A DNA stretch of 64,000 nt from Citrifermentans bemidjiense Bem. Its GTDB lineage: Bacteria; Desulfobacterota; Desulfuromonadia; Geobacterales; Geobacteraceae. The position numbers and the translations under genes were made by a program. The stretch covers positions 558,001 to 622,000 of the forward strand of contig NC_011146.1 in assembly GCF_000020725.1 (NCBI RefSeq), read 5' to 3'. A model generated the notes under the pieces. The model did no database searches. It had not been told where the DNA came from and saw only the letters and a list, made by a program, of their open reading frames with translations. Shown here piece after piece: positions 1 to 64,000 of this stretch (position 1 is its first letter; each line of letters begins with the position of its first letter).

Positions 1-1
1 T

Positions 2-1156
2 TTGGGCGCCGGCGTGGGCACCCTCATCTTCCAGCTCTGCACCAAGCGCGAGGTCCCCATCTTCTTAGGCTCCTCCTTCGCCTTCATAGCGCCCATCGTC
101 TACAGCGTCCAGACCTGGGGGATGCCGGCGACCTTGGGCGGGCTCTTCGCCGCGGGATGGCTCTACCTCGCGCTCTCCCTGGTGATCTACCTGCGCGGCG
201 CGGATTTCATCCACCGCATCATGCCTCCCGTGGTGGTGGGCCCCATCATCATGGTCATCGGCCTGGGACTTGCCGGCGTCGCGGTCAACATGGCGATGGG
301 CAAAACCGGAGACGGCAAGGGTGTGCTGGTCGATTACGAAACCGCCATCCTGGTGGCGGCGGTCTCGCTTGCCACGACCGTCGCGGTGGCCGTGCGCGCC
401 AAGGGGATCTTCCGGCTCTTGCCGGTACTCTCCGGCGTCGCCGTCGGCTACGTCCTCTCCATCTTCCTGGGGCTGGTCGATTTCACCAAGATCGCCGCCG
501 CCCCCTGGATCGAGGTGCCGACCTTCGTGACCCCGCAGTTCAACTGGGCGGCTGTCCTGTTCATGATCCCGGTGGCGCTTGCCCCGGCCATCGAGCATGT
601 CGGCGACGTCGTCGCCATCGGGGCTGTGACCGGCAAGGATTACACCGTGAAGCCGGGCCTGCACCGCACCATGCTGGGGGACGGGCTCGCCGTCTGCACG
701 GCCGCGCTGATCGGCGGCCCACCCGTCACCACCTATGCCGAGGTGACCGGGGCGGTGATGATCACCCGTTGCTACAACCCGGTCATCATGACCTGGGCCG
801 CAGGCTTCGCCATCGTCATGGCCTTCTTCGGCAAGTTCAACGCCATCCTGCAGTCGATACCGGTGCCGGTCATGGGGGGGATCATGATGCTCCTCTTCGG
901 CTCCATCGCATCGGTCGGTCTCAACACCCTGATCCACGCCCAGGTCGACATGCACCGCCCGCGCAACCTGGTCATCGTCTCGCTGGTTCTGGTCTTCGGC
1001 ATCGGCGGCCTCAGCCTCAACGTTGCCGGGCAGCACCTGCACGGCGTCTCGCTCTGCGGCATCGCGGCAATCCTGCTCAACCTCGTCCTGCCCAAAGGCG
1101 AGGCACCACCGATGGGAGTTGAGACGGACGATGCGGAGCCGGAGACGGTCCCCTGA
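2..1156 (+). CDS. uraA: Uracil permease, NCS2 family (5' end outside window)
   Basis: This is an inner-membrane nucleobase:proton symporter that probably imports uracil. The reading frame is already open at the window edge, so the N-terminus is missing; about 384 residues remain of a family that usually runs to 400-450. A GSSFAFIAP motif near the start, the PAIEHVGD segment and the PPVTTYAEVTG segment match the substrate-binding regions of UraA-type carriers, including glutamates in the two half-helices that bind uracil. Many hydrophobic stretches fit a 14-helix fold. A perfect 12-bp hairpin follows the stop. Xanthine or another base is a less likely substrate. Confidence 0.88.
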   Translation: MGAGVGTLIFQLCTKREVPIFLGSSFAFIAPIVYSVQTWGMPATLGGLFAAGWLYLALSLVIYLRGADFIHRIMPPVVVGPIIMVIGLGLAGVAVNMAMGKTGDGKGVLVDYETAILVAAVSLATTVAVAVRAKGIFRLLPVLSGVAVGYVLSIFLGLVDFTKIAAAPWIEVPTFVTPQFNWAAVLFMIPVALAPAIEHVGDVVAIGAVTGKDYTVKPGLHRTMLGDGLAVCTAALIGGPPVTTYAEVTGAVMITRCYNPVIMTWAAGFAIVMAFFGKFNAILQSIPVPVMGGIMMLLFGSIASVGLNTLIHAQVDMHRPRNLVIVSLVLVFGIGGLSLNVAGQHLHGVSLCGIAAILLNLVLPKGEAPPMGVETDDAEPETVP

Positions 1157-1168
1157 TTTCATTCATCC

Positions 1169-1205
1169 TGGCGCGCCGGCCTCTGCCGCCGGCGCGCCAG
1201 CTTTT
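1169..1205 (+). terminator. Rho-independent terminator after uraA
   Basis: A perfect 12-bp GC-only stem (1169-1180 with 1188-1199) with a 7-nt loop is followed by CTTTTCCCC. The T tract is short, but the stem is very strong and lies 12 bp after the stop codon. Confidence 0.75.
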
Positions 1206-1370
1206 CCCCTGTACCGCCCCTTCCCCGTCGCCTCCCCAACCCGTGTAGCGTGCCCCTTAGGTACCCCTATATTCCGATCTCCCCCATCTCTCCTGGGTTA
1301 CGCTCCATCGCCTTCATTCTGTAACCATCCTTTACTGACAGCAGTGAAATCCTCTCTCACAGCACCACCT

Positions 1371-1385
1371 ATTGGCATTGCCAAT
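1371..1385. promoter_or_regulatory. Perfect palindrome overlapping the bfr -35 box
   Basis: ATTGGCA-T-TGCCAAT is a perfect 7-1-7 inverted repeat covering the putative -35 hexamer of the bacterioferritin promoter. It does not match the classical Fur 19-mer. A repressor binding here would block the promoter, so an iron- or redox-responsive operator is a reasonable inference. The regulator cannot be named from sequence. Confidence 0.5.
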
Positions 1386-1405
1386 CAGTTCTCGCTCGAT
1401 ATACT
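1378..1405 (+). promoter_or_regulatory. Putative sigma-70 promoter of bfr
   Basis: TTGCCA (1378-1383), a 16-bp spacer and TATACT (1400-1405). The promoter lies about 115 bp before the bacterioferritin start. The rest of the 1206-1520 gap shows no convincing gene. Confidence 0.55.
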
Positions 1406-1520
1406 CATATTCGCTTTAAATTAACGAGTGCTAATGTTTACCGAGGGAGCGTAACGCCAAGGGTGTCGGAACGTCGAGCGGTCCGGCGGCTGTCAACTCG
1501 CAGATAAAAGGAGGTCTTCC

Positions 1521-1988
1521 ATGAAGGGGAATGAAAGGGTGATTGAACAGTTGAACGTGCGCCTGGCCGAAGAACTGACTGCGACCAACCAGTACATGGT
1601 TCACGCGGAGATGTGCGAGAACTGGGGCTACAAGCGGCTGCACGCGAAGATCAGGGAGAGGGCGATCGTGGAGATGAAGCATGCCGAGAAACTGATCGAG
1701 CGGATACTCTTCCTGGAGGGGAGACCCATCGTCAGCAGGCTGGATCCGATCCATATCGGAGGCGAGATCCCCAAGATGCACCAGTTCGACCACGCCCTCG
1801 AGGAGACCGCCATAAAGGGGTACAACGAGAGCATCAGGCTTGCGGTGGAGCTGGGCGACAACGGGACGCGCGAGTTGCTGCAGTCGATCCTGGACCAGGA
1901 AGAGGAGCACATCGACGATATCGAGGCTCAGCTGGACCAGATCGTCCAGATGGGCGTGCAGAACTACCTGGTCGACCAGGTGGGGTGA
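1521..1988 (+). CDS. bfr: Bacterioferritin
   Basis: This cytoplasmic iron-storage protein forms a 24-subunit shell that oxidises Fe(II) and stores ferric mineral. The 155-residue length is typical. All di-iron ferroxidase ligands are visible (E18, E51, H54, E94, E127, H130), and M52 is the usual haem-bridging methionine, so this is a haem-containing bacterioferritin and not a plain ferritin. AAAGGAGG lies just upstream of the ATG. It is monocistronic: a promoter with an overlapping palindrome lies upstream and a strong bidirectional hairpin follows. In an iron-respiring organism it would buffer iron and oxidative stress. Confidence 0.95.
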   Translation: MKGNERVIEQLNVRLAEELTATNQYMVHAEMCENWGYKRLHAKIRERAIVEMKHAEKLIERILFLEGRPIVSRLDPIHIGGEIPKMHQFDHALEETAIKGYNESIRLAVELGDNGTRELLQSILDQEEEHIDDIEAQLDQIVQMGVQNYLVDQVG

Positions 1989-2018
1989 AGACGCACCTCC
2001 TTACCATCTCGGTCGTGA

Positions 2019-2055
2019 AAAGGGCTCCGGAGTCAAACCCCGGAGCCCTTTCTTT
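2019..2055. terminator. Bidirectional terminator between bfr and the PAS gene
   Basis: A perfect 12-bp stem (AAAGGGCTCCGG with CCGGAGCCCTTT) and a 9-nt loop are followed by TTTCTTTG. It serves convergent genes. Confidence 0.85.
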
Positions 2056-2085
2056 GTTGATGGCTCAAAACGTGTTGTACCGGCC

Positions 2086-2529
2086 TCAGCTCTGGCCCAA
2101 TTCCTTTTCCAGCTCCGCAACCCTCGCCCGCAGCGACTTTTCCTTTTGCCACTTGGCAGTTACGTCCCGCATCACCGCTGCGGTCCCGGCAACCCGGCCG
2201 TCTGCGTCCCTGATGATGGTCATGGAGAATTCCGACGAAATGCGGGTACCGTCCTTGCGCAGGGCGGGGGCCGCGAGGAGATCGGTCTGATAGTGGGTGT
2301 AGCCGGTCTCCATCACCCTGAAGTACCCTTCCCAGTGGCGGGCGCGCTGGTTCTCCGGGATGAAGATGTCCAGCGAGCGGCCGATCGCCTCCTCCGCAGT
2401 GAACCCCAGCATCCGCTCGGCTCCCTTGTTCCAGAGCCTGATTACCCCCTGCCGGTCGGAGAAGATGATGGCGTCGTTGCACTCTTGCACCAGTTGCCGG
2501 TGCAGTTCATCGTCCTGTAATTCATTCAT
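2086..2529 (-). CDS. Single PAS-domain sensory protein
   Basis: A 147-residue soluble protein consisting almost entirely of one PAS domain (about residues 10-120, including IFSDRQGVIRLWNKGAERM and a C-terminal PAC-like segment) with a short charged helix at the end. No kinase, GGDEF or DNA-binding output is attached, so it probably acts by binding a ligand or a partner protein. The start chosen is the ATG at 2529 because GGAGGTG sits 5 bases before it; a longer reading to 2574 lacks such a site. An FNR-like inverted repeat lies about 55 bp upstream. The cellular role is unknown. Confidence 0.75.
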   Translation of the reverse strand: MNELQDDELHRQLVQECNDAIIFSDRQGVIRLWNKGAERMLGFTAEEAIGRSLDIFIPENQRARHWEGYFRVMETGYTHYQTDLLAAPALRKDGTRISSEFSMTIIRDADGRVAGTAAVMRDVTAKWQKEKSLRARVAELEKELGQS

Positions 2530-2583
2530 GGAACACCTCCGCGTGCTTTTATAAGAGCATATCATCACTTGCACTGACAGGCC

Positions 2584-2597
2584 TTGATTCAGGTCAA
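2584..2597. promoter_or_regulatory. FNR/CRP-family-like site
   Basis: TTGAT-TCAG-GTCAA matches the FNR consensus TTGAT-N4-ATCAA at nine of ten positions. It lies between the divergent PAS and chemoreceptor genes, nearer the PAS gene. The regulator is inferred only. Confidence 0.4.
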
Positions 2598-2736
2598 ATA
2601 GCGGAAAATTGCAGCGTCTGTATGAAAAAAGGAAAGAGACAGTTGAGGCAAGGCAATCGTGGCGGTTATGCCTGAATCAAATCTGTCGGGAAGGAGTTTG
2701 CGTTGCTTAAAATAAAATAATTGTAAGCCCAGCCTC

Positions 2737-2763
2737 TAAAGTAGAAAGGCAGGTTGCCGATAC
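2737..2763 (+). promoter_or_regulatory. Sigma-28 (FliA) promoter of the chemoreceptor gene
   Basis: TAAAGTAG (2737-2744), exactly 11 bases, then GCCGATAC (2756-2763). The flagellar sigma-28 consensus is TAAAGTTT-N11-GCCGATAA. The match and its position 46 bp before a chemoreceptor start tie this gene to the motility regulon. Confidence 0.88.
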
Positions 2764-2808
2764 TCCTACCAAAGAGGCGTTGGCAAAGGATTATCCGGGG
2801 GAGGCCTG

Positions 2809-4890
2809 ATGTTCAAGAACAAACTGATGCACAAAATACTGTCGATAATAGGGATCAACCTCTTTATCGGCATCACCATTGTCGGTTGCCTCGCCATTTG
2901 GCTGCAGTACCGATCAAGCATGGAGTTGCAGGCCAAAAACAGCCGTAACATGGAAGCCGTCATCGCCGAGGAGGTCGCGGCCTTCATGATGAAGGATGAT
3001 TCCAAGTCGGTGGCGAACCTGGCCAAGGTGGCCAAGGAGAAACGGTTCGGCTTCGATGTCCAGGTCTATAACAAGGAAGGGAAGGATACTGTCTCGGAGA
3101 AGGTGGACCGGCAGGTGGCCGACAGTCTCGCCTCCGGCAAGCGGATGGAGATCAGGCAGGTTCTGGACGGGATACACACGCTCCGCTCGGCGGTCCCGCT
3201 TTTGAACGAGGAACGCTGCAAGCAGTGCCACGACGGCTCTGACAAGTACTTAGGCGCGCTGCTCCTCACGTCTTCCATGGAGGAGGGGTACCAGAGCGCG
3301 ATCAGGATGATAGCGATCCTGCTCGTCGCCGGCATCGTGTTCTTCCTGGCCATGATGCTTTGCATGTACCTCTTCTTCAAGAAGACCGTGGTGCGCGACC
3401 TGCTCTTTTTCTCAGAGAAGCTCAAAGACATAGCAGAAGGGGAAGGGGATCTCACCAAGGAGATTCCGGTCCGCTCCAGTGACGAGATCGGGGATCTGGC
3501 GCGGCACATCAACCACCTGGTGCGAAAACTCAGGGAGACGGTCACGGTGCTGTACGAATTGGCCGAGAACATCTCCATCTCCCTTTGCCATGTCTCCAAC
3601 CGGGCGCAGAAAACGGTGGGCTACTCGGCCGAGCAGAAGGACCGTTCCGAGACGGTGGCGGTGGCTACCGAGGAGATGGCTGCCACCCTAAACCTGGTCG
3701 CCGGCAACACGCACCAGGCTGCGGGCTTCTCGGCTGAGGTGGATGAGGCCGCCAACCGGGGGATGTCGGTTGTGGACGACGCCTGTCGGAGTATCGTCTC
3801 GGTGCGGGAGAACGTGGCGCAGACCCTGGATACGGTGGGAAAACTGGAATCCTCGTCGGCGCAGATAGGCGACATCATCAACCTGATCGAGGACATCGCG
3901 GACCAGACCAAACTGCTCGCCCTCAACGCCGCCATCGAAGCGGCCCGGGCCGGGGAACATGGACGCGGCTTTGCTGTCGTCGCCGACGAGGTGAAGATGC
4001 TCTCGGAAAAGACGGCGACCTCCACCAAGGAGATCGCCAAGATCATCACCAACATCCAGCTGGAAAGCCGCGAGGCGGCGAGATCCATCTCGCAGGAACA
4101 GGAACGGGTGGAAGACGGCGTCGCCAAGTCGACGGCTGCCAGGGAGTGCCTGGAGAAAATCCTCGGTCTGGCAGGCGAGACGGCGCAGCTGATAAACCAG
4201 ATCGCCTCGGCCACAGAAGAACAAAGCGCCACCACCAACGAGATTGCCGACAAGATCCACAACGTCTCCGAGTCAGCCTCGAAGGTGCATGCGGACATGA
4301 CTCAGAGCGAAAAGGCGTTCATGGAGCTGACCGGGGTGGCGGAGCAGATCTTCTCCACGGTAGGCAAGTTCAGCGTCGGCAACCGTCACGACGAGATGAA
4401 AGGTGCGGTCTGCGAGTTGCGGGACCGGTTCCTGGCCGCCATAGATGCGGGGGTTGCTGCGGGAAGGATAACCATGGCCGACCTGAGCGACAGGAACTAC
4501 CGCCCCATCCCGAACACATCGCCGCAAAAGTACAACACCGCCTTCGACAGTTTCTTCGACCAATTCATCTCGCCGCTCCAGGAGGAGACCCTGTCCAAAA
4601 ACGGCGACATATTCTTCGCCATATGCGTTGACGACCGCGGCTACACCGCGAGCCACAACCTGCGCTATTCCAAGCCCCTCACCGGCGACCCCGATCTGGA
4701 CCGGGTGAACAACCGCACCAAGAGGATCTTCGACGACAAGACCGGGTTGAAGGCGGCCCAAAACGTCGAGCCGTTCCTGCTGCAGACCTACATGAGGGAC
4801 ACCGGCGAGGTCATGAACGACATCTCCACGCCGATAAGCATCAACAACCGCCACTGGGGCGCCGTGCGCCTCGGCTACCGGGCGGAGTAG
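2809..4890 (+). CDS. Methyl-accepting chemotaxis protein with periplasmic c-type haem motif
   Basis: A 693-residue chemoreceptor. Transmembrane helices lie at about 9-33 and 165-190 and enclose a periplasmic sensor domain. That domain contains C137-K-Q-C140-H141, a canonical CxxCH covalent haem site, which makes it a likely redox or gas sensor of the haem-PAS type known from Geobacter. HAMP spans about 190-245. The signalling hairpin tip (about 359-400, [21 protein letters not shown]) is canonical and would contact CheA/CheW. An extra C-terminal domain of about 165 residues (525-693) follows, Cache- or PAS-like in appearance, including a [15 protein letters not shown] segment. The start follows GGGGGAGG. 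Expression is probably from the sigma-28 promoter. Confidence 0.93.
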
Positions 4891-4928
4891 CGTTGCCCTG
4901 CGGATAGAGCAAAACCGAAAATAAAACA

Positions 4929-4960
4929 GGCCGTACCTTCTTTGGGTGCGGCCTTTTTTT
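4929..4960 (+). terminator. Terminator after the chemoreceptor gene
   Basis: GGCCGTACC and GGTGCGGCC pair over 9 bp with one G-U, and are followed by seven T. Confidence 0.85.
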
Positions 4961-5293
4961 ATCGCCAGAGGGGGCGCCGGCGGCGCTTCATGGCCCTTTG
5001 GCAGCGTTTCTGTTCTATTTTGGAGTGGATCGGGCGCGCATTTATTGCGATACGGCGTTTGCTCTTTCCGGTAAGGGTAACTCTCGCAGCATCGCCGCTG
5101 AGGCCGGTACTGGACCTGACAACAGCGGCTTGTACTACGGTGGAAAAGAACACTCTTTGGCCGTAGTTTCAAGGGAGTAAATGCTATCTGCCGGAGTGAT
5201 ACCTCGAAGGGCGAACTGTTTGGTATCACATAAAAAATGCGCATGACTGGAAGTGAACGGCATCGCCGTAATACACGAAACATTTTTTTATTC

Positions 5294-5345
5294 TTGACTG
5301 CAACGGCGCGTTCAGATTAGATTGCATACTGTATACATCGTATAC
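5294..5345 (+). promoter_or_regulatory. Upstream promoter with tandem GTATAC operator
   Basis: TTGACT (5294-5299), an 18-bp spacer and TAGATT (5318-5323) form a moderate promoter. GTATAC-ATC-GTATAC (5331-5345), two self-palindromic hexamers 9 bp apart, sits where transcription would start, a typical repressor position. The binding protein is unknown; a GntR- or IclR-type repressor is possible. Confidence 0.4.
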
Positions 5346-5430
5346 GGGTTATGGTAAGACAGCATTAACCAGCTTCAGTCGCAGTCAAAGCTGGTAGTGG
5401 GGGCTGGATAAAGCCTTGGGTTATTACCGC

Positions 5431-5459
5431 TTGACTCTCTTTGTTCTCTTCAGTAGAAT
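5431..5459 (+). promoter_or_regulatory. Proximal sigma-70 promoter of the CoA-transferase gene
   Basis: TTGACT (5431-5436), a 17-bp spacer and TAGAAT (5454-5459), which would give a 5' leader of about 138 nt before the start codon. Confidence 0.6.
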
Positions 5460-5603
5460 CCGGTTCTAATTTTCCCCAGACACATGCCTGCGCGTCACAG
5501 GATCAGTCAGTCGGCCGGTCGGGCGTCGGTGCCAAACTCTTATAAATTATCAGCTTAGCGGCTGATCGTAGTCGTAGACACCAAAACAGAACAGGAGGAA
5601 GTT

Positions 5604-7199
5604 ATGTCCCAGTACGGCACACTGCAAGACCGGGTAAAATGCAAACAACTATTGAACAAGGTCATGGCTCCCGAGCAGACTATTGAGTTCTTCAAGAACG
5701 GGATGAACCTTGGCTGGTCCGGTTTTACTCCGGCTGGTTACCCGAAAGTGGTGCCTATCGCCCTGGCTGACCATGTTGAGAAGAACAACCTGCAGGGCAA
5801 ACTGAGATTCAACCTCTTTATCGGCGCTTCCGTCGGCGCCGAGACCGAAGACCGTTGGGCGACTCTGGACATGATCGACCGCCGCTGGCCGTACCAGACC
5901 GGCAAGAACATCGCAGCAGGCATCAACGCCGGCCGCATCCGCATGGGCGACAAGCACCTCTCCCTGTTCGCGCAGGACCTGGGCTACGGCTTCTACACCA
6001 AGGACTCCGAAAGCGGCAAGCTCGACCTCGCCATCATCGAAGTCTCCGCCATCAAAGAAGACGGCTCCCTGGTTCCGACCTCTTCCTGCGGCGTCATCCC
6101 CGAAATCCTCATGATCTGCGACAAGATCATCGTCGAGGTGAACACCGGACAGCCCTCCTTCGAAGGGATCCACGACCTCTTGACCCCGCTCACCCCGCCG
6201 AACCGCCAGATCCTCGGCATCACCCATGCCGGCGAGAGGATCGGTTCGACCTCGATCCCCTGCGACCCGAGCAAGATCGTCGCCGTGGTCGAGTCCAAGC
6301 TGCGCGACCAGGGGCGTGCCTTTGCCGAGCAGGACGACACCTCCGAGGCGATCGCAAACCACATCATCGACTTCTTCACCCACGAGGTGAAAGCCGGCCG
6401 TCTGCCGAAGAACCTCCTCCCGATCCAGTCGGGCGTAGGCTCCATCGCCAACGCCGTTATCGGCGGCCTCGCCAAGGGCCCCTTCTCCAACCTGACCGTC
6501 TACACCGAGGTGCTCCAGGACACCATGCTCGACCTGTTCGATTCCGGCAAGCTCGACGCGGCCTCCTCCTGCTCGCTCTCCCTCTCGGCGACCCCGGGCT
6601 TCCCGCGCTTCTTCGAGAACATGGACAAGTACTTCGACAAGATCACCCTGCGTCCGCTCTCCATCTCCAACGCTCCTGAGCCGATCCGCAGGCTTGGGTG
6701 CATCGCGATGAACACCCCGGTCGAGATCGACATCTACGCACACGCCAACTCCACCCTGGTCGGCGGTACCCGCATGATCAACGGCCTGGGCGGCTCGGGC
6801 GACTTCCTCAGGAACGGCTTCCTGAAGATGATGCACACCCCGTCCTCCCGTCCGAGCAAGACCGACCCCAACGGCATCTCCTGCGTGGTGCCGCACTGCT
6901 CGCACATCGACCACACCGAGCACGACCTCGACTGCGTCATCACCGAGCAGGGCCTGGCCGACCTGCGCGGCATGGCTCCGAAAGAGCGCGCCCGCCGCAT
7001 CATCGAGAAGTGCGCGCACCCGGACTACAAGCCGCAGCTCACCGAGTACCTCAACATCGCCGAGAAAGAGTGCCTGGCGAAGAAGGTCGGCCACGAGCCG
7101 CAGCTTTGGGACCGCGCCTTCAAGATGCACCTCAACCTCGAGAAGAACGGCACCATGAAGCTCAAGAACTGGGACGTCAAGATCGACCTCTGCGAGTAA
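5604..7199 (+). CDS. Acetyl-CoA hydrolase/transferase family, probable succinyl:acetate CoA-transferase
   Basis: A cytoplasmic class I CoA-transferase of 531 residues. In Geobacter-type acetate oxidisers this family moves CoA from succinyl-CoA to acetate, activating acetate and completing the TCA cycle in place of succinyl-CoA synthetase. The segment YTEVLQD has E302 where related enzymes carry the catalytic glutamate that forms the CoA thioester. Glycine-rich SGVGSIANAV and the late VITEQGLADLRG motif are typical. The start follows AGGAGGAAG. The gene is monocistronic with a long leader and two candidate promoters, and ends in a terminator shared with the convergent kinase gene. Simple acetyl-CoA hydrolase activity cannot be excluded. 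Confidence 0.87.
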   Translation: MSQYGTLQDRVKCKQLLNKVMAPEQTIEFFKNGMNLGWSGFTPAGYPKVVPIALADHVEKNNLQGKLRFNLFIGASVGAETEDRWATLDMIDRRWPYQTGKNIAAGINAGRIRMGDKHLSLFAQDLGYGFYTKDSESGKLDLAIIEVSAIKEDGSLVPTSSCGVIPEILMICDKIIVEVNTGQPSFEGIHDLLTPLTPPNRQILGITHAGERIGSTSIPCDPSKIVAVVESKLRDQGRAFAEQDDTSEAIANHIIDFFTHEVKAGRLPKNLLPIQSGVGSIANAVIGGLAKGPFSNLTVYTEVLQDTMLDLFDSGKLDAASSCSLSLSATPGFPRFFENMDKYFDKITLRPLSISNAPEPIRRLGCIAMNTPVEIDIYAHANSTLVGGTRMINGLGGSGDFLRNGFLKMMHTPSSRPSKTDPNGISCVVPHCSHIDHTEHDLDCVITEQGLADLRGMAPKERARRIIEKCAHPDYKPQLTEYLNIAEKECLAKKVGHEPQLWDRAFKMHLNLEKNGTMKLKNWDVKIDLCE

Positions 7200-7221
7200 T
7201 CGCTCCCACCTTGACTGCAGT

Positions 7222-7258
7222 AAAAAAAGCCCCGCCGGGAATCCGGCGGGGCTTTTTT
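7222..7258. terminator. Bidirectional terminator
   Basis: A strong GC stem (GCCCCGCCGG with CCGGCGGGGC) flanked by A7 on the left and T6 on the right ends both the CoA-transferase gene and the convergent kinase gene. Confidence 0.9.
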
Positions 7259-7273
7259 GTCTCCGTGTCAGGG

Positions 7274-9788
7274 TCAGCCGCGGGTGAGCATCTCCTGCCT
7301 CATCCCCCGGCCGGTGCCGAGCAGGCGCCTGACCGCCAAGAGCAGGGGGCGCGGCTGGCAAGGCTTGGCGAGGAAGCTCCCCTCGGGCAGAACCGCCCGG
7401 CCGGCGTCGACCTCTTCGGGGGGGTAGGCGCTGGTGAAAAGGACCTTGAGGTCGGGGTTGCATTTAGCGATCGCGTCGAAGGCGTCGCGGCCGTTCATCC
7501 TCGGCATCACCAGGTCCATGATCACCAGCTTGATCTGGTCCTGGTGGGCCAGGAATTTTTCCAGCGCCTCGCGGCCGTCGGCCGCCTCGATGACGCGGTA
7601 GCCGTGCTGCTGCAGCAGTTCGGTCGTCACCCTCCGGACCTCCAGGGCATCTTCGGCCACGAGGATGGTTTCGCAGCCGGCGCAGGGAAGAGGCGCGGCC
7701 AGGGGCGCCTGCGCGGGCGCGGAGATCTCCTGCAGCAGGGGGAGATGGATAAGGAAGCAGGCCCCTTCCCCAGGGGTGCTTTCCACCTCTATGAACCCCC
7801 CCGTTTTGCTGCACGATCCCCTGGACTATGGCAAGCCCCAGCCCCGTCCCCTGCCCGGTCTCCTTGGTGGTGAAGAAAGGCTCGAAGAGCCTGCCCCGCG
7901 TCGCCTCATCCATCCCCCTCCCGGTGTCTCTGACCGAAAGCCTCGCGTAGCGCCCCCCCCTTTTTACGCCGTGCGCCCTGTCGGAGTCGGGGGGGAATGT
8001 CACTACCGCGGTCTCTATGGTGAGAACCCCTGCGTTGTTCATGGCGTCGCGTGCGTTGGTGGCCAGGTTCATCACTACCTGGTCCAACTGCCCGGCGTCG
8101 GCGAGGACCGTGGGCGACTCATGGCAAAGCGAAACCTTGAGCTCGATCTGTCTGGAGATGAGACGCCCCAGCAGCTTCTCCATCTGCCCTACGATCCGGT
8201 TCAGGTCCACCGGTTGGGGATTGGCGGCCTGGTTCCTGCCGAAGGCGAGGAGCCCCCGGGTAAGGTAGGTGGCGCGCTCGGAGGCGTTCAGCACCTCGTC
8301 GAGGTACTGGAAAGGTATGGTGCCGGGATCGAGGTTCGCCTGGGCCAGACTGGCGAAGCCGATGATCGCGGTGAGCAGGTTGTTGAAGTCGTGCGCGACG
8401 CCGCTGGCCAACTCGCCTATGGCCTCCCTTTTCTGCGACTGGCGCAACTGCTCAGTCATGCTCCTCTCGTTATCGATGTAGATCGCGTTCCGGATGCTTA
8501 TCCCGATCACCGGCGCCACCCCCATCAGCAGGCTCATGTCGCTGCCGACCAGGGGCCTCTTGGTCCGCACGTTGTCCATGGCGAGAACCCCAAGCGATTC
8601 CCCCTCGCAGACTATGGGGCAGCAGATGAACGACTGTGCCCCCATATGCTGCGCGAAGAGCACGCTCTGCGGCGAGTGCAGCGAGGCCACCCGGGAGAAG
8701 TCGTTGATCAGGTAAGGTTTATGCTGGGTGAAGCAGGTGGCGAAGACCCCCTGCGAATCGGGGTTGTCCAGGCTGAAGCAGGCGTCCTGCAAGGTCTTCA
8801 GCTGGGACTCGTCGTAGCCGAAACCGACGCGGAACTTGAGGGTAGCCCGGTTGGCGTCGGCCAGAAGTATCATCCCGCGGTCGTAGCCGAGCCTCATTTC
8901 CAGCGCCGCGACGATGTTGTCGAGCAGTTGGTCCTTGTTCGTCTGCTTGCTGACTGCCTGGCCGACCTCGTTGACCATCAGGGCGTTCTGGTAATTGGTG
9001 GCAGTCTGTTCCAGGAGTTCGTCCGTCGACTCTTTAAGGTTGACCAGCGCCGCATGCGGTTCCCGTTTTTCCAGGTGGGAGGCTAGGTGGCTCAAGGCGC
9101 AGAAGAAGGCCAGAAACAGCGGGCCCAGCGACAGGGCGGTCCAGGGGAACGGGTGATGGAAAACCAGGGCTAGGGCTACCATCCCCGCGGTGAATAGGTT
9201 CCGGGTCGTGCGCAGCCGCCGCGGCAGGCTGTTACGCCACGAGATGACGTAGCGGCAGCAGGCGCCACCCTTGAAGGTGCACTCGGAGTGATCGATGAGG
9301 GGGGATTCGCAGTTGAAGCTTGCCAGTATGGCCTCGAAGAAGCCGATGCGGTTCTCGCACTGGAAGGGGCGCTCCTTAACCCCGGGAAGCGGGGTCACCG
9401 TGATCTCCACCTTGTTGGTTGCGAGCTTCCTGCATGCGAAGCGCGAAGACCTGGTGAAGTTGGAGCTGGATTGGTTGATGGTGAAAAAGGCGTTGCCGGG
9501 ACCGATCAGCCCGAGGACGTACTTTCCTATGAAGCCCAGCGAGTCGCGGGAGGCGGCGTACCTCCCCCCCTCGCGCGCGATGCCGGGATTCCCGGTCAGC
9601 TGCACCAACCGTTCGTTGAACCGGTCCACCTGGGACTGGGTGAACCAGTGGGCGGCGTCGGTCACTTGATATGGGCTGATTCCGGCGTAGTCGAGGATGT
9701 CGGCGTGGTCGACCTCGCCGTACCTGCTGTTGAGCAAATTGAGGTAGGTGAGCAGTATCCTGCTGTTGTAGAGCTGCTTCTGCGTCAT
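7274..9788 (-). CDS. Hybrid sensor histidine kinase with receiver domain, apparent frameshift
   Basis: Domain order: an N-terminal small-molecule-binding domain of about 190 residues (ligand unknown, V4R-like in its FKGGACCRYVISW end), two hydrophobic segments, a GAF-like domain, a HisKA region (GVAHDFNNLLTAIIGF), a HATPase (MNLATNARDAM; DTGRGMDEATRGRLFEPFFTTK) and a C-terminal receiver with phospho-acceptor in IKLVIMDLVMPRMNG. The frame breaks at a run of seven G (plus-strand C at 7796-7802). Removing one base restores the family's QQNGGFIEVESTPGEG reading and joins the kinase to the receiver. The start chosen is the ATG at 9788, which aligns with the intact paralogue at 43353. The break may be a true mutation, slippage-based switching or a sequencing error. 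Confidence 0.8.
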
Positions 9789-9959
9789 CGGGGCGGGCTC
9801 CATCAGTGTTCTGCTGCTGGGTCCAGGCTGCGGATGGTGGGGGCTGTCTCATTCTGAGACGTGCGCCGTCCAACTTACAACGTATTGCGCCGCTGTGCAA
9901 GGCTCTGTTTACTTAAATATATAGAATTAAAGTGGATTAACCGCACAAGTGGTGTGGGA

Positions 9960-10841
9960 TTACTCGCGCGCCTTGGGGTGGGCCTTGTCGTAGACCTCCA
10001 TCAGCTTGTCGATGCTGACGTGGGTGTATTTCTGGGTGGTAGAGAGCGAGGCGTGCCCCAGTAGCTCCTGGATGGCGCGCAGGTCGGCGCCTCCTTCCAG
10101 CAGATGGGTGGCAAAGGTGTGGCGCAGGGTGTGCGGGGAGACCTTGCGCATGGCGGCGATCAGGAGCATGTGAGCGTCGACGATGCGCGCCACGCTGCGC
10201 CGGGTGAGCCGCCCCCCCCGGGCGTTCAGGATCAGCGGCTCGGCAGGCCCCGGGTCCGCGCGCTCGGCGAGATAGGCGGCAAGGGCGCTTCTGGCGCAGG
10301 ATCCCACCGGGACCAGCCGCTCTTTCCCCCCTTTGCCCATGACCCGCGCAAGGCCCGCTGCGAGATCCATGTCGCCCACGTTCATGCCGGTCAGCTCGCT
10401 CACCCTGATGCCGCAGGAGTAGAGCGTCTCCAGGACGGCGCGGTCCCGAAGCGGCAGCCCGGAGCTGCCGGCGGGCGCTGTCACCAGCGCGCTGACCTGG
10501 TCGATGTTGAGATGGAACGGGAGCCGTTTCTCCTTTTTCGGGGTGCTCACCAGCTCGGCCGGATTTTTCTCCAGCTTCCCCTCGCGCATAAGGTACCGAA
10601 AAAGCGCCCTGATGGCGGAAAGCTTGCGGCCGATGGAGCTCTTGGCGCATCCCTTGTGCAGCTGCGCCAGGTAGCGTCTGATGGCCAAGTGGTCCACCTC
10701 TTCTGCGCGCGGCGCCTCCCGCTCCCTGGCCAGGAACGAGAGGAACTGCTCCAGGTCGCTTCGGTAGGCGGCGAGCGTGTGGGGGGAGACGTTGCGCTCG
10801 GTCTCCAGGTAGCTATAGAATTGCTCCAGTTCGGCTTTCAT
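9960..10841 (-). CDS. xerC: Tyrosine recombinase XerC
   Basis: A 293-residue cytoplasmic site-specific recombinase that with XerD resolves chromosome dimers at dif. The SAM-like N-terminal core-binding domain (about 1-95) is followed by the catalytic domain with the full set of residues: R146 in CGIRVSEL, K170 in MGKGGKER, H237 and R240 in HTLRHTF, H263 in LGHASL, and the nucleophile Y272 in QKYTHV. The length matches chromosomal Xer proteins and not integrases. No integrase cargo or att-like repeats lie nearby. XerC is preferred over XerD on overall feel; the sequence alone does not fully settle that. Confidence 0.88.
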
Positions 10842-10896
10842 GGTATGGAATCTTACTCATGAAGGCGCCGCTTGACAACGAATTTCCGGAGGGGGC

Positions 10897-12033
10897 ATGT
10901 ACCAGGTTGCCGTAGAGAAGGTGGGTGATTACCGGCGGGAGCTGGTTCAGGAAGGATTGGCGCGGCTTCTGGCCCGACTCGGGGGGATGGAGCGCTTTGT
11001 GAAGCCCGGCGAGCGGGTGCTGATCAAGCCGAACCTACTTTCCGCGAAGCCACCCGAGGCCGCCGTCACCACGCACCCGGAGCTGTTGCGGGCCGTGATC
11101 CTGCAGGTGCAGCAGGCGGGGGGGATCGCGCTCGTCGGGGATTCCCCGGGAATAGGGAGTGCCGTAAAGGTAGCCAGGCGCTCGGGGATGCTGGCGGTGA
11201 TCGAGGAGACCGGGGCCGAGTTCGTCCCCTTCGTGGAGAGCCGCGAGGTCCAAGGCTCCGGGGTTTACCGCCGCTTTGAGCTGGCCGCCCCCTATCTGGA
11301 GGCGCAGCGCCTGATCAACCTTCCCAAGCTGAAGACCCACGAGATGATGACCATGACCTGCTGCGTCAAGAACCTCTTCGGCGCCATAGTGGGGACGCAG
11401 AAGGCGGCCTGGCACCTGAAGGCCGGTGCGGACAAGGATCTTTTCGCCCGGATGCTGTTGGAGGTGTACCGGCTGCGCGAGCCGGACCTGAATATCGTGG
11501 ACGCAATCGTAGGGATGGAGGGGAACGGCCCGGGAAGCGGCGACCCCTGCCAGGTCGGCCTCCTTTTGGCAGGGGATAACGCCCTCGCGGTGGACCAGGT
11601 CGCCGCGGAGATCGCCGGCATCCCGAAAAAGCTCCTCTACGTGGAAAACGCCGCGCGGCAAATGAAGCTTCCCGGAGCCGAGCGTGCGGAGGTCGAGTGC
11701 CTGGGGCTGGATTCTAATGAAGTCCCTTTCCGGAGCTTCCGTCTCCCCCATCTGTCCGACGTCCAGTTCGGACTCCCGGCCTTTTTGAAGCATCGGCTCA
11801 GAAACCAGTTGACCTCCCGCCCCGAGGTGGTGGAGGGGGCATGCCGGCTCTGTGAAGTCTGCGTAAAGACTTGCCCTCCGGGCGCGATCAGGGTGGAGGG
11901 GGGGAGGCTGCGCTTCGATTACCGGCGCTGCATCCGCTGTTTTTGCTGCCGTGAACTCTGTCCGCACGCGGCGCTGAGGCTAAAGGACGGCTGGCTTCTT
12001 TCTCTAATAAAAAAGAGCGGCACCCCCCTTTAA
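10897..12033 (+). CDS. DUF362 protein with C-terminal 2[4Fe-4S] ferredoxin domain
   Basis: A 378-residue protein. Residues about 1-300 form a DUF362 domain (VLIKPNLLSAKPP; INLPKLKTHEMMTMTCCVKNLFG), a widespread anaerobe family of unclear enzymatic role. The last 70 residues hold two 4Fe-4S motifs, CRLCEVCVKTCP and CIRCFCCRELCP, of the bacterial 8-iron ferredoxin kind. It is soluble and presumably an electron carrier or redox-linked enzyme. GGAGGGGG precedes the ATG. It diverges from xerC with about 55 bp between them. No partner gene reveals the substrate. Confidence 0.85.
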   Translation: MYQVAVEKVGDYRRELVQEGLARLLARLGGMERFVKPGERVLIKPNLLSAKPPEAAVTTHPELLRAVILQVQQAGGIALVGDSPGIGSAVKVARRSGMLAVIEETGAEFVPFVESREVQGSGVYRRFELAAPYLEAQRLINLPKLKTHEMMTMTCCVKNLFGAIVGTQKAAWHLKAGADKDLFARMLLEVYRLREPDLNIVDAIVGMEGNGPGSGDPCQVGLLLAGDNALAVDQVAAEIAGIPKKLLYVENAARQMKLPGAERAEVECLGLDSNEVPFRSFRLPHLSDVQFGLPAFLKHRLRNQLTSRPEVVEGACRLCEVCVKTCPPGAIRVEGGRLRFDYRRCIRCFCCRELCPHAALRLKDGWLLSLIKKSGTPL

Positions 12034-12050
12034 TTCGCCCCGGGGGCGGG

Positions 12051-12079
12051 TTGACATTGAAGAACCCGAGTATTATATT
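12051..12079 (+). promoter_or_regulatory. Strong sigma-70 promoter of the small-ORF cassette
   Basis: TTGACA (12051-12056), a 17-bp spacer and TATATT (12074-12079). The -35 is a perfect match. It drives the stretch containing the 20-codon ORF and the tandem hairpins. Confidence 0.75.
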
Positions 12080-12143
12080 TGCAGCATCCTCCGGGAAGCA
12101 CACAGCGAGGGATGGAAATCCAACAGGGAAAAGGAGACTCATT

Positions 12144-12206
12144 ATGTGGACTAATTTTTATATGATTCGCCCCGTAACCCGCTGCAAAGAGGGTTGCCCT
12201 AGTTAG
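12144..12206 (+). CDS. Small ORF, 20 residues, leader peptide or small protein
   Basis: MWTNFYMIRP followed by VTRCKEGCPS. AAAGGAG lies 7 bases before the ATG and a near-consensus promoter lies 65 bp upstream. The peptide has one W, one F, one Y and a CxxxC pair. Its UAG stop overlaps the first base of a perfect hairpin, and a second terminator hairpin follows. This is either a leader peptide of an attenuator or a free-standing small peptide. I do not recognise the sequence. Coding status rests on the ribosome-binding site and context. Confidence 0.55.
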   Translation: MWTNFYMIRPVTRCKEGCPS

Positions 12207-12229
12207 CCCGCCGGGTAAAAGCGGCGGGC
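12206..12229 (+). promoter_or_regulatory. First hairpin after the small ORF
   Basis: GCCCGCCG and CGGCGGGC form a perfect 8-bp stem with an 8-nt loop, starting on the last base of the stop codon. Its right arm can instead pair with CCCGCC (12247-12252) in the following terminator, so the two structures may be mutually exclusive. Confidence 0.5.
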
Positions 12230-12238
12230 GTTCCAGCA

Positions 12239-12273
12239 AAAAGCCCCCCGCCATTCCGGCAGGGGGCTTTTTC
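12239..12273 (+). terminator. Terminator closing the small-ORF cassette
   Basis: AAAAAGCCCCCCGCC and GGCAGGGGGCTTTTT pair over 12 bp with one mismatch and end in five T. Confidence 0.85.
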
Positions 12274-12445
12274 ATTTTTACCGCCGGTTGCCGCTGCTGC
12301 CAGCGCCTTCCTCCGAGCACCGACAGTTCCCTCCCCCTTACCTCGTCTGCTTTTTTGCCTGCAGTTTCGCAGCTTCTTTCCGATAAGTTCCGGTAGCCGG
12401 CATCGCGCCGCCCCCTTGGACGACCCTGCTAAAAGCCCCTTTGAA

Positions 12446-12474
12446 TTGACAACTCCGCTAAATTCCGCTATTCT
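12446..12474 (+). promoter_or_regulatory. Sigma-70 promoter of the MltD-like gene
   Basis: TTGACA (12446-12451), a 17-bp spacer and TATTCT (12469-12474), about 45 bp before the transglycosylase start. The interval 12274-12445 shows nothing else. Confidence 0.7.
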
Positions 12475-12522
12475 GCGCGCCGGTGCGTTCGCCAGCGGTA
12501 CAACCCCGTAAACAGGTATTGA

Positions 12523-13977
12523 ATGATCAAAACGACCCTTATCATACTGTCACTGTTGTTCTCTACCACCGCTTTCGCCGCGCCGGCCAGCACGGCCGCC
12601 GAACAGCGAGACCTGGCCCGGGCCATGCAGGTCGCCTCCAACTCCTCCGACGTCGCGCTCTCCAAAGGGCTCGGCCTCACCCCCTCCGATTTTTCCGACG
12701 ACGAAGATTTCAGCGACGATTCCCAGGATTACGACCTTAAGCTGCCGGAGATGGAACTTCCCGACTCCGATATTCCGCTTACCTTCAACACCAAGGTGGA
12801 CTACTTCGTCCGCTACTTCCAGGGGCCGGCGCGCCCGGTCTTCGCCAAGTGGCTCTCCCGCAGCGAGCGCTATATCCCGATGATGAAGACCGTGCTCAAG
12901 AAGGAAGGGCTCCCGGAGGATCTGGTCTACCTGGCCATGATCGAGAGCGGATTCATGACCCACGCGGTGTCGGTGGCGAGCGCGGTCGGCCCGTGGCAGT
13001 TCATGCCGGCAACGGGAAAGCGCTATGCGCTGAGGATCGACCCCTGGGTCGACGAGAGACGCGATCCCCTGAAGGCCACGATCGCCGCGGCGCTCTATTT
13101 AAAAGAGCTCTATGCCCTGTTCAACAACGACTGGTACCTGGCGGCTGCAGGGTACAACGCGGGTGAGAACAAGATCCTGCGCGCCATCAACATGTACAAC
13201 ACCCGCGACTTCTGGGAGATCTCCAAGGGGAGCTACCTGGCCCGCGAGACCAAGGATTACGTCCCGAAACTTCTGGCTGCAGCCATCATCGCCAAGGAAC
13301 CGGCCAAGCACGGCTTCGCAGACGTGGCCTACCTCCCCCCCATCGAATTCGACGTGGTGAAGATCCCGTCGCGCACGGACCTGGAGGTGGTAGCCAAGGC
13401 TTGCGGGGTCTCGGTGCAGACCATCCGCGACTTGAACCCTGCGCTGCGCCGCGGCTCCACTCCGCCGGACTACCCGGGGTACCAGCTGAAGGTTCCCCGA
13501 GGGGCGGCAGCCTCCTTCGAGACCGAGTACGCCAAGGTGCCCGAGTCCGAGCGCTACACCGAGAAGGTGAAGCACGTGCGCTACCGCGCCAAGAAGAAGG
13601 ACACCCTCGTCTCCATCGCCAGACGCTTCAAGACCACGCCGCAGGCTATTGCCGAGCTGAACGACCTGGGGCACAAGAAGGCCGCGAAGCTCCACGGCAA
13701 GGTGCTGACCGTCCCGGTGCTGGTAGCGGCTCAGGGCGAGCAGACATCGACTCCGGCCCTGGCTGAGGCGAAGGCGGAGGCCAAGGAGTTCCACAAGTAC
13801 TACACCGTGAAGAAGGGCGATACCCTTGCCTCCCTGGCCAAAAGGTTCAACGTCACGGCGCGGGTTCTCTCGGCCTGGAACAACCTGAAGACCAGGGTGG
13901 CGCTGAAACCCGGCAAGCGCATCATCGTCGCCAAGTACCAGGAGAAGAAGGGCGCCGGGGCACGGGACTCGGGATAG
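12523..13977 (+). CDS. mltD: Membrane-bound lytic murein transglycosylase D-like protein with LysM repeats
   Basis: A 484-residue periplasmic enzyme that cleaves the MurNAc-GlcNAc bond with 1,6-anhydro formation. A Sec signal peptide occupies residues 1-20 (cleavage after FAA; no lipobox, unlike E. coli MltD). An acidic linker (about 53-85) precedes the SLT domain with catalytic E141 in YLAMIESGF, followed by GPWQFMPATG and AAGYNAGENKI. LysM-type peptidoglycan-binding repeats occupy the C-terminal part: one near 310-335, one near 355-395 and a clear one at about 420-465 (YYTVKKGDTLASLAKRF). It has its own promoter upstream. Confidence 0.92.
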   Translation: MIKTTLIILSLLFSTTAFAAPASTAAEQRDLARAMQVASNSSDVALSKGLGLTPSDFSDDEDFSDDSQDYDLKLPEMELPDSDIPLTFNTKVDYFVRYFQGPARPVFAKWLSRSERYIPMMKTVLKKEGLPEDLVYLAMIESGFMTHAVSVASAVGPWQFMPATGKRYALRIDPWVDERRDPLKATIAAALYLKELYALFNNDWYLAAAGYNAGENKILRAINMYNTRDFWEISKGSYLARETKDYVPKLLAAAIIAKEPAKHGFADVAYLPPIEFDVVKIPSRTDLEVVAKACGVSVQTIRDLNPALRRGSTPPDYPGYQLKVPRGAAASFETEYAKVPESERYTEKVKHVRYRAKKKDTLVSIARRFKTTPQAIAELNDLGHKKAAKLHGKVLTVPVLVAAQGEQTSTPALAEAKAEAKEFHKYYTVKKGDTLASLAKRFNVTARVLSAWNNLKTRVALKPGKRIIVAKYQEKKGAGARDSG

Positions 13978-14046
13978 CCGGCAGCGCACCAAACACCCAC
14001 ACCTAACAATTCACCCCTCAAGCAGCACGAAAGGATAAGCCAGACC

Positions 14047-14778
14047 ATGTATAACCTTCTCATCTCCGCAGGCGCGGCCGTTGCAGTTTTCCTCATCGTC
14101 TCCCTCTCCGCAGGTTTCCAGCAGTACTGGTGGGCCGGGGCCCTTGCCGCTCTGGTGGTCTTTTTGGGGAGTTTCCTCGTCATCTCCCGGATCGTCACCA
14201 AGAAGCTCGAGGCGATCATGGAACCTGCCATGAAGGACATTCAGGCCCAGCGCTTCGAAAAAGGGATCCGCGACCTGAAAAGCGCTCTGCGCTTCGGCAA
14301 ATGGCAGATCTACGTGGAGAGCCAGATCAACTCCGCCATCGGCATGGTCTACTTCGTTAGGCGCGACTTCTCCACCGCGTTCCCCTACCTGGAAAAAGGG
14401 TTCTTCAAGAACTGGGTCACCATGGGGATGCTCGCCGTCACCTACATGAAGCGCAACAAGCAGGACAAGATGAAGGAGACCTTCGACAAGGCGCTGATGG
14501 GTACGCCCAAGGAGTCGCTCCTCTACGCCCTCTACGCCTACTGCCTGAACGAGATCGGCGAAACGGTGAAGGGGTGCGAGGTGCTGGCCAAGGGGGTTTC
14601 CAAGCTCCCGGGGGACGAGAACTTGAAGCAGAACCTGGAGCTCCTGCGCGAAGGGAAGAAGATGAAGATGAAGGGTTACGGCGAGATGTGGCTGCAATTC
14701 CACCTGGAAAGCCTCGGGACCATTCAGAAACAGCAGATGGCCGCGATGGGCGGAAGACGGCGTATCATAAGAAAATAA
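14047..14778 (+). CDS. Membrane-anchored TPR-like protein of unknown function
   Basis: A 243-residue protein with two N-terminal transmembrane helices (about 5-23 and 28-47) and a cytoplasmic helical region resembling degenerate tetratricopeptide repeats (FEKGIRDLKSALRF; FSTAFPYLEKGF; ETVKGCEVLAKGV). It probably scaffolds protein contacts at the inner membrane. It lies 69 bp after the transglycosylase gene in the same direction and may be cotranscribed with it. The C-terminus is basic (GGRRRIIRK). No enzymatic motif is visible. Confidence 0.7.
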   Translation: MYNLLISAGAAVAVFLIVSLSAGFQQYWWAGALAALVVFLGSFLVISRIVTKKLEAIMEPAMKDIQAQRFEKGIRDLKSALRFGKWQIYVESQINSAIGMVYFVRRDFSTAFPYLEKGFFKNWVTMGMLAVTYMKRNKQDKMKETFDKALMGTPKESLLYALYAYCLNEIGETVKGCEVLAKGVSKLPGDENLKQNLELLREGKKMKMKGYGEMWLQFHLESLGTIQKQQMAAMGGRRRIIRK

Positions 14779-14779
14779 C

Positions 14780-14850
14780 TTGTCAAGTGTGGCGAAATAT
14801 GCCATATTGAGCTGTTTTTAAGACGGGCTCCATGCTCGTCTTTTTATTTT
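14780..14850 (+). promoter_or_regulatory. typA promoter followed by a terminator-like hairpin
   Basis: TTGTCA (14780-14785), a 17-bp spacer and CATATT (14803-14808). A 9-bp stem (AAGACGGGC with GCTCGTCTT, one G-U) with a TTTTTATTTT tail follows at 14820-14850, at or just after the predicted start of transcription. It may end the upstream operon or attenuate typA. Confidence 0.5.
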
Positions 14851-14880
14851 AGGTGTCCAAGCAAAGAGGAGCTGCAACCC

Positions 14881-16686
14881 ATGCAGGAGAAGATCAGAAA
14901 CATAGCGATCATCGCACACGTCGACCACGGCAAGACTACCCTGGTCGACGCGATGCTTAAGCAGTCCGGCGTATTCAGAGAAAACGAGGCGATCACCGAG
15001 AGGGTGATGGATTCCAACGACCTGGAGAAGGAACGCGGCATCACCATCCTCGCCAAGAACCTTTCCATCCACCACGGCGGCTACAAGATCAACATCGTGG
15101 ATACCCCGGGCCACGCCGATTTCGGCGGCGAGGTGGAGCGCGTGCTGAAGATGGTCGACTCGGTGCTCTTGCTGGTGGACGCCCTCGACGGCCCGATGCC
15201 GCAGACCCGCTTCGTGCTCAAGAAGTCGCTCGACCTGGGCCTTAAGCCGATCGTCGTGATCAACAAGGTCGACCGTCCCGGCGCCCGCCCCGCCGAGGTC
15301 GTGGACATGGTGTTCGACCTCTTCTGCGAACTGCAGGCCTCCGACGCCCAGCTCGACTTCGCCATCTGCTATACCAGCGCCAAGATGGGTTACGCCATGC
15401 GCGAAATGGAGCATCCCTCCGAGAACATGGAGCCGCTTTTCGAGCTGATCAAGGAAAACGTCCATCCTCCCGAGGGGGACGCGGCCGCTCCCTTCCAGCT
15501 GCTGGTTACCAACATCGACTACAACGACTACATCGGCCGTATCGCCACCGGGAAGATCTTCAACGGCAAGGTTAGCTCCGGCGAGACCGTCGCCCTCATC
15601 AAGCGCGACGGCACCATCTCCAAGGCGCGCGTCACCAAGCTCTTAGGGTACGAGGGGCTGAAGCAGGTCGAGATCGCCGAGGCGTTCACCGGCGACATCG
15701 TCACCATCGCAGGGTTCACCGAAGTGGGTATCGGCGAGAGCTTGGCTGCCGCCGACAACCCGATCCCGCTTCCCTACGTCGCCATCGACGAGCCGACCCT
15801 CTCCATGAACTTCATCGTCAACTCCTCCCCCTTCGCCGGGCGCGAGGGGAAGCTGGTCACCTCCAGGAACATCCGCGAGCGCCTGGACCGGGAGCTTAGG
15901 ACCAACGTGTCGCTGCGGGTTTCCGACACCTCCAACGCCGATACCTTCCAGGTCTCCGGCCGCGGCGAGCTGCACCTCTCCATCCTGATCGAGAACATGC
16001 GCCGTGAAGGTTTCGAGATGGCGGTCTCCAAACCCGAGGTCATCATGCGCATGGTGAACGGCGTGCGCCACGAGCCGATGGAATACCTGGTGGTGGACGT
16101 CCCCGCCGAGTACCAGGGGGCCATCATCGAGCGCATGGGACCCCGTAAGGGGGAGATGGCAGCCATGACGCCGATGGGCGATACCATCCGTCTTGAGTTC
16201 ATCGTTCCGGCCCGCGGCCTGATCGGCCTCAGGGGCGAGTTCCTCACCGAGACCCGCGGCACCGCGGTGATCACCCATACCTTCCACGAGTACGCCCCCT
16301 ACAAAGGGGAGATCCCGGGCAGGAAGAACGGGGTGTTGATCGCCATGGAGCAGGGGGAGACAACTGCTTACTCGCTGGACGCGCTGCAGCCGCGCGGCAT
16401 CCTGTTCCTCGGCGCGGGCGTCGAGGTGTACGGCGGCATGATCGTAGGCCAGCACGCGAAGGACAACGACCTCGAGGTGAACCCCTGCAAGGGGAAGAAG
16501 CTCACCAACGTGCGCGCCTCGGGCTCCGACGACGCCATCAAGCTCACTCCGCCGAGGCTGCTCACCCTGGAACAGGCGTTGGAGTTCATCGACGAAGACG
16601 AGCTGGTCGAGGTAACCCCTATGTCCATACGCCTCCGGAAGAAGTTTCTCGACCCCAACATGCGCAAGCGCGCCAACCGCAGCTAG
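14881..16686 (+). CDS. typA: GTP-binding protein TypA/BipA
   Basis: A 601-residue translational GTPase related to EF-G that binds the 70S ribosome and helps large-subunit assembly and stress adaptation. G1 is AHVDHGKTT (about 12-20), G3 is [14 protein letters not shown] and G4 is NKVD. Domain 2 and EF-G-like domains III and V follow, then the TypA-specific C-terminal domain (about 480-601, [20 protein letters not shown]). The length is standard. AGAGGAG precedes the ATG. A promoter and a terminator-like hairpin form its leader. Confidence 0.97.
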
Positions 16687-16694
16687 AGAAAAAT

Positions 16695-16730
16695 AGGTCC
16701 CCGGGGCACGAGCCGTCCCGGGGACCTTTG
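16695..16730 (+). terminator. Terminator after typA
   Basis: AGGTCCCCGGG pairs with CCCGGGGACCT over 11 bp, with a short TTTG tail. Confidence 0.65.
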
Positions 16731-16766
16731 TCGCTGGGCCACCACCACCTGGAAAGGAGTCACCTC

Positions 16767-17537
16767 ATGCAGCTTCGACCCCTGCGTCACCTTGCCCTTT
16801 GCTCTGCACTTTGCCTGATCAGTGCCTGCGCCTCGACCCCCGCACCGGTTAAAAGCGCGGACGCCCATTTCAAGGAAGGCGAGGCCGCCTACGCCTCGCG
16901 CAACTACGCCGAGGCGATCGAGAGTTGGAAGAAGGTGAAGGAGAGCGACACCGCCCCGGGGTTGACCAGCCAGGCGGAGCTGAAGATCGCCGACGCCCAT
17001 TTCGAAAACAAGGCATACATCGAGGCGGCGGCAGCCTATGAAGACTTCCGCAAACTCCACCCGACCCACCCCCAGGCACCTTACGCGCTTTACCGGCTTG
17101 CCTTGAGCCACTACCAGCAGATAACCGGCACCGATACGGACCAGACCCCGGTGAAAAACGCGGTGGCGACCCTGGAGGCTTTTCTGGGGCAATACCCGCG
17201 GTCGGAATATGCCCCCGAACTCTCTGGAAAGCTTGCCGACTGCCGCGACAAACAGCTCGCCTACGAAAACTACGTAGGGAACTTCTACCTGAGGACCGAG
17301 AAATACCAGTCGGCGATCAAACGGCTGAACGAGGCGCTGGTGCGTTTCCCTGGACTGACCAGGCTGGACGACACCCTTTTTTATCTGGGGAAGGCATATC
17401 TTAAGGCGGGTGATGTGAAGCAGGGGAAGGTCGTTTTACAGAGGCTGGCCGCCGAGCATCCGGGAAGCCCCAGGAACAAGGAAGCTGCCGCACTGCTGCA
17501 GAAAGGCTTCGCCGACTACTCCTCTCACGGGGTGTAG
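16767..17537 (+). CDS. BamD-like outer-membrane assembly lipoprotein (TPR)
   Basis: A lipoprotein of about 256 residues. The signal peptide ends in a lipobox (LISAC), so the mature cysteine would be acylated. TPR-like helical repeats follow (DAHFKEGEAAYASRNYAEAI; AELKIADAHFENKAYIEAA; LRTEKYQSAIKRLNEAL), the arrangement of BamD/ComL proteins that support the BamA insertase at the inner face of the outer membrane. The start chosen is the ATG at 16767, preceded by AAAGGAG; a longer frame to 16728 adds residues before the signal peptide. Another TPR lipoprotein function, such as a tol-associated one, is possible. Confidence 0.8.
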   Translation: MQLRPLRHLALCSALCLISACASTPAPVKSADAHFKEGEAAYASRNYAEAIESWKKVKESDTAPGLTSQAELKIADAHFENKAYIEAAAAYEDFRKLHPTHPQAPYALYRLALSHYQQITGTDTDQTPVKNAVATLEAFLGQYPRSEYAPELSGKLADCRDKQLAYENYVGNFYLRTEKYQSAIKRLNEALVRFPGLTRLDDTLFYLGKAYLKAGDVKQGKVVLQRLAAEHPGSPRNKEAAALLQKGFADYSSHGV

Positions 17538-17581
17538 CCGGGCAGGTTCGGTCGCAGTGAAGCGGGGAGCGGCGATTCGCC

Positions 17582-18877
17582 TCAGACGCTTATGTGGCGC
17601 TGCCTGAAGTGGGGAGTGCCGGCGCTGCGCCCTTTTTTCTCACGGTACATCCTTTGATCCGCAACGCGCCAGGCGGCGGAGAGCTCCTCGCCGTTTAAAG
17701 CGGTAGCCGCCCCTGTCGAGAGGCTTAAGGTTAGGGGGAAGCCGTGGTGTTCCTTGTTGCTTAGCAGCAGTTGCTGCTGCAGCCGCTCCATCGCCTCGAC
17801 CAGGGCCGCCTCGTCGGTGTTGGGGAGCAGCGCCGCAAATTCGTCGCCGCCTATGCGCGCCGCCACGTCCTCCCTCCTGAAAGCGCTCTTCAACACCTCG
17901 GCAGCTTGTTTCAGCAGTTCGTCCCCAGCGGCGTGGCCGTACCGGTCGTTGGCCTCCTTGAGGCAGTCCACGTCTGCCATGACGATGCTGACCGGGAACT
18001 TGCGCCCCTTCTTAAGGCGCTCCAGTTCCTCATCGAAATAGGCGCGGTTGTAGATGCCGGTAAGCATGTCGTGGGTGCTTAAGTAGCGGAGCTTGGTCTC
18101 GGCGCGTTTTCTCTCGGAGATGTCGAGGAGCGCGCCGACGACGCCGCCGTCCGTAGACCCCGAGTTGCTGAAGGACGCGCTGTAGAAGATGACGTCGCGC
18201 TCTTCGCCGTCGGCGCAGGTGATGGTCCCTTCGAAGCTGCGCGGTCCGCTACCGCTTTCTGCCACCTCTTCCCCCCGGGTGTACAATGCCGCCAGGTCCG
18301 GCGGGAGGATGTCGTAGATGCTCTTGTTGATGCTCTCGCCCCGCTTCATCCCGATCTGCTCCTCGAAGGCCTTGTTGCAACCCAAATAGAGTCCGTTGGG
18401 GTCGTTGTAGAAGATGGGTGTGGGGAGGGTGTCGATCAGTATCTGGATGAAGGAGAGCTTGTCCTTGAGCTCCTGCTCGTGGCGGCGGTTCTGTTCGCGC
18501 AGTGCCGCGTCGGCGAGCCCCCTCTGCACGGCGGGGACCAAGCCGGTGAGGTTCCCCTTGAGCAGGAATCCGTCGGCGCCGCAACGTATAGCCTCAGCCG
18601 CGGCCTCTTCCCCGACCTTGCCGGAGATCATCAGGAAGGGAGTGTCGGTCCCTTTCTCCTTAAGGATTTTCAGAGCCTGCAGGCCGCTGAAGCCCGGCAT
18701 GACGTAGTCGCAGATGATGATGTCCCACGGAGAGCCTTCCAAGGCGTCACACATGGCCTGGGCGCTGTCGACACGCTGGAACTGGACGTCGAAACCTCCC
18801 TGTTCCAACCGGATCACGATGAGCTGTGCATCGTCAGGAGCGTCTTCTACCATCAAAACTCTGAGCAATCTTCCCAT
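17582..18877 (-). CDS. Response regulator with PAS and GGDEF domains (diguanylate cyclase)
   Basis: A 431-residue cytoplasmic protein. The receiver domain is at 1-120 with phospho-acceptor aspartate in IIICDYVMPG, PAS/PAC is at about 140-265 (IDTLPTPIFYNDPNGLYLGCNKAF) and GGDEF at about 270-420. The active loop RIGGDEFAAL is intact, so it should make cyclic di-GMP. No I-site RxxD is obvious before it. The start follows AGGAGAAG. It is monocistronic and convergent with the BamD-like gene, 44 bp away. The cognate kinase is not adjacent. Confidence 0.92.
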   Translation of the reverse strand: MGRLLRVLMVEDAPDDAQLIVIRLEQGGFDVQFQRVDSAQAMCDALEGSPWDIIICDYVMPGFSGLQALKILKEKGTDTPFLMISGKVGEEAAAEAIRCGADGFLLKGNLTGLVPAVQRGLADAALREQNRRHEQELKDKLSFIQILIDTLPTPIFYNDPNGLYLGCNKAFEEQIGMKRGESINKSIYDILPPDLAALYTRGEEVAESGSGPRSFEGTITCADGEERDVIFYSASFSNSGSTDGGVVGALLDISERKRAETKLRYLSTHDMLTGIYNRAYFDEELERLKKGRKFPVSIVMADVDCLKEANDRYGHAAGDELLKQAAEVLKSAFRREDVAARIGGDEFAALLPNTDEAALVEAMERLQQQLLLSNKEHHGFPLTLSLSTGAATALNGEELSAAWRVADQRMYREKKGRSAGTPHFRQRHISV

Positions 18878-18928
18878 GGAATGCTTCTCCTAAAACGCGA
18901 TATAGACCCGAAACATCGGAGACACAGG

Positions 18929-18956
18929 ATTGTACTTTACTAATGTGTAAAGGCAA
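18929..18956 (-). promoter_or_regulatory. Promoter of the GGDEF regulator
   Basis: On the minus strand, TTGCCT (18951-18956), a 16-bp spacer and TACAAT (18929-18934), about 50 bp before the start codon. The rest of the AT-rich gap to 19188 shows no gene. Confidence 0.5.
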
Positions 18957-19188
18957 GCTTTAATATTTGTGCTCATTAATGTAAAAGCTGCTCCTTTATC
19001 TGTAAGTTACTAACTTATCAGGTTTTTAGCCTCTGATGCAGGCTGAAGTATTAACCAAATTAACAATATTTTTTTTAAATTACATCGATTGATGAAAATT
19101 TATCAAGCAAATGACGTGCCACCTCTCAGAGGGCGGAGTAGGGCAGTGTTGCCTCCGTTGCAGAAATGGCAGCATTCGAGGAGTTCAG

Positions 19189-20319
19189 ATGGATCAGGAG
19201 CGTTTTTTCGCCACCACTGCAAAAGGGGTGGAAGAGGTTCTCGCTGCCGAGTTGACGCGGCTGGGTGCAAGCGACGTGGCGGTCGACAGCGGCGGGGTCC
19301 GTTTCGGCGGGGGGATGGAAGCGGTCTACCGCGCCAACCTCTGGCTCAGGAGCGCGAGCCGCGTGCTGATGCCTCTGGGGGAGTTCCCTTGCGAGACGCC
19401 GGAGCAGCTCTACCAGGGGGTGCGGGGGCTGTCTTGGGTCAACTATTTGACGCCGGCCATGACGCTTGCGGTCGACTGCAGCCTGAGGGATTCGGCGCTC
19501 ACCCATTCCGGATTCGTGGCGCTGAAGGCGAAAGACGCCATCGTGGACGTTTTGCGGGACCATTTCGGCAGCCGCCCCAATGTCGACACCAAGGACCCTG
19601 ACCTGCGGGTGAACCTGCGGCTGTTCCGCAACCGCTGCACGGTGAGTCTCGACTGCTCAGGTACGCCGCTGGACCGGCGCGGCTACCGCTTGGACCGGCA
19701 CGAGGCACCGCTCAAGGAGAACCTGGCCGCAGCCCTGGTCGAGCTTTCCGGGTGGGACGCAACCACGCCGCTCATCGACCCCATGTGCGGCACCGGCACC
19801 ATCGTCATCGAAGCGGCCATGAAGGCGCTGCGCATCCCCCCCGGCCTGTCGCGCCAGGGGTTCGGCTTCCAGCGCTGGAGAGGGTTCGACCGCGCGCTCT
19901 GGGAGCGCGTCGTCTCCGAGGCGCGCAGCGGCATGCTCACCTCTCTTCCCGCTCCGGTGCAGGGGACGGACATCTCGCATTCCGCCGTGGGGATGGCCGC
20001 CCAAAACGCCAAACGTGCCGGCGTCCTGGAGCAGATCTCCCTGGGGCGGCAGCAGCTCTCCGAACTCGCCCCTCCGCCGGGGCCGGGCGTCATCATCATG
20101 AATCCCCCCTACGGCAAGAGGCTGGGGGAGGAAGAAGCGCTCCGGCCGCTCTACAAGGAGATCGGCGACGTGCTGAAAAAGCGCTGCAAGGGGTATACGG
20201 CCTACCTCTTCACCGGCAATCTCGAACTTGCCAAGGGGGTGGGGTTGAAGGCAACCAGGCGCATAGTGCTCTACAACGGGCCGATCGAGTGCAGGCTGCT
20301 CAAGTACGAGATGTATTAG
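19189..20319 (+). CDS. rlmL: THUMP-domain class I RNA methyltransferase, RlmL/YcbY N-terminal type
   Basis: A 376-residue SAM-dependent RNA methyltransferase. The N-terminal THUMP-like RNA-binding region (about 1-155) is followed by a Rossmann methyltransferase domain with DPMCGTGTIVIEAA as the SAM-binding loop and IMNPPYGKRLG as the N6/N2-guanine-type catalytic NPPY motif. It matches the first half of E. coli RlmL, which makes m2G2445 in 23S rRNA; the RlmK half is absent. The start chosen is the ATG at 19189 with GAGGAG upstream. The exact target base is inferred from the family. Confidence 0.85.
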   Translation: MDQERFFATTAKGVEEVLAAELTRLGASDVAVDSGGVRFGGGMEAVYRANLWLRSASRVLMPLGEFPCETPEQLYQGVRGLSWVNYLTPAMTLAVDCSLRDSALTHSGFVALKAKDAIVDVLRDHFGSRPNVDTKDPDLRVNLRLFRNRCTVSLDCSGTPLDRRGYRLDRHEAPLKENLAAALVELSGWDATTPLIDPMCGTGTIVIEAAMKALRIPPGLSRQGFGFQRWRGFDRALWERVVSEARSGMLTSLPAPVQGTDISHSAVGMAAQNAKRAGVLEQISLGRQQLSELAPPPGPGVIIMNPPYGKRLGEEEALRPLYKEIGDVLKKRCKGYTAYLFTGNLELAKGVGLKATRRIVLYNGPIECRLLKYEMY

Positions 20320-20351
20320 GAAAAGCGGCGGTGATCATTATAAATTGAGGC

Positions 20352-20380
20352 TTGACACGTTAATCCTTTTACTATATGTT
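20352..20380 (+). promoter_or_regulatory. tRNA promoter
   Basis: TTGACA (20352-20357), a 17-bp spacer and TATGTT (20375-20380), 15 bp before the mature tRNA. Confidence 0.6.
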
Positions 20381-20395
20381 GAAATTTCGCTTTTC

Positions 20396-20472
20396 GGGCC
20401 TATAGCTCAGTTGGTTAGAGCTACCGGCTCATAACCGGTCGGTCCCAGGTTCGAGTCCTGGTGGGCCCACCA
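20396..20472 (+). tRNA. tRNA with CAU anticodon (elongator Met or Ile2)
   Basis: A 77-nt cloverleaf with encoded CCA. The acceptor stem GGGCCTA pairs with TGGGCCC with one G-U. The D arm AGCTCAGTTGGTTAGAGCT, the anticodon loop CTCATAA and the T arm with GTTCGAGTC are all regular. The base pair at 1-72 and the D-arm rule out initiator tRNA. Anticodon CAU alone cannot separate elongator methionine from isoleucine-2, whose C34 becomes lysidine. Confidence 0.95.
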
Positions 20473-20546
20473 CCTTACAATTAGGATGATGTAGGGATGC
20501 CCTTAAAGCACCTGGTCAGACGAAAAAATACACCTAAAGTGGGGAG

Positions 20547-20584
20547 AAAGAGTGCACACCAAGCGGTTGCACTCTTTTTCTTTT
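20547..20584 (+). terminator. Terminator of the tRNA transcript
   Basis: AAAGAGTGCA and TGCACTCTTT form a perfect 10-bp stem with an 11-nt loop, then TTCTTTTG. The next start codon is only 8 bp away. Confidence 0.85.
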
Positions 20585-20591
20585 GTGCGCG

Positions 20592-21710
20592 ATGATTACT
20601 CCTAGAGTTTCAGATATATCCGGAATCACTGGCAAAATTGCCCCAACCCACCTCGCCGAGTCCTGGGACAACGTGGGGCTGCAGCTTGGGGATCCCTCCA
20701 GCCAGGTCTCGCGGATCATGGTCGCCCTGGATCCCGGCCGCCCCGCCGTCGAGGCCGCGGTCGAGATCGGCTGCCAGCTTCTGATAACGCACCACCCCTT
20801 CATCTTCACCCCGCTTAAAAAGATCTCCACCGCGGATGAAACCGGCCGCCTCGCCATACTCGCCCTGAAAAACGACCTCTCTATCATCTCGCTGCATACC
20901 AACTTCGACATAGCCCCCGGTGGCGTAAACGATCTCCTGGCCGGGCTGCTCGGCATCCAGGGGGCGCAGCCGCTCAGGATCACCGGCGGCGACGAGTACG
21001 TGAAGATGGTCCTTTTCGCGCCGTCCGGCTGCGAGGAGAAGCTTTTAGGAGCGCTTTCCCCCTTCATGCCTCACATCGGCAACTACCGCGACTGCTCCTA
21101 CCAGGGTGAGGGGACCGGGAGGTTCACCCCGCTTCCGGGGGCGCGCCCGTTCGTTGGGGAGGTTGGGGCGAGCCATGCCGAGCCCGAGAGCCGGCTGGAG
21201 ATCCTGCTGGTCAAGGAACGCATCGCCGCCGCGGTCGCGGCCCTTAAGGGCGCGCATCCTTACGAGGAGCCGGCCTACGATCTTTACCCGGTGCTGAACC
21301 GGGGGGAGGCGTACGGGCTCGGTAGAATCGGGAAGCTGGCGGAACCGGTCACTGCCGGCGCCTATGCGCTGCAGGTCAAGGAGCGGCTGGCGGCGACCGG
21401 GGTGCGGCTGGTGGGCGACCCGGCTCGGCAGGTGAAGAAGGTGGCACTTTGCGGCGGCTCCGGCGCGTCGCTCATCCACGAGGCGCAGCGCAAGGGGGCC
21501 GATCTTTTGGTCACCGCGGATGTGAAGTACCACGAGGCGCGCGAGGCTGAAGCGCTGGGGCTGGCGCTGCTTGACGCCGGGCATTTCTCGACCGAGTACC
21601 CCATGGTTCAGGGGTTGGCCGGGCAGCTCAGAGCCGCACTGCAGGCAAAGCGGTTCGAGGCAGAGGTTTTGGAGTACCAAGGAGAGCGCGAACCTTTCAG
21701 TTTCTGGTAG
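20592..21710 (+). CDS. Nif3-like dinuclear metal centre protein
   Basis: A 372-residue protein of the Nif3/YbgI family, soluble hexamers with a di-metal centre. Metal ligands are visible in LLITHHPFIF, in LHTNFD and, near the C-terminus, in DAGHFSTEYP. A middle insert of about 100 residues (ferredoxin-like, the PII/CutA-type insertion) makes it the long form. It is often called GTP cyclohydrolase 1 type 2, but the physiological role is uncertain. The ATG at 20592 lacks a recognisable ribosome-binding site and abuts a terminator. It is followed at 47 bp by the zinc-ribbon gene, a common pairing. Confidence 0.85.
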   Translation: MITPRVSDISGITGKIAPTHLAESWDNVGLQLGDPSSQVSRIMVALDPGRPAVEAAVEIGCQLLITHHPFIFTPLKKISTADETGRLAILALKNDLSIISLHTNFDIAPGGVNDLLAGLLGIQGAQPLRITGGDEYVKMVLFAPSGCEEKLLGALSPFMPHIGNYRDCSYQGEGTGRFTPLPGARPFVGEVGASHAEPESRLEILLVKERIAAAVAALKGAHPYEEPAYDLYPVLNRGEAYGLGRIGKLAEPVTAGAYALQVKERLAATGVRLVGDPARQVKKVALCGGSGASLIHEAQRKGADLLVTADVKYHEAREAEALGLALLDAGHFSTEYPMVQGLAGQLRAALQAKRFEAEVLEYQGEREPFSFW

Positions 21711-21756
21711 GTCGCGCTCTTTGTGCACATAAAACAGGAAGTTGGGGAGGCGGATT

Positions 21757-22473
21757 TTGCGTAACAGTCTGAAGTCGTTATACGAATTGCAGGAAATCGA
21801 CCTGAGGATCGACGGTCTGGACAGCGAGAAAGAGCAGCTTCTGAACGAAGCCCAGGCACTCGAGGCGAAGCTTGCCGACGCGCGCGAGAAGATCGCGGCT
21901 AGGCGCGAGGAGGCGCGTACCCTGGAAGAGGAGAAGGGGGCGCTGGAGGCGAATCTGCAGGCCGAGGGCGAGAACATCGCCAGGTCCGAGGCACACCTCA
22001 AGGAGATCAAGACCCAGAAGGAGTACCAGGCGGTCTCCAAGGAGATCTCCACCGCGAAGAAGCTGATCGCCGAGCTGGAAGACCAGATCCTGCAGAAGAT
22101 AAACGCGATCGAGGAAGTCAACGCCGACGTGACCAAGAAGGAGGCGGATCTCTCCGAGCTCGAGGGTAACGTTGCCGCTCAAAAAGGGGAAGTCGAGGCC
22201 AAGGTGCAGAGCCTCGATTCCGGCATCGCGCAGGACGCCGCCACCCGCGAGCAGACCGTCAAAGGGCTTCCCGCTTCCGTGATGAAGCGCTACAGCAGGC
22301 TGCGCGACCAGCGCCGCGGCGTGGCCGTCGTCGAGGCGAGAGAAGGGAACTGCATGGGGTGCAACATGCACCTGCCGCCGCAGCTCTACAACACCCTGTT
22401 CCGCGCCGACGACGTGATCACCTGCCCGCACTGCCAGCGGATCCTGATCATGAAGCAGGAAGTGCAGGACTGA
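21757..22473 (+). CDS. C4 zinc-ribbon coiled-coil protein (DUF164/CdsZ type)
   Basis: A 238-residue protein. Residues about 5-180 form a long antiparallel coiled coil rich in E, K and A. The C-terminus carries a C4 zinc ribbon (CMGCNMHLPPQ and CPHCQRI). Family members sit next to Nif3-like genes and have been implicated in nucleic-acid or secretion-chaperone roles; the function here is unknown. The start is set at the TTG at 21757, six bases after GGGGAGG; the upstream in-frame TTG would place this site inside the gene. Confidence 0.82.
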   Translation: MRNSLKSLYELQEIDLRIDGLDSEKEQLLNEAQALEAKLADAREKIAARREEARTLEEEKGALEANLQAEGENIARSEAHLKEIKTQKEYQAVSKEISTAKKLIAELEDQILQKINAIEEVNADVTKKEADLSELEGNVAAQKGEVEAKVQSLDSGIAQDAATREQTVKGLPASVMKRYSRLRDQRRGVAVVEAREGNCMGCNMHLPPQLYNTLFRADDVITCPHCQRILIMKQEVQD

Positions 22474-22479
22474 GAAGCC

Positions 22480-22608
22480 GTTCAACGTTCAAGGTTCAAG
22501 GTTCGGTGATCCTGGCTGCGCTGTTCGTCAGTGCAGGTACGGCCCCCGTAGCTGTAGAGGCGGCCGGAGAGGAAAGCAGAGTGGAACGTTGAACATTGAA
22601 CGTTGAAC
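22480..22608. repeat. Heptad-ended inverted-repeat element, copy 1
   Basis: 129 bp. The left end is four GTTCAAS-type heptads (22480-22504) and the right end is (GAACRTT)x3 plus GAAC (22584-22608), inverted relative to each other. The core holds GGCCGGAGAG (22562-22571) and TCGTCA (22525-22530), both present in inverted order in copy 2 at matching spacing. It ends 15 bp before rnpB. Confidence 0.75.
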
Positions 22609-22617
22609 CGATTTTAA
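22589..22617 (+). promoter_or_regulatory. Candidate rnpB promoter using a heptad as -35
   Basis: TTGAAC (22589-22594) inside the right arm of the repeat element, a 17-bp spacer and TTTTAA (22612-22617). The first base of RNase P RNA at 22624 falls exactly at +1. The -10 is weak, so this is tentative. Confidence 0.4.
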
Positions 22618-22623
22618 GGTTTT

Positions 22624-23050
22624 GGCCGAAGCAGACCAGATGGCCGCCGTCCACCGTAGCCTTTGGCGAAGGTGGAGGGAGGAAAGTCCGGGCTCCACAG
22701 GGCATGGTGCTGGATAACGTCCAGCGAGGGTAACCTCAGGGAAAGTGCCACAGAGAGAAGTCCGCCCCCCACACCCTGGCGACAGGGTCCGCCGAAGCCT
22801 CGGCGAAGGCGGAAGGGGGGTAAGGGTGAAAGGGTGAGGTAAGAGCTCACCGGGTTCGGCGGCGACGCCGGATGCCAGGTAAACCCCACCAGGAGCAAGA
22901 CCAAATAGGGAAGCGTTAAGGACGGCCCGTCCGTGCTTCCGGGTTGGTTGCTTGAGGGCGTCGGTAACGGCGCTCCTAGATGAATGACCATCGCCCGTCT
23001 CCGGGTAACCGGCTGCGGGAACAGAACCCGGCTTACGGGCTGCTTCGGCC
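22624..23050 (+). ncRNA. rnpB: RNase P RNA, bacterial class A
   Basis: The catalytic RNA that trims tRNA 5' leaders. P1 is formed by GGCCGAAGCAG at the 5' end and CTGCTTCGGCC at the 3' end. Universally conserved blocks are present in order: GGAGGGAGGAAAGTCCGGGC, CACAGAGAGAAGTCCGC, GGTAAACCCCACC, AGGAGCAAGACCAAATAGGG, TAGATGAATGACC and ACAGAACCCGGCTTACGGGC. At about 427 nt it is longer than the E. coli RNA (377 nt). The excess is at least partly due to two similar palindromic hairpins at 22651-22675 and 22789-22812. Confidence 0.97.
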
Positions 23051-23066
23051 AATTTTTTCAAAACCG

Positions 23067-23193
23067 GTTCTACGTTCTATCTTCTACGTTCGTCCAGCTC
23101 TTCTCTCCGGCCATCTTTCCGGTGACGGAGCCGTAGCTATGTTGACGATCAAGGAAACCAAGCCTCGCGAACATTGAACGTTGAACGTTGAAC
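23067..23193. repeat. Heptad-ended inverted-repeat element, copy 2
   Basis: 127 bp, in the opposite orientation to copy 1. The left end is GTTCTAC-type heptads (23067-23091) and the right end is GAACATT, GAACGTT, GAACGTT, GAAC (23169-23193). The core shares CTCTCCGGCC (23103-23112) and TGACGA (23143-23148) with the reverse complement of copy 1, 40 against 41 bp apart. It starts 16 bp after rnpB. Confidence 0.75.
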
Positions 23194-23224
23194 CCTTCAG
23201 GCGACAGCCTGAAGGGCTTTTTTT
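23193..23224 (+). terminator. Terminator downstream of rnpB
   Basis: CCCTTCAGGC-GACA-GCCTGAAGGG, a perfect 10-bp stem with tetraloop, followed by CTTTTTTT. It begins on the last base of repeat copy 2. Confidence 0.92.
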
Positions 23225-23238
23225 AAGGGTAGGTGCCG

Positions 23239-23775
23239 ATGAAGTGGGAGAGGGAATGGGGCAAGGCCGTATCCGCGGTGAACGCGGGTTTCCTCGCCCT
23301 GCCGCAGGAAAAGGCGCACCGGCTGCATGAGCTCTCCCGCGCCATGGTCGCGCTCAAGGAAAGGATGCAGCACCTGGTGGCGCAGGTCGACGCCGCGGAA
23401 CTTTGCGCCGGTTGTGGCGGGGCCTGCTGCGTCTGCGGCAAGTACCATTTCGCCGCGGTGGATCTCCTGGTCTACCTGGCGACGCAAGAGCCGCTTTTCA
23501 CGCCCCGCTTCGACAACGGTCTCTGTCCTTACCTGGGGGAGCCGAACTGCCTGGTGCCGGCTGGCTACCGCCCTTTCAACTGCATCACATTCAATTGCGA
23601 GCTGATCGAGGACCGGTTGGCGCATAGCGAGGTCTCCCGCTTCTACCTGATGGAGCGCGAGTTGAGGGAACTCTACGCCGAGATCCGCTCGTTGTTCCCC
23701 TGCGGGGCAATGGACGGCTCCCTGCTGAGGGATGCCGCCCCGTCCCCCATACTCCGCACCACTACCGCTTTCTGA
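23239..23775 (+). CDS. YkgJ-like cysteine-cluster protein
   Basis: A protein of about 178 residues. The cysteine pattern CAGCGGACCVCG near residue 57, then CPYLGEPNC and FNCITFNC, fits the YkgJ/CxxCxxCC family of predicted zinc- or iron-chelating proteins. It is soluble and all-helical at the N-terminus. The role is unknown; family members are often next to metalloprotein or tRNA-processing genes. The ATG at 23239 is preferred over the GTG two codons earlier; GGTAGG lies just upstream. Confidence 0.7.
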   Translation: MKWEREWGKAVSAVNAGFLALPQEKAHRLHELSRAMVALKERMQHLVAQVDAAELCAGCGGACCVCGKYHFAAVDLLVYLATQEPLFTPRFDNGLCPYLGEPNCLVPAGYRPFNCITFNCELIEDRLAHSEVSRFYLMERELRELYAEIRSLFPCGAMDGSLLRDAAPSPILRTTTAF

Positions 23776-23791
23776 CCGGAGGAAACAACTG

Positions 23792-24133
23792 ATGTCTACC
23801 GTAAACGACCTGGTGCTGGTCCACATCGACAACAAACCTTCTTTTTACGCGAGGATCGAGGACATTTCCCCGGACGTGAAGCAGGGATGGTGGAAGGTGC
23901 AGCTTCTCGTACTCACCGTGCCCCTGCAGGTCTACACCTGGATCCTGGACGAGAGCCAGGTGAACGGTTCCCCCTTCACCATGGCCGGCACCCCGATCAT
24001 GCTGGAAAAAGTGGTCTCGCCGGAACCGCCCCCCAGACCGCTCGCCTCGGTCGGCAAGGAAGGCAAGGGCGCAGGCAAGGATACTCCCCGCAAAGGGGGA
24101 AACGTCGTCTCCCTCTTCGACAGGAAAAAGTGA
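23792..24133 (+). CDS. Conserved hypothetical protein, 113 residues
   Basis: A small soluble protein that begins STVNDLVLVHIDNKPSFYARIEDISPDVKQGWWKVQLLVL, a beta-rich segment, and ends in a basic, disordered tail (KGAGKDTPRKGGNVVSLFDRKK). I do not recognise a named domain. The ATG at 23792 follows CGGAGGA. It lies 16 bp after the YkgJ-like gene, so the two are probably one operon. Codon use matches the neighbours. Confidence 0.65.
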   Translation: MSTVNDLVLVHIDNKPSFYARIEDISPDVKQGWWKVQLLVLTVPLQVYTWILDESQVNGSPFTMAGTPIMLEKVVSPEPPPRPLASVGKEGKGAGKDTPRKGGNVVSLFDRKK

Positions 24134-24328
24134 CGCAAAAGAACTCAGCCATTCCCGGCGGAGGGTTCCCCCCTCCGCCTCCCTCTCCGACTGTCTCCTC
24201 AACCACCCGAACTTCCAATTAGAAGAGCGACGCACCCCGTTCTGCCACTTCTTGCCACTTCCCCGCTGCAGTGCCGTTAAATCCCCGTAAAACCTCCAAA
24301 AAATTCCCTATTTGGCGCTAATTTTGCC

Positions 24329-24357
24329 TTGACAACATGTATCCCCTACCGTATAGT
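24329..24357 (+). promoter_or_regulatory. Main promoter of the dcw cluster (PmraZ)
   Basis: TTGACA (24329-24334), a 17-bp spacer and TATAGT (24352-24357). It lies 57 bp before the mraZ start and immediately before the MraZ operator repeats. Confidence 0.85.
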
Positions 24358-24370
24358 TCGTGCACGAAAG

Positions 24371-24395
24371 TGGTATGTTGTGGTATAAAGTGGCA
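24371..24395 (+). promoter_or_regulatory. MraZ operator, three direct repeats
   Basis: TGGTA (24371), TGGTA (24381) and TGGCA (24391) recur at exactly 10-bp spacing just downstream of the -10 box. MraZ is known to bind TGGGN-type repeats one helical turn apart and to repress its own operon, so this is a clear autoregulatory site with TGGTA/TGGCA as the local variant. Confidence 0.8.
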
Positions 24396-24413
24396 ACCGG
24401 TGCCGGGGAAAAC

Positions 24414-24896
24414 ATGTTCAGAGGGAAATTCGATACTACGATCGACGCCAAGGGGCGCACCAGCATCCCCGCGAAATTTCGCGAGGTTTTGCTGGACACC
24501 TTTGGAGACGAGCGTTTTTTCCTCACCAAATCCAGCCCGGTGCGGCTGGACGGGGACGAGGTCTGCTATGGCCTGGTGATCTACCCCTACCACGAGTTCC
24601 TGGCGCTCGAAGAGAAGCTGAAGGACGGCACGGCCCTGGGGCTCACCGTCAACCAGCTTGCCGCGGTACGGCGCACCGTACTGGTCCCCGCCGTCGAGTG
24701 CGTGGCGGACAAGCTGGGGCGCGTGCTGGTTCCCAACGACCTGAGAAAAACGGCGCAGCTGGAGCGCGAGATTCATTTCGTCGGCATGCAGAACAAGGTC
24801 GACATCTACAGCCAGTCGGTCTGGGCCAGGGTCTGCGAGCAGGATGAGCAAAACTTCCCGGTGGATTCCGCGGCGCTTGCGGGACTCGGCCTCTAG
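24414..24896 (+). CDS. mraZ: Transcriptional regulator MraZ
   Basis: A 160-residue DNA-binding protein with two AbrB-like MraZ repeats (FRGKFDTTIDAKGRTSIPAKFRE near the start; CVADKLGRVLVPNDLRK in the second half). It represses the division/cell-wall cluster, and its operator lies just upstream. The start is set at the ATG at 24414 with GGGGA before it; the longer frame from 24360 would run through the operator. The stop is immediately followed by the rsmH ATG. Confidence 0.95.
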   Translation: MFRGKFDTTIDAKGRTSIPAKFREVLLDTFGDERFFLTKSSPVRLDGDEVCYGLVIYPYHEFLALEEKLKDGTALGLTVNQLAAVRRTVLVPAVECVADKLGRVLVPNDLRKTAQLEREIHFVGMQNKVDIYSQSVWARVCEQDEQNFPVDSAALAGLGL

Positions 24897-25835
24897 ATGG
24901 AAGACTTCCACCACATATCGGTACTGCCGGACGAGGTGCTGCAGGCGCTCTCCCCGAGATCGGGGGGGGTATACGTGGACGGCACCTTGGGAGGCGCCGG
25001 GCACGCGGGGCTCATACTCACCGCCAGCGCCCCGGACGGCCAGCTGATCGGATTCGACCGGGACGAGGAAGCCATAGCCGTGGCACGTGAGCGGCTCCAG
25101 GTTTTCGGCGGCCGGGTCCGGATCATCCACCGCAATTTTGCCGGCATCGCTCAGGCTCTGGCGGAGATAGGTGTGGACGGGATCGACGGCTTCGTACTGG
25201 ACCTTGGGGTGTCGAGCCACCAGCTGGACCGCGACGAGCGGGGCTTCAGCTTCATGCACGACGCGCCGCTCGACATGCGCATGGACAGAAGCTCCGGCCA
25301 GAGCGCGGCGGACCTGGTGAACACCCTCCCCGAGGGTGAGCTTTACCGGATCATCTCCGAGTACGGCGAGGAGCGCTGGGCCAAGCGGGTCGCCTCTTTC
25401 ATAGTGAAGGCCAGGGACGAGCGTCCCATCGAGACCACGCTTCAGTTGGTGGACGTGATCAAGGGGTCGATACCGAAGGCAAAGTGGGAGGAGCGGCTTC
25501 ATCCTGCCACCCGGACCTTCCAGGCCTTGAGGATCGCGGTAAACGAGGAGTTGAAGAGCCTAGAAGAAGGGCTTGAGGGGCTGCTCTCCCTGCTGAAGCA
25601 GGGGGGACGCGGCGCGGTGATCTCCTTTCACTCGCTGGAAGACCGTATCGTGAAGGAGGGCTTTCGCGCGGCGGCCACCGGTTGCACCTGCCCCAAGGAA
25701 CTCCCCATCTGCATCTGCGGACGGGTTCCGAGGTTCAAGCTGGTGACCAGGAAGCCGATAACCGCAGGCGAGGCCGAAGTGGCAGCTAATCCGCGCTCCA
25801 GGAGCGCGAAGCTGCGGGTAGTGGAGAAGATTTAG
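24897..25835 (+). CDS. rsmH: 16S rRNA m4C1402 N4-methyltransferase RsmH
   Basis: A 312-residue SAM-dependent methyltransferase that N4-methylates C1402 in the ribosomal P site. The N-terminus [14 protein letters not shown], the SAM-binding [24 protein letters not shown] and the C-terminal [14 protein letters not shown] are family signatures. It starts on the base after the mraZ stop, which implies translational coupling. Confidence 0.97.
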
Positions 25836-25847
25836 AGAGGTAGCATC

Positions 25848-26183
25848 ATGTCGCAAAGCAAGGTTGCCTACGGCAAGGTCGCCGCACCGGCAAGACCGGG
25901 CGCGGTCCCCAGGGAGAGCTGGATCAGCTTTCCCTATCTCACGGGAGTGATGGTGCTCCTGACGCTGGTCTCGATCTTTCACGTCTGGTCCCGGGTCGAG
26001 TTGATCGACATGAACCTGAAGATCGGGGAGGCGTCCAGGCAGTTGAAGGAACAGCAGCAGGAAAACAAGCGCCTTCGGGTCGAGGTGGCTTCGCTCAAGG
26101 CGCCGGCCCGGATCGAGGCGCTGGCCAAGGGTGAACTTGGCATGGCGCTCCCCTCCGATCAGCAGGTGGTCCTGGTCAAGTGA
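25848..26183 (+). CDS. ftsL: Cell division protein FtsL
   Basis: A 111-residue bitopic membrane protein: a cytoplasmic N-terminus of about 27 residues, one transmembrane helix (about 28-47), then a leucine-zipper-like coiled coil (about 50-90). It joins FtsB and FtsQ in the divisome. Identity rests on position between rsmH and ftsI as well as architecture. AGAGAGG lies upstream. The stop overlaps the ftsI start by 4 bases. Confidence 0.88.
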   Translation: MSQSKVAYGKVAAPARPGAVPRESWISFPYLTGVMVLLTLVSIFHVWSRVELIDMNLKIGEASRQLKEQQQENKRLRVEVASLKAPARIEALAKGELGMALPSDQQVVLVK

Positions 26184-28162
26184 TCGAGAAAAAGGAGAAA
26201 TGGGCCAGAGTCCGGATGCGTTTCGTGGCCCTCTTGTTCGTGGTCGTCTTCGTGGCTACCACGGGTCGCGCCTTTTACCTCCAGGTGCTCAACAACGACC
26301 GGCTGGTGAAGCTCGCGGAAAAACAGCACCAAAGGATCGTGGCGCTCACGCCTGCCCGCGGCGCCATCTACGACAGAACCAACGCCCCGTTCGCCGTCTC
26401 GATAGAGATGGATTCCTGCTACGCCGAGACGCGCAACATGGAAAACATCCCGCAGGAGGCGGCGCAGCTGGCGCCCCTTTTGGGTTACGGCGCGCAGGAG
26501 CTCGAGTCGAAGCTCAAGGGAGCCAAGAACTTCGTGTGGCTCGCGCGGCGCATCCCGCCGGAGCAGGCCGGGAAGGTGAAGGCGCTTGGGCTTGAGGGAG
26601 TCGGCTTCGTCAAGGAAAGCAAACGCTTCTACCCGAATTCCCAGGTGGCGGCCCATGTGGTGGGCTTTACCGGTGTCGATCCCGGCGGCCTGGAGGGGGT
26701 GGAGAAGAAGTACGACGCCACCATCCTCGGCAACACGGGATTCCTGGTCACCGAGCGCGACGCCCTCGGGCGCGACATAGCACTCAAGAAGGGGAGCGAG
26801 GGCAAAAGCGGTTCCAAGGGAAACAACGTCGTCCTCACCCTGGATAAGAACGTTCAGTACATAGCGGAAAAGGAGCTGACCAACGCGGTGGTGAAAAACG
26901 GCGCCAAGGCCGGCATCGCCATCGTGATGGAGCCCGACACCGGGCGGGTTTTGGCCATGGCCAACTACCCTTCCTTCAACCCGAACAGCTTTGCCGAGTA
27001 CGGGCAGGCGGCGCTTAGAAACCGCGCCATCGCCGACAGCTTCGAGCCCGGCTCCACCTTCAAGATCTTCCTGGTAGCTTCCGCACTCGAGGCGGGGGTG
27101 ATCAGGCCCGGCGACATGTTCAACTGCGAAAACGGCAGCTACAGCGTGTACGGCAGGACCATTCACGATACGCACAAATACGGGGCGCTCAGCGTGCCCC
27201 AGATCCTCAAGTACTCCAGCAACATCGGCGCCGCCAAGATCGGCAGCCGGCTGGGGCCCGAAAGGCTCTACGCGGCCCTTACCGGCTTCGGTTTCGGCGA
27301 AAAGAGCAGCATCGATCTTCCGGGGGAGGCCTCCGGGATGTTGCGGCCGCAGTCCAAGTGGTACGGCATCGACCTCGCCACCATCTCGTTCGGCCAGGGG
27401 GTGACGGCTACCGCGCTGCAGATCACCAACGCGGTGTCGGCTGTCGCCAACGGCGGCAACCTGATGAAGCCGTACCTGGTGGATAGGATCGTCGACGACA
27501 ACGGCGTGGTGCTGCAGCAGTTCGCACCCCAGGTGAAAAGGCGCATCATCTCGCCGGAGACGGCGAAGACGGTGGCCCGCATGCTGGAGGGGGTCGTGGT
27601 GGAAGGGGGGACCGGCACCGGGGCCGCGGTCGAAGGTTACCGCGTCGCGGGGAAAACCGGGACCGCCCAGAAGGTCGAGGGGCACGGCTACTCGGCCAGC
27701 AAGCGCACCGCCTCCTTTGTCGGTTTCGTTCCCCTGGACAAGCCGCGGCTCGCCATAATGGTCGTGGTGGACGAGCCGACCACGAGCTCCTACGGCGGGG
27801 TGGTAGCGGCCCCGGCCTTCAGCGCCATAGCGCAGCAGACCCTCTGCTACCTGAACGTGGCACCGGACAAGAACGTCGTTGCCAAGAAGAAAAGCGGTGC
27901 CGCACCCGAGAAAAGCGCGCCCAAACCGGAGCCGGTGGCCGAGGGAGGGAGCGTCGAAGGGGGGAGCGTGGAAGGGACGGCGGCCGGTGCCATGCCGAAC
28001 TTCCGGGGAATGAGCATGCGGCAGGTGCTCAAGGTGATGGAAAAGCGCGGTCTCAACGTCAAGCTGCAGGGAAGCGGCAGGGCGGTCGAGCAGAACCCGG
28101 CCCCCGGGAGCCGCATCACCACGCAGGATCAGGTCTGGGTCAAGTTCGTCCCTTCGGCCTGA
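26180..28162 (+). CDS. ftsI: Septal peptidoglycan transpeptidase FtsI (PBP3) with PASTA domain
   Basis: A 660-residue class B penicillin-binding protein. The N-terminal membrane anchor is at about 12-32, followed by the dimerisation domain and the transpeptidase domain with S292-T-F-K295 (nucleophile), S346-S-N348 and K492-T-G494. A low-complexity linker (about 570-615) leads to one C-terminal PASTA domain (about 616-660), a feature missing from E. coli FtsI. The GTG start overlaps the ftsL stop (GTGA). It cross-links septal peptidoglycan with FtsW. Confidence 0.95.
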   Translation: MIEKKEKWARVRMRFVALLFVVVFVATTGRAFYLQVLNNDRLVKLAEKQHQRIVALTPARGAIYDRTNAPFAVSIEMDSCYAETRNMENIPQEAAQLAPLLGYGAQELESKLKGAKNFVWLARRIPPEQAGKVKALGLEGVGFVKESKRFYPNSQVAAHVVGFTGVDPGGLEGVEKKYDATILGNTGFLVTERDALGRDIALKKGSEGKSGSKGNNVVLTLDKNVQYIAEKELTNAVVKNGAKAGIAIVMEPDTGRVLAMANYPSFNPNSFAEYGQAALRNRAIADSFEPGSTFKIFLVASALEAGVIRPGDMFNCENGSYSVYGRTIHDTHKYGALSVPQILKYSSNIGAAKIGSRLGPERLYAALTGFGFGEKSSIDLPGEASGMLRPQSKWYGIDLATISFGQGVTATALQITNAVSAVANGGNLMKPYLVDRIVDDNGVVLQQFAPQVKRRIISPETAKTVARMLEGVVVEGGTGTGAAVEGYRVAGKTGTAQKVEGHGYSASKRTASFVGFVPLDKPRLAIMVVVDEPTTSSYGGVVAAPAFSAIAQQTLCYLNVAPDKNVVAKKKSGAAPEKSAPKPEPVAEGGSVEGGSVEGTAAGAMPNFRGMSMRQVLKVMEKRGLNVKLQGSGRAVEQNPAPGSRITTQDQVWVKFVPSA

Positions 28163-28175
28163 CAATGGGGGTAGC

Positions 28176-29693
28176 ATGAAACTCGCACAACTTCTGAATT
28201 GCCTCGCCTCGCCCGAGCTCTCCGGAGACGCCGGTATCGAGATAGAGTCGCTTTGCTACGACTCGCGAAAGGTGGCGCCCGGAGCCCTCTTCTTCGCCCT
28301 GCGCGGAGTGAAGAGCGACGGGACCGAATTCGTTGAAGCCGCTGTAAAGGGGGGGGCGGTCGCAATCGTTGCGGACCGCCCCTGCGCTTGTCCCGGGGTA
28401 ACGGTGGTCGTGGTCCCGGACCCAAGGCTCGCCATGAGCCTCATGGCAGCGGCCTTCTACGGCACCCCGACCCGCGGCATCCCGGTGGTAGGGATCACCG
28501 GGACCAACGGCAAGACCACCACCACCTATCTCGTCGAGGGGATCATGGAGCAGGCGGGAGTGCCGGCAGCTGTCCTCGGCACCATCAGCTACCGCTTCGG
28601 AGAGACCAACATCCCCGCCCCCAACACCACCCCCGAATCGGTCGACCTGCAAGCCATCCTGAGGGAACTGGTGGACCACGGCGCGCGCGGCGCGGTGATG
28701 GAGGTATCCTCCCACGCCCTGGAACAGCACCGCGTCGACGGCTGCCTCTTCGACGTCGCCCTCTTCTCCAACCTGACCCGCGACCACCTCGATTACCACC
28801 TCGACATGGAGTCCTACTTCAAGAGCAAGCTGAGGCTCTTCACCGATCTTCTGGCGCCTACCGCGGAAAAGCCGCTCAGGCGCGCGGTGGTGAACCTGGA
28901 CGACCCCTTCGGCCCTCGCATCGCGGAAAAGGCAGCCGCGCCGGTATTGACCTACTCCATGACCGGGAAGGCCGACATCAGCGTGGCCGAGGCCGAATTC
29001 TCGGTCGACGGCATCCGCTGCCGCCTCAACACCCCGGTAGGGGAGATCTCCCTTGCCTCAGAGCTTTTGGGGCGCTTCAACCTCTACAACATCCTCTCCG
29101 CGGTAGGGGCGGGTCTTGCCCTTGGCTACTCGAAGGAGGCGATCCGCGCCGGCATCGAGGGGCACAAGCGGGTTCCCGGCCGCCTGGAGCGGGTGGAAAC
29201 GGAAGAAGGGATCACCGTCCTCGTCGACTACGCCCATACCGGGGACGCCCTGGAGAACGTCCTTTCCACCGTCTCCGAACTGAAGACGGACCGGATCATC
29301 ACCATCTTCGGCTGCGGCGGCGATCGCGACAAAGGGAAACGCCCGGTGATGGGGGAGATAGCCGCCCGCTACAGCGACCTTGCCGTCATCACCTCGGACA
29401 ACCCCCGCACCGAGGACCCGCAGGCGATCCTGGAGGATGTCCGCGCCGGGATCCTGCCGCTCGGCCTGCGCGAGTACGGCCTGGAGGAACTCGCCGCAGG
29501 GTTCCACGAGAAGGGGTTCGCCACCATCGAGTCGCGCCGTGCCGCCATCCGGGCCGCGCTTTTGGCCGCGCACCCCGGAGACATCGTGCTTCTGGCCGGC
29601 AAGGGGCACGAGGACTACCAGATCGTCGGGACCGAGAAGTTCCACTTCGACGACAGGGAAGAGGCTGCGGCCGCGCTGAAACTAAGAGGTTAG
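28176..29693 (+). CDS. murE: UDP-MurNAc-tripeptide synthetase MurE
   Basis: A 505-residue ATP-dependent ligase that adds the third stem-peptide residue, presumably meso-diaminopimelate. The P-loop [16 protein letters not shown] (about 107-122) and the C-terminal SDNPRTEDPQAI match DAP-adding MurE, where the DNPR motif selects DAP over lysine. It lies 13 bp after ftsI with a ribosome-binding site GGGGGTAG. Confidence 0.96.
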   Translation: MKLAQLLNCLASPELSGDAGIEIESLCYDSRKVAPGALFFALRGVKSDGTEFVEAAVKGGAVAIVADRPCACPGVTVVVVPDPRLAMSLMAAAFYGTPTRGIPVVGITGTNGKTTTTYLVEGIMEQAGVPAAVLGTISYRFGETNIPAPNTTPESVDLQAILRELVDHGARGAVMEVSSHALEQHRVDGCLFDVALFSNLTRDHLDYHLDMESYFKSKLRLFTDLLAPTAEKPLRRAVVNLDDPFGPRIAEKAAAPVLTYSMTGKADISVAEAEFSVDGIRCRLNTPVGEISLASELLGRFNLYNILSAVGAGLALGYSKEAIRAGIEGHKRVPGRLERVETEEGITVLVDYAHTGDALENVLSTVSELKTDRIITIFGCGGDRDKGKRPVMGEIAARYSDLAVITSDNPRTEDPQAILEDVRAGILPLGLREYGLEELAAGFHEKGFATIESRRAAIRAALLAAHPGDIVLLAGKGHEDYQIVGTEKFHFDDREEAAAALKLRG

Positions 29694-29816
29694 TAATTGG
29701 GGAAAATTAGGTTCCCTTTTCCGCGTTTTTGCGGCACATTACGTGGTTTCGGTCCTGGACCGGGGCAAGTAAACAGGGCGCGTCGCGCGCCGGGAACAAA
29801 GGAAACCTAACTGAAA
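29694..29816. other. Structured murE-murF spacer
   Basis: 123 bp containing GGTCC-T-GGACC and GGCGCG-TCG-CGCGCC hairpins, bracketed by TTAGGTTCCC and GGAAACCTAA about 100 bp apart. No T-rich terminator tail is present, so it is not an obvious operon end. Confidence 0.45.
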
Positions 29817-31226
29817 ATGGCGATGTTCACGCTTAACGAAATAGCCGAGGCAACCGGCGGCAGGGTGATCGGGGAGGCGGCAGGCGAGGCCTCCGCGGTG
29901 AGCACCGACTCGCGCCAGGTAGCCCCGGGAGAGCTTTTCGTGGCACTGAGGGGCGAGCGCTTCGACGGCCACGACTTCATAATTCCGGCGGTCTCTAAAG
30001 GGGTAACCATCTTCCTGGCCGAGGAGAGCTGGGCGGCAAAACACGAACTCCCGAAGGGGGCCGGCGCCGTGCTGGTGCCGGACACGCTGCGCGCCCTGGG
30101 GGATCTGGCCGCCTACCACCGCCGCCGCTTCAACCTGAAGACGGTCTGCGTCACCGGCAGCAACGGCAAGACCACGACCAAGGAGATGCTGGCGCGGATA
30201 CTGGCCCAGACTGGGCCCGGGCTCAAGACCGAGGGGAACCTCAACAACCTGATCGGTTTGCCGCTCACCATCTTCAGGCTCACCGGCCGCGAGCGCTGGG
30301 CCGTCTTCGAGATCGGGATGAGCGAGTTCGGCGAGATCGACCGCCTGGCGGAGATAGCTGAGCCCCAGGTAGGCATCATCACCAACGCCTTTCCGGCGCA
30401 CCTGGAGACCCTGGGGAGCGTGGAAGGGGTGGCGCGGGCCAAGGGAGAGCTTTTCCTGCGCCTTAAGCCAGGTTCCGTCGCCGTCTACAACGTGGACGAC
30501 CCGCTGGTCTCCACCTGCCCGACCCACCTGAACGTGACCCGGCTCACCTTTGGCCTCAGGGGGGCCGAGGTCTCCTCCGCCTCCATCCAGAGCCTCGGCA
30601 AGAGGGGGGAGAGCTTCACCCTCAGGCTTCCGGACGGCGAACAGCAGGTGACCCTGTCGGCCTACGGCAGGCACAACATCTACAACGCGCTCGCCGCAGC
30701 CGCTGCAGCGCACGCGCTCGGCGTACCGGGCGACCTGATCCGCCAGGGGCTGGAGGAGTTCTCCCCCTACGACAAGCGCTTCCAGCTGGAGGAAGTGGCG
30801 GGGGTGACCCTGATCGACGACAGCTACAACGCGAACCCGGCCTCCATGGCGGCGGCGCTCACCACCTTGAAGGAGCTTCAAGGGGAGGGGCGTTTGGTAG
30901 CGGTTTTAGGCGACATGCTGGAGCTTGGGCTTGGCACCGAAGAGGCGCACCGCGAACTGGGGAAACTTGCCGCAGGGAACGTCGACCGGCTCTACCTTTT
31001 GGGGAAACTGGTCGAGGAAACCGCCAAGGGGGCGCTGGAAGCGGGGCTTCCCGCAGCCGACCTGGTGCTGGGTCGGGACCATGACCAGCTGGCCCAGGAG
31101 CTTCTCTCCTTCGTACAGCCGGGGGACTGCATTCTTTTCAAGGGATCTAGAGGCATGAAAATGGACAAGGTGGCGCAATTGGTACGGCAGGGACTGGCAT
31201 CCGCCGCAAAAGGGGGGAATGACTGA
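29817..31226 (+). CDS. murF: UDP-MurNAc-tripeptide:D-Ala-D-Ala ligase MurF
   Basis: A 469-residue ligase that adds D-Ala-D-Ala to complete the UDP-MurNAc-pentapeptide. The Mur ATP-binding loop [14 protein letters not shown] lies near residue 105-120; [15 protein letters not shown] and [12 protein letters not shown] are MurF hallmarks. The first and third codons are both ATG, so the exact start is uncertain by two residues; AAAGGAAACC lies upstream. The stop codon overlaps the mraY ATG by one base. Confidence 0.96.
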
Positions 31227-32302
31227 TGCTTTACCATCTCCTTTACCCGCTCGCCTCTGATTACAAGCTCTTCAACGTATTCAAATACCTGACCTTCCGC
31301 TCCATCTACGCCATGATCACGGCCCTGCTGCTCGCCTTCATCGTGGGCCCGTGGGTGGTCAGGAAACTGGAGGCGCTACAGGCGCGCCAGGTGATCCGGA
31401 CCGACGGTCCCGAATCGCACCTGAAAAAGCAGGGAACCCCGACCATGGGCGGGGTGCTGATCCTGGTCTGCATCGTGCTGCCGACGCTCTTATGGGCCGA
31501 CCTGAAGAACGTCTTCATCTGGCTCACCCTGCTCATCATCGTGGGGTACGGCGTCCTCGGCTTCGTGGACGACTATAAGAAGGTGGTCGAGAAGAACCCG
31601 AAGGGGCTCTCCCCGCGCCAGAAGATGTTCTGGCAGATGCTCTTGGCCGCAGGCGTCGGTATCTTCCTCTTCTACCTCCCCGGTTTCTCGACGGAACTCT
31701 ACCTGCCGTTCTTCAAGAGGGTGCATCCCGAGTTGGGCATCCTCTTCATCCCGTTTGTAATGCTGGTGATCGTCGGTGCCAGTAACGCCGTGAACCTGAC
31801 CGACGGTCTCGACGGCCTCGCCATAGGTCCCGTGGCGATCAACGCCGCCACCTATCTCCTCTTCTGCTACATAGCGGGTAACGCCAAGCTTTCCGGGTAC
31901 CTGCAGATCCCCTACGTGCCGGGGGCGGGGGAGCTTGCCGTTCTTTGCGGCGCCATGGTTGGGGCGGGGCTCGGCTTCCTCTGGTACAACTCTTATCCGG
32001 CCGAGGTCTTCATGGGCGACGTCGGCTCCTTGTCGCTCGGCGGCGCGCTCGGGACGCTCGCGGTCCTGACCAAGCAGGAAATCCTTCTGGTGATAGTGGG
32101 CGGCGTCTTCGTTGTGGAGGCGCTTTCGGTCATTTTCCAGGTCGGCTCCTACAAGTACCGCGGCAAGAGGATCTTCCGGATGGCGCCGATCCACCATCAC
32201 TTCGAACTGAAAGGGGTGGCGGAGCCGAAGATCATCGTGCGCTTCTGGATCATCACCATCATCCTGGCGCTGGTGGCCATTTCCACCCTGAAGATGCGCT
32301 AG
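31226..32302 (+). CDS. mraY: Phospho-MurNAc-pentapeptide transferase MraY
   Basis: A 358-residue polytopic membrane enzyme (about ten helices) that transfers phospho-MurNAc-pentapeptide to undecaprenyl phosphate, making lipid I. Catalytic motifs are visible: FVDDYKK with the paired aspartates, [10 protein letters not shown] and [17 protein letters not shown], plus the APIHHHFE loop near the end. The length is standard. Confidence 0.97.
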
Positions 32303-32318
32303 CGTACGCAGTAACAGT

Positions 32319-32426
32319 CCCCCCTCCCCTTGCGGGAGGGGGTTAGGGGGTGGGGGCAGGCACCACGACCGGCGCCCATGGCAGCTTCACCCACCCCCCG
32401 GCCCCCTCCCGTCAAGGGAGGGGGGG
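32319..32426. repeat. GC-rich inverted-repeat element, mraY-murD spacer
   Basis: About 108 bp: a CCCCTCCCC-TTGC-GGGAGGGG hairpin, a middle of about 40 bp and a CCCTCCC-GTCAA-GGGAGGG hairpin. The reverse complement closely matches the element at 38478-38582, including GGGTGGGTGAAGC in the middle. It resembles a BIME/REP-type repeat. Confidence 0.8.
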
Positions 32427-32463
32427 ATAGCCGGGCGGCAGATCGATAACAAAAGGGTCCATC

Positions 32464-33822
32464 ATGGAATTAAAGGACAAGAAAATACTGGTGGTGGGAC
32501 TGGCGAAGACCGGCGTGGCGGTGACCCGCTTCCTGGCGCAAGCCGGTGCCTTCGTCACCGTTACCGACATGCGGGAGGAGGAGGCGCTCTCCGACGTTCT
32601 GGCCGAGCTCTCCGACCTGGATATTACCTACGAACTCGGGCGCCACGTCCCCTACAGCTTCCTTATGGCGGATCTGATCGTGGTCTCACCCGGCGTCCCC
32701 ATGGACATAAAGCCGCTGGAGATGGCCCGCTCGCAGAAGCGGCGCGTGGTGAGCGAGGTGGAACTCGCCTCCTGGTTCATCAAGGCCCCCATGGTCGCCA
32801 TCACCGGGACCAACGGCAAGACCACGACGACGACCCTTACCGGCGAGATCTTCAAGGCCTGCGGCTTCGAGACCTTCGTGGGGGGGAACATCGGCAATCC
32901 CCTGATCGAGCTGGCCGAAAGCGGCCAGGAGGTATCAAGGGTGGTGGTGGAACTCTCCTCCTTCCAGCTGGAAGGGGTGGAAAGCTTCCGGCCGGACGTG
33001 GCGGTGCTTTTGAACATCACCGAGGACCACCTGGACCGCTACCACAGCTTCCAGGAGTACATCGACGCGAAGCTCCGCATCTTCGAGAACCAGACCGCGG
33101 ACGACTTCGCCGTCCTCAACATCGACGACCCGCTGGTCGCTGCCTGCGCCTCCAAGCTCAAGGCGCAGCTCTTCCCCATGAGCCGCCTGCACGAGCTGGA
33201 AGAAGGGATCAGCTACCGCGACGGCTTCATCACCTTCTCCCACAAGGGGAAAGTGCTCCGCTTCGGCACCGAGGGGTTCAAGCTGAAGGGGGTGCACAAC
33301 CTGGACAACATCATGGCGAGCCTTGCCTCCACCCTCCTCATGCGCTGCGACGGCGACTGCGCCTACGAGGCGGTGAAGAACTTCAAGGGGCTGCCGCACC
33401 GGATGGAACTGGTGGAAGAGATCGACGGCGTCGCCTACTACGAGGACAGCAAAGGGACCAACGTCGGGAGCGTGGTGAAGTCGCTGGAGAGCTTCGACTC
33501 CGGCATCACCCTCATCGCCGGCGGCAAGGACAAGGGAGGCTCCTATGAGCCCCTGGCCCCCCTGGTCGAGAGCCGAGTGAGCCACCTGGTGCTGATCGGC
33601 GAGGCGAAGGCACGCATGAACGAGGCGCTAGGCTCCTTGACCGATACCCATCTCGCCGAAACCCTCGAGGAGGCGGTGGAGATCTCGCGCAGGCTGACCA
33701 AGCCGGGCGGGGTGGTGCTTTTCTCGCCGGCCTGCTCCAGCTTCGACATGTTCAAGAACTACGAGGAGCGCGCCCAGCGCTTCAAGGCCGCGGTGCGCGC
33801 CGGCAAGAAGGGGGAGGCGTGA
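32464..33822 (+). CDS. murD: UDP-MurNAc-L-Ala:D-Glu ligase MurD
   Basis: A 452-residue cytoplasmic ligase adding D-glutamate to UDP-MurNAc-L-Ala. The N-terminal Rossmann-like segment [17 protein letters not shown] binds the uracil nucleotide, [16 protein letters not shown] is the ATP loop, and [12 protein letters not shown] and [12 protein letters not shown] complete the signature. AAAGGG lies 7 bp before the ATG. The stop overlaps the ftsW start. Confidence 0.96.
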
Positions 33823-34925
33823 GGAAACTGGAGGGGTACGACATGATCGTGCTGCTGATGGCGGTGATCCTCACCTGTTTCGGTGTGGTCATGGTCTATT
33901 CGGCGTCCTCCGTGATGGCGGCCAAGAAATTCCACGACGGTTTCTTCTTCCTGAAGCGCCAGTCCCTCTACGCCCTGATGGGCTTCGTCGGGATGGCGCT
34001 GGCGATGCACGTCGACTACCACGTCTGGAAGAAATACGCGGTGCCGCTATTTCTTGGCTGTTTCGTACTGCTCGTCTTGGTGTTCGTCCCCGGCATCGGC
34101 GGGACCGCCAAGGGGGCCTCGCGCTGGATCAAGCTCCCCTTCTTCAACTTCCAGCCCTCCGAGCTCGCCAAGGTGGCGCTCATCATCTACATGGCCTATT
34201 CGCTGGAGAAGCGGCAGGACAAGCTGAAGCAGTTCATGGCGGGGTTCTTCCCCTACATGCTGATACTCGGTGTCTTCATCGCGGTCCTCTTGGCGCAGCA
34301 CGACATGGGGGCCGCGCTCACCATGTTCGCCGTCGCCATCATGATGCTCTTCGCCGCCGGAACCCGGGTGCAGTACATCCTCGGGATGGGGCTCATAGCG
34401 CTTCCCGGCATCGTCTACCTGGTGGTCACCAAGGCCTACCGCATGCGCCGCATCACCGCCTTCCTCGACCCGTGGCAGGACCCGACCGACACCGGGTTCC
34501 AGATCATCCAGTCCTGGCTGGCGCTGGGGACCGGCGGTTTCTTCGGGCAGGGGCTGGGCGAAGGGAAGCAAAAGCTTTTCTACCTTCCCGAGGCGCACAC
34601 CGACTTCATCCTTTCGGTCCTGGGGGAGGAGATGGGGTTCATCGGTGTCATCGTGATCGCCTGCATGTTCCTCGTGCTGGTGCAAAGGAGCATCCGGGTG
34701 GCCATCGCCGCCGAGGACAGCTTCGGGCGCTTCCTCGCCTTCGGCATCGCCGTGCTCTTGGGACTTGAGGCGTTCATCAACATGGCGGTCGTGACCGGGA
34801 TGCTCCCCACCAAGGGGATTGCGCTTCCCTTTTTGAGTTACGGCGGTTCGTCGCTCATCATCTCCCTCACCGCGGTGGGGGTCCTCCTTAACGTATCGAC
34901 CAGAATGAGGGGGAACCCGGCATGA
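33819..34925 (+). CDS. ftsW: Septal peptidoglycan polymerase FtsW (SEDS)
   Basis: A 368-residue SEDS-family glycosyltransferase with about ten transmembrane helices, which polymerises lipid II at the septum with Fts[26 protein letters not shown] and [19 protein letters not shown]-like segments are diagnostic, as is the late [19 protein letters not shown]-type loop (here [19 protein letters not shown]). The GTG start overlaps the murD stop (GTGA). Confidence 0.96.
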
Positions 34926-35998
34926 GGCTCATCATCGCAGGCGGCGGGACCGGGGGGCATCTCTTCCCGGGGATAGCGGTCGCCGACGAGTTCCTGGCGC
35001 GCAGCCCCGAGAACGAGGTTCTTTTCGTCGGCACCGAGCGCGGTATCGAGGCGCGGCTCCTGCCGAAGCTCGGCTACAAGCTGGCCCTCATCTCGGCAAG
35101 CGGTATGAAGGGGATGGGGACCATCAAGAAGATCATGAGCGCGGGGCGTCTGCTCTACGGCTATTCGCAGTCGAGAAAGATCCTGAAGGAGTTCCGTCCC
35201 GACCTGGTGTTGGGGGTCGGCGGCTACGCCTCGGCACCCATTGTCCTCGCGGCGCGCGGCATGGGGATCAGGCGCTTCATCCATGAGCAAAATGCGTTCC
35301 CCGGCCTCACCAACAAGGTCCTAGGGCGCTTCGTGGACGGCGTCTTCATCTCCATGCCCGAAGCAGAGAGCTTCTTTCCCAAGGAGATGACCCAGATGAC
35401 CGGGAACCCGATCCGGAAGGAGATCCTCTGGGGGTTCCAGGAGCGGGTGCGGAGCATCGGGGACACCTTCAGCATCCTCGTCTTCGGAGGGAGCGCCGGC
35501 GCCCAGCGGGTCAACAGCGCGCTTTTGGAGGCGCTGCCGCATCTGGAGGGAGTGAAGGGGAAACTGAGGATCACGCACCAGACCGGCGAGAAGGACGCGG
35601 CCCGGGTGCGCGAGGGATATCAGGCCCAGGGGTTCCAGGCCCAGGTGCTCAGCTTCATCGACGACATGTCCGCGGCCTACGGCGCCGCCGACCTCGTCGT
35701 CTGCAGGGCCGGTGCGACAACCATCGCCGAGGTCACCGCCTGCGGCAAGGGGTGCATCTTCATCCCCTTCCCGTATGCTGCCGACGACCACCAGAGGAAA
35801 AACGCCGAGTCGCTGGTGCACAAAAACGCCGGCGTCATGATCCTGGAAGAAGATCTCACCGGCGAGCGGCTGGCGGCGAAGATCCTCGAACTGATGGAGC
35901 ACCCAGCCGAGCTTGCCGAGATAGAGAAGAACGCCCGAGCCCTGGCCCAGTTAGACGCAGCCCAGGCCATCGTCTCGGCTATGGTGAGTAAAAACTAA
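34922..35998 (+). CDS. murG: UDP-GlcNAc:lipid I GlcNAc transferase MurG
   Basis: A 358-residue peripheral membrane glycosyltransferase (GT28) that converts lipid I to lipid II. The N-terminal GGGTGGHLFPG loop, GVGGYASAP, HEQNAFPGLTNK and the C-terminal donor-binding CRAGATTIAEV with FPYAADDHQRKNA are all present. The ATG overlaps the ftsW stop by 4 bases. Confidence 0.97.
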   Translation: MRLIIAGGGTGGHLFPGIAVADEFLARSPENEVLFVGTERGIEARLLPKLGYKLALISASGMKGMGTIKKIMSAGRLLYGYSQSRKILKEFRPDLVLGVGGYASAPIVLAARGMGIRRFIHEQNAFPGLTNKVLGRFVDGVFISMPEAESFFPKEMTQMTGNPIRKEILWGFQERVRSIGDTFSILVFGGSAGAQRVNSALLEALPHLEGVKGKLRITHQTGEKDAARVREGYQAQGFQAQVLSFIDDMSAAYGAADLVVCRAGATTIAEVTACGKGCIFIPFPYAADDHQRKNAESLVHKNAGVMILEEDLTGERLAAKILELMEHPAELAEIEKNARALAQLDAAQAIVSAMVSKN

Positions 35999-36004
35999 GG
36001 GCGA

Positions 36005-36147
36005 GATAAAGATAAAGATAAAGATAAAGAAAAGGCTTGAGGGCCTGAGAGTGGTTCGAGACAACGAAGGAAGTGGCTTTGAGACATTGACGATAGAGCG
36101 AGGTTGAGAAGCTAGGGTTTTACTCAATCTTTATCTTTATCTTTATC
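36005..36147. repeat. Hexad-ended inverted-repeat element between murG and murC
   Basis: 143 bp. The left end is (GATAAA)x4 (36005-36028) and the right end is (TTTATC)x3 preceded by ATC (36127-36147), inverted. The core is about 98 bp with no ORF and contains TTGACGAT, an 8-mer also present in heptad element copy 2. The ends could form a long stem in RNA or a cruciform. Confidence 0.75.
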
Positions 36148-36170
36148 TGCGACCGAAGGGAGCACAGAGA

Positions 36171-37556
36171 GTGTACGGAAAAATAGAGAGAATACATTTC
36201 GTCGGCATCGGCGGCATCGGGATGAGCGGCATCGCGGAGGTGCTCCTGAACCTGGGGTACAAGGTTTCGGGATCGGACCTGCGTGGCTCGGAGATCACCC
36301 AGCGGCTGGAGAGCCTGGGAGGCGAGATCTTCTTCGGGCACGCCGCCGAGAACGTGGCGAACGCCGACGTGGTGGTCATCTCCAGCGCCGTCCACGACGA
36401 CAACCCCGAGGTGGTCGAGGCGCATCTGAGGCTGATACCGGTGATCCCACGTGCCGAGATGCTGGCCGAGCTGATGCGCATGAAGTACGGCATCGCCGTC
36501 GCCGGGACCCACGGCAAGACCACGACCACCTCCATGGTGGCGACCATCCTCTCCAAGGGGGGGATCGACCCGACCATCGTCATCGGCGGCAGGCTCAACT
36601 CGCTTGGCACCAACGCGAGGCTGGGACAGGGACAGTTCCTGGTGGCCGAGGCGGACGAGTCGGACGGCTCTTTCCTGCTCCTCTCCCCCACCATAGCCGT
36701 GGTCACCAACATCGACGCCGACCACCTCGACTTCTACAGCGGCATCGAGGAGATCAAGGACACCTTCGTCGAGTTCATCAACAAGATCCCCTTCTACGGG
36801 CTTGCCGTACTCTGCCTGGACAACGGCAACATAGCCGACGTCCTGCCCCGGGTGAAGAAGCGCTTCACGAGCTACGGCATGTCGGCCCAGGCGGACTTCA
36901 GGGCCACCGACGTGAAGCTCTCTGGGTTCTCGACCAGCTTCGTGGCGCATCACAAAGGGGTGCGGCTGGGAGAGATCACCTTCTCCATGCCGGGCGCCCA
37001 CAACGTACTGAACGCGCTGGCCGCGATCGCCGTGGCCATGGAGCTGGACATCCCGTTCGAGACCATCCAGGAAGGTTTCGCCGGGTTCGGCGGGGTGGGG
37101 CGCCGCTTCCATCTGAAGGGGGAGGCCAACGGCATCATGGTGGTGGACGACTACGGGCATCACCCGACCGAGATCAAGGCGACCTTGGGCGCCGCCAAGG
37201 CAGGCTTTGCCGAGAACCGTCTGGTCGTCGTGTTCCAGCCGCACCGCTATTCCAGGACCAAGGAGCTCTTCGAGGAGTTCGTCAAGGCGTTCCACGACGC
37301 CGACGTCCTGATCCTGACCGACATCTATCCGGCGGGGGAGGCCCCCATCGAGGGGGTGACCGCCGAGGCGCTGGCAAACAGGGTCCGCAGGCACGGCCAG
37401 AAGGACGTCACCTGGATCTCCGACCGCGACAAGCTCTGCGAGCACCTGGAGCGCGTGCTTGCTCCCGGCGACATCCTGCTGACCCTTGGGGCCGGCAACG
37501 TCTGGCAGGTGGGAGAGACCATGCTGCTGCGGTTGAAGGCCGCGAAGGAGAGCTGA
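36171..37556 (+). CDS. murC: UDP-MurNAc:L-Ala ligase MurC
   Basis: A 461-residue ligase that starts the stem peptide by adding L-alanine. The N-terminal [17 protein letters not shown], the ATP loop [14 protein letters not shown] and [14 protein letters not shown] are textbook MurC motifs. It has a GTG start with GGGAGC upstream. A 172-bp spacer with the hexad-ended repeat separates it from murG, the largest such break in the early cluster. Confidence 0.96.
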
Positions 37557-37558
37557 GG

Positions 37559-38461
37559 TTGACACGGGGCGAGCTCGAACAAGCGGTCCAGGGGGTGCGC
37601 GGCACGGTCAAGTGGGACGAGCCGATGTGGCAGCACACCTCCCTTAAAGTCGGGGGTCCGGCGGATCTTTACTTCGAGCCCGCCGATCTGCCCGACCTTC
37701 ACGAGACCGTGGAGAAGCTCCTCGCCGCGAAGATCCCTTACCTGGTGCTGGGAGGGGGGTACAACCTGCTGGTGCGCGACGGCGGCATCAGAGGGTGCGT
37801 CATCTCGCTCAAGAAACTGGACACCCTGGAGATGCAGCCGGGCGCGAGACTCGAAGTGGGCGCGGGGGTAACCAACTCCACCCTCTGCCGCTTCGCCGCC
37901 GAGCATTGCCTTGGGGGGATGGAATTTCTCAGCGGCATTCCCGGAAGCTTCGGCGGAGCGCTCACCATGAACGCCGGCGCCCAGGGTGGCGAGACGCTGC
38001 AGCGGGTCGAGACGCTCATCACTTTGCGTGAGGGAAAGCTCTTGGTGCGCAAAGCCGCTGAGCTGGAATTCGGTTACCGCTACTTGAGGCTTTTGCCGGG
38101 AGAGATCGTCCTGGGGGCGAAGCTCAGGCTCGAACCTGCCGAACGCCGCATCATCGAGGAGCGGATGCAGGCCAACATCGCCAGAAGAAGCGGGACGCAG
38201 CGGGTCACCTATCCCAATGCCGGGTCCTTCTTCAAGAACCCGTCGGGGCGGCACGCCTGGGAGCTGATCGACCGGGCCGGCATGCGCGGCGTCACCGTCG
38301 GCGGTGCTCAGGTCTCAGAGGCGCACACCAACTTCCTGGTCAATCGCGGCGGCGCGTGTGCCGCGGACTTCACTTCGCTCGCGGCGCTGGTGAAGCTGAG
38401 GGTGAAGGAGACCAGCGGCGTCGACCTCGAGGAAGAGGTCCGCCTGGTAGGCGAAGAGTAG
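37559..38461 (+). CDS. murB: UDP-N-acetylenolpyruvoylglucosamine reductase MurB
   Basis: A 300-residue FAD enzyme that reduces UDP-GlcNAc-enolpyruvate with NADPH to UDP-MurNAc. It has the FAD-binding LVLGGGYNLLVRDGG, FLSGIPGSFGGALTMNAG and, near the C-terminus, NAGSFFKNP with the catalytic serine region. It is the shorter type II MurB, without the extra E. coli loop. The TTG start lies 2 bp after the murC stop with AAGGAG upstream. Confidence 0.95.
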   Translation: MTRGELEQAVQGVRGTVKWDEPMWQHTSLKVGGPADLYFEPADLPDLHETVEKLLAAKIPYLVLGGGYNLLVRDGGIRGCVISLKKLDTLEMQPGARLEVGAGVTNSTLCRFAAEHCLGGMEFLSGIPGSFGGALTMNAGAQGGETLQRVETLITLREGKLLVRKAAELEFGYRYLRLLPGEIVLGAKLRLEPAERRIIEERMQANIARRSGTQRVTYPNAGSFFKNPSGRHAWELIDRAGMRGVTVGGAQVSEAHTNFLVNRGGACAADFTSLAALVKLRVKETSGVDLEEEVRLVGEE

Positions 38462-38477
38462 AAAATTAAGGTGAACT

Positions 38478-38582
38478 CTCCCCTCCCTTGACGGGAGGGG
38501 CAGGGGGTGGGTGAAGCCGCACGGTATGGGAATGATGGCACCTTCCCCCACCCCCTAACCCCCTCCCGCAAGGGGAGGGGGG
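38478..38582. repeat. GC-rich inverted-repeat element, murB-ddl spacer
   Basis: About 105 bp, the same family as 32319-32426 but in opposite orientation: CCCTCCC-TTGAC-GGGAGGG, GGGTGGGTGAAGC, a variable middle, then CCCCTCCC-GCAA-GGGGAGGGG. A short piece of another repeat type (GAACCTTTGAAAAAGGGGGG, near 38608) follows before ddl. Confidence 0.8.
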
Positions 38583-38676
38583 ATCAAGAGCGTCTTTCCC
38601 CGGAAGAACCTTTGAAAAAGGGGGGAGGGGCGTTGGCGGATGGTTCTTGTAATAGATGAACCGAAAGGATTGGGCG

Positions 38677-39594
<918 letters not shown>

Positions 39595-39662
39595 CTAGCG
39601 GCACGAGTAACCTGTGATGTTATTCAATGCTTCCATGACTCAACTTTTTTGACGGTAAAAAA

Positions 39663-40487
39663 ATGCGCGATCTTCATGCCAAAAAACAGCGGGTGCCCCA
39701 CAACAGGGTCAAGAAACCGCCCAAGGAACGTAAGCCCATCAACTGGGGCCCGATCCTGAAGTACGCCTCCAGGGGATTCGGCGGCGCCGCGCTCTGCGCC
39801 GGCCTCGGCTTCGGGGGATGGCAGATCTACAACCTGGTGTCGCGGACCACGCTGCTGCGGCTGGAGGCCATAGAGGTCTCCCCCCTGAAACGCGTCTCCC
39901 GCGAAGAGATCATCACCCTTGCCGGGGTGAGGCCCGGGGACTCGATGTTGAAGGTCGACCTGAAGACCGTGGTGGCGAGGCTTTCCAAAAACCCCTGGCT
40001 CGAGCAGGTCCAGGTGCGGCGCTACTTCCCGCACACGCTGTCGATAACCGTTTCGGAAAGGGCGCCGCAGGCGGTGGCCAACGTCGGCTGCCTCTATTAC
40101 CTGGACGACAAGGGAGTGCTCTTCAAATCGCTGGTCGAAGGGGACCGGCTCGACTACCCCCTCATCACCGGTTTCACCGAGGAGGAGTTGGCACAGGACC
40201 CCAAGGGTTGCCAGGACGCGCTGAAAAACGCCCTGGCCCTGATCGACACCCTGAAGAAAGGGGGCGTCTTCAGCCTGGAGGACATCTCGGAGATCCATTA
40301 CAGCAAGGGGTACGGTTTCACCCTGTTCACCATGCAGGGGGGGGTGCCGGTGAAACTCGGCAACGGCGGGTTCAGCGAAAAGCTGACGCGACTGGCCGGC
40401 ATCTACAAGGAACTTCAGCCGCAGATGCAGGCGCTCGACTACATAGATCTTGATTACGCTGACAAAATCATAGTTAAAAAAGTGTAG
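39663..40487 (+). CDS. ftsQ: Cell division protein FtsQ
   Basis: A 274-residue bitopic protein: a basic cytoplasmic tail (about 1-35), one transmembrane helix (about 40-60), a POTRA domain (about 65-135, LLRLEAIEVSPLKRVSREEIITLAGV) and the FtsQ beta domain. It links FtsL/FtsB to the early divisome. Identity is supported by position between ddl and ftsA. Confidence 0.92.
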   Translation: MRDLHAKKQRVPHNRVKKPPKERKPINWGPILKYASRGFGGAALCAGLGFGGWQIYNLVSRTTLLRLEAIEVSPLKRVSREEIITLAGVRPGDSMLKVDLKTVVARLSKNPWLEQVQVRRYFPHTLSITVSERAPQAVANVGCLYYLDDKGVLFKSLVEGDRLDYPLITGFTEEELAQDPKGCQDALKNALALIDTLKKGGVFSLEDISEIHYSKGYGFTLFTMQGGVPVKLGNGGFSEKLTRLAGIYKELQPQMQALDYIDLDYADKIIVKKV

Positions 40488-40504
40488 GGGAAAAGGGAGG
40501 GAGC

Positions 40505-41740
40505 ATGTCCACTAGAAGGGATAATCTCATCGTAGGGCTCGACATAGGCACTACCAAGATCTGCGCCATCGTGGGGAACGTGACTGAGGAAGGCATCGAC
40601 ATCGTCGGTATCGGCACCAGTCCGTCCAAGGGGCTCAGAAAAGGGGTGGTGATCAACATCGAGAGCACCGTCGCCGCCATCAAGAAGGCGATCGAAGAGG
40701 CCGAGCTCATGGCCGGCTGCGAGATCAAGTCGGTCTACGCGGGGATCGCCGGCGGCCACATCAAGGGGTTCAACTCCCAGGGCGTGATCGCCATCAAGAA
40801 CCGCGAGGTCTCTCCCGAGGACGTGAAACGCGTCATCGAGGCGGCGAAGGCGATCGCCATCCCGATGGACCGCGAGGTGATCCACATCCTCCCCCAGGAA
40901 TTCATCATCGACGACCAGGACGGCATTCGCGAGCCGCTGGGGATGAGCGGGGTGCGCCTGGAAGCGAAAGTCCATATCGTCACCGGCGCCGTCGCGAGCG
41001 CCCAGAACATCGTCAAGTCGTGCAACCGGGCAGGCCTCGAGGTCGCCGACATCGTCCTTGAGCAGCTCTCCTCCTCCGAGGCGGTGCTCTCCTCCGACGA
41101 GAAGGAACTCGGCGTGGCCCTGGTCGATATCGGCGGCGGCACCACCGACATCGCAATCTTCGTGGACGGCGCCATCAAGCACACCTCGGTCCTTTCGCTT
41201 GGGGGGAACCACCTGACCAACGACATCGCGGTCGGTCTCAGGACCCCGATGGCCGAGGCCGAGCGCATCAAGCAGAAGTACGGCTGCTGCCTCTCTTCGC
41301 TTGTGGGCAAAGACGAGACCATCGAGGTCCCGAGCGTCGGAGGGAGGAAGCCGCGCATCCTTTCCCGCCAGCTGCTCTGCGAAATCCTGGAGCCGCGCGT
41401 CGAGGAGATCTTCACCCTGGTGAACCGCGAGATCGTGAAGAGCGGCCTGGAAGATTCCATCGCCTCCGGCGTGGTCATCACCGGCGGTTCCACCATCCTC
41501 GAAGGGATGCCGGAACTGGCCGAGCAGATCTTCAACCTTCCGGTGCGCCGCGGGCTTCCGCAGCGGATCGGCGGACTTACCGACGTCGTTAATTCGCCGG
41601 TTTACGCGACCGGCGTCGGCCTTGTCGTCTACGGCAGCAAGAACGTCGGCGTGCACGAGTTCCCGACCCAGCAAAGCGACGAGACGGTCTTCCGCAGGGT
41701 GAGCCGCAGGATGAAGGATTGGTTTGGAGAATTTTTTTAA
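40505..41740 (+). CDS. ftsA: Cell division protein FtsA
   Basis: A 411-residue actin-like ATPase that tethers FtsZ to the membrane. It has the phosphate-1 loop VGLDIGTTKICAIVG, the SHS2/1C subdomain, the phosphate-2 loop VDIGGGTTDIAIF and the adenosine loop ITGGSTILEGM. The extreme C-terminus RRMKDWFGEFF is the amphipathic membrane-binding helix. AAGGGAGGG precedes the ATG. Confidence 0.97.
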   Translation: MSTRRDNLIVGLDIGTTKICAIVGNVTEEGIDIVGIGTSPSKGLRKGVVINIESTVAAIKKAIEEAELMAGCEIKSVYAGIAGGHIKGFNSQGVIAIKNREVSPEDVKRVIEAAKAIAIPMDREVIHILPQEFIIDDQDGIREPLGMSGVRLEAKVHIVTGAVASAQNIVKSCNRAGLEVADIVLEQLSSSEAVLSSDEKELGVALVDIGGGTTDIAIFVDGAIKHTSVLSLGGNHLTNDIAVGLRTPMAEAERIKQKYGCCLSSLVGKDETIEVPSVGGRKPRILSRQLLCEILEPRVEEIFTLVNREIVKSGLEDSIASGVVITGGSTILEGMPELAEQIFNLPVRRGLPQRIGGLTDVVNSPVYATGVGLVVYGSKNVGVHEFPTQQSDETVFRRVSRRMKDWFGEFF

Positions 41741-41852
41741 AATAAACACAAGATGTAGTGATTTAAGGCTTCCATTACACAACTAAACGTAGTATAAGAC
41801 CGGCTAATATTTTTTTTAGCCACCGCCGGGGGGCGCGACCAGGGAGGAGTTC

Positions 41853-43013
41853 ATGTTTCACTTCGATGAGAGCATCGATCAAAGTGCGAAGATAAAAGTG
41901 ATTGGCGTTGGCGGATCCGGCGGGAATGCAGTCAACACCATGATGAGCGTGGGTATCGCGGGGGTCGACTTCATCGTCGCCAACACCGACGCCCAGGCGC
42001 TCAGGATGTCCAAGGCCCAGGTTAAGATCCAGATCGGCACGGAGCTTACCAAGGGACTCGGGGCGGGCGCCAACCCGAACGTCGGGCGCGACGCTGCCCT
42101 TGAGGACAGGGACAAGGTCCACGAGGCGCTGAAGGGCGCGGACATGATCTTCATAGCGGCCGGCATGGGCGGCGGCACCGGCACCGGTGCGGCGCCTGTC
42201 ATCGCCGAGGTTGCTCGCGAGCACGGGGCTCTCACCGTGGGCGTGGTCACCAAGCCGTTTTCCCGCGAGGGGCGCCAGCGTTTGGCCAAGGGCGAGGACG
42301 GCATCAAGGAGCTGAAGAAACATGTCGACTCCCTGATCGTCATCCCCAACGACCGTCTGCTCGGCCTGGCCGGGAAGTCCATGTCCATCCTCGACGCCTT
42401 CAAACCCTCCGACGACGTGCTGCGCCAGGCGGTGCAGGGCATCTCCGACCTGATCACCCAGTCCGGCCTGATCAACGTCGACTTCGCCGACGTGAAGTCG
42501 ATCATGAGCGAGCGCGGCATGGCGATGATGGGCATCGGCATCGGCTCCGGCGAGAACCGCGCCATCGATGCCGCCGTCAAGGCCATCTCCAGCCCGCTGC
42601 TCGAAGACATCGACATCTCCGGCGCCAAGGGCGTTCTGGTCAACATCTCCGGCTCCGCCTCCATGACCATGGATGAGTTCGACGCGGCCAGCAAGGTGAT
42701 CCACGAGAAGGTGCACGAAGACGCGAACATCATCGTGGGTCTGGTCATCGACGAGACTCTGGGCGAGACCATCAAGGTCACCGCCATCGCCACCGGCTTC
42801 GGCGACCGTTTCGACCTGGAGAAAGGGCGTCACGAGATGAAGAGCGTGGCCACCATGGCCACCATGGTGAAGCCGGTCGAAAGCAGGCTGGAGATCCCGA
42901 CCTTCATCCGCGAAAAGCAGCAGCGCGAGACCCAGGTGCGCCAGCGCAGCTTCCTCTCCGACGATGAGGATCAGTACGACATCCCGACCTTCCTGAGGAA
43001 GTCCGTAGACTAA
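41853..43013 (+). CDS. ftsZ: Cell division GTPase FtsZ
   Basis: A 386-residue tubulin homologue that forms the Z ring. It has [17 protein letters not shown], the tubulin signature [16 protein letters not shown], and the T7 synergy loop [12 protein letters not shown]-like segment ([12 protein letters not shown]). A linker (about 325-370) leads to the conserved C-terminal peptide YDIPTFLRK that binds FtsA. The 112-bp spacer after ftsA carries a small GGCTAA/TTAGCC hairpin, so extra transcription control of ftsZ is possible. Confidence 0.98.
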
Positions 43014-43040
43014 GGCCCCCCCCTCCGAAAAAGAAGAAAA

Positions 43041-43076
43041 AGGCCCGGTCTCCGCAAGGGGAGCCGGGCCTTTTTG
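43041..43076 (+). terminator. Terminator of the dcw cluster
   Basis: AGGCCCGGTCTCC-GCAA-GGGGAGCCGGGCCT with one mismatch, then TTTTTG, 27 bp after ftsZ. Confidence 0.9.
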
Positions 43077-43115
43077 TGTTTTGGGGATGATTCCGGGGGA
43101 AGCCGCTCTTGGTCC

Positions 43116-43141
43116 CCCCTCCCGTCAAGGGAGGGGGGGCT
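43116..43141. repeat. Single arm of the GC-rich dcw repeat family
   Basis: CCCCCCTCCC-GTCAA-GGGAGGGGGGG, the same hairpin that ends the elements at 32319-32426 and 38478-38582, here alone. Confidence 0.7.
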
Positions 43142-43161
43142 GTATGCCCGGAATTCTTCTG

Positions 43162-43185
43162 GTTCCCAAGGTGGACCTTGGGAAC
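43162..43185. repeat. Palindromic repeat GTTCCCAAGG
   Basis: GTTCCCAAGG-TGGA-CCTTGGGAAC, a perfect 10-bp inverted repeat of a form common as dispersed palindromes in bacterial intergenic DNA. It lies between the dcw terminator and the kinase gene; the rest of 43186-43352 shows nothing clear. Confidence 0.65.
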
Positions 43186-43352
43186 GAGATTTTACGAGGA
43201 CCAAGGACCAGGCGATGCTATTTCGTTCCCCCCTTTGCTCTTCGTTGCAATTTCGCCCCTAAAGAAAACGCGTAGTTTACCGATACGGGACAGTGGTCCT
43301 CATTAAACCAAAAGGACCACCGCCGGAAGCTTACGGCCAGGAACCTTGCCCG

Positions 43353-45422
43353 ATGTCCGATCGACCACTTTACAACAGCAAGATAATCAACAACTTCGTC
43401 GCGCTGCTGAAGAAAAAGCATGCGGACGTGGACGTGCGCGAGCTTTTGAACTATGCGGAGATAAGCCCGTACGAGCTGAGCGACGAAGGGCACTGGCTCA
43501 CCCAGCGGCAGGTCGACCGTTTCCACGACAAGATGTCCTATCTCCTGGGGGGCAAAGAACTAGCCCGGGAAGGAGGGCGTTACGCCGCCTCCGAAGAGGC
43601 ATTGGGCGTGATGGCCAAGTACACCTTCGGCTTCATCGGGCCGGCCAACACCCTGGTCGCCATAGGCAAATGCGCCTCCAACTTCACCCGTTCCGCCGTC
43701 TATCAATCCCGCAAGCTCGCCGACAACAAGGTGGAGATCACGGTAACCCCCCATTCCGACGTGGAGGAAAAGCCTTTCCAGTGCGAAAACCGCATCGGCT
43801 TTTTCGAGGCGATCGTCCAGATGTTCGACCACGACATCCCCTCCGTCGAACACCCCGAGTGCATCTTCAAGGGGGGCTCCTGCTGCAGGTACATCGTCTC
43901 CTGGAAGAAGACCTGGGCCGGCAAGATCCGGTTGGTCAGAAACCTCCAGGTGCCGGTCGTGCTCGTACTCTACGGGGTGCTCCACCACTTCTACCGAATC
44001 GGGCACCTGGGCGAGATGCTGGTAGCGCTCGCCTTCATGCAACTGGGCGCGTCCTACCTCGCCGAGCGGCTGGAGAAGAAAGAGATACTCGCCACCCTGG
44101 CCGGCGTGCAGGAGTCGACGGAGCAGATGGTCGACCAGATCGGCGTCAACTACAACAACGCCCGGATGGTAAACGAGGTGGGGCAGGCCCTGAGCACGCA
44201 AAGCGGCATAGACGAGGTGCTGCAGAATGTGATCGGCGCCCTCGAGAAGCGGCTGGGGTATGACCGGTGCCTTATCATGCTGGCGGACAAGAACAAATCG
44301 TGCCTTAAGTTCCGCACCGGGGTCGGCATCAACGACAAGCAACTGAAAGCGCTGAAAAAGGCCTCCTTCGATCTCACCAACCCTGGCGCCAAAGGGGCCT
44401 TCGTAACCTGCTTCCGGGAACAAAGGACGATGTTCGTCGACTTTTCCGAGGTGACGCACATTCACTCCGAGCAGAGCATCAACCTCTCCGAGGTGCTGGA
44501 GGCGCAATCCTTCATCTGTTGCGCCATTGTCTTCGAGGGAGAGTCGCTGGGTATCCTGGCGGTGGACAACATGAAGACCCAGCGGCCGCTGACCCAAAGC
44601 GACATGAGCCTTTTGACCGGTCTCGCGCCGGTCATCGGCATGAGCCTTCGCAACGCCATGCACCTGGAGCGCGAAAGGAGGATGGCGGAGCAGATCAGGC
44701 AGTCGCAGAAGATGGAAGCCGTCGGGGTGCTGGCAGGAGGAATCGCGCACGATTTCAACAACCTGCTGACCGGTATGATCGGGTACGTCAGCCTGGCGCT
44801 GATGACCATTAAGGAGGAGGACCCCGCCACGAAGTACCTGGACCAGGTCGTCTCCGCCGCCGACCGGGCCGCCGACCTCACCCAGAGGCTCCTCGCCTTC
44901 AGCAGAAAGCAGATCAACCACCCGGAACCGGTGGACCTGAACCAGATCGTGAACAACGTGAGAAAGCTCCTGAGCAGACTGGTTACGGCGAAAATCGAGC
45001 TGAAGGTCGAACCGAGCGAGGGGATGTTGCCGGTGGTCGCGGATTCGAGCCAGATCGACCAGATGGTGATGAACCTGGTCACCAACGCGCGGGACGCCAT
45101 GCCCACCGGGGGGACGCTGACCATAACCACCGAAGCGATGGAGCTGACCGAGGAGTGGGTGGAGTCGCACGGATACGGCAGTATCGGCTCTTACGCCGTT
45201 TTATCCGTCACCGACACGGGGACCGGCATGGACGAGGCGACCAGGGCCCACGTTCTCGAGCCGTTTTTTACCACGAAGGAAGTGGGGAAGGGGAGCGGGT
45301 TAGGTCTGGCCATCGTGTACGGGATCGTGAAGCAGCACGAAGGGCACCTGGAGATCTACAGCAAGCCTGGCGCAGGGACCACCTTGAACGTCTATCTCCC
45401 GCTCATTGCACCTGCGCCCTAG
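43353..45422 (+). CDS. Sensor histidine kinase, intact paralogue of the 7274-9788 kinase
   Basis: 689 residues. It has the same N-terminal ligand-binding domain (about 1-190, SNFTRSAVYQSRKLADNKVEITVTP; FKGGSCCRYIVSW), hydrophobic segments (about 200-240), a GAF-like domain (about 290-440), HisKA with GGIAHDFNNLLTGMIG and HATPase with MNLVTNARDAM and DTGTGMDEATRAHVLEPFFTTKE. It stops right after the ATPase domain, so unlike its paralogue it has no receiver and must use a separate response regulator. The ATG at 43353 aligns with the paralogue's start. It ends 6 bp from the convergent dnaE2 stop. Confidence 0.88.
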   Translation: MSDRPLYNSKIINNFVALLKKKHADVDVRELLNYAEISPYELSDEGHWLTQRQVDRFHDKMSYLLGGKELAREGGRYAASEEALGVMAKYTFGFIGPANTLVAIGKCASNFTRSAVYQSRKLADNKVEITVTPHSDVEEKPFQCENRIGFFEAIVQMFDHDIPSVEHPECIFKGGSCCRYIVSWKKTWAGKIRLVRNLQVPVVLVLYGVLHHFYRIGHLGEMLVALAFMQLGASYLAERLEKKEILATLAGVQESTEQMVDQIGVNYNNARMVNEVGQALSTQSGIDEVLQNVIGALEKRLGYDRCLIMLADKNKSCLKFRTGVGINDKQLKALKKASFDLTNPGAKGAFVTCFREQRTMFVDFSEVTHIHSEQSINLSEVLEAQSFICCAIVFEGESLGILAVDNMKTQRPLTQSDMSLLTGLAPVIGMSLRNAMHLERERRMAEQIRQSQKMEAVGVLAGGIAHDFNNLLTGMIGYVSLALMTIKEEDPATKYLDQVVSAADRAADLTQRLLAFSRKQINHPEPVDLNQIVNNVRKLLSRLVTAKIELKVEPSEGMLPVVADSSQIDQMVMNLVTNARDAMPTGGTLTITTEAMELTEEWVESHGYGSIGSYAVLSVTDTGTGMDEATRAHVLEPFFTTKEVGKGSGLGLAIVYGIVKQHEGHLEIYSKPGAGTTLNVYLPLIAPAP

Positions 45423-45428
45423 CTTCCC

Positions 45429-48400
45429 TCACCCGTCCAGAAAACCGACCCACTTCACCCTGAGCGTCGCCACTCCGAACTCCTCTTCCACTATCCCTTT
45501 GAGCAGGTAGGGGCGCCGCTGCGAGAGCTTCCGGCAGAACCTGGCGTAGACGTCCGGAAAGAAGGTGGCGTCGAAGATCGCCGTCACATCCTCGAACGAG
45601 ATAAATTCCATCGGCCTGCCGTGCTTGTCCTCCACCGTCTTCGTGGTGATCCACCATCCCACCATGGTCACCCATTTTCCCGTGTGCTTGATCAATTCCG
45701 AAGCCTTGATCGGCCGGTGCCGTTGCCACTGCTCCTTGTACAGCGCCAGCGGGTGCCGCGACACCAGGAAGCCGAGCGCTTCCACCTCCTGCCTGAGCAC
45801 CAGTTGCGCGTCATAAGGAGGAGGGTGCGGCAGCTCGGTCTTTTGTTCGAACAAAAGGGCCGTCGCCTGCTGCTGGAAGTGGAGCAACTCCCAAAGCAGC
45901 GTCGGGCGCTTCTCCTCCCCCTCCAGCGCGTCGAAGCAGCCGGCTTTTATCAGGCGCTCGGCATCGGCGCGCTGCAGCCGCGCCCGGCGCAGGAACTCCT
46001 TGAAAGAGGCGAACGCCCCGCGTTCCCGGCGCTCCTTTAAGAGCCGGTCCGCGCCGTCACGGGTCAGGCCGTCGATCTGCATCAGGCCGACCCTAAGGGT
46101 CTTCTCTTTGCCGGTGTAGTGGTACTCACTCTCGTTGATGTCCGGGGGGAGGATGGCAAGCCCCAGCCTGCGCCCCTCCGAGATGTAGGCGAACGGCGAG
46201 TAGTACCCCCCCTGGTTGGAAATCACCGCCGCGATGAACTGCGCGGGGTGGTGAGCCTTCATGTAGGCTGCCTTCCCGCTCAAGAGCGCGTAGCTCGCCG
46301 AGTGAGGTTTGCAGAAGGAATAGCCGGCGAAGGAGAGGATCTGGTCCCAGATTCCCAGCAGCACCTTTTCCGGGACCCCGCGCTCCGCGCCCCCTGCCAT
46401 GAACTTGTTGCGGAAATCCGCCAGCCGCTTCTCGCGGTGCTTCTTGGTGATCACCTTCCTGAGCTGGTCCCCTTCGCTGGCGGAGAAACCCGCGAGCTCC
46501 ATGGCGATCTGGGTGATCTGCTCCTGGTATATCGCTATCCCCAGCGTCTCCCCCAGTACGCTCTCCAAAAGCGGATGCAGGTGCGACCAGGGCTTTCCCT
46601 GGAGCCTCGCCACGTACTCCTGAATGAAGCTGTTCGCCGCGGGCCTGATGATCGACGACGCCTGCACCAGCACCTCGAAGAGGTCGTACCGGAAGGTCTC
46701 CGGCGGGGCGGTGCTGCTCCAGATCTTGCGCAGCAGCAGGCGCACCGAAGGGGATTCCAGGTAGAAACAGCCGATGGTGAGGCCGCGGCGCAGCAGGCTC
46801 TGCGTCCTCTCATCCTCCAGCGGGCGCCAGGTCGCGTAATCGATCTCCACACCCTTCTGCTCCTTCACCGCCGCCATTGCGTCGCGGATGACGGCGAGCG
46901 AGCGGTTCCCCAGGATGTCGATCTTCACCAGCCCCGCGTCCTCGGTCTGGTCCTTTTCCCACTGGATCAGCGGCAGCCCCTTGTGCGAGATTTCCACCGG
47001 GACGTACTTGCGGATCTCGTCGGGCACGATAACTAGCCCTCCGCAATGCAGCGACAGGTGGCGCAACTGCCCGTTCAGGCGCCGGGCCGTCGACATGATC
47101 TCCTGCCAGTCCGAGGAAAGCGACTCCCCCTTGAAGAGCGGGTGCCCGCTCATCGCAGCGGCGCTTTGCTCCGCGCGCCAAAAGCCAGAGATGCGCTCCG
47201 TCATCTCCTTGATCTCGTAGTCCGGCAGGCCGTAGACCTTGGCCACCTCGCGCAGCGCCGACCTCCCCTTGAAGCCCACCTGGTTCGCCACCATGGCCGC
47301 CCGCCTGGCTCCGTAACGCGCGAAGGCGAAGTCGAGGATGGCGTCACGCTCATCCCAGGGAAAATCTACGTCGATGTCGGGGGGATCGCTTCTCCCCTCG
47401 TTCAGGAAGCGTTCGAAGAAGAGGTTGTGCCGGATGGGGTCGACATGTGTGATCCCGAGGCAATAGGCGACCAGAGACGCCGCCGCGCTCCCCCTGCCGC
47501 AGGTTCTTTCCGACTGTTTGGTCAGTTCCTCCACCACCAGGAAGTAATGAGAGAACCCCTTGTCGCGGATGATCGAGAGTTCCTTGTCGAGGCGGGCCTG
47601 CACCCGGTCGGAGATACTGCCGTAGCGCCAGATTGCCCCTTGGCGAGCGCGTTCCAGGAGCGTTTCGAATGCCGCCTCCGTCCCCAGCTCCCGGAAAGCG
47701 GGAAAGATGGTGCTGGAGAAATTCCAATCCGTTTTGCAAAGCGAGGCGATGCGTATGGTATTTTGCAGCGCCTCAGGGCAATGCGGGAAGAACTCAGCCA
47801 TCTTATCTGGCGGGTAGAGCGCGTCCGACTCCGCCGCCGTCATCTCCGGCGTAAGTCGCGAGAGCTTAGTGTTCAAATGAATCGCCCGCAGCACCCGATG
47901 CAGGTGGAAATCGTCGAGCCTGCACTCCGCTAGAGCGTTTGGTCCATTCCCCCTCTCCCTCTGGGAGAAGGTCGGGGTGAGGGCGTCCGAAGGAGGAGCC
48001 TGTCCGCCGTAGCGCGGAGCGCGCAGCACGGCCCTCGACGTCGCCACCGGCGGCAGCCTGAGATCCCTTGCCAGCGTCAGAGCGTTGTGCATGGAGTGTC
48101 CCGGCGAGAGTTCCACGAACAGCCCCTCGTCCGACTTCCGTTTGAGAGCGGCCAGGAGCTTCCGGTCGTCGCTCAACACGATGATGCCGCGCCGGTACTC
48201 CGAAAGTGCCGGGATGAGGTCGAAATTCTTTTGGCAGTGCAAGTCCGAGATGAGGCGGGAGATGTTGGCGTACCCCTCCTCGTTGCAGGCAAGGAGGACT
48301 GCCCGGTTGTCTGGTGTAACAGCCTCCGTGCCGATGATAGGCGAGATGCCCGCCTCCCGCGCCGCATCGAGGAAGCGCGGCACACCGTAGAGGCCGTTGC

Positions 48401-48518
48401 GGTCCGTGATGGCGAGCGTCTTGAAGCCTAGGGAAGCCGCGTGAGAGCAGAGCGTCTCAGGCGAGTGCACCCCCCAGTTGGGCGAGAGCGAAGAATGTGC
48501 GTGAAGATGGATGAACAT
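45429..48518 (-). CDS. dnaE2: Error-prone DNA polymerase III alpha subunit DnaE2
   Basis: A 1029-residue C-family polymerase. The PHP domain is at the N-terminus (HLHAHSSLSPNWG). Catalytic aspartates sit in PPDIDVDFPWDERD. Thumb, fingers, an HhH region (IDGLTRDGADRLLKERRERGAF) and a C-terminal OB fold follow. Length and linkage to imuB and lexA mark it as the SOS mutagenic paralogue and not replicative DnaE. Residues about 168-191 (GGQAPPSDALTPTFSQRERG) read through a palindromic DNA repeat inserted in frame. No adjacent imuA is seen. It was probably once cotranscribed with imuB, now 189 bp upstream across another repeat. Confidence 0.9.
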   Translation of the reverse strand: MFIHLHAHSSLSPNWGVHSPETLCSHAASLGFKTLAITDRNGLYGVPRFLDAAREAGISPIIGTEAVTPDNRAVLLACNEEGYANISRLISDLHCQKNFDLIPALSEYRRGIIVLSDDRKLLAALKRKSDEGLFVELSPGHSMHNALTLARDLRLPPVATSRAVLRAPRYGGQAPPSDALTPTFSQRERGNGPNALAECRLDDFHLHRVLRAIHLNTKLSRLTPEMTAAESDALYPPDKMAEFFPHCPEALQNTIRIASLCKTDWNFSSTIFPAFRELGTEAAFETLLERARQGAIWRYGSISDRVQARLDKELSIIRDKGFSHYFLVVEELTKQSERTCGRGSAAASLVAYCLGITHVDPIRHNLFFERFLNEGRSDPPDIDVDFPWDERDAILDFAFARYGARRAAMVANQVGFKGRSALREVAKVYGLPDYEIKEMTERISGFWRAEQSAAAMSGHPLFKGESLSSDWQEIMSTARRLNGQLRHLSLHCGGLVIVPDEIRKYVPVEISHKGLPLIQWEKDQTEDAGLVKIDILGNRSLAVIRDAMAAVKEQKGVEIDYATWRPLEDERTQSLLRRGLTIGCFYLESPSVRLLLRKIWSSTAPPETFRYDLFEVLVQASSIIRPAANSFIQEYVARLQGKPWSHLHPLLESVLGETLGIAIYQEQITQIAMELAGFSASEGDQLRKVITKKHREKRLADFRNKFMAGGAERGVPEKVLLGIWDQILSFAGYSFCKPHSASYALLSGKAAYMKAHHPAQFIAAVISNQGGYYSPFAYISEGRRLGLAILPPDINESEYHYTGKEKTLRVGLMQIDGLTRDGADRLLKERRERGAFASFKEFLRRARLQRADAERLIKAGCFDALEGEEKRPTLLWELLHFQQQATALLFEQKTELPHPPPYDAQLVLRQEVEALGFLVSRHPLALYKEQWQRHRPIKASELIKHTGKWVTMVGWWITTKTVEDKHGRPMEFISFEDVTAIFDATFFPDVYARFCRKLSQRRPYLLKGIVEEEFGVATLRVKWVGFLDG
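47950..47983. repeat. Palindromic repeat inside dnaE2
   Basis: CCCTCTCCC-TCT-GGGAGA followed by AGGTCGGGGTGAGGG, a widely dispersed REP-like sequence, here translated in frame within dnaE2 as part of an extra loop between the PHP core and the polymerase. Confidence 0.75.
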
Positions 48519-48545
48519 ATGTCACTAAAACCTTATAGGCTTTAA

Positions 48546-48690
48546 CCACAGAGGACACAGAGGTACACAGAGGAAAATCTGAGGAAGGCAAAAGCAAAAA
48601 AGATCTTTTGGGGTTAACCCAAAGTCTTTCGGTTTCCTCTGTGACCTCCGTGATCCTCAGCGACCTCTGTGTTCCGCCTTTCAAAGTTTC
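48546..48690. repeat. Nonad-ended inverted-repeat element between imuB and dnaE2
   Basis: Left end: three CACAGAGGN-type units of 9-10 bp (48546-48575). Right end: CCTCTGTGA, CCTCCGTGA, TCCTCAGCGA, CCTCTGTG (48635-48672), then CCTCTGTGG (about 48690). The middle has a TTTGGGGTTAACCCAAA palindrome (48608-48624). No ORF. It fills most of the 189-bp imuB-dnaE2 gap. Confidence 0.75.
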
Positions 48691-48707
48691 CTCTGTGGTG
48701 AGTGCTT

Positions 48708-49961
48708 TTAGCTTCTACTGGTCAAAGTCATATATTTATTCTGCTCCGGATCCCACTCCGGCGGCGGCTCGCTGGCCATAGTCGCCTCACGGCGTGCCGC
48801 CAGCCCCTTGCCCCAGCGCACCGCGTCGCGCCCATGCTTTTCCCGCAAGAGGTCCAGCGTCTCCTGCAAATCGGCCTGCTTCTGCGACACCTGGGCCGTC
48901 GCCGGCGCGAACAGGTCCATCTGTCCCGCGTCCTCCGCCACCTGGTCGCAACTAAGCCGCAAACCCTTCACCCTCTGCCGCCGTTTGCAGGTAGTGAAGA
49001 AGAGATCCTCCACCGCCGCCAGCAACTGCAGGTCCAGCGAAGTCGGCACCGGCAGCACCTTCTTTCCCTGCTGGCTCACCCCGTCCGCGTACATCACCGA
49101 AAGCGTCAGCTTGCGTGCTCCCTTCCTAAGCCGCCGCAACCGAAGCCCGCATGCCTCCACCAACCGCAGCAGCTCCGACAGCAGGATCGCGTCGTCGTTC
49201 TCCTCCTGGTCCAGCAGCCCCTCCTCCACGATCTCCGTGGAGAGCCTGGGAGGTTGAACCGGAGACCTGTCGATGCCGCAGGAGCGGTCATGCAAAAGAG
49301 GCGCAAAAGGGCCGACAGCAAGGCGGAGTTGCGGCATCGACAGCGACGCCACCTGCTCCACCCGCTGCAGGTTCAGATCCCGAAAGAGCAGAGCCTGCCG
49401 CGATTCCCCCACCCCGGGCAGCACCGAAACAGGAAAGGGCGCCAGAAAGCTCCGCTCCGCCCCATGGAACACGTCGTAGACCCCCGCCTCCTGCATCACA
49501 TCCGCAGCCACCCGCGAGACCAGCTTGTTCACCCCCGCCCCGGCCATCGCCTCCAGCCCCATCCTGTTCGCTATCGCCTTCTCCAGCCTGGCCGCGACAT
49601 CCCGCGCCGGCCCGAAGAGCCTGCGCGAAGCGGTGAGATCCAGGAACGCCCGCCCGGCCCCCGGTTCCACGATAGGGGTGAATTCGGCCGAGAGATCCTG
49701 TAGCGCTTGGCTTCCCTTCGCCATCAGGTGAGGGTCCGGAGCGATCACGATGAGCGCGGGGCAGGACTTGCGAGCGTGGTAGATGGGAGTCCCCGCGTGC
49801 ACCCCCTCCGCCGCAGCCTCCGCAGAGATGCACTGCAGCAGCGCCCGTTCCGAGTTGAGCGGAGCCACCGCCACCGGCCGTCCGCGCAGGTTCGAGTCGA
49901 CGACCCGGGCCAGCGCGATGGGAAAAGCGGGAACAGTTATGTGGAGGATTTCCCGGTCCAC
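48708..49961 (-). CDS. imuB: ImuB-like Y-family polymerase homologue lacking catalytic residues
   Basis: A 417-residue Y-family fold. In active Y polymerases the first motif is HxDMDxFFA; here it is ILHITVPAFPIALARV, without the metal-binding aspartate. The second motif (SxDE) reads GAGRAFLDLT, again without the catalytic pair. An HhH-like LPGVGESRQALLF and a little-finger region follow. This is the signature of ImuB, which recruits DnaE2 to the beta clamp instead of synthesising DNA. The GTG start overlaps the end of lexA by 25 bp, so it is cotranscribed with lexA and SOS-controlled. Confidence 0.85.
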   Translation of the reverse strand: MDREILHITVPAFPIALARVVDSNLRGRPVAVAPLNSERALLQCISAEAAAEGVHAGTPIYHARKSCPALIVIAPDPHLMAKGSQALQDLSAEFTPIVEPGAGRAFLDLTASRRLFGPARDVAARLEKAIANRMGLEAMAGAGVNKLVSRVAADVMQEAGVYDVFHGAERSFLAPFPVSVLPGVGESRQALLFRDLNLQRVEQVASLSMPQLRLAVGPFAPLLHDRSCGIDRSPVQPPRLSTEIVEEGLLDQEENDDAILLSELLRLVEACGLRLRRLRKGARKLTLSVMYADGVSQQGKKVLPVPTSLDLQLLAAVEDLFFTTCKRRQRVKGLRLSCDQVAEDAGQMDLFAPATAQVSQKQADLQETLDLLREKHGRDAVRWGKGLAARREATMASEPPPEWDPEQNKYMTLTSRS

Positions 49962-50686
49962 TTCTTATAAAACCTCATAGAGCCCACCAGCACGCCCCTG
50001 ATATGAAACTCGTCGTCTTCCGTCACCATGATGGGGCTCATCGCCGAGTTCGCCGGCTGCAACTGAATCGAATTTCCCTTCCGGACGTACTTCTTGATCG
50101 TGATCGAACCGTTCACCTCCGCGATCACCGTCTGGCCCGTCTCCGCCACAGCCTGCGGGTGCACAGCCACGTAATCGCCGTCCATGATCCCCATCTCCAC
50201 CATCGAATCGCCGCGCACCTCGTACACCACGTTGCCCGGTCCCGCCATCGCAGAAGGGACCTCGATGGCGTCCGCCAGTTGGAAAGCCTGCACCGGCCGT
50301 CCCGCCGCCACGATCCCCACCAGCGGCAGCTCCATTCCTATGATCGGTGCGACAGCAGGCGTTTGTGGATTTCCCCCCTCAGCAAAGTGCAGTTCCTGGG
50401 ATTCCGGAGAACCTGGAGAGTATTTGCCCACGAAGCGTTGCGCGAGAACTTGCGTCCCCCCCTTTGCGAAGGGGGGACAGGGGGGATTTGCCAGTTGCAG
50501 ACCTCGTTTCGCGTTCCACTGGCGAGTCAGGTGTCCGTCTTTCTCCAGAGCGCGCAAGTAATGCTGCACCGTCCCCAGCGAGCCGAAGCCGCATCCAGAG
50601 GCGATCTCCTGTTGCGAGGGCTGGAACCCGTGCCGCTCCGCGAATGACAAAATGAAATCAAGCACCCTCTTCTGTTTAGGCGTCAT
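49937..50686 (-). CDS. lexA: SOS repressor LexA with enlarged linker
   Basis: 249 residues; typical LexA is about 200. The winged-helix DNA-binding domain is 1-65 (TPKQKRVLDFILSFAERHG). The peptidase domain has the scissile A128-G129 in GIVAAGRP, nucleophile S161 in RGDSM and K198 in ITIKK. Residues about 67-107 (NPPCPPFAKGG to HFAEGGNP) are the translation of a palindromic DNA element and lengthen the hinge before the cleavage site. The start is the ATG at 50686 with GGGGGA upstream; a longer frame through the upstream repeats would be low-complexity H/P/T. It leads the lexA-imuB-dnaE2 cassette. Confidence 0.92.
   Translation of the reverse strand: MTPKQKRVLDFILSFAERHGFQPSQQEIASGCGFGSLGTVQHYLRALEKDGHLTRQWNAKRGLQLANPPCPPFAKGGTQVLAQRFVGKYSPGSPESQELHFAEGGNPQTPAVAPIIGMELPLVGIVAAGRPVQAFQLADAIEVPSAMAGPGNVVYEVRGDSMVEMGIMDGDYVAVHPQAVAETGQTVIAEVNGSITIKKYVRKGNSIQLQPANSAMSPIMVTEDDEFHIRGVLVGSMRFYKKWTGKSST
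50366..50491. repeat. Repeat element inserted in frame in lexA
   Basis: About 120 bp bounded by GGATTTCCCCCCT (plus strand, about 50373) and AGGGGGGATTTG (ending about 50491). It includes a CCCCCCTTTGCGAAGGGGGG palindrome. Similar CCCCCTTT/AAAGGGGG repeats are common in intergenic DNA; here it is translated without a stop. Confidence 0.7.
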
Positions 50687-50711
50687 CTGTCCCCCTCTCC
50701 CCGAATCAGGG

Positions 50712-50745
50712 TTGCGAGAATACTCGCAAGTTTGTCGTAAGTCAA
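50712..50745 (-). promoter_or_regulatory. lexA promoter with overlapping LexA operator candidate
   Basis: Minus strand: TTGACT (50740-50745), a 17-bp spacer and TATTCT (50717-50722). TTGCGAG-AATA-CTCGCAA (50712-50729), a perfect 7-4-7 palindrome, covers the -10. It is not the E. coli CTGT-N8-ACAG box, but delta-proteobacterial LexA proteins are known to use other motifs, so this is the likely local SOS box. Confidence 0.7.
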
Positions 50746-50874
50746 GAGAGGGAGAAAGGGTGAGGAAGAAGGAGAGAGGAGGAGGAGAGAGAGGAGGAGG
50801 TGGTGGTGAAATGGTGGAGGAGGTGGTGGTGAAATGGTGGAGGAGGTGGTGGTGAAATGGTGGAGGATGATGAT
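50744..50874 (+). repeat. C-free purine-rich tract with 23-bp minisatellite
   Basis: 131 nt without a single C on the plus strand. 50744-50800 is almost pure purine. 50794-50862 is three perfect copies of a 23-bp unit (GAGGAGGTGGTGGTGAAATG plus GTG). The tract abuts the lexA -35 box. Confidence 0.9.
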
Positions 50875-51036
50875 CGTGGTGTTGGCAGCAGGTGGTGGAA
50901 GTGGGTGTGCTATGTACAAGTGAATGCAACTGACCTTGAGCTGCTGGCACGTCAGCCTGCAATGCATGTGTGCAATAAAGTCATGGCTAGCAATCTATTC
51001 TTGCAACTAACTATGACTTCATATAGAGTTTGTATC

Positions 51037-51387
51037 ATGAAGTTATTTACTGCTAATTCCACAACGAAAAAATTTATGCTGCCTTTAATCCTGGCTGTAG
51101 CAGTCTTTTTTGTTACGCAAGGGATAGAAGTACCTAATTTCAGTGATTTGCTGGAACCTCAGCTTTCCTTGTCACAGAAATCCAACGGCTCCGATACCGC
51201 TGTTGTTAAAACTCTGACAAAATGCTCGCATATAAAATCCATAAAAAACGTCAATTTTTCAGCTCTCGTCAGCAATGCATTCCAGATAAATAGTCCAGTC
51301 GTTCCCGTTACGGTTTTTCAGCATCAATCCCAATCCTTTATCTCGTCTGTAGTCTCAATTCTTCCTGCCAGAGCACCACCCGCGTAG
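51037..51387 (+). CDS. Small predicted secreted protein ending in ARAPPA
   Basis: 116 residues. The N-terminus (KKFMLPLILAVAVFFVTQG) looks like a signal peptide or membrane anchor; the rest is polar and ends SILPARAPPA, a tail also seen in small periplasmic proteins next to envelope transporters. The frame extends upstream to 50857, but that part crosses repeat DNA and is unlikely to be translated. The ribosome-binding site is weak (AGAG). Base composition is AT-rich relative to the window, as in the following secDF genes. The function is unknown. Confidence 0.5.
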   Translation: MKLFTANSTTKKFMLPLILAVAVFFVTQGIEVPNFSDLLEPQLSLSQKSNGSDTAVVKTLTKCSHIKSIKNVNFSALVSNAFQINSPVVPVTVFQHQSQSFISSVVSILPARAPPA

Positions 51388-51685
51388 CACACATCATTCC
51401 TCAGTAGCAGCCATAGTTTGCACTTTCCGCGCGTTTTTTTGCGCAGGAAAAAATGCGTTCGCAGCGTATTCATTTTTTAATGCACGTGCTGCGAGCAAAT
51501 GACGCGGCATATCTGCGTGCATGCAAGCTAAAAACCAAATAACAGCAGCTTAGTGATATCTGGGCCAAAAACTATGGCTTGGCGCCTTCGCCGTCTTCAG
51601 TGCGAGGTGCAAAGGTCCAGGCGCGCCCGATGTATTTCTGCGCTCGCAGCCAAGATAATCACAACAACTGGAAAGGACACACGCT
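51388..51685. other. Leader region of secDF with long imperfect hairpin
   Basis: 298 bp. A hairpin at 51457-51496 has an 18-bp arm (13 Watson-Crick pairs plus G-U) and a TTTT loop. No T-run follows it, so a regulatory or protein-binding role fits better than termination. No clear promoter was found. Confidence 0.4.
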
Positions 51686-53290
51686 ATGCCAAAGAGCATT
51701 TCATGGCGCATAACCATGATTGTATTTTTTGTACTCTTATCGTTTCTATACCTCACGCCTACTCTGGTTTCCAACTTGCCTAACTGGTGGACAGGGTATT
51801 TCCCCAAAGACAAAATCCATCTGGGGCTTGACCTTCAGGGCGGCACCCACCTTGTAATGAAAGTGGATACGCAAAAAGCAGTTGAGGGTTATATCGATTT
51901 GATTGCCTCGGATCTCGAAGATTCACTCAATGTCCGTCGCATCCGCATTCATCAGATTAACCGGGTTGGTGAAGATGCCATACGACTGGCATTCTACGAC
52001 GTGAATAGTGCGGAAAACGAGGCACAACTTATAAAGAAAAAATATCCAGAACTAGAGCAGATACAAATACGTGATTCTGAGGGTGGGATGGTACACCTCG
52101 AATTCCGAATGGAAAAGAAGGCCGTGCAGGATAGGAAGGACAAGGCTGTTGCCCAGGCTCTTGAAACTATCCGCAACCGAATCGATCAGTTCGGGGTATT
52201 GGAGCCGGTAATACAGAGAGAAGGAATAGATCATATAGTGATCCAACTTCCAGGCATCACTGATCCCAAACGAGCTATTGAGTTGATCGGAAAAACTGCG
52301 CGCCTTGAATTCAAGCTCGTGGACGAAAATCTCAGCGCATCGTCCTCCTCTCCCTATGCTATGCCGGACGATGCAGAGATTCTGATGGAGCAGCAATCGA
52401 ATTCAGCCACCGGAGCTGTTCAGGGAGTGCCTATTGTAGTGAAGAAAAAGGCCATCATCACCGGCGATCTCCTCACCGACGCTCAAGTGAAGATTGATTC
52501 ACAAAATAACGAACCATATGTGGCAATTGATTTCAATTCCACCGGTGCCAGGCTCTTCGACCAGGTGACTGCTGCTAATGTAGGGAAACGCTTTGCTATT
52601 GTCCTTGATGGCAATGTGTACTCGGCACCGGTTATTCGGGAACGGATCTCCGGCGGCTCAGCGCAGATCTCCGGCAACTTCAACGAAAAGGAGGCTGCTG
52701 ATCTGGCTATTGTCCTACGCGCGGGATCGCTTCCCGCCCCGGTGAAGATTGTGCAGAACGTCACGGTCGGTCCGTCGATAGGCGAGGATTCCATCTCCAA
52801 AGGGTTGATGGCTGGTGGAATAGGCATCCTTCTGGTTGTGCTTTTCATGGTGTTTTACTACCGGATGGCAGGACTGGTGGCAAATTTCGGCATGGTGCTC
52901 AACGTGTTGTTTCTCCTGGGAGCGCTGGCGGCTCTCGGTGCCACGCTGACCTTGCCCGGTATCGCGGCCATCGTTCTTTTGGTCGGCATGTCGGTTGACT
53001 CGAACGTGCTTATCTTTGAGCGGGTCAAAGAGGAAATCAGGCTTGGCTGTACCCCAAAGATGAGTATCGATGCTGGATATGACAAGGCCTTCCTGACCGT
53101 CATGGACTCTCATGTTACCACCCTGATCACAGCGGCTGTCCTATTCCAGTTTGGGACAGGACCGGTCAAGGGATTCGCGGTCTCACTGAGCCTTGGCGTT
53201 ATCATCAACCTTTTTACCACGCTTGTCACAACCAAGGTGGTCTTTGACAGCGCCTTCAGCCGCTTTCAGATCAGACGGCTCAGCATATAG
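51686..53290 (+). CDS. secD: Protein translocase subunit SecD
   Basis: A 534-residue RND-superfamily membrane protein that uses the proton or sodium gradient to pull exported proteins through SecYEG. TM1 is at about 8-28, followed by the conserved LGLDLQGGTHLVM, the large periplasmic P1 domain, and the C-terminal five-helix bundle with GPSIGEDSISKGL and LVGMSVDSNVLIFERVKEE. AAAGGA precedes the ATG. There is no yajC upstream. Its GC content is visibly lower than the dcw genes, which suggests either a transferred or a second secDF set. Confidence 0.93.
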   Translation: MPKSISWRITMIVFFVLLSFLYLTPTLVSNLPNWWTGYFPKDKIHLGLDLQGGTHLVMKVDTQKAVEGYIDLIASDLEDSLNVRRIRIHQINRVGEDAIRLAFYDVNSAENEAQLIKKKYPELEQIQIRDSEGGMVHLEFRMEKKAVQDRKDKAVAQALETIRNRIDQFGVLEPVIQREGIDHIVIQLPGITDPKRAIELIGKTARLEFKLVDENLSASSSSPYAMPDDAEILMEQQSNSATGAVQGVPIVVKKKAIITGDLLTDAQVKIDSQNNEPYVAIDFNSTGARLFDQVTAANVGKRFAIVLDGNVYSAPVIRERISGGSAQISGNFNEKEAADLAIVLRAGSLPAPVKIVQNVTVGPSIGEDSISKGLMAGGIGILLVVLFMVFYYRMAGLVANFGMVLNVLFLLGALAALGATLTLPGIAAIVLLVGMSVDSNVLIFERVKEEIRLGCTPKMSIDAGYDKAFLTVMDSHVTTLITAAVLFQFGTGPVKGFAVSLSLGVIINLFTTLVTTKVVFDSAFSRFQIRRLSI

Positions 53291-53303
53291 AGAGGAAAAA
53301 ACT

Positions 53304-54245
53304 ATGCAACTTATCAGCAATACCAACATTGACTTTATCGGCAAAAGGAAAGTCAGCTTTGTCATATCGACTATCATTGCGATCATCGGCTTGATTGGTA
53401 TCCTTCAAATCGCCAGGAACTCAGCCAACATGGGCATTGATTTTTCTGGAGGTACCTCGGTCCAGCTAAGCTTCACACATCCTATCCCTCAGGAAAAAGC
53501 ACGCGAACTGCTTTCCGACCACCTTTTCAGAGAGGTCAACTTGCAGGAGATAAAGGGAGGAAACAGGATCCTGGTAAAGGTCGGGAAATCCGGGGCAGAC
53601 GTTTCCGAAACGATCACGGCAGTATTTAAAAAGGAGTTTCCTGGCAACGCCTTTGTCGTCGAAAGCTCAACTGATGTCGGTCCCTCGATCGGTAACAAAC
53701 TCAAAACGGATACTCTGAAAGCTGTGGGCCTTTCCATGATCGGCATCATCCTCTATATCGCTTGGCGGTTCGATTTTAAATTCGGAGTAGGTGCCATAGC
53801 CGCCACACTGCACGACGTGCTCGCAATGGTCGCTCTGTTTTACCTGATGAACAAGGAGATCAACCTTCTTTTCATAACCGCAGTCCTGACCATTGCCGGC
53901 TACTCCCTTACAGACACCGTGGTGGTTTTCGACAGGATCAGGGAAAACCTGCATAAGTATGTGGATGACACCAAAGAGGGTCTGTTCAACAGGAGCATCA
54001 ACGAAGTTCTCCCTAGAACCGTGATCACCTCACTGACCACATTCCTTGCAGCCATCTCCTTATTCCTGTTCGGCGGCGAGGTGATTCACGATTTTGCCCT
54101 GGCACTGGTAGCCGGCATCGTCATTGCCACATATTCATCCATATTCATAGCAAGCCCAATCGTTGCGGTGCTTGAGGCAAGGCGGGGCGGATGGGAGTTG
54201 GCGGACGGGGACGGCTTAAGTGGAACCAGTGAGGAGGAACTGTAA
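53304..54245 (+). CDS. secF: Protein translocase subunit SecF
   Basis: A 313-residue partner of SecD: TM1 at about 17-37, the periplasmic MGIDFSGGTSVQLSF domain, DVGPSIGNKLKTDTL and five C-terminal helices with the LTDTVVVFDRIREN motif. The ATG at 53304 is 13 bp after the secD stop with AGAGGAAA upstream; the longer open frame overlaps secD and is not used. A GDGLSGTSEEEL tail is extra. Confidence 0.94.
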   Translation: MQLISNTNIDFIGKRKVSFVISTIIAIIGLIGILQIARNSANMGIDFSGGTSVQLSFTHPIPQEKARELLSDHLFREVNLQEIKGGNRILVKVGKSGADVSETITAVFKKEFPGNAFVVESSTDVGPSIGNKLKTDTLKAVGLSMIGIILYIAWRFDFKFGVGAIAATLHDVLAMVALFYLMNKEINLLFITAVLTIAGYSLTDTVVVFDRIRENLHKYVDDTKEGLFNRSINEVLPRTVITSLTTFLAAISLFLFGGEVIHDFALALVAGIVIATYSSIFIASPIVAVLEARRGGWELADGDGLSGTSEEEL

Positions 54246-54248
54246 AAA

Positions 54249-56003
54249 ATGCACAACCTCGATCTCATCATGACAATAACCGGCGGCTTTACGGCAGCAC
54301 TGCTATTTGGGTATCTTACCCATCGCCTGGGCATGTCGACGATTGTCGGCTACCTTTTGGCCGGCATTGCCGTCGGATCGCATACCCCTGGTTTTGTCGC
54401 GGACCGAGCCATGGCTGAACAGTTTGCCGAAATCGGTGTCATCCTGCTCATGTTCGGCGTAGGCCTTCAGTTTCACCTGAAGGAGTTACTTGAGGTGCGG
54501 CGCGTAGCCATACCCGGAGCCCTTTGTCAGAGCGCCGTAGCAACCCTCCTTAGTTGCCTTGTGGCGAGGTGGCTGGGGTGGGGGTGGTCGGCAGGGATAG
54601 TGTTTGGCTTTGCAGTTTCGGTGGCCAGCACGGTGGTTCTACTTCGCGTCCTGGTTGACAACAACGAGATGCACACTCCGACCGGCCACATCGCAGTGGG
54701 GTGGCTGGTCGTCGAGGATATACTGACCGTGTTTCTGCTGGTAATTCTGCCGATACTGTTCGGCGCTGGTACGGCGGACTCGGCGAGTCTCCCCGCGGCC
54801 ATCGGCATCTCTTTGGCTAAGATAGCACTTCTCGTTGGGCTGACCTTCTGGGTAGGCGGGCGCACCATCCCATGGCTCCTGGAGCGTGTGGCCGCTACCC
54901 ATTCGCGCGAACTCTTCACCCTCACCGTCCTGGTTCTTGCCCTTGGGATTGCCGTTGCATCGACAAAGGTCTTCGGCGTCTCCATGGCGCTAGGCGCATT
55001 CCTGGCGGGGATGGTGGTGAAGCAGTCCGACTTCAGCTTCCGCGCAGCCTCGGAGGCGCTTCCCATGAGGGACGCCTTCGCGGTGCTCTTCTTCGTCTCG
55101 GTGGGAATGCTTTTTAACCCCGGGCATCTGATGCAGGAACCGGGTCTCGTGCTCATTACCTTGGTGATAATCCTGCTGGGGAAGCCGTTGGCCGCGCTGA
55201 CGATTGTGCTTGTCCTGAGGTATGCCCCTCGTGTGGCACTCTCAGTTGCCGTCGCCCTGGCTCAGATCGGCGAGTTTTCGTTCATCCTGGCCACGGCAGG
55301 TAAGGACATGGGGGTGTTGGGAGAGAGTGGAGCAAATACTATAGTTGCCGCTGCGATTATCTCGATCAGCCTCAACCCGCTTTTGTACCGGCTTATTGGT
55401 CCCCTGGAGCGGCGGGCAAGGCACACCCGTCTGTGGCAAATACTTGAAGCAAGGTCAAAACCACATGCACTAGGCGGCGAAGCGGTCCCAGGCCTGCATT
55501 CGGTATCCCGCGACCGTGCAATCGTGGTGGGGTACGGCCCGACAGGAAAAACTCTGGTGCGCCTGCTAGTCGACAACGGAGTTGATCCGTTTGTGGTGGA
55601 GATGAACATACATATGGTTCGGCAATTACAGGCCGATGGGATTGGAGTAATTTATGGTGACGCAACCAACCGCGATACGCTCTGCGCTGCCGGGATACAG
55701 GATGCCGTTGCCCTCATCCTCACCTCTTCCGGAATGCAAGGGAGTGAGGAGACTATCCAGTTGGCCCGGGAGATAAACCCGAGACTGCGGATCATCGCCC
55801 GCACCACCTATTTGCGGAATATACAAACGCTTCGCGAGGCAGGAGCTGAAGCGGTTTTTTCAGGTGAGGGTGAGATTGCGCTCAACATGACTGAACACAT
55901 GTTGCGTAAACTCGGAGCCACTGATGAACAGATAAGCCGAGAACGAGACCGAGTCAGAGACGAATTGCTCGGTGGCTCAATGACCGGGCTTAAAGTGACA
56001 TGA
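54249..56003 (+). CDS. Kef-type cation:proton antiporter with TrkA-N domain (YbaL-like)
   Basis: 584 residues. About 12-13 transmembrane helices of the CPA2 family span 1-390 (HRLGMSTIVGYLLAGIAVG; SVASTVVLLRVL; VVEDILTVFLLV; ALAQIGEFSFILA). The cytoplasmic RCK/TrkA-N domain (about 413-540) begins with AIVVGYGPTGKTLVRLL, a GxGxxG nucleotide site that senses NAD(H) or a similar ligand. It probably exports potassium or sodium in exchange for protons. It starts 3 bp after secF, so it is in the same transcript; the combination with secDF suggests a link to proton-motive-force control, which is inference. Confidence 0.88.
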   Translation: MHNLDLIMTITGGFTAALLFGYLTHRLGMSTIVGYLLAGIAVGSHTPGFVADRAMAEQFAEIGVILLMFGVGLQFHLKELLEVRRVAIPGALCQSAVATLLSCLVARWLGWGWSAGIVFGFAVSVASTVVLLRVLVDNNEMHTPTGHIAVGWLVVEDILTVFLLVILPILFGAGTADSASLPAAIGISLAKIALLVGLTFWVGGRTIPWLLERVAATHSRELFTLTVLVLALGIAVASTKVFGVSMALGAFLAGMVVKQSDFSFRAASEALPMRDAFAVLFFVSVGMLFNPGHLMQEPGLVLITLVIILLGKPLAALTIVLVLRYAPRVALSVAVALAQIGEFSFILATAGKDMGVLGESGANTIVAAAIISISLNPLLYRLIGPLERRARHTRLWQILEARSKPHALGGEAVPGLHSVSRDRAIVVGYGPTGKTLVRLLVDNGVDPFVVEMNIHMVRQLQADGIGVIYGDATNRDTLCAAGIQDAVALILTSSGMQGSEETIQLAREINPRLRIIARTTYLRNIQTLREAGAEAVFSGEGEIALNMTEHMLRKLGATDEQISRERDRVRDELLGGSMTGLKVT

Positions 56004-56027
56004 CGTTGTAAATTCTTTACCTCGAAG

Positions 56028-56070
56028 AACAAGGGGATGCCCGTAAATATAATGGGCGTCCCCTTGTTTC
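56028..56070 (+). terminator. Terminator of the secDF-antiporter operon
   Basis: A 15-bp stem (AACAAGGGGATGCCC with GGGCGTCCCCTTGTT, one G-U) with an 11-nt loop, then TTC. Strong stem, short T tract. Confidence 0.7.
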
Positions 56071-56213
56071 ATTGTTCCGTGGTCGTGGTGGGATGGACGG
56101 GTGAATATGCAGGAGGCTTGAGCGACTGGAAGACCGACGCGGCGAAGTGGTTTTCGGGAATCGCAGGGAAGTCGGATGCGCGAGACACCTGCGCATCGAA
56201 TTTGTTGAACCTG

Positions 56214-56277
56214 TTTTTCGTTTTGTAAGACCTATTTTTCCTTTTGTAAGACCATATTTTTGTTTTGTAAGGCCATG
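56214..56277. repeat. Three direct repeats of 21-22 bp with TTTTGTAAGACC core
   Basis: Units start at 56214, 56235 and 56257, each T5 followed by a short variable base set, TTTTGTAAGRCC and A-T. There are no spacers between units, so it is not a CRISPR. Spacing of two helical turns would suit protein binding. Confidence 0.8.
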
Positions 56278-56907
56278 TTTTTTGGAGCTTGAGAAAACTG
56301 TAATGATATTGCCCCTTTGGAAGCATGAAAAAATAGATCTACAAACAAAAAAACAGACGTGTTTTTTTGTTTGCGTGACTTATCCCCCAAAAAGGGGGGA
56401 TGCTTAAGTGCTGCAAAAGGTTGCGAACGGGAATCGGGCAACGTGAAATTTCCTTGGAGACGTTGCTAGGCTGAAAAAGAAGCACCGGATATGAGGGTGA
56501 TTGATCTTGCCCGGCGAGATATCACCTTTACAAAAATAATGTCACAATGGCCCCAGCCCCTAACTTCCTATCCCCGCAAATCCTCGAAGTCATCTTGCAA
56601 CTGCGCAAGGTCAACGCGCCGGTAATCCAACATTAATCTTCGCCAGTAAAAGTCTTGCCATTTCAAGAAGATGACTGCAAAGTCGCATTGATGCGTAGTT
56701 CACTTTGACAAACATAAATGATGTCTCTATAGTGCCGTCTAATCTTTTGGGCTTTGTGCACTGTGCTCAAGTGAGAGGTGGAATAATAGCCCAAAGGAAA
56801 CGATATGGAATTGTCTGCACCAATTGCGGTTCCAGCATCCGAGGGCACAAGCCGCAATGACATGAGTCGCAATGACCATGACAGAGAGGATGGTTTGGGA
56901 GACAACG
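56278..56907. other. Mostly non-coding interval with a possible minus-strand gene relic
   Basis: It contains a CCCCC-AAAAA-GGGGG hairpin near 56390. On the minus strand, 56568-56699 is an open stretch of 43 codons ending in TAG (…KWQDFYWRRLMLDYRRVDLAQ…) with no start codon or ribosome-binding site, which looks like the decayed end of a gene I cannot name. The promoter at 56705-56733 lies near the end. Confidence 0.3.
56705..56733 (+). promoter_or_regulatory. Sigma-70 promoter of the reductase operon
   Basis: TTGACA (56705-56710), a 17-bp spacer and TATAGT (56728-56733), with a leader of about 170 nt. Confidence 0.7.
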
Positions 56908-57861
56908 ATGAAAGCTGTGACAATAAGCAGGTATGGTGGCAACGAAGTTGTCGAAGTTGCGGATGTGCCGGTGCCTACTCCAGGGGAAGATGACGTACTC
57001 ATCAAGGTCCATGCTGCTTCAGTGAATCCTGTGGACTGGAAGATTCGCAACGGCATGCTGAAGCTCTTTACCGGACGCTCTTTTCCTAAGATTCTCGGCA
57101 GTGAATGCGCTGGTGAGGTCGTTGAAACCGGAGCCAACGTGCGGCAGTTCAAAAAAGGGGATTTTGTCATTGGCTACCCGGGAATAAAAAGGTTGGCTGC
57201 CTTTGCTGAGTATGTTTGCGCTGACAAGGGAAGCACCTTTGTAAAGCCCGGCAATGTCAGCTCCGAGGAAGCATCCACGCTCCCCATTGCCGGGCTGACC
57301 GCATTGCGGGCGCTGCGGGACTTGGGCAAAGTTGCCGAGGGTGGGCACGTCTTGATCAATGGCGCGTCGGGAGGTGTAGGGACATTTGCCGTACAGATTG
57401 CAAAGATCCTTGGCGCGCGTGTCACCGCCGTATGCAGCGCCAGCAATGCAGCCCTGGTGCAAGATCTCGGTGCCGACCGGGTGTTGGATTATGCGCACGA
57501 GGACTTCACCAAAGGTGGCGAGAGGTTCGACGTCGTCTTCGACGCCATTGCCAAGCGCTCGTTTGCCGAGTGCAAAAGGGCGATGACGGCAAAGGGAGTC
57601 TACGTAAGCACGCTTCCGTCACCTTCCGTGCTGCTGAACCAGTACCTCACCCGATTTTTCACCCGGAAAACTGCAAAGGCCGTGATGGTTAAGCCCAATG
57701 CCGCGGATATGGAATGGATGAAGAAATATATCGAAGCAGGCAAACTCAGGGTTGTCGTTGATAAGGTTTTTTCTCTGGAGCAGATAAAGGAAGCCTTCAT
57801 CTATAGTGAATCGGGAAAGGCTAAGGGAAAGATTGTTGTCAGGACGGGCGAAAGTGAATAA
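56908..57861 (+). CDS. Zinc-independent MDR-family NAD(P)H:quinone/enone oxidoreductase
   Basis: 317 residues of the medium-chain dehydrogenase/reductase superfamily. The catalytic domain (about 1-120) has VHAASVNPVDWKIRNG and lacks the structural and catalytic zinc cysteine sets, as in quinone reductases. The Rossmann fold carries VLINGASGGVGTFAVQIAK (about 150-168). It probably reduces a quinone or enone with NAD(P)H. The start is the ATG at 56908 with GGGAGA before it; ATGs further upstream in frame lack one. It is followed by a nitroreductase gene, with which it probably shares a transcript. Confidence 0.82.
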   Translation: MKAVTISRYGGNEVVEVADVPVPTPGEDDVLIKVHAASVNPVDWKIRNGMLKLFTGRSFPKILGSECAGEVVETGANVRQFKKGDFVIGYPGIKRLAAFAEYVCADKGSTFVKPGNVSSEEASTLPIAGLTALRALRDLGKVAEGGHVLINGASGGVGTFAVQIAKILGARVTAVCSASNAALVQDLGADRVLDYAHEDFTKGGERFDVVFDAIAKRSFAECKRAMTAKGVYVSTLPSPSVLLNQYLTRFFTRKTAKAVMVKPNAADMEWMKKYIEAGKLRVVVDKVFSLEQIKEAFIYSESGKAKGKIVVRTGESE

Positions 57862-57898
57862 AGCACCTGTAGCCCGAAGAGGTAATAAGAGAGATCCG

Positions 57899-58552
57899 AT
57901 GGAGAAAAATGATCAAACAATAGGAACCTTGAGTGAGATCGTCCGCGCGAGGAGAACGATACGCAGCTTTTCTAATAACGTTCCGCCTGTGGAGGAAATG
58001 GAAGAGATTCTTCGATCAGCGATATTCGCTCCATTTGGTCGTGCCACAGGGCTTCCTCCAAAGGAGATCCGCAAGATTTTCGTCTTTTCGCAGGGTACGG
58101 AACCTATGGAACAGGCAAGAGAACTGCTGCTCATGGAGATAAGTCGTGTTGCTCGCAAGGTGAAGATCGCAATCACTCTCTTCCCCTTTCTCAAAAAGAC
58201 AATGGGGCTATTTGCAGAACGCATTTCAGTGCTTGAACGAAAGGGGATACCCGGTCTTTTGGAAGCCCCGTACTATGTCGTCATTGCGACCCGAAAGGGG
58301 TTTCCAGCCATGGAAAAGCAAACCATAGCACATGCGATGCAAAACATGTGGCTGTCGGCTACTGCGCAAGGCCTCGGATTGCAGCCCATTTCTCAGACCA
58401 GCATCATGTCGAAGAACAAGGAGTTCATGCAGTTGCTGGGGTTGAAGGCGGGCGATTATGAGTTGGACGGATGTGTCATCGGGGTGCAGAAGGCGCCTGC
58501 CGAACCCCGCGAGGAACGTCAGCTGGAAGATTTCGTTACCTGGGTTAGGTAA
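57899..58552 (+). CDS. Nitroreductase-family flavoprotein
   Basis: 217 residues. N-terminal IVRARRTIRSFSNNVPPVEEMEEILRSAIFAPFGRA is the FMN-binding signature of the family, and MQNMWLSATAQGLGLQPIS the second FMN/dimer segment. The middle region (KVKIAITLFPFLKKTMGLFAER) is unusually long and basic. Likely an NAD(P)H-dependent reductase of unknown substrate. The ATG at 57899 is 37 bp after the reductase stop; a frame extending to 57806 would overlap that gene. Confidence 0.8.
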   Translation: MEKNDQTIGTLSEIVRARRTIRSFSNNVPPVEEMEEILRSAIFAPFGRATGLPPKEIRKIFVFSQGTEPMEQARELLLMEISRVARKVKIAITLFPFLKKTMGLFAERISVLERKGIPGLLEAPYYVVIATRKGFPAMEKQTIAHAMQNMWLSATAQGLGLQPISQTSIMSKNKEFMQLLGLKAGDYELDGCVIGVQKAPAEPREERQLEDFVTWVR

Positions 58553-58643
58553 GAGGCAATATTCCAGGAGGTTCTGAAGGAATGCAAGCGCGCCTCAAGC
58601 TCATTCCGCCTCAACTGCGACTGAATAGGGGTGGGGAGGTGTT

Positions 58644-59297
58644 GTGAAGCGATCTAAAAAAATAATGTTCTGCTCTGCTGGTTCTGTTCTTCTTCTGGTG
58701 CTTGTGCTATTCGCTGCGATCTACTGGAGTATGCGCCCCACAACGGGAACTCCAATCAACAAATATGCCACTCCACGCGCTGCGCTTCTTATCGTTGACA
58801 TCCAAGAAGACTACACTGGCCCGCAAGCAAAGAAACGCTACAGGGACGGTGATCGCATCGTCACTGTCTCTAATGCATTACTGGCACAGGCCCAAGCAAA
58901 CGGAGCCGTTGTCGTGTTTGTAAAGAACGTGATCGATAACCCGATCATGTCTGCTCTCATGGGCGGAATCAACGCCCCAGATTCACCCGGTGCGGAAATG
59001 GACCGCCGCCTCATCGAAATTCCCGCGGCGGTTACTTTCCAGAAGAGCCGGCCGGATGCGTTTTCCACTCCAGAGCTTGATGCCTATCTTAGAGAAAAGC
59101 AGGTAGACCAAATATTTATCACCGGCCTGGACGGCGCCTACTGTGTGAGCGCCACTGCTCGTGGCGCTCTCAATCGCGGCTACAAAGTGACGCTGTTTCA
59201 GGACGGCGTAGCGACCGAAAGCAGCAAAAACATAGAGGAGTTGGCCAAGAGTTGGCGTCAAGCCGGAGCTCAAGTTAAGACGGGCTCCGAGATTTAA
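58644..59297 (+). CDS. Membrane-anchored isochorismatase-like cysteine hydrolase
   Basis: 217 residues. An N-terminal transmembrane helix or uncleaved signal (about 8-29) is unusual for this normally cytosolic family. The alpha/beta hydrolase-like core has the catalytic triad D52 (LIVDIQEDY), K134 (FQKSRPDAF) and C167 (GLDGAYCVSATA), so it should hydrolyse an amide, nicotinamide-like or isochorismate-like substrate. It has a GTG start with GGGGAGG before it. Confidence 0.82.
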   Translation: MKRSKKIMFCSAGSVLLLVLVLFAAIYWSMRPTTGTPINKYATPRAALLIVDIQEDYTGPQAKKRYRDGDRIVTVSNALLAQAQANGAVVVFVKNVIDNPIMSALMGGINAPDSPGAEMDRRLIEIPAAVTFQKSRPDAFSTPELDAYLREKQVDQIFITGLDGAYCVSATARGALNRGYKVTLFQDGVATESSKNIEELAKSWRQAGAQVKTGSEI

Positions 59298-59352
59298 TCC
59301 GACGTCCAGCCCGAGCGGTGTTATTCCCTGGTTGCACTATTAAAGAGGCGAA

Positions 59353-59715
59353 ATGATAGCCATAACCTACAATGACCGATTCTTTAAGGCGGTAAGCAAT
59401 TCTGAAAATGGCGAGGTGGATGAGAGCACCATCTTCCATTACCGGCAGACGGATGACCTCGTGTGGGGCACCTACCAAGGAGGACAAGTCCGGTTCGGTA
59501 CGCTCGTCGCCAAGGTTCTTCCAGATGCGTCTCTGGAAATGAGATACAGCCATGTGAACCTCAACGGCGAGATGATGACAGGGGAGTGCCGCTCGACGCC
59601 GGAATTGTTGAAGGATGGACGCATCAAACTGAACGAGAAATGGCAGTGGACCTGCGGCGATTGCTCTGAAGGTGAATCTGCCGTGGAAGAATTACTCTCA
59701 GGCGATTTAAGCTAG
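59353..59715 (+). CDS. Conserved hypothetical small protein
   Basis: 120 residues, soluble and beta-rich, with a repeated pattern of short strands (VWGTYQGGQVRFGTLVAKVLPDASLEMRYSHVN) and a CRSTPELLKDGRI segment followed by WTCGDC near the end. Relatives are often labelled n-acetylglutamate synthase in databases without evidence; I see no acetyltransferase motif. AAAGAGG precedes the ATG. A weak AGGGGCA/TGCCCT hairpin with four T follows near 59780-59803. Confidence 0.6.
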   Translation: MIAITYNDRFFKAVSNSENGEVDESTIFHYRQTDDLVWGTYQGGQVRFGTLVAKVLPDASLEMRYSHVNLNGEMMTGECRSTPELLKDGRIKLNEKWQWTCGDCSEGESAVEELLSGDLS

Positions 59716-60075
59716 CAGCCTGCTCGCCCACCGCCCACTTCTGCTCCGGCATCCGCTTTTAAAAGAGTGCAAACACTTCAGGGGCATACTCTCGTGCCCT
59801 TTTCAACGACCCTCCGCATCTCTTCCTTCCCCAATTAGGCTGCTTGCCCAAGTTCCCTTTTCCAGTACTATTGGATCTTGTTAATTTTTTTTCTTTCTGT
59901 ACCCCCGCTAAGGCTACTCATATTCCCCCAAAGCTTCTCTCAGTTAGTAAAACCGTGGCACATGGCACCTGTAGTTTGTTGGACTAAAGGGGGCTGACTG
60001 TTCATGCGCCACAATGTCGTGAGGCGCACCGCAGGCATTATGACTTGTTCATCCTAAAAACGGGAGGGCGAAGCT
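59716..60075. other. Non-coding interval
   Basis: 360 bp, pyrimidine-rich in its first half. It holds the weak terminator-like hairpin at 59780-59803 and a TGCGCC-N12-GGCGCA inverted repeat near 60005. No ORF with a ribosome-binding site and no sigma-54 or sigma-70 promoter that I would defend. Confidence 0.4.
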
Positions 60076-60816
60076 TTGAAAGCATCACACGGCCCGGAAA
60101 ACGCTTCTGAAATAATGGCAGGGCTCATCCCCCCGGAGCAATGGATGGTCTACGCCCTTTTCATCAACGAAATGGCAACCAGCGGCATCCCGTTCGCGGT
60201 CGGCGGCGGGTTGGCGGTCTCGGCCTACTCCGCCTGCGTCCGCAATACCAAGGACATGGACATTTACCTCCTGGAGAAAGACAGCCGGCAGGTCATCGAG
60301 ATGAGCAGGCAACTTGGATTCGAGGAGTACACCGAGGTGCCGTACGATCGGACCTGGAGTTACCGCTGCACTCGCGGGGGCTACATCATAGACCTGCTCT
60401 GGTACATGCTGAATGGAAGGAGTTCCATAGACGAGACTTGGCTCACCTTGGGGTGGGAGCTTCTGGTTCGCGAGGTGCCGGTCAAACTCCTCCCTGTGGA
60501 AGAGCTGATTTGGTCGAAGCTCTATATTCTCAGGCACGATCGTGCCGACTGGCCCGACATCCTCAGTCTGCTCTATGCACGCGGAGTGGAACTCGACTGG
60601 GACCGCTTGCTTACAAATCTGGGGGCGGACCGGATGGTATTGGGGAGCGTGGTGAATCTGCTGCGCTGGTTCTGCCCTGGCCTTGCCTGCCGGCTCCCTG
60701 AGTCCATCTGGGCACCGATGGGGCTTCTTCCTCCGTCGTGCTCTACTGCGGAGACCGACCACGATAGGGTGGCGCTTTTCAACTGCGAGCATCTTTTTGG
60801 TGGAGGCTTGTCATGA
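60076..60816 (+). CDS. Nucleotidyltransferase-fold protein
   Basis: 246 residues. FAVGGGLAVSAYSACVRNTKDMDIYLL (about 38-64) fits the pattern GG…R-TKD-D of minimal nucleotidyltransferases related to AbiEii and aminoglycoside-type enzymes; two metal-binding aspartates are in KDMDIYL and a third may be the D in YIIDLLWYM. KLLPVEELIWSKLYIL and DWPDILSLL follow, as in that family. TTG start with GGGAGGG upstream. It is coupled by a 4-base overlap to a TIM-barrel gene and not to an antitoxin, so a toxin role is not indicated. Confidence 0.65.
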   Translation: MKASHGPENASEIMAGLIPPEQWMVYALFINEMATSGIPFAVGGGLAVSAYSACVRNTKDMDIYLLEKDSRQVIEMSRQLGFEEYTEVPYDRTWSYRCTRGGYIIDLLWYMLNGRSSIDETWLTLGWELLVREVPVKLLPVEELIWSKLYILRHDRADWPDILSLLYARGVELDWDRLLTNLGADRMVLGSVVNLLRWFCPGLACRLPESIWAPMGLLPPSCSTAETDHDRVALFNCEHLFGGGLS

Positions 60817-61589
60817 AAATAGGAGCCATGAACCATCCCTGCCGCAATCCCGCCGACGAGATACGCCGCTTCGCCGACATGGGGCTCGACTTCATCGACT
60901 TGACGTTGGAGCCGCCGCAAGCCGGATGGTGGCAATGCAACTTGCAGCAGATAAAGGCGGCGCTGGCCGAGACCGGGATGGGGGTGGTAGGCCACACCGC
61001 CTACTATCTCCCCATCGCCCATCCCTTCGAGGAGGTGCGGCGTGGGGCGATCGACGGATTTCGCCACTGTATTGAGATTTTTGCCGAGCTAGGGGCGAAG
61101 GCGATGAACATACATCCCGACGCCCACGCGCCGATGCATGACCGGTCCTTCGTAATCAGCCAGAACCTGAAGAGCCTGACCGAAATCATGAAGGCGGCGG
61201 AGGGGACAGGCGTGAGTGTCATGGTTGAAAACCTTCCCCGCAACTTCAACTCGGCCGCGCAACTGGCGGAGCTGCTCGATCCCCTTCCGCAACTGGGGCT
61301 GCACCTCGACATCGGCCACACTGAGTTGATGGTGAAGACGAGCACCGCCGACGAGATCTTGGAGCGTTTCGGCTCGCGCCTCATGCATGCCCATCTCCAC
61401 GACAACAAGGGGGGCGATGCCGATCTCCACCTCCCGCTCGGTGCCGGGGTCATCGATATTCCCAGGCATCTCGCTGTTTTGAAGAAGTCAGGCTACGACG
61501 GCACCATCACCCTCGAAGTATTCACGCCGGATACGAGCTACCTGAAGTACAGCGCCAAGAGGCTTCGTGCCATGTGGGACGAAGCATGA
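60813..61589 (+). CDS. Sugar-phosphate isomerase/epimerase-like TIM-barrel protein
   Basis: 258 residues of the xylose-isomerase-like / AP endonuclease 2 superfamily. Metal-binding residues appear along the strands: GHTAYYLP, MNIHPDAH, MVENLPR, LHLDIGHTE, HAHLHDNKGG and LEVF. GGDADLHLPLGAG is typical of sugar-phosphate isomerases. The substrate is unknown. The ATG overlaps the previous stop (ATGA), so translation of the pair is coupled. Confidence 0.8.
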   Translation: MKIGAMNHPCRNPADEIRRFADMGLDFIDLTLEPPQAGWWQCNLQQIKAALAETGMGVVGHTAYYLPIAHPFEEVRRGAIDGFRHCIEIFAELGAKAMNIHPDAHAPMHDRSFVISQNLKSLTEIMKAAEGTGVSVMVENLPRNFNSAAQLAELLDPLPQLGLHLDIGHTELMVKTSTADEILERFGSRLMHAHLHDNKGGDADLHLPLGAGVIDIPRHLAVLKKSGYDGTITLEVFTPDTSYLKYSAKRLRAMWDEA

Positions 61590-61590
61590 T

Positions 61591-61656
61591 TTGCTAGGAG
61601 AAGCCGTAACCGCTCAAGAAAAGGGCGACCTCGTTGAATACCTGAAGTCGATCTAG
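61591..61656 (+). pseudogene. C-terminal relic of a c-type cytochrome-like gene
   Basis: In frame from 61591 to a TAG at 61656 the DNA reads LLGEAVTAQEKGDLVEYLKSI. T-AQEK-DLVEYLKS is the usual last helix of mono- and di-haem cytochromes c. Nothing upstream continues the gene; the stop of the TIM-barrel gene is just before it. It looks like a deletion scar. Confidence 0.45.
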
Positions 61657-61694
61657 CGCCAGCACAACACCAATGAAGGTTGAGGAGGGTACCG

Positions 61695-62147
61695 ATGAAA
61701 AAAGTTATGGTCATAGCGCTAGCAGTGAGCGCCGGCGTCCTTGGCGCGTGCTGCACACCGTGTGTTTCACCCACAACCAATGAAGTCCCTATGTACCCGG
61801 TTACAGTGGGGGAGAAGACGTCGCTTTATGAAGTGGTGGCGCCCAATGCCCTGAGACTGGCTCCGGGTGTCGGCTTCAAGGAAGTACCAGGGCCCGGAGG
61901 GAAGAACAACGGCATAATCCTGATGAGGCCAAACGGGGCTACCGGCGGATACATGGCCTGCGGATGCATCGGCGCGACAACGAGTTCCTGCGTGACGACT
62001 TCGGACAACCCGGACCACCCATCCTGTAGCGGCGGCTGCAGCGACAGTGAAGGGAACCCGCAACCTTGCCAGTTGTTTGGGCCCATCATAGGCCCTCCGA
62101 GGGATCCTTTAATGATTCGATTCCTCGCCGGCCCGCTTCCACAATAA
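61695..62147 (+). CDS. Cysteine-rich lipoprotein of unknown function
   Basis: 150 residues. The signal peptide KKVMVIALAVSAGVLGAC ends in a lipobox, so C19 or the following cysteine is acylated. The mature part contains a repeated cysteine pattern (CGCIGATTSSCVTT and CSGGCSDSEGNPQPC), enough to bind metal or form disulfides. GAGGAGG lies before the ATG at 61695. It is monocistronic with a terminator after it. Confidence 0.75.
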   Translation: MKKVMVIALAVSAGVLGACCTPCVSPTTNEVPMYPVTVGEKTSLYEVVAPNALRLAPGVGFKEVPGPGGKNNGIILMRPNGATGGYMACGCIGATTSSCVTTSDNPDHPSCSGGCSDSEGNPQPCQLFGPIIGPPRDPLMIRFLAGPLPQ

Positions 62148-62198
62148 AGGCGTATCCGCCTAAACATCAGGCTCCGTCGCTGGTGCGAGGCGTGCAAA

Positions 62199-62235
62199 AA
62201 AGGCAGTTATCTGTCACAGGTAGCTGCCTCTTTTG
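62199..62235 (+). terminator. Terminator of the lipoprotein gene
   Basis: AGGCAGTTA and TAGCTGCCT pair across a short loop, then CTTTTG. Confidence 0.7.
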
Positions 62236-62277
62236 TTCTTGCCGGGGCGGTGCTTCCTTAATCCAGGATCTGGGGAT

Positions 62278-62306
62278 TTGACTTGGATGTCTATAGGTAA
62301 TATAGT
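62278..62306 (+). promoter_or_regulatory. Promoter of the DUF898-M48 operon
   Basis: TTGACT (62278-62283), a 17-bp spacer and TATAGT (62301-62306). The leader of about 185 nt to the start codon contains AGCAGA/TCTGCT and CTTGC/GCAAG hairpins. Confidence 0.7.
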
Positions 62307-62496
62307 GCCGGCTTATTGAAAATATTTTATCAGTTTGCTTAATGTTCATTGCAACCTAGCCGATTAGATAAAGTGACTGTGACTTTGAACTCAGCAGAAG
62401 TAGCTCTGCTACCCTCTGCCAACTGACCGGATACTTGCGTGAATGCAAGAACGGGCACTTCAGATCCTGTGAGTCCCGTGCATTAAAGGAAAAAGG

Positions 62497-63723
62497 ATGC
62501 CTTCAATAACTTTGACCTGCCCCGTTTGCAACTTCACAAAGCAGATGGACGTCAGCGCCATCCCGCGGCCGGGGACAACGGTCACCTGTCCCGTATGCAA
62601 GTCCCTTTTCCCGCTGCAAACCGATGCGCAGGGAGTTGCCTCGGAAGCAGGGAATACGCCTGCACTTCCTGAAGAGAACCAGACCCCGCCATCCTCGAAA
62701 CCCGTCCGGCAAAGGCCGCGCACCCTCACTTTCGCATTCACCGGTGATGCCAGGGAATACTTCGGCATCTGGATCGTGAACACGCTGCTGCGCATCGTCA
62801 CCTTGGGCTTTTATTCTCCGTGGGCCAAGGTCCGGAAGCGGCGCTACTTTTGCGGCAACACGCTGCTCGACGGAGCGCCCTTCGATTACCTTGCGGACCC
62901 TTGGGCCATCCTCAAGGGGTGGCTGGTCGCTGGCCTGTTTTTCGGCCTCTATTCCCTTACCTCGAGGATCAGCCCGCTCATATTCGCGGCTATCTCACTT
63001 CTTTTTCTGGGGATCTTCCCCTGGGTTGTGGTGCGGTCGCGTATCTTCAACCTCAGGAACTCCACCCACCGCAATATCCATTTCGGCTTCAACCCGGAGT
63101 ACCGCGAGGCGTATCGGGTTTTCCTCGGCTGGCAGTTGCTGCTCCCGTTGACCATAGGCATCCTGGGTCCCTACGTTTTTTACCGCCAGTCCCGTTTCCT
63201 GGTGGAAAACAGCCGCTACGGCACCACTCCATTCAGCTTCCACGCCACCGCCACGGATTACTTCAAGATCTTCCTCCCCCTGCTCGTCCTGATACCTGTG
63301 GGGTTCGGTGCCGCCGTAGGGATCGGAGTCGGAGCGGGGGTGGGATTCCACAACGAGAAAGGCGCCGCAGTGGGTATCGTCTTCCTGCTTTTCGCCCTGG
63401 TATATCTGATAGCCGGCATTTATGTCAGAACCGCTCTCACCAACCTTGCCTGGAATTCAACCTCTCTGGGCCAGCACCGGTTCGCCTCTGCGCTCCGGGT
63501 ACGCGATCTGCTTTGGATCTATCTCTCCAGCGCCGTTGCCGTCATCTGCACGCTGGGGTTGCTTGCGCCTTGGGCTGTTGTGCGCATGGTCAGGTATCGC
63601 TTGGAGCGGACCACCGTATCGGGTGTGGGCGGTTTCGATGCCATCCGGGCTTCAGAGGACCAGCAGGTAGGCGCCGGGCCTGAGGAACTGGTGGACATGG
63701 TGGGGTTCGACCTGGGACTATGA
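62497..63723 (+). CDS. DUF898 (YjgN-like) membrane protein with N-terminal zinc ribbon
   Basis: 408 residues. Residues about 8-40 form a CPVC…CPVC zinc ribbon. A proline-rich linker leads to the DUF898 domain: RTLTFAFTGDAREYFGIWIVNTLLRIVTLGFYSPWAKVRKRRYF is its classic start, followed by about six transmembrane helices and GLLAPWAVVRMVRYRLE near the end. The function is unknown. The stop overlaps the next start (ATGA), and this pairing with an M48 peptidase is common. Confidence 0.85.
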   Translation: MPSITLTCPVCNFTKQMDVSAIPRPGTTVTCPVCKSLFPLQTDAQGVASEAGNTPALPEENQTPPSSKPVRQRPRTLTFAFTGDAREYFGIWIVNTLLRIVTLGFYSPWAKVRKRRYFCGNTLLDGAPFDYLADPWAILKGWLVAGLFFGLYSLTSRISPLIFAAISLLFLGIFPWVVVRSRIFNLRNSTHRNIHFGFNPEYREAYRVFLGWQLLLPLTIGILGPYVFYRQSRFLVENSRYGTTPFSFHATATDYFKIFLPLLVLIPVGFGAAVGIGVGAGVGFHNEKGAAVGIVFLLFALVYLIAGIYVRTALTNLAWNSTSLGQHRFASALRVRDLLWIYLSSAVAVICTLGLLAPWAVVRMVRYRLERTTVSGVGGFDAIRASEDQQVGAGPEELVDMVGFDLGL

Positions 63724-64000
63724 TCGATTCCTGCGCTGCATTCTGGTACGACGGCCGTACCTCGCAAAGGCGGGAGGTGACGGTGAGTCTCGTCGAGTGT
63801 TCTTTGATAGTGTCCGGGCCGGATCTGGAACGCGCGTATCCTCTGGCGGAGGTCCGGATCGACCAGCGCCTGGGGAGGGTGCGGCGCACGCTGCGATTCC
63901 CCGACGGCGCGTCCGCGGAGACCGGTGCAGATGACTTTCTGGACGAGCTGCTGAAAACACAGGGGAGGGGCGGTTTCGTCGGGCGTTTGCACCGCTGGGA
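63720..64000 (+). CDS. Start of a probable M48-family metallopeptidase (3' end outside window)
   Basis: The ATG at 63720 overlaps the DUF898 stop, and the frame stays open to the window edge (about 93 codons). The beginning reads MIDSCAAFWYDGRTSQRREV and continues …LIVSGPDLERAYPLAEVRIDQRLGRVRRTLRFPDGASAET. This is the small N-terminal domain that precedes the M48 peptidase in DUF898-linked genes. The HExxH motif would lie beyond the window, so the peptidase call is inference. Confidence 0.65.
   Translation, partial: MIDSCAAFWYDGRTSQRREVTVSLVECSLIVSGPDLERAYPLAEVRIDQRLGRVRRTLRFPDGASAETGADDFLDELLKTQGRGGFVGRLHRW

Follow-up and report, generated by a model that had tools for sequence, protein, structure and literature searches.

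In-frame palindromic repeats in the LexA linker and the DnaE2 polymerase of a mutagenesis operon of Citrifermentans bemidjiense and its relatives

Dispersed palindromes that lie in frame inside genes have been described before. The Rickettsia palindromic elements are one such case (Ogata et al. 2000, 2002, cited in PMC10969869 and PMC3733652). Passages of PMC3733652 place REPs of the GTAG and CGTC superfamilies inside ORFs, often in DNA repair genes and explicitly in that for DnaE2, propose modular proteins and flexible loops as tolerant sites, and report different REPs at the same recB site in two Xanthomonas species. The same source argues that chance can hardly account for REPs in repair genes, among them those for error-prone polymerases; its main text has no occurrence of Geobacter or of LexA. 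For the G. bemidjiensis genome (4,615,150 bp), the main text of PMC2996986 describes palindrome-based repeat families, one of which occurs inside protein-coding genes, in all frames and with no frameshift. LexA does not occur in that main text, and the supplementary tables may list copies in lexA or dnaE2. Two described LexA proteins are also relevant. Pseudomonas putida LexA2 belongs to a cassette, lexA2-imuA-imuB-imuC, in which its control of the operon is reported in PMC3901139, and Mycobacterium tuberculosis LexA has an 18-aa hinge insertion, according to the relevant passage of PMC8607333.

The window analyzed here is a 64,000-nucleotide stretch of C. bemidjiense Bem (G. bemidjiensis in the genome report), contig NC_011146.1, positions 558,001 to 622,000; coordinates below count from its first nucleotide. 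The host group consists of iron-reducing soil bacteria. The window encodes a LexA with a repeat inside its linker, and the features concerned are as follows.

49937..50686, minus strand: lexA, encoding the operon-borne LexA of 249 aa (Pfam and NCBIfam matches)
50366..50491, minus strand: in-frame insert, residues 66-107 (ANPPCPPFAKGGT...AEGGNP), delimited by genomic repeat matches and missing from element-free orthologues
50457..50489, minus strand: core of the repeat family REP1, AAATCCCCCCTGTCCCCCCTTCGCAAAGGGGGG, a hairpin with exact copies elsewhere in the genome
50366..50456, minus strand: tail of the insert; an 85% genomic match covers 50397-50492, and 50366-50396 is degenerate

A domain search of the 249-aa protein placed LexA_DNA_bind at residues 1-62 and Peptidase_S24 at residues 121-234, with a linker of approximately residues 63-118 between the DNA-binding domain and the S24 peptidase. 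The NCBIfam lexA model TIGR00498 was matched with 145.7 bits (cut-off, 110.95). The hallmarks of a LexA repressor are present (winged helix, S24 peptidase, Ala-Gly cleavage site, Ser/Lys dyad), and A128, G129, S161, and K198 are invariant among 20 aligned orthologues. The first-pass annotation, made from the sequence alone, had expected a lengthened but working repressor with these four residues and the winged helix intact; both domains and all four residues support that expectation, and the protein is probably functional. When the G. bemidjiensis genome (G000) is compared with G022, 193 of 196 LexA-domain codons, the stop included, specify the same residue and four-fold sites are identical in 73 of 100; the LexA domains, judged by their codons, are under purifying selection. 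An AlphaFold2 model (11 rows; mean pLDDT, 45.8) is confident in the DNA-binding domain only. Another LexA, of 208 aa, is encoded elsewhere in the same genome.

From the KRG motif to ELPLVG the linker spans 56 aa, versus 13-24 aa in six measured orthologues that lack the element, and thus about 32-43 residues are extra. M. tuberculosis LexA likewise has a lengthened hinge, but its insertion is shorter, and the passage of PMC8607333 that describes it mentions no repeat origin.

The extra residues are encoded by a dispersed palindrome, as the first-pass annotation had proposed for a hinge element with CCCCCCT ends and an internal CCCCCC...GGGGGG hairpin. Both of these are present in the insert, which corresponds to codons 66-107. 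We use the name REP1 for the family with the core GGCAAATCCCCCCTGTCCCCCCTTCGCAAAGGGGGGGACGC. A search of the genome with the DNA at 50340-50510 gave at least 53 matches at E <= 10, the query among them, and at least 28 at E <= 0.001, both being lower bounds obtained from the 40 of 50 candidates that were scored. Among the others listed, the best is 85% identical across 96 bp, and the genome also has stretches of 38-41 bp that match this DNA perfectly. The pattern AAATCCCCCCTGNCCCCCCTTYGCRAAGGGGGG, with up to three mismatches, has 14 occurrences in the G. bemidjiensis genome, that in lexA included, and its reversal has none. At the same tolerance the core pattern occurs in 18 of the 19 genomes of the genus, with 2-166 copies each, and has no copy in G027; the reversed pattern, as a control, matched nowhere in the 19. 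Thirty REP1 copies from 18 genomes have mostly one kind of core, and the tail is similar in many. The other strand of REP1 begins GCGTCCCCCC, with the GTC paired in the predicted fold (checked by eye for a GTAG/CGTC tag).

The REP1 palindrome is thus found outside genes as well as in frame inside the conserved gene lexA, and the lexA site is empty in relatives. This resembles the Rickettsia elements, dispersed palindromes in frame within genes of apparently functional proteins in the accounts given in PMC10969869 and PMC3733652. Organism and sequence are different, however, and few of the copies sampled here are intragenic.

An adaptation of the repeat to being translated was considered and rejected as an explanation for its open frames. 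The four cores are open in five to six of six frames because of base composition, as shuffled sequences average 5.2-5.6. The whole 126-bp insert is open in five of six frames; shuffled versions average 2.7 open frames, and 14 of 300 do as well.

An orthologue of this lexA occurs in 21 of 48 genomes of the family: in 17 of the 19 of the genus and in four outside it. Among the 17, the linker holds REP1 in 13, another palindrome in one, and neither in three (G013, G015, and G027). Linkers measure 13 aa in the three outgroups measured, 17-24 aa in the element-free genus members, and 41-85 aa in REP1 carriers. For the exceptional palindrome, in G025, a search of that genome at E <= 1 gave 24 matches, counting the one in lexA. 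The element's NPP starts 1-2 residues past the RGLQL motif in 11 of the 13 REP1 carriers and several codons further from it in G028 and G026; some linkers read as double or nested copies, that of G020 with two REP1 cores and that of G019 with a split core. The orthologue of G003 (L029) did not match the start pattern and is absent from the linker table and the tree; 12 nt separate its matches to residues 66 and 114, and therefore it has no insert.

These comparisons bear on whether the linker was simply inherited in its long form. If the LexA linker were ancestral and C- and G-rich by chance, its presence in most of the genus would be explained. Such an origin would not account for the identical and almost identical copies elsewhere in the genome, for linkers of 13-24 aa in three outgroups and three genus members, or for the different palindrome family in G025, and the genomic copies together with the short element-free linkers rule this very improbable reading out. 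The earlier suggestion that the block is an insertion therefore stands: an alignment of relatives' LexA proteins finds it missing from those same six, so that the relatives do not all share the linker, and the repeat has matches elsewhere in the genome. The implied view that the insertion is specific to this strain is ruled out by the 13 of 17 genus orthologues that carry REP1. In these 13 the family occupies one position or lies close to it, so that it was either inserted long ago or has been gained more than once in the genus. A tree built from the lexA domains and imuB requires at least four changes among the states none, REP1, and other palindrome, with 7 of its 17 inner branches weakly supported. 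Recombination has probably also moved linkers, since the lexA genes of G013 and G015 (L023 and L024) are identical over all 192 nt of the N-domain and all 72 nt of the linker and have diverged in the C-domain (92.4% identity); the shared tract carries the element-free linker.

The palindrome of an inserted repeat should erode under neutral drift, yet four-fold sites in the REP1 core are conserved above those in the LexA domains. Between G000 and eight Geomonas-side rows, 64 of 68 are kept in the core versus 453 of 704 in the domains; the difference has p = 5e-8, which is no true probability, as the rows share ancestry. A shortened core (L010), a split core (L013), and an element located elsewhere (L020) were left out of this comparison. 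As a codon control, the LexA domains of the same eight rows, which offer few such codons, retain 29 of 40 GGG and 6 of 16 CCC codons. Judged from the lexA sequences of ten genomes, plain drift does not explain the conserved core. Homogenization with genomic copies could account for its conservation, as could new insertions or selection acting on the hairpin; codon preference could explain part of it.

Selection on the hairpin would be expected if the element acted as DNA or mRNA, through pausing, mRNA stability, or polarity between lexA and the polymerases, with the peptide as a by-product. The insert is predicted to fold strongly (-52.6 kcal/mol; z, -2.4), a value matched by 3 of 200 shuffles, and synonymous sites are better conserved in the core than in the domains; both are consistent with such a role. 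However, the 61-nt stretch with the core hairpin alone folds no better than its composition predicts (z, -1.39; 15 of 200 shuffles as good), the gene order of the operon is unchanged in element-free orthologues, and no Rfam family gave a match. We regard a nucleic acid function as quite improbable.

The first-pass annotation recognized an in-frame hinge element and overlooked its operon setting. lexA is the first gene of an operon with the order lexA, imuB-like, dnaE2-like, for which the remaining genes and the upstream elements are as follows.

48708..49961, minus strand: imuB-like Y-family polymerase-like gene, 417 aa
45429..48518, minus strand: dnaE2-like gene for an error-prone DNA polymerase III alpha subunit, 1029 aa
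50717..50745, minus strand: predicted sigma-70 promoter of the operon, TTGACT-N17-TATTCT, from alignment of upstream regions
50721..50741, minus strand: direct repeat CTTACGA-N4-CTTGCGAGTA (CTTACGA-N4-CTTGCGA) inside the promoter, the proposed autoregulatory operator

The imuB label is ours: the gene's best NCBIfam hits are to DNA polymerase IV models and score under the respective cut-offs. This gene encodes 416-419 aa in 20 of 20 orthologues and has no insert. The motif CTTRCGANNAACTTRCGAGTA, at up to one mismatch, was found in all 21 family genomes with this lexA and in none of the 27 without it, which include incomplete genomes. Each of the 21 has a single occurrence apart from G038, which has two, and the motif is the same in orthologues with and without the element; the reversed motif, as a control, gave a single match in each of G011 and G012. 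This LexA thus heads an error-prone polymerase operon whose promoter contains a motif of its own, and the co-occurrence of motif and gene in exactly 21 of 48 genomes suggests that it is dedicated to that operon. Judging from the motif search at up to one mismatch, this LexA may control only its own operon. The arrangement resembles the P. putida cassette, in which a second LexA goes together with an error-prone polymerase operon; operon control is reported there, in the part of PMC3901139 drawn on here, and it is proposed for the present operon. In contrast to that cassette, there is no gene between lexA and the imuB-like gene, hence no imuA at that place, and the promoter motif is a direct repeat of the CTTACGA-N4-CTTACGA type.

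A second gene of the operon, dnaE2, also contains in-frame repeats.

47913..48032, minus strand: variable in-frame insert of dnaE2, from VATSR to DFHLHRV, 40 aa here versus 7 aa in element-free genes
47942..47985, minus strand: core (DALTPTFSQRERGN) of REP2, a second dispersed palindrome family, identified by genome matches

The dnaE2 insert is unrelated to the REP1 of lexA. At E <= 1, at least 50 REP2 matches occur in G. bemidjiensis, counting the one in dnaE2. The stretch from VATxR to DFHLHRV has 20-90 residues in 14 of 18 rows and 7 residues in four (G026, G027, G006, and G003); the 18 rows do not include G038 and G030, which the pattern missed, or G015, which was left out for its short contig. 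Among the 14 filled rows, inspection by eye recognized REP2 (LTPTLSQRERG) in 7 and a third family, REP3 (GTGTWRSQSP or its reverse complement), also in 7; the two occur together in three rows, and neither was recognized in three others. This parallels PMC3733652, where a repeat within the dnaE2 ORF and flexible segments as sites appear in the passages cited above. The difference is that here LexA and DnaE2 of one operon are affected across a genus in which relatives with empty sites are available.

REP3 has 56 copies in G. bemidjiensis and up to 254 in a relative, at up to three mismatches. It adjoins a Y1 transposase gene in two of the eight Y1 loci fetched, on both sides at L091 and on one side at L093. 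At L256, a locus chosen for its nearby REP3, copies flank a Y1 transposase gene on both sides, one of them as a shortened match. The start of REP3, GGGGACAG, fits the GGGGWSAS motif of TIR-associated transposases as quoted from PMC3733652. Neither REP1 nor REP2 was found in the eight Y1 loci. A Y1 tyrosine transposase is thus a plausible mobilizer for REP3, the one family for which these loci offer support.

To what extent such repeats are found in other genes was surveyed through ORFs that span a repeat copy and have Pfam domains on both sides of it. The better-scoring or longer of these ORFs, with at least 25-30 codons on each side, were taken for the Pfam test, so that other hosts may have escaped it. 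Among 30 REP1 loci of G. bemidjiensis (two overlapping), lexA is the sole domain-flanked host; 16 other spanning ORFs gave 13 without a Pfam match and three with a one-sided domain. In a wider REP1 sample of 126 loci, which cover 109 element places and count both overlapping loci and those of G000, lexA of two genomes is among the best-scoring ORFs, and none of the five other ORFs tested has a Pfam family. For REP2 in G. bemidjiensis, dnaE2 alone passed (30 of 50 matches with loci, 19 of them with a spanning ORF, 10 tested). For REP3 in the same genome a multi-ACP gene, which we label PfaA-like and which has four REP3 copies in frame, alone passed (30 of 56 copies examined, four regions tested), and in G021 dnaE2 was again the only one (30 of 184 copies at up to one mismatch, five ORFs tested). 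A genus-wide set of 30 REP3 loci (four also in the G000 and G021 samples; L271 and L273 disregarded) added a PfaA-like host in G025. In all, about a dozen distinct regions were sent to Pfam for REP3 and the G025 palindrome. Long ORFs over repeat copies at L061, L040, L055, L137, L136, L299, and L325 had no Pfam match and look like antisense frames. In the PfaA-like synthase, REP3 is translated between ACP domains, in frames that differ between two species (L281:3-2600 and L250:1-3030).

Three host genes were therefore found among the ORFs tested, lexA, dnaE2, and the PfaA-like gene, and two of them are in one operon. This, together with unrelated repeat families that share one site, sets the present case apart from the Rickettsia elements. 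The distribution is suggestive of the operon as a repeat hot spot but does not prove one, since the work began from lexA and came upon dnaE2 in the same operon. According to PMC2996986, 31% of the G. bemidjiensis intergenic regions that contain any multicopy sequence contain several of them together, and insertion is called not random. Our own count, in which two of three families lie within 400 bp of the center in just 5 of 72 G000 loci, adds nothing to that observation.

We consider it likely that REP1 entered the linker of the operon-borne LexA in frame, either early in the genus or repeatedly, and was kept because it is tolerated. Mobile palindromic repeats would land in many places, and in-frame copies would survive where a flexible segment tolerates extra residues. 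The operon appears to offer two places of this permissive kind, one in the linker of LexA and one in a PHP-region loop of DnaE2. Repeats from several families would have come to be translated in each of them, newer copies beside older ones, and existing repeats may gather further repeats. The changed linker would have few consequences because regulation by this LexA seems confined to the promoter of its own operon. The location of two of three hosts in one operon argues against pure tolerance, although lexA was the starting point.

That location could instead reflect adaptation. A longer LexA hinge, which in the first-pass annotation could change operator geometry or cleavage rate, and the DnaE2 loop might alter repression, cleavage, or polymerase activity and in this way set the induced mutation rate. 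In most of the genus, two genes out of three in this mutagenesis operon have inserts. This pattern, the strong conservation of the REP1 core in lexA, and the report in PMC3733652 of REPs in DnaE2 and other repair genes, with speculation in that passage about altered activity, are all in keeping with this. However, the inserts differ widely in length and sequence among related species and are absent from some, the promoter motif is the same with or without an insert, and the PfaA-like gene, with no known repair role, also hosts in-frame REP3. An adaptive origin seems unlikely. It is rather unlikely, too, that the damage-inducible mutagenesis operon is a preferred landing place, where unrelated families would enter the LexA linker and the DnaE2 loop repeatedly, drawn by its induction or by palindromes already there, or where the insertions would tune induced mutagenesis; if it were, repeats would shape the mutation rate of their host.

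Under the tolerance reading that we prefer, repeats have become protein sequence in the repressor and the error-prone polymerase of the same operon, apparently leaving LexA and DnaE2 unbroken, as far as their sequences tell. In-frame palindromes in genes and REPs in dnaE2 were already known; LexA as a repeat host and the accumulation in one operon are new here. Among the papers that searches of open-licence PubMed Central listed, supplementary files excepted, none was found to describe a LexA that hosts such a repeat. The filled and empty sites among 17 lexA and 18 dnaE2 genes provide a clean comparative case. Natural alleles with and without inserts make the argument advanced in PMC3733652, that such insertions are hardly fortuitous, directly testable in soil bacteria.

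Two further observations were made. In G038, an extra partial lexA copy with an internal TAG (C1:1012394-1012639) has its own copy of the promoter motif. In the window, a tandem repeat, GGAGGTGGTGGTGAAATGGT, lies at about 50795-50866, directly upstream of the lexA promoter.
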